A stretch of 7,549 bases of DNA, from positions 1,765 through 9,313 of the forward strand of contig PMLH01000321.1 in NCBI GenBank assembly GCA_003159055.1, given 5' to 3'. The notes under the pieces are model-generated. The model was not told where the DNA came from. It saw only the letters and a list, made by a program, of their open reading frames with translations, and did not search any database. A program made the translations under genes and the position numbers. The stretch comes from Myxococcales bacterium (lineage in GTDB: Bacteria > Myxococcota > Polyangia > Fen-1088). How positions within the stretch are numbered: position 1 is the first letter of the stretch; each line of letters begins with the position of its first letter. Positions 1 through 7,549 of the stretch are shown here, piece after piece.

Positions 1-312
1 CAGGCCGACCGCTGCGGCGCCCGAGGCAATCTGCAAGACACGCCACATCGCGAGCCCGGGGACAGCCCAGCGAATCGCGGTCACCACGGCAAGATGAAGC
101 AAGCTGGTTACGCCAAACACCGAGCCTTCGCCGACGTTCCAAGCCACGCCCGCGCCAGCCAACCCATGCTGGGCATAGCGCAAGTAGGTGTAGGCGTCGT
201 CGAAATCCGTCGGCGCCGCGTGCGCGAGGAACGTCAATCGCTCGATCGCCATCAGGGCGACGACGAGCAGCCCAGCGCCTCCAAGCAGCAAACTTCGCCG
301 TTGCACCAGCAC
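1..312 (-). CDS. GT-C-like membrane glycosyltransferase, N-terminal 104 residues (truncated by window edge)
   Basis: The gene starts at a GTG at 312-310 and stays open to base 1, so only the first 104 codons are present. A GTG at 306 is the alternative start. The start is well bounded: the stop codon of the upstream gene (318-316) is in the same frame two codons before it, and a purine-rich GGAAAGAGG sits 6-7 bases upstream. Residues about 8-23 form a hydrophobic segment. They are followed by TDFDDAYTYLRYAQHG (residues 35-50, Asp38-Asp39) and a second hydrophobic stretch from about 68. An acidic pair in the first periplasmic loop, followed by an aromatic/Arg-rich helix, is typical of polyprenyl-phosphate-sugar-dependent GT-C enzymes. 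The layout parallels the TDDAYISFRYARNL region of the enzyme at 4368-5924, so the two look paralogous. Donor and acceptor cannot be inferred. Only 3 bases separate it from the upstream stop, so translational coupling is likely. Confidence 0.8.
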   Translation of the reverse strand, partial: MLVQRRSLLLGGAGLLVVALMAIERLTFLAHAAPTDFDDAYTYLRYAQHGLAGAGVAWNVGEGSVFGVTSLLHLAVVTAIRWAVPGLAMWRVLQIASGAAAVGL

Positions 313-315
313 AGC

Positions 316-2268
316 CTACCTCTTTCCGCGCAGACGCTCTCGCTGCTCCCGCGCCGCTGGCGCAGAAACGTGGTTCGGCGACCGCGCCAGAAGCGCTGCG
401 AACGCAGCGTCGGCCTCTTCCGTTTTCCCGAGCGCGACCAGGCAGAGCCCGCGGCCAAAAGTCGCCTCGTCGTTGCGCGCGTCGGCGGCCAGCACCGATT
501 CGAAATCCGCAAGCGCCGGCCCGGCCCGCCCAATGCCAAGCAGAGCGAATCCATGATTGGCACGAGCCGCCGGTGCGCGCACCCCGTCGAGCAGATCCGC
601 CGCCTTGGAAAAATCACCGAGCTCAAGCGCCACCGCCCCAGCAGCGGCGCGCGCTTCGTCGCGACAGAGCGCTTCCCCTTCCGACGTCAAAGCGGCTTGG
701 TATTCGCTGCGAGCCACGGCCGCCTCGGCGACCGAATGATGGTAGTCGCCCAGGCGGCGCTGCCATTCGCATGGCGACGCCTTCGAACCGGCCGGCGCCT
801 TCGGAATCGGTACCGGCACCAGCCCCTCGGCCGTCGAATAGGCGAAGGTCAGCGGTATCTCCGGCAAGCTGCTCTGCAGGCTCCGTTTGACGAACACCAG
901 CCCATCGGTGGCGCGATAGACCAGTGCCCACAGCGCTGGATCGAAAAGTGCGCCACGCGGATTGACCGTGGGGTAGGTGATCAAGGCCGACGTGACGCCG
1001 AACTGGTCGAGCAGGGCCTGAAATTCTGCCCGCGACAGATCGGCGCGCCGGAGAACCGCGTGAAACGCCTCGGGGTACCCGTTGATGCGTGGGTCTTGGA
1101 ACACGCGGTATCGCGGCCAGCCTCGCCAAGTCAGGTACGACCCGACCTCCAAATCGTTGTACATTCGGTCGCGTAGGCCGTTTTTCTCGACGAAATCGAC
1201 GGCGGACAGCGGCACCAGATCCGGTTCCAGGCCAAGATCGAAGACACGATTGCCAGCAATCGCGGCCGCAACACGCGGAGTGGCCGCAAACCCCAGCAAC
1301 ACCGCAGCCGCAACCGCGGTGGCCCAAGCGCGACGCAGTCGCGGCACCAAGCGCGTAACCGCCACCGCTAAGGCCGGCCCGGCCAGCATGGCGAACTCCG
1401 CGACGAAACGAATGCGTAGACCGCCCAGCACGCCGAGCGCCAAGCTCGGCACGAGCACGCGCAAGGGGACCAGCCGCGGCAACCTGCGAAACACGACCGG
1501 GAGCAAGACAGCGACGACTAGACCGGCCAACAAAAAGAAGTACGGTCCGTCGAGCGGCCACTCGGCGTGCCGGTATTCCTGCAGCGGTCGCAGGGTCGGC
1601 ATGCGAAAGTGATTGGCAACGTAGGAAAGGCAGCGAAAACCCGACGGGGTCGCAAACATCAGCGGTACCAGTGCCAGCGACACCCACCATGCTCGCCGCG
1701 CCGCCAGAGATTGCCCATCCAGCCACGCGCCGAGGGCGTACAGCGCCAGCAGCGCCGGCGCGAGAAAGAAGCATGAGTTGGCATTGGCCCACAGAAGTCC
1801 CAGCGGCACCAGCAGCCAAAGCAGACGCGGCGCGCCCTTCTCGGCCCGCTCGATCGCAAGCAACGCGAGCGAGAGCCCGAGAAAGGTCACCAGATGCGGC
1901 CGCTCGACAAAGCGCGGTTCTGCGGCCCAGGCCGCGAGCGCAAGCAGCAGCGCCGCCGCCACGGGATGAGCGCCACGGCGCAGAGCCACGCGGTAGAGAA
2001 CAAGCCAGGTGCCACTCACGAATGCGGTCTTGAGCAGCACCGTCCCCGGAATTCCGCCGACGCGATGGACCAGCGCGAGGAGAACCTGGAACAGCCAGGC
2101 CAGATTGATGTCGCAGGCGTCGGGGACCGTGAACGAAAGCAGATTCTCCGTCGGCACGTGCCAAGTGCCGAGAACGATCTCGCCGAGACGCAGGTTAAAG
2201 AACAGATCGGTCTCGTCCATGGGGACAAGACATCGCCCGGCCACGAAGACGAGAAGCAGAACGATCAC
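316..2268 (-). CDS. Multi-pass GT-C-like membrane protein with C-terminal TPR region
   Basis: This 650-residue protein is predicted to be an inner-membrane protein. The start is a GTG at 2268; an in-frame TGA lies four codons upstream, so the gene cannot be longer. An ATG at residue 17 would remove the first hydrophobic stretch. Residues 1-16 are hydrophobic, followed by DETDLFFNLRLGE (18-30) and WHVPTENLLSFT (36-47). This acidic first loop and 'P..N.LSFT' pattern recur in a large uncharacterised bacterial GT-C-like family. Hydrophobic segments cover roughly 75-135, 145-185, 193-210, 240-260, 268-305 and 312-338. A soluble part, about 345-470, carries MYNDLEVGSYLTW and VFQDPRINGYPE, also typical of that family. 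Residues about 505-640 are Ala-rich helical pairs resembling three or four TPRs (for example FALLGIGRAGPALADFESVL). The likely role is envelope glycan transfer or assembly, with the TPRs recruiting a partner; this is inference. It lies 47 bases after the small gene and 3 bases before the next glycosyltransferase, consistent with one operon. Confidence 0.88.
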   Translation of the reverse strand: MIVLLLVFVAGRCLVPMDETDLFFNLRLGEIVLGTWHVPTENLLSFTVPDACDINLAWLFQVLLALVHRVGGIPGTVLLKTAFVSGTWLVLYRVALRRGAHPVAAALLLALAAWAAEPRFVERPHLVTFLGLSLALLAIERAEKGAPRLLWLLVPLGLLWANANSCFFLAPALLALYALGAWLDGQSLAARRAWWVSLALVPLMFATPSGFRCLSYVANHFRMPTLRPLQEYRHAEWPLDGPYFFLLAGLVVAVLLPVVFRRLPRLVPLRVLVPSLALGVLGGLRIRFVAEFAMLAGPALAVAVTRLVPRLRRAWATAVAAAVLLGFAATPRVAAAIAGNRVFDLGLEPDLVPLSAVDFVEKNGLRDRMYNDLEVGSYLTWRGWPRYRVFQDPRINGYPEAFHAVLRRADLSRAEFQALLDQFGVTSALITYPTVNPRGALFDPALWALVYRATDGLVFVKRSLQSSLPEIPLTFAYSTAEGLVPVPIPKAPAGSKASPCEWQRRLGDYHHSVAEAAVARSEYQAALTSEGEALCRDEARAAAGAVALELGDFSKAADLLDGVRAPAARANHGFALLGIGRAGPALADFESVLAADARNDEATFGRGLCLVALGKTEEADAAFAALLARSPNHVSAPAAREQRERLRGKR

Positions 2269-2270
2269 GT

Positions 2271-2287
2271 TTGGGCATCATGCCCAA
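2271..2287. promoter_or_regulatory. Perfect 7-bp inverted repeat abutting the GTG start of the TPR membrane protein gene
   Basis: TTGGGCA-TCA-TGCCCAA is a perfect dyad with a 3-base spacer. It ends two bases before the GTG start at 2268, in the 47-base gap after the small gene. In the mRNA it could fold over the ribosome-binding region, where no clear Shine-Dalgarno sequence is visible, or it could bind a protein as DNA. There is no T-run, so it is not a classical terminator. The function is unknown. Confidence 0.4.
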
Positions 2288-2315
2288 GCCTCACGTCGGC
2301 GCAACTAGCAACGGA

Positions 2316-2564
2316 TCAAGAAAGCAACCGGCCGCTCGGGACGAGTTGTTCCTCGGACGGGTCTTCCTCGCAGCCGGCAGGTACGTCATCTCCGATGGTT
2401 GCGTCGTCTTCCCGCTCGACGCGGGCAATCGAGATGTACTTGATTCGGAACGAATCGCCCCCCAGGCGCTTGAGCCCCCAGTCCATCGCGTCCTGCAGAT
2501 CGGCGAACATGGCCAGAGGTTGATGGGAACGGTCTGGGATAATGGCAAAGCAGCAAGGAATCAT
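2316..2564 (-). CDS. Small conserved-looking alpha/beta protein of unknown function, acidic C-terminus
   Basis: I do not recognise a family for this 82-residue protein. Residues 3-10 (PCCFAIIP) look like a beta strand, 16-20 like a second, DLQDAMDWGLKRLGG (22-36) like an amphipathic helix, and FRIKYISIARVE (39-50) like a strand. The tail from about 51 is acidic. Codon use supports coding: from residue 19 onward most codons end in G or C, whereas the first 18 codons are less biased. I chose the ATG at 2564 because it keeps the strand-helix-strand unit intact and has AAGG about 11 bases upstream. The ATG at 2510 is the alternative and lacks a visible ribosome site. The frame is open up to 2699, but that part overlaps the apparent promoter and enhancer and looks non-coding. 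As the first gene after a predicted sigma-54 promoter, it may be a regulatory or accessory partner of the membrane proteins that follow. That role is inferred from position only. Confidence 0.62.
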   Translation of the reverse strand: MIPCCFAIIPDRSHQPLAMFADLQDAMDWGLKRLGGDSFRIKYISIARVEREDDATIGDDVPAGCEEDPSEEQLVPSGRLLS

Positions 2565-2580
2565 GATAGCCGCCACCTTC

Positions 2581-2597
2581 TGCAGCCAGCGTGCCAG
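2581..2597 (-). promoter_or_regulatory. Predicted sigma-54 (-24/-12) promoter
   Basis: Read on the minus strand this is CTGGCACGCTGGCTGCA. The consensus is TGGCACG-N4-TTGCA/T, so all seven -24 bases match, the 4-base spacer is right, and only the first base of the -12 element differs (C for T). The invariant GG (2595-2594) and GC (2583-2582) are 12 bases apart, as required. Transcription would start near 2570 and run into the small gene at 2564-2316 and the two membrane-protein genes. It sits directly downstream of a sigma-54 activator gene, which strengthens the call. An odd point is that the leader would be only about 6 bases if translation starts at 2564, versus about 60 bases for the ATG at 2510. 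Confidence 0.7.
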
Positions 2598-2644
2598 AGA
2601 TCCATTCCCATGATTCCCGCAGCTTACGGTCGCCCTTGCACGAT

Positions 2645-2677
2645 CGATCTCAACTTGTCCGATCCCAATTGAGATCG
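2645..2677. promoter_or_regulatory. Three-half-site palindromic element, candidate activator enhancer (UAS)
   Basis: On the plus strand there are three related 9-mers: CGATCTCAA (2645-2653), CGATCCCAA (2660-2668) and TTGAGATCG (2669-2677). The second and third abut to form an 18-bp dyad, CGATCCCAATTGAGATCG, with one mismatched pair. The first and third form a perfect 9-bp inverted repeat with a 15-base spacer. The dyad centre is about 98 bases upstream of the predicted sigma-54 start near 2570. That is the usual distance for enhancers bound by Fis-type helix-turn-helix activators. A terminator for the activator gene is the alternative, but the long loop and lack of a U-run argue against it. 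Confidence 0.55.
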
Positions 2678-2714
2678 CAGGGGTGAGGACTCGCCTCACC
2701 AGGCTGGCCGCGCG

Positions 2715-4175
2715 CTAGCGTCTCGGGCGCGGCAGGCCGAGGGCGGCCAGCTTCTTGACCAGCGTACGTCTCGCGATACCGAGGACCGCCGCCGCTCGGG
2801 TCTGGTTTCCCCCGCACAGTGCCAGCGCCTCTTCGATTTTCTCACGCTCGGCTGATTCCGAGCTGTCGTCGCTGCGCTCAATCGCCAATTCCAGCGTCTT
2901 GGGGCTCTGGCGCCCAACCAGCGGTTCTTGGCTCGGATTCACATCATGTTCCGTCAGCGTCTCTGACGTCGACAGCAAGATCCCGCGCTCGACGCAGTTG
3001 CGAAGCTCACGCACGTTGCCGGGCCATGGCTGCTGTTCGAGGAAACGCAGGGCCTCCGGCGTGAACGAAGGCTGGCCCTGTTTGCCAAGGGCCACCGCGG
3101 CTTCGATGGCGAATTGCACCGCCATCGGCGCGATCTCCGAGCGACGAACACGCAAAGGCGGCACTTCCAGGATCACGCCACTCAGACGAAAATACAGGTC
3201 CTCACGGAACTGGCCCTTGCGAATGCGATCCTGCAAATCGCGGTTGGTCGCTGCCAGAAAACGCACGTCCAGCTTGCGCACGCGCGTGCCCCCGAGGGGA
3301 AGCACCTCGCGGGTCTCGATCACGCGCAGAAGCTTGGCTTGGATTGCCAGCGGCATTTCGCCGATCTCGTCGAGCAGCACGGTGCCGCCGTTGGCCGTCT
3401 CGAACAGCCCGGGCTTGGGCGAACGCGCACCGCTGAACGCGCCGGCCTCGTAGCCGAACAGCTCGCTTTCCAGCAGATTCTCCGGGAACGCAGAACAGTT
3501 CAACTTGACGTAGGGCTTACCCTTGCGAGGCGAACGCTCGTGAATTGCAGTCGCCACGACTTCCTTGCCGACACCGGTCTCGCCAATGAGCAGCACGGAT
3601 ATCGTGCCTGGGGCAATGCGATCGACGAGTTGGAAGAGCTTCTGCATCGCCTCGGACTGGACGACCAGCTTGCCCGCCGAGGCCTTCGCCTCGTCCGCAC
3701 CCTTCTCGCTCGCGCGCAACGCCTGGATGTGCTCGCCTGCCATGACGACCTCGCGCACCTCGGAAATTCCCATGGATGGAAGTTGGTGCACCACGAGAGA
3801 CGCTCCCCCGATGATAATTGCGACGCCGGGCGGAACGGGCTCTTCGCGGCTTGGCGAAACTTGCTTGGTGCCAACCCGCGTGCCGTTGGCGCTGCCAAGG
3901 TCCTTGACCAGGACAATCCGGTCGCGAACGACCAGGCTGGCGTGGTTGCGAGAAACCGAGGGGCTGCCAAGAACGATGTCGCTGTCTTCCGAGCGCCCGA
4001 CGCTCAAGCTCCCCGATTCTGGCATCGGCATCATCTTCGAGCCGGATTGCTCGAAGACCGTGAGCCACAGGCGCGTGCCCGCGCCCGAGCCTGCACCTTG
4101 ACGTTCTTCGATCAAGGTCTTCGGCAGAATCTTTGGACCGCCCTCGTGGTCGGGAGGCGACGACAGCAACGGCAT
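2715..4175 (-). CDS. FHA-domain sigma-54-dependent transcriptional activator (bacterial enhancer-binding protein)
   Basis: This 486-residue cytosolic activator would remodel sigma-54 RNA polymerase by ATP hydrolysis. The FHA domain, about 57-130, has the phosphothreonine-binding signature: GRS (60-62), SRNHA (75-79) and SANGT (95-99). The AAA+ domain, about 170-410, has Walker A GETGVGKE (198-205), the sigma-54 contact loop as GAFSGA (245-250), Walker B VLLDEIG (266-272), sensor I AATNRD (308-313), arginine-finger candidates Arg324 and Arg330, and sensor [12 protein letters not shown] (384-393). A Fis-type helix-turn-helix occupies about 445-480 ([20 protein letters not shown]). There is no receiver domain, so input probably comes through FHA binding of a phosphorylated partner. 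The ATG at 4175 is the only sensible start because TAA lies four codons upstream; the ribosome site is weak. The Ser in GAFSGA replaces the usual Thr. The downstream intergenic region carries a sigma-54 promoter and an enhancer-like palindrome, suggesting it activates the adjacent operon. Confidence 0.95.
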
Positions 4176-4210
4176 ACGATGTTCATCTTAGCTCATGAGG
4201 CTTCGGTTTG

Positions 4211-4229
4211 TGTCAGAGACCTGCTGACA
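4211..4229. promoter_or_regulatory. Small inverted repeat upstream of the activator gene
   Basis: TGTCAG-AGACCTG-CTGACA has perfect 6-bp arms around a 7-base spacer, centred about 45 bases upstream of the activator's start at 4175. The position suits an operator in its promoter region, possibly for autoregulation. I see no convincing -35/-10 pair nearby. Short arms in GC-rich DNA can arise by chance. Confidence 0.3.
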
Positions 4230-4265
4230 TCGACATACGTAGCCACACGCGCCGCGTTTGCAGGA

Positions 4266-4369
4266 CCGCGCCAGAGCTGTCGATCGGACCGCCGCGGCGA
4301 ACACGTGCGCAGCAGAAAAGGACCAATCGGATCACGCCTGTGCCCGGCGACCGCCGCGACAGAGCTGTC
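4266..4369. repeat. Two near-identical 16-bp direct repeats, 88 bp apart, in the region upstream of the activator gene
   Basis: CCGCGCCAGAGCTGTC (4266-4281) and CCGCGACAGAGCTGTC (4354-4369) differ at one base. The second overlaps the stop codon (4370-4368) of the upstream glycosyltransferase gene and is part of a dyad (GACAG-AG-CTGTC). A further shared 10-mer, GACCGCCGCG, occurs near each copy (4287 and 4349). They could be binding sites controlling the activator gene or a small duplication. Apart from these repeats and the inverted repeat at 4211-4229, I see nothing definite in the 192 bases between genes. Confidence 0.4.
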
Positions 4370-5924
4370 ACGGCATCGCGGGAAACGGACCGAGGGCATG
4401 GTCCCGCCGCTTGAGGAAGCTGTAAAACGACGACGTGCCGTCGGAGGAGGTGGTGGTTGCGCGCACCCATTCATAGCCGGCCGGGGTGGTGCCGTTCTCG
4501 ACCGCGCAGTGCCGGCCGAGGCAGTAGTGGTGCGTGATCAGCGTCGGTTGGCGCGACAACATGTATTCGTCGCTGCCCCACTTCTGGTGGCCAGGACGGT
4601 TGGAAGCCGTCATGCGTGGGTCGTGCGCGATGGTCGCGTCGACCAAGCCGAAAACGTCGTAGGCGGGAATCTCGGAGTAGTAAGGAATGACCCCCGCACC
4701 GCCGACCGTCATCAGAAGGTCGGGCTGCCAGTACCGCGCCAGCCATTGCCCGACCGGGATGCGCTCTTCGGCGTATTTCTTCAGATAGGCGGGCGTGTCG
4801 ATGCCGTCGTCGGCGCCGACAAAGGTGCGTGCCTCTTGCGTTGTGTGCACACTGCCGACGACGAATCCCGCCCCGACCATCAGCAGCCCGAGCGCGGGAA
4901 CCAGCGCCCCGAAGAGCGGGCGCAGCTGGGCAAAAAGGCGCCGCGCCGATTCCGCCAACACCACGGCCCCCAGTGGAAACACGGGCAGGATGAAACGGTA
5001 GAGCCCCATGAAGTCACCGCCGACCTTCACAACGTACGCGGCATAGGCCAGCCACACCAGCCCAGCCAGGCGGCGCAAGTCCCGACGGCGCTCGTCGCTC
5101 TTGGCCGCGCGCCCAAACAGAGCGAGCAAGAGCAGAAAGTGCACACCGTAGTCTTCAGAGAAGCGGCGCAAGTAGTACGTGCCGAGCTTCCAGGTTCCGC
5201 TGGCGCCCGATGACTTCACGTAGAAGGTGTTCGGGAAGAACCAGCCGTAGTAATGCCAACGCCACAGAAAGTAGGGAGCAAACAGCAGGACGAAAACCCC
5301 GATCCAGGCGATTTCATGCCTGCGCGGCAAGAATCGACGCTCGCGCTGCAAGCTCGTGAGCGCGCGAAACAGCGCCACCAGCCCGAAGAGCAGCACGCCT
5401 TCCGGCCTGGTCATGGCCGCGAAGGCGAAGACCACCGCGCTACGCCAGCCTCTGCCGACCGTGACCTCGCCCAGGACCAAGTCGAAGCCCAAGGTGACAA
5501 GGAAGGTGAAGAGTTGGGTTTCGAGCCCGCCCGCACACCAGCATGCGAAAGCACCCATGCTCGCGAGCACGAGTGGCGCGACCACGTTCCAACGCGAGCG
5601 GCGCTCGCCTGCGAGCCGCAGCGACATCCGCACGACGACGGCCAAGGTCCCGATCCCGAACGCAACGCCCAAGAAGCGCGAAAGCATCACCGGGCCAAAC
5701 CCTAGCTTGATGCCGATGGCGAGCAGCACGGTCCAAAGAAAGTTGGTATAGCCCTCCACGCGCTCGCCCAGGTTGAACACCAGCTCGCCCGAGAGCGCCA
5801 GATTGCGCGCGTACCGGAACGAGATGTACGCGTCGTCGGTGACGAAATCGAACAATCGTGCGTGCGGCACAAGCACGGCCGTCGCAAGCAAGAGCGGATA
5901 GTATCGTCGCAAGAATTTCTTCAT
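4368..5924 (-). CDS. GT-C family membrane glycosyltransferase
   Basis: This is a 518-residue inner-membrane protein, numbered here from the ATG at 5924 (MKKFLRRYYP). A GTG at 5954 would add ten residues; neither start has a strong ribosome site. The ATG gives a normal positive-then-hydrophobic N-terminus. TM1 covers about 8-22, followed by the periplasmic-loop motif TDDAYISFRYARNL (29-42, Asp30-Asp31), then GERVEGYTNFLW. Asp pairs at this point are catalytic in GT-C enzymes that use polyprenyl-phosphate sugars. About ten hydrophobic segments extend to about residue 358. GGDFMGLYRF (302-311) is a hallmark shared with bacterial arabinofuranosyl- and related GT-C proteins. Residues about 363-518 are a soluble periplasmic domain with IPYYSEIPAYDVFGLVD (413-429) and SDEYMLSRQP. 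It should transfer a sugar to an envelope glycan, lipid or protein; neither donor nor acceptor can be read from the sequence. It follows the MIF-like gene by 48 bases and resembles the partial gene at the left edge. Confidence 0.9.
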   Translation of the reverse strand: MKKFLRRYYPLLLATAVLVPHARLFDFVTDDAYISFRYARNLALSGELVFNLGERVEGYTNFLWTVLLAIGIKLGFGPVMLSRFLGVAFGIGTLAVVVRMSLRLAGERRSRWNVVAPLVLASMGAFACWCAGGLETQLFTFLVTLGFDLVLGEVTVGRGWRSAVVFAFAAMTRPEGVLLFGLVALFRALTSLQRERRFLPRRHEIAWIGVFVLLFAPYFLWRWHYYGWFFPNTFYVKSSGASGTWKLGTYYLRRFSEDYGVHFLLLLALFGRAAKSDERRRDLRRLAGLVWLAYAAYVVKVGGDFMGLYRFILPVFPLGAVVLAESARRLFAQLRPLFGALVPALGLLMVGAGFVVGSVHTTQEARTFVGADDGIDTPAYLKKYAEERIPVGQWLARYWQPDLLMTVGGAGVIPYYSEIPAYDVFGLVDATIAHDPRMTASNRPGHQKWGSDEYMLSRQPTLITHHYCLGRHCAVENGTTPAGYEWVRATTTSSDGTSSFYSFLKRRDHALGPFPAMP

Positions 5925-5972
5925 CGCCGAAACCGCGCTTTTACCACCGCGCACGCCAAACCGGGACCGATC

Positions 5973-6326
5973 TCAGCCGAAGGTGCCTCCGTCGAAGCCC
6001 CACAAGGCGCCGTCGGCGTTGGTGAATTCGATGTAGATGCGATCCCGTGCAAGGCCGAGTGCCTTGGCGATGGCGTCGCACAAGACCTCGGACAGGTGCT
6101 CCACCTTGTCAGGCTCCAGGTGGCCAACATTCTTCAGCTCGGCATAACACGCCGGCTCGCGGCCGCCCGCGAAGCTCATCGCAAGCCGTGGCGCCAGACC
6201 GACCATCACGTAGCGCTCGGGCTTGCCCAGCTCGCGCGCTAGCAAGCTGGAAAACGATTTCAGCATCTGCGAGAGCGCGGGTTCGTCGGGCTGCTGTGCG
6301 GACGAAAAAAGGTTGAGGAGCGGCAT
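5973..6326 (-). CDS. MIF-like tautomerase (macrophage migration inhibitory factor family)
   Basis: This 117-residue protein is close to the 115 residues of MIF and aligns along its whole length. Pro2 directly follows the initiator Met and would be exposed as the catalytic N-terminal proline. Lys35 in LGKPERYV matches MIF Lys32. DRIYIEF (95-101) matches DRVYINY with the active-site Tyr at Tyr98. The ending LWGFDGGTF matches VGWNNSTF. The expected activity is keto-enol tautomerisation of phenylpyruvate-like substrates, in a trimer. The MIF CxxC redox motif is absent: Cys60 stands alone, followed by YAEL. The ATG at 6326 is fixed by the Pro requirement. GGAGGTG lies upstream, but 14 bases away, which is long for a ribosome site. 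There is no signal peptide. The physiological role in bacteria is unknown, and its place between a kinase and a glycosyltransferase gives no clear clue. Confidence 0.93.
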   Translation of the reverse strand: MPLLNLFSSAQQPDEPALSQMLKSFSSLLARELGKPERYVMVGLAPRLAMSFAGGREPACYAELKNVGHLEPDKVEHLSEVLCDAIAKALGLARDRIYIEFTNADGALWGFDGGTFG

Positions 6327-6382
6327 AGGGCGGAATCTAACACCTCCGCAGAACCGATGCAGGCATGGGTGATAGTACGGAA

Positions 6383-6417
6383 GCCGGAGCCGGGACGGGG
6401 CACGGAACCGGAACCGG
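6383..6417. repeat. Degenerate GC-rich hexamer array 3' of the kinase gene
   Basis: Read in steps of six from 6383, the sequence is GCCGGA, GCCGGG, ACGGGG, CACGGA, ACCGGA, ACCGG, a decayed run of the CCGGRR unit. The last units form the left arm of the hairpin at 6405-6433. The same unit, in perfect form, lies on the other side of the kinase gene (7514-7549). Confidence 0.55.
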
Positions 6418-6433
6418 CCACCGGTTCCGGTTC
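6405..6433 (-). terminator. Strong hairpin at the 3' end of the kinase gene
   Basis: GAACCGGAACCGG (6405-6417) and CCGGTTCCGGTTC (6421-6433) are perfect 13-bp arms separated by three bases. The hairpin begins at the last base of the kinase stop codon (6435-6433), which is where a 3'-end stem-loop is expected. There is no U-run on either side, so classic intrinsic termination is doubtful. Transcript protection, Rho-assisted termination or simply inverted hexamer repeats are equally possible. Confidence 0.5.
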
Positions 6434-7479
6434 TACTCTCGCGGCTTGCGAGTCAGGTCGATGCGCGATCGGGGCACTTGCATGCGCAGGGTTGACCGCG
6501 ATTCCGGCCGCTTGCTCTTGCGACCGAGTTGCCGGCGCGCCTCGGTCACCGCGCGCCCGAGGCGCAACTGAATGTCCAGGGTCGAGGTCAGCGCGCCCGT
6601 CAACGCAGATTCCAGATCCAGCGCCATCGCCGCCGCCGTCGGGTAGCGCTCAGCCGGCAAGCGTGAAAGCGCGCGGCTCGTGGCATAGACCAGCATCTTC
6701 GGCAATCCTGGGCGCTCGCTGCTGACTGGCGGAACCTGGCCGCGGTGAATGTTGCGCAGGACCTCCCGGTCGTTCTTGCCGGTGAAGAGTGGGTGCCCCG
6801 ATAGCGACTCCCACAGTACGGATCCCATGGAAAACAGGTCTGACTGCGGGCTCGCCTGCGCGCCGCCCACCAACTCGGGCGCGAGGTACCCGAGTTTGCC
6901 CTTGATGAAACCGGGCGATGTCAGCACGCTGGTGCGGTCGCGCGCGCGCGCGAGGCCGAAATCGGAAAGCTTCACCGCGCCGCCGATGCCGACCAGAATG
7001 TTCTGTGGCGAGACATCGCGGTGAACCACCGGCACCGGGGTGCCGTCGGCGGCGTGGCGTTCGTGGGCTGCGGCCAGCCCGCGCAGGGCACCGACGCCGA
7101 TGAGAGTCGCAAGCGGCCACGGCATGCGTTCGTGCCGAGCCCGGTAGTAGCGAAGCAGGGTTCCGAGGTCGAGCCCATCGACCCATTCCGTGACCAGCCA
7201 GTACGAGCCTTGGTCGTCGTCCACGAAATCGAGCACCTGCGCGATGTTGGGATGCAGAAGGCAGGAGCCCAACCGAGCCTCCTCGACGAACATCGCGACC
7301 TGGCGATCCTGGTCGCGAAGCTCGGCCTTCATCTGCTTGAGCGCCACCGGACGAGAAAACCCCGCGGCGCCGTGCATGACCGCACGCCAAACCACCGCCA
7401 TGCCGCCCTCGCCCGCCCGTTCGATGAGCTCATACTTGCCATTGATAAGCTGCGCCCTCGGCTTCTCGCGTCCCTTCAT
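6433..7479 (-). CDS. Serine/threonine protein kinase (Hanks-type), cytosolic
   Basis: This is a 348-residue kinase, numbered from the ATG at 7479; a GTG at 7485 would add two residues. I prefer the ATG because an exact TATAAT at 7493-7488 would place the transcript start at about 7481. The kinase domain spans about 15-290: glycine loop GEGGMA (23-28), ATP-binding Lys48 in VALKQMK, alpha-C Glu in EEAR (66-69), catalytic loop HRDVSPQN (153-160), DFG (173-175), and activation segment ending GYLAPEL (197-203). The Lys normally found two residues after the catalytic Asp is Ser157. The HRDVSPxN form is common in myxobacterial kinases. The activation segment has several Ser/Thr residues suited to autophosphorylation. 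No transmembrane helix or extracellular sensor is present. The tail after about 300 is short, basic and Arg-rich, so it probably responds to an intracellular cue. A phosphothreonine-reading FHA activator is encoded three genes downstream, a plausible but unproven partner. Confidence 0.95.
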   Translation of the reverse strand: MKGREKPRAQLINGKYELIERAGEGGMAVVWRAVMHGAAGFSRPVALKQMKAELRDQDRQVAMFVEEARLGSCLLHPNIAQVLDFVDDDQGSYWLVTEWVDGLDLGTLLRYYRARHERMPWPLATLIGVGALRGLAAAHERHAADGTPVPVVHRDVSPQNILVGIGGAVKLSDFGLARARDRTSVLTSPGFIKGKLGYLAPELVGGAQASPQSDLFSMGSVLWESLSGHPLFTGKNDREVLRNIHRGQVPPVSSERPGLPKMLVYATSRALSRLPAERYPTAAAMALDLESALTGALTSTLDIQLRLGRAVTEARRQLGRKSKRPESRSTLRMQVPRSRIDLTRKPRE

Positions 7480-7487
7480 CTTCACGC

Positions 7488-7493
7488 ATTATA
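7488..7493 (-). promoter_or_regulatory. -10 box of the kinase gene, implying a near-leaderless transcript
   Basis: TATAAT is an exact match on the minus strand in an otherwise GC-rich region. The start would fall near 7481, two bases before the ATG at 7479. No good -35 hexamer is visible 16-18 bases upstream, and no ribosome-binding site precedes the start codon. Both points fit leaderless translation, but the box could be a chance match. Confidence 0.45.
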
Positions 7494-7513
7494 AGCCCAA
7501 TCGACGGTCGCTG

Positions 7514-7549
7514 CCGGAACCGGGGCCGGAACCGGGGCCGGGGCCGGGG
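7514..7549. repeat. Perfect CCGGRR hexamer tandem repeat, running off the right edge
   Basis: There are six consecutive units on the plus strand: CCGGAA, CCGGGG, CCGGAA, CCGGGG, CCGGGG, CCGGGG. The array lies about 20 bases upstream of the kinase promoter box and continues beyond the window. Each CCGG is self-complementary, so the array can fold on either strand. It shares its unit with the repeats at 6383-6433. Confidence 0.75.

Follow-up and report, generated by a model that had tools for sequence, protein, structure and literature searches.

A probable sigma-54 promoter between an FHA-type activator gene and a small gene of a Myxococcales bacterium, with a predicted near-leaderless start

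A sigma-54 promoter paired with its activator is a well-known kind of regulatory module; to our knowledge, the targets of most sigma-54 activators of Myxococcota are not known. Myxococcota are counted among the lineages rich in such activators (PMC12316311), and for M. xanthus the sigma-54 consensus is given as TGGCACG-N4-TTGC(T/A) (PMC9765219). Surveys of these activators place GAFSGA among the loop variants that are compatible with activation (PMC4641369, PMC6615313). The locus described here, a 7,549-nt stretch of DNA from a Myxococcales bacterium (contig PMLH01000321.1) referred to throughout as the window, carries a module of this kind. Taken jointly, the data make it likely that a genuine sigma-54 promoter of a small gene is present, that the neighbouring FHA activator acts on it via half-sites and that the small gene has a near-leaderless start. 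The activator subclade, the candidate operator, the conserved promoter and the target gene lie on one piece of DNA, which makes the pair directly testable.

The features of the window are collected in Table 1, in which the label "membrane" reflects a reading of the protein sequences. It had been proposed that the site faces an operon of the small gene and two membrane-protein genes; all three do lie on the same strand, but the site abuts the small gene rather than simply facing it. A gap of 47 nt separates the stop of the small gene from the first of the membrane-protein genes (2268-316), which would belong to the same putative operon. On the far side of the activator, the MIF-like gene sits between the Ser/Thr kinase gene and a membrane-protein gene. 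G+C-rich GGAACCGG-type repeats are found at 6405-6433 and 7515-7549, of which the first closely follows the kinase gene and consists of two perfectly matching inverted 13-nt arms, 3 nt apart; it might be a terminator or a short repeat of the mobile type. Additionally, four genomes (L087, L089-L091) encode a Ser/Thr kinase 39-40% identical to that of the window within a few kb of an FHA activator, hinting at a pairing of kinase and FHA activator.

Table 1 Features of the window and the basis on which each was assigned
Feature	Position	Strand	Basis or remark
Ser/Thr kinase	7485-6433	minus	
MIF-like protein	6326-5973	minus	Pfam MIF
Membrane protein	5954-4368	minus	
FHA - AAA+ sigma-54 activator (bEBP) - Fis HTH, 486 aa, GAFSGA loop	2715..4175	minus	Pfam
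Hairpin GGTGAGG-N5-CCTCACC	2682..2700		inverted repeat just after activator stop, without T run
Palindrome CGATCCCAATTGAGATCG, candidate activator (enhancer) site	2660..2677		inverted repeat; centre about -98 from predicted start
Extra half-site CGATCTCAA	2645..2653	+	perfect inverted repeat with 2669-2677
Upstream arm GGAATCATG of promoter-flanking inverted repeat	2609..2617	minus	inverted repeat
Probable sigma-54 promoter site CTGGCACGCTGGCTGCA	2597-2581	minus	TGGCACG-N4-CTGCA read from sequence
-24 element TGGCACG	2590..2596	minus	consensus match
-12 element CTGCA	2581..2585	minus	one mismatch to TTGCA
Predicted transcription start (+1)	2570	minus	12 nt after C2582, standard -24/-12 geometry
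Downstream arm CATGATTCC, holds small-gene start codon	2557..2565	minus	pairs with 2609-2617 in fold
Small gene, 82 aa (MIPCCFAIIPD...), no named family	2316..2564	minus	relatives; structure model
Membrane protein, weak C-terminal TPR matches, possible operon gene	316..2268	minus	TPR below Pfam cut-off
Further membrane-protein gene, start portion, cut by window end	1..312	minus	no Pfam family

The near-perfect minus-strand site of the original prediction is present where it had been placed, and differs from the M. xanthus consensus at one of 12 specified bases. It agrees with TGGCAYR-N4-TTGCW at 11 of the 12 specified bases, including the GG-N10-GC core (G2595/G2594 and G2583/C2582) by which a sigma-54 promoter is recognized, and it is the sole site in the window with at most one mismatch. 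The match alone would be weak evidence, because dinucleotide shuffling of the whole window gives a site with at most one mismatch to TGGCAYRN4TTGCW in 21% of 300 cases. Its position is more telling: shuffling the 150-nt gap between the activator and the small gene (2565-2714) yields a site of the same quality in 14 of 5000 cases, in keeping with the proposal that activator and site stand side by side for reasons other than chance. The site begins 117 nt after the stop of the FHA-AAA+-Fis gene, downstream of which it had been reported, and the small gene opens at ATG 2564, 17 nt beyond C2582. As a background, 695 ATG-started open reading frames of at least 200 aa from 98 loci have nine one-mismatch sites at distances of 5-179 nt from their starts, but the 14-17 nt spacing is not represented; a perfect site, in L053, is 9 nt away.

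The activator itself has the domains expected of a bEBP, namely an AAA+ sigma-54 interaction domain with the Walker motifs GETGVGKE and LLDE and a Fis HTH, with Pfam matches to FHA (1.3e-14), Sigma54_activat (2.6e-66) and HTH_8 (2.1e-12). Its relatives number 457, of which the 120 listed comprise 57 close clusters (at least 63% identical) and 63 distant ones. Linkage to the small gene was measured by whether the longest contig of an activator cluster has the same length as, and a common source with, that of one of 122 small-protein clusters. Among the matches listed, such equal-length, common-source contigs are found for 17 of the 57 close activator clusters, the window's own included, with one more alike in length though not in source, and for none of the 63 distant ones, two of which (P0216 and P0231) agree in length only. 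P0151 and P0179 both match the small-protein cluster P0026, and if P0151 and P0026 share a contig of 1796 nt, an activator of 491 aa and a small protein of 68 aa nearly fill it. One match, P0178 with P0058 (1120 nt), was not counted, since the sources differ and the contig would have no room for both genes next to each other. The linkage between activator and small gene thus seems to be kept in relatives, on indirect evidence that would be hard to get by chance. A search of genome contigs with the activator returned at least 80 loci, with the top-ranked one 47% identical over residues 166-486 and none more than 51% identical among the matches listed. An NtrC-type activator is encoded at one of the loci, L038, in a record titled as a MAG of Bifidobacterium breve; its genome (G113) is numbered with a sample from the phylum of G002, a "Myxococcales" MAG, and the title looks wrong.

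The gap between the two genes holds candidate sites at which the activator might bind. The palindrome lies near -98, a position that would suit an activator site, although it is only mildly unusual: shuffling the gap gives an ungapped palindrome of two 9-nt arms with no more than one mismatch in 40 of 2000 cases, and admitting gaps of 0-6 raises this to 197 of 2000. Together with the extra half-site it may form a UAS; an exact 9-nt inverted repeat with arms at most 20 nt apart occurs in 16 of 2000 shuffles. A scan of 2250-4400 gave no terminator-like site, and a search of Rfam gave nothing at the gathering threshold. Polyangia-type genomes contain many activator candidates (29-242 per genome at first look, among the matches listed), and the promoter could be real but driven by another of them, with the neighbour merely genetically linked and acting elsewhere. 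We regard this as rather improbable, given the equal-length, common-source contigs that the close activator clusters share with small-protein clusters and the candidate half-sites in the gap.

The small protein belongs to a family that has no Pfam name. No Pfam family was found for it, and of 68 relatives three show a single weak match to a DUF (E 0.06-0.18). A profile search gave 232 small-protein relatives, 120 of them listed. The structure model has a beta-beta-alpha-beta core and a disordered tail (block pLDDT 82-95 for residues 1-50, pTM 0.49), and structure comparison of this model returned no trustworthy fold match. Searches of genome samples gave matches in 0/20, 0/183, 0/35, 0/31 and 0/217 genomes, in 0/202 with profile A1, and in 2/377, 3/18, 3/289 and 1/358, the last apparently the same draw as the 377. 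The credible matches are distant homologues, 41-48% identical, and none of the genome samples searched holds a close relative; one of the two matches among the 377, in G117, was judged spurious, as it falls in an 848-aa frame with a stop. Searches for orthologous DNA gave no match in plasmids and none that was confirmed in viral contigs. L081, L083-L086 and P0083-P0121 are short proteins of a wide family that shares a core resembling CFAIIPD...LEDAMDWGL and has no Pfam name; one genome (G405) has three matches to it. The apparent control of the small protein by a dedicated activator would fit a role as a conditional regulator or an adaptor.

Where this protein starts determines how the promoter is to be read. 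The 82-aa query has 82 relatives, the window's own included, of which 49 are annotated from the ATG, 17 with 4-23 extra residues, 15 from an internal FADLQ and one otherwise, and the conserved block round CCFAIIPD extends to far relatives. On these grounds ATG 2564 is taken as the start codon, and the extra residues of the 17 are taken as upstream DNA in frame. With C2582 at -12, transcription is predicted to begin at 2570, which puts the ATG at +7 and leaves a 6-nt leader. The original prediction had named this start, but overlooked that an ATG follows about 6 nt later. Across eight relatives with long extensions, the predicted 5' leader would be 3-6 nt (14-17 nt spacing, from geometry only). 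Five Shine-Dalgarno motifs (AGGAGG, AGGAG, GGAGG, GAGG and AGGA) were sought 4-12 nt before the ATG. In six of these eight extensions none of the five can be encoded, and the window has none either; of the other two extensions, P0047 is compatible with every one of the motifs and P0041 with AGGA only. The window has GAAGGTGG before the ATG, a weaker Shine-Dalgarno-like stretch that falls outside the five motifs and upstream of the predicted start. An ordinary leader would result if a real promoter were combined with translation from M19 (MFADLQ), close to where the FADLQ-annotated relatives begin, or with a transcription start further upstream. To this we give only a slim chance: the MxxCCFAIIPD block is most likely translated, because conservation of its protein sequence reaches past the close clade, and the scarcity of codable Shine-Dalgarno motifs before the ATG also speaks against it.

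Conservation of the GG/GC core in relatives, which had been proposed as a check, was read through the translated N-terminal extensions of metagenomic relatives rather than through DNA, so that the codons themselves are unseen. The 17 extensions fall into eight of 11-23 residues, five of 8-9 and four of 4-5, the last being too short for a test of the site. Each of the eight was scored by the fewest mismatches that any DNA coding for it would have to TGGCAYRN4TTGCW with the C of GC 14-17 nt before the ATG. All eight extensions of at least 11 residues are compatible with the consensus, six with no mismatch and two with one, a result of 0-1 mismatch that random stop-free extensions (63% GC) reach in 0.3-0.7% of cases. 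With spacings of 13-18 nt, the mismatches over the eight sum to 2, compared with a minimum sum of 14 for letter-shuffled patterns and of 20 for residue-shuffled sets (0/2000 as good as the real one in either case), although the eight are mutually related and the shuffles overstate their independence. Among the extensions of 8-9 residues, the TGC of the -12 core is allowed in all five, at 16 nt in three of them and at 15 nt, which is a third frame, in the other two; random extensions of that length allow it in 22-23%. Extensions from another subfamily (n=5) need five mismatches each at 14-17 nt spacing and 2-5 at any spacing. For the distant homologues L081, L083 and L084, a scan of the 200 nt that precede their guessed starts gave nothing better than two mismatches, the best site being that of L084, which starts 130 nt upstream. 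The conservation across the extensions, as judged from translations, is the strongest evidence for the promoter.

The reading frames separate a DNA element from a peptide. In six extensions (P0009, P0010, P0014, P0017, P0041 and P0058) and the window, the site would lie in frame 1 (17 or 14 nt), and the residues of these seven rows are L/V, A (7/7), R/Q/H/Y, a free position, L (7/7) and Q (7/7). This pattern, [LV]-A-[RQHY]-x-L-Q, is what NTG-GCA-YRN-NNN-YTG-CAR dictates, so that the residues follow the rules of the DNA. P0047 and P0053, in turn, hold the site in frame 2 (16 nt), and it is accordingly not a conserved peptide. A longer mechanical reading frame does begin at GTG 2699 and stays open through the site, and the recurrence of [LV]AxxLQ in six relatives could be taken to mean that the motif is part of a coding N-terminal extension and only looks like a promoter; this is very improbable, as it is already contradicted by the different residues with which P0047 and P0053 keep the element and by the 49 of 82 relatives annotated from the ATG. 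A chance match, to which the frequency of one-mismatch sites in shuffled windows might point, is close to negligible in view of the compatibility of the extensions at a nearly fixed distance, which already contradicts it.

As far as sequence can tell, the original prediction was right about the promoter, and its assignment of the activator is a fair guess. The data are compatible with a model in which the FHA domain senses a phosphorylated partner and the activator then binds, probably, to the palindromic half-sites at 2645-2677. Its GAFSGA loop would contact a waiting complex of RNA polymerase and sigma-54 and open the promoter, transcription would begin near 2570, leaving about 6 nt of message ahead of the start codon at 2564, and translation could proceed as it does on leaderless mRNAs, with no Shine-Dalgarno site. 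A further layer may be added by the inverted repeat that flanks the promoter. A read-through RNA (2630-2545) is predicted to fold at -32.9 kcal/mol with the start codon paired (z -2.37, 1/200 shuffles as good), and the fold of the RNA from 2570 to 2500 is not unusual (z -0.11). In three of four far-reaching extensions (the window, P0009 and P0010) GGAATCAT can be encoded at the same place; P0053 cannot code it (4 mismatches). It is conceivable, if unlikely, that these arms form a double gate, in which GGAATCATG paired with CATGATTCC hides the start codon in read-through RNA, the sigma-54 transcript lacks the 5' arm and exposes the near-leaderless start, and protein is made only from the latter.

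A conserved sigma-54 promoter with an ATG 3-6 nt after the transcription start would, if true, link sigma-54 control with leaderless translation; searches of an open-access library brought up no such connection in print. In its domains, the activator resembles that of Pendulispora rubella (P0186), which is 49% identical and likewise has FHA, AAA+ sigma-54 and Fis HTH domains; a closer relative, P0169 from a "Polyangia bacterium", is 67% identical. These two suggest an uncultured relative of the Polyangia as the source of the window, a placement to which the genome samples, with no close relative of the small gene among them, lend no help. The loop sets the window's clade apart: among the matches listed, GAFSGA is found in 55 of 57 close and five of 63 distant activators, whereas the distant, Polyangia-type FHA activators mostly have GAFTGA (48 of 63, against two of 57 close ones; 10 distant ones have no match to the motif pattern). 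In Bradyrhizobium, Sinorhizobium and Leptospira, leaderless genes have their transcription start at or 0-10 nt from the start codon (PMC4842269, PMC3616915, PMC5243855), comparable to the start predicted here, but those of Bradyrhizobium are described with an extended -10 element (TGnTA) upstream (PMC4842269), in contrast to the -24/-12 element of the window. The sigma-54 promoters controlled by Nla28 and Nla6 in M. xanthus combine the consensus TGGCACG-N4-TTGC(T/A) with activator half-sites in the promoter region (PMC9765219), as the window would with its candidate half-sites. Many of them are placed within coding sequences, and long leaders are discussed for some (PMC9765219), whereas the promoter of the window and its relatives would place the ATG only 3-6 nt after the predicted start.
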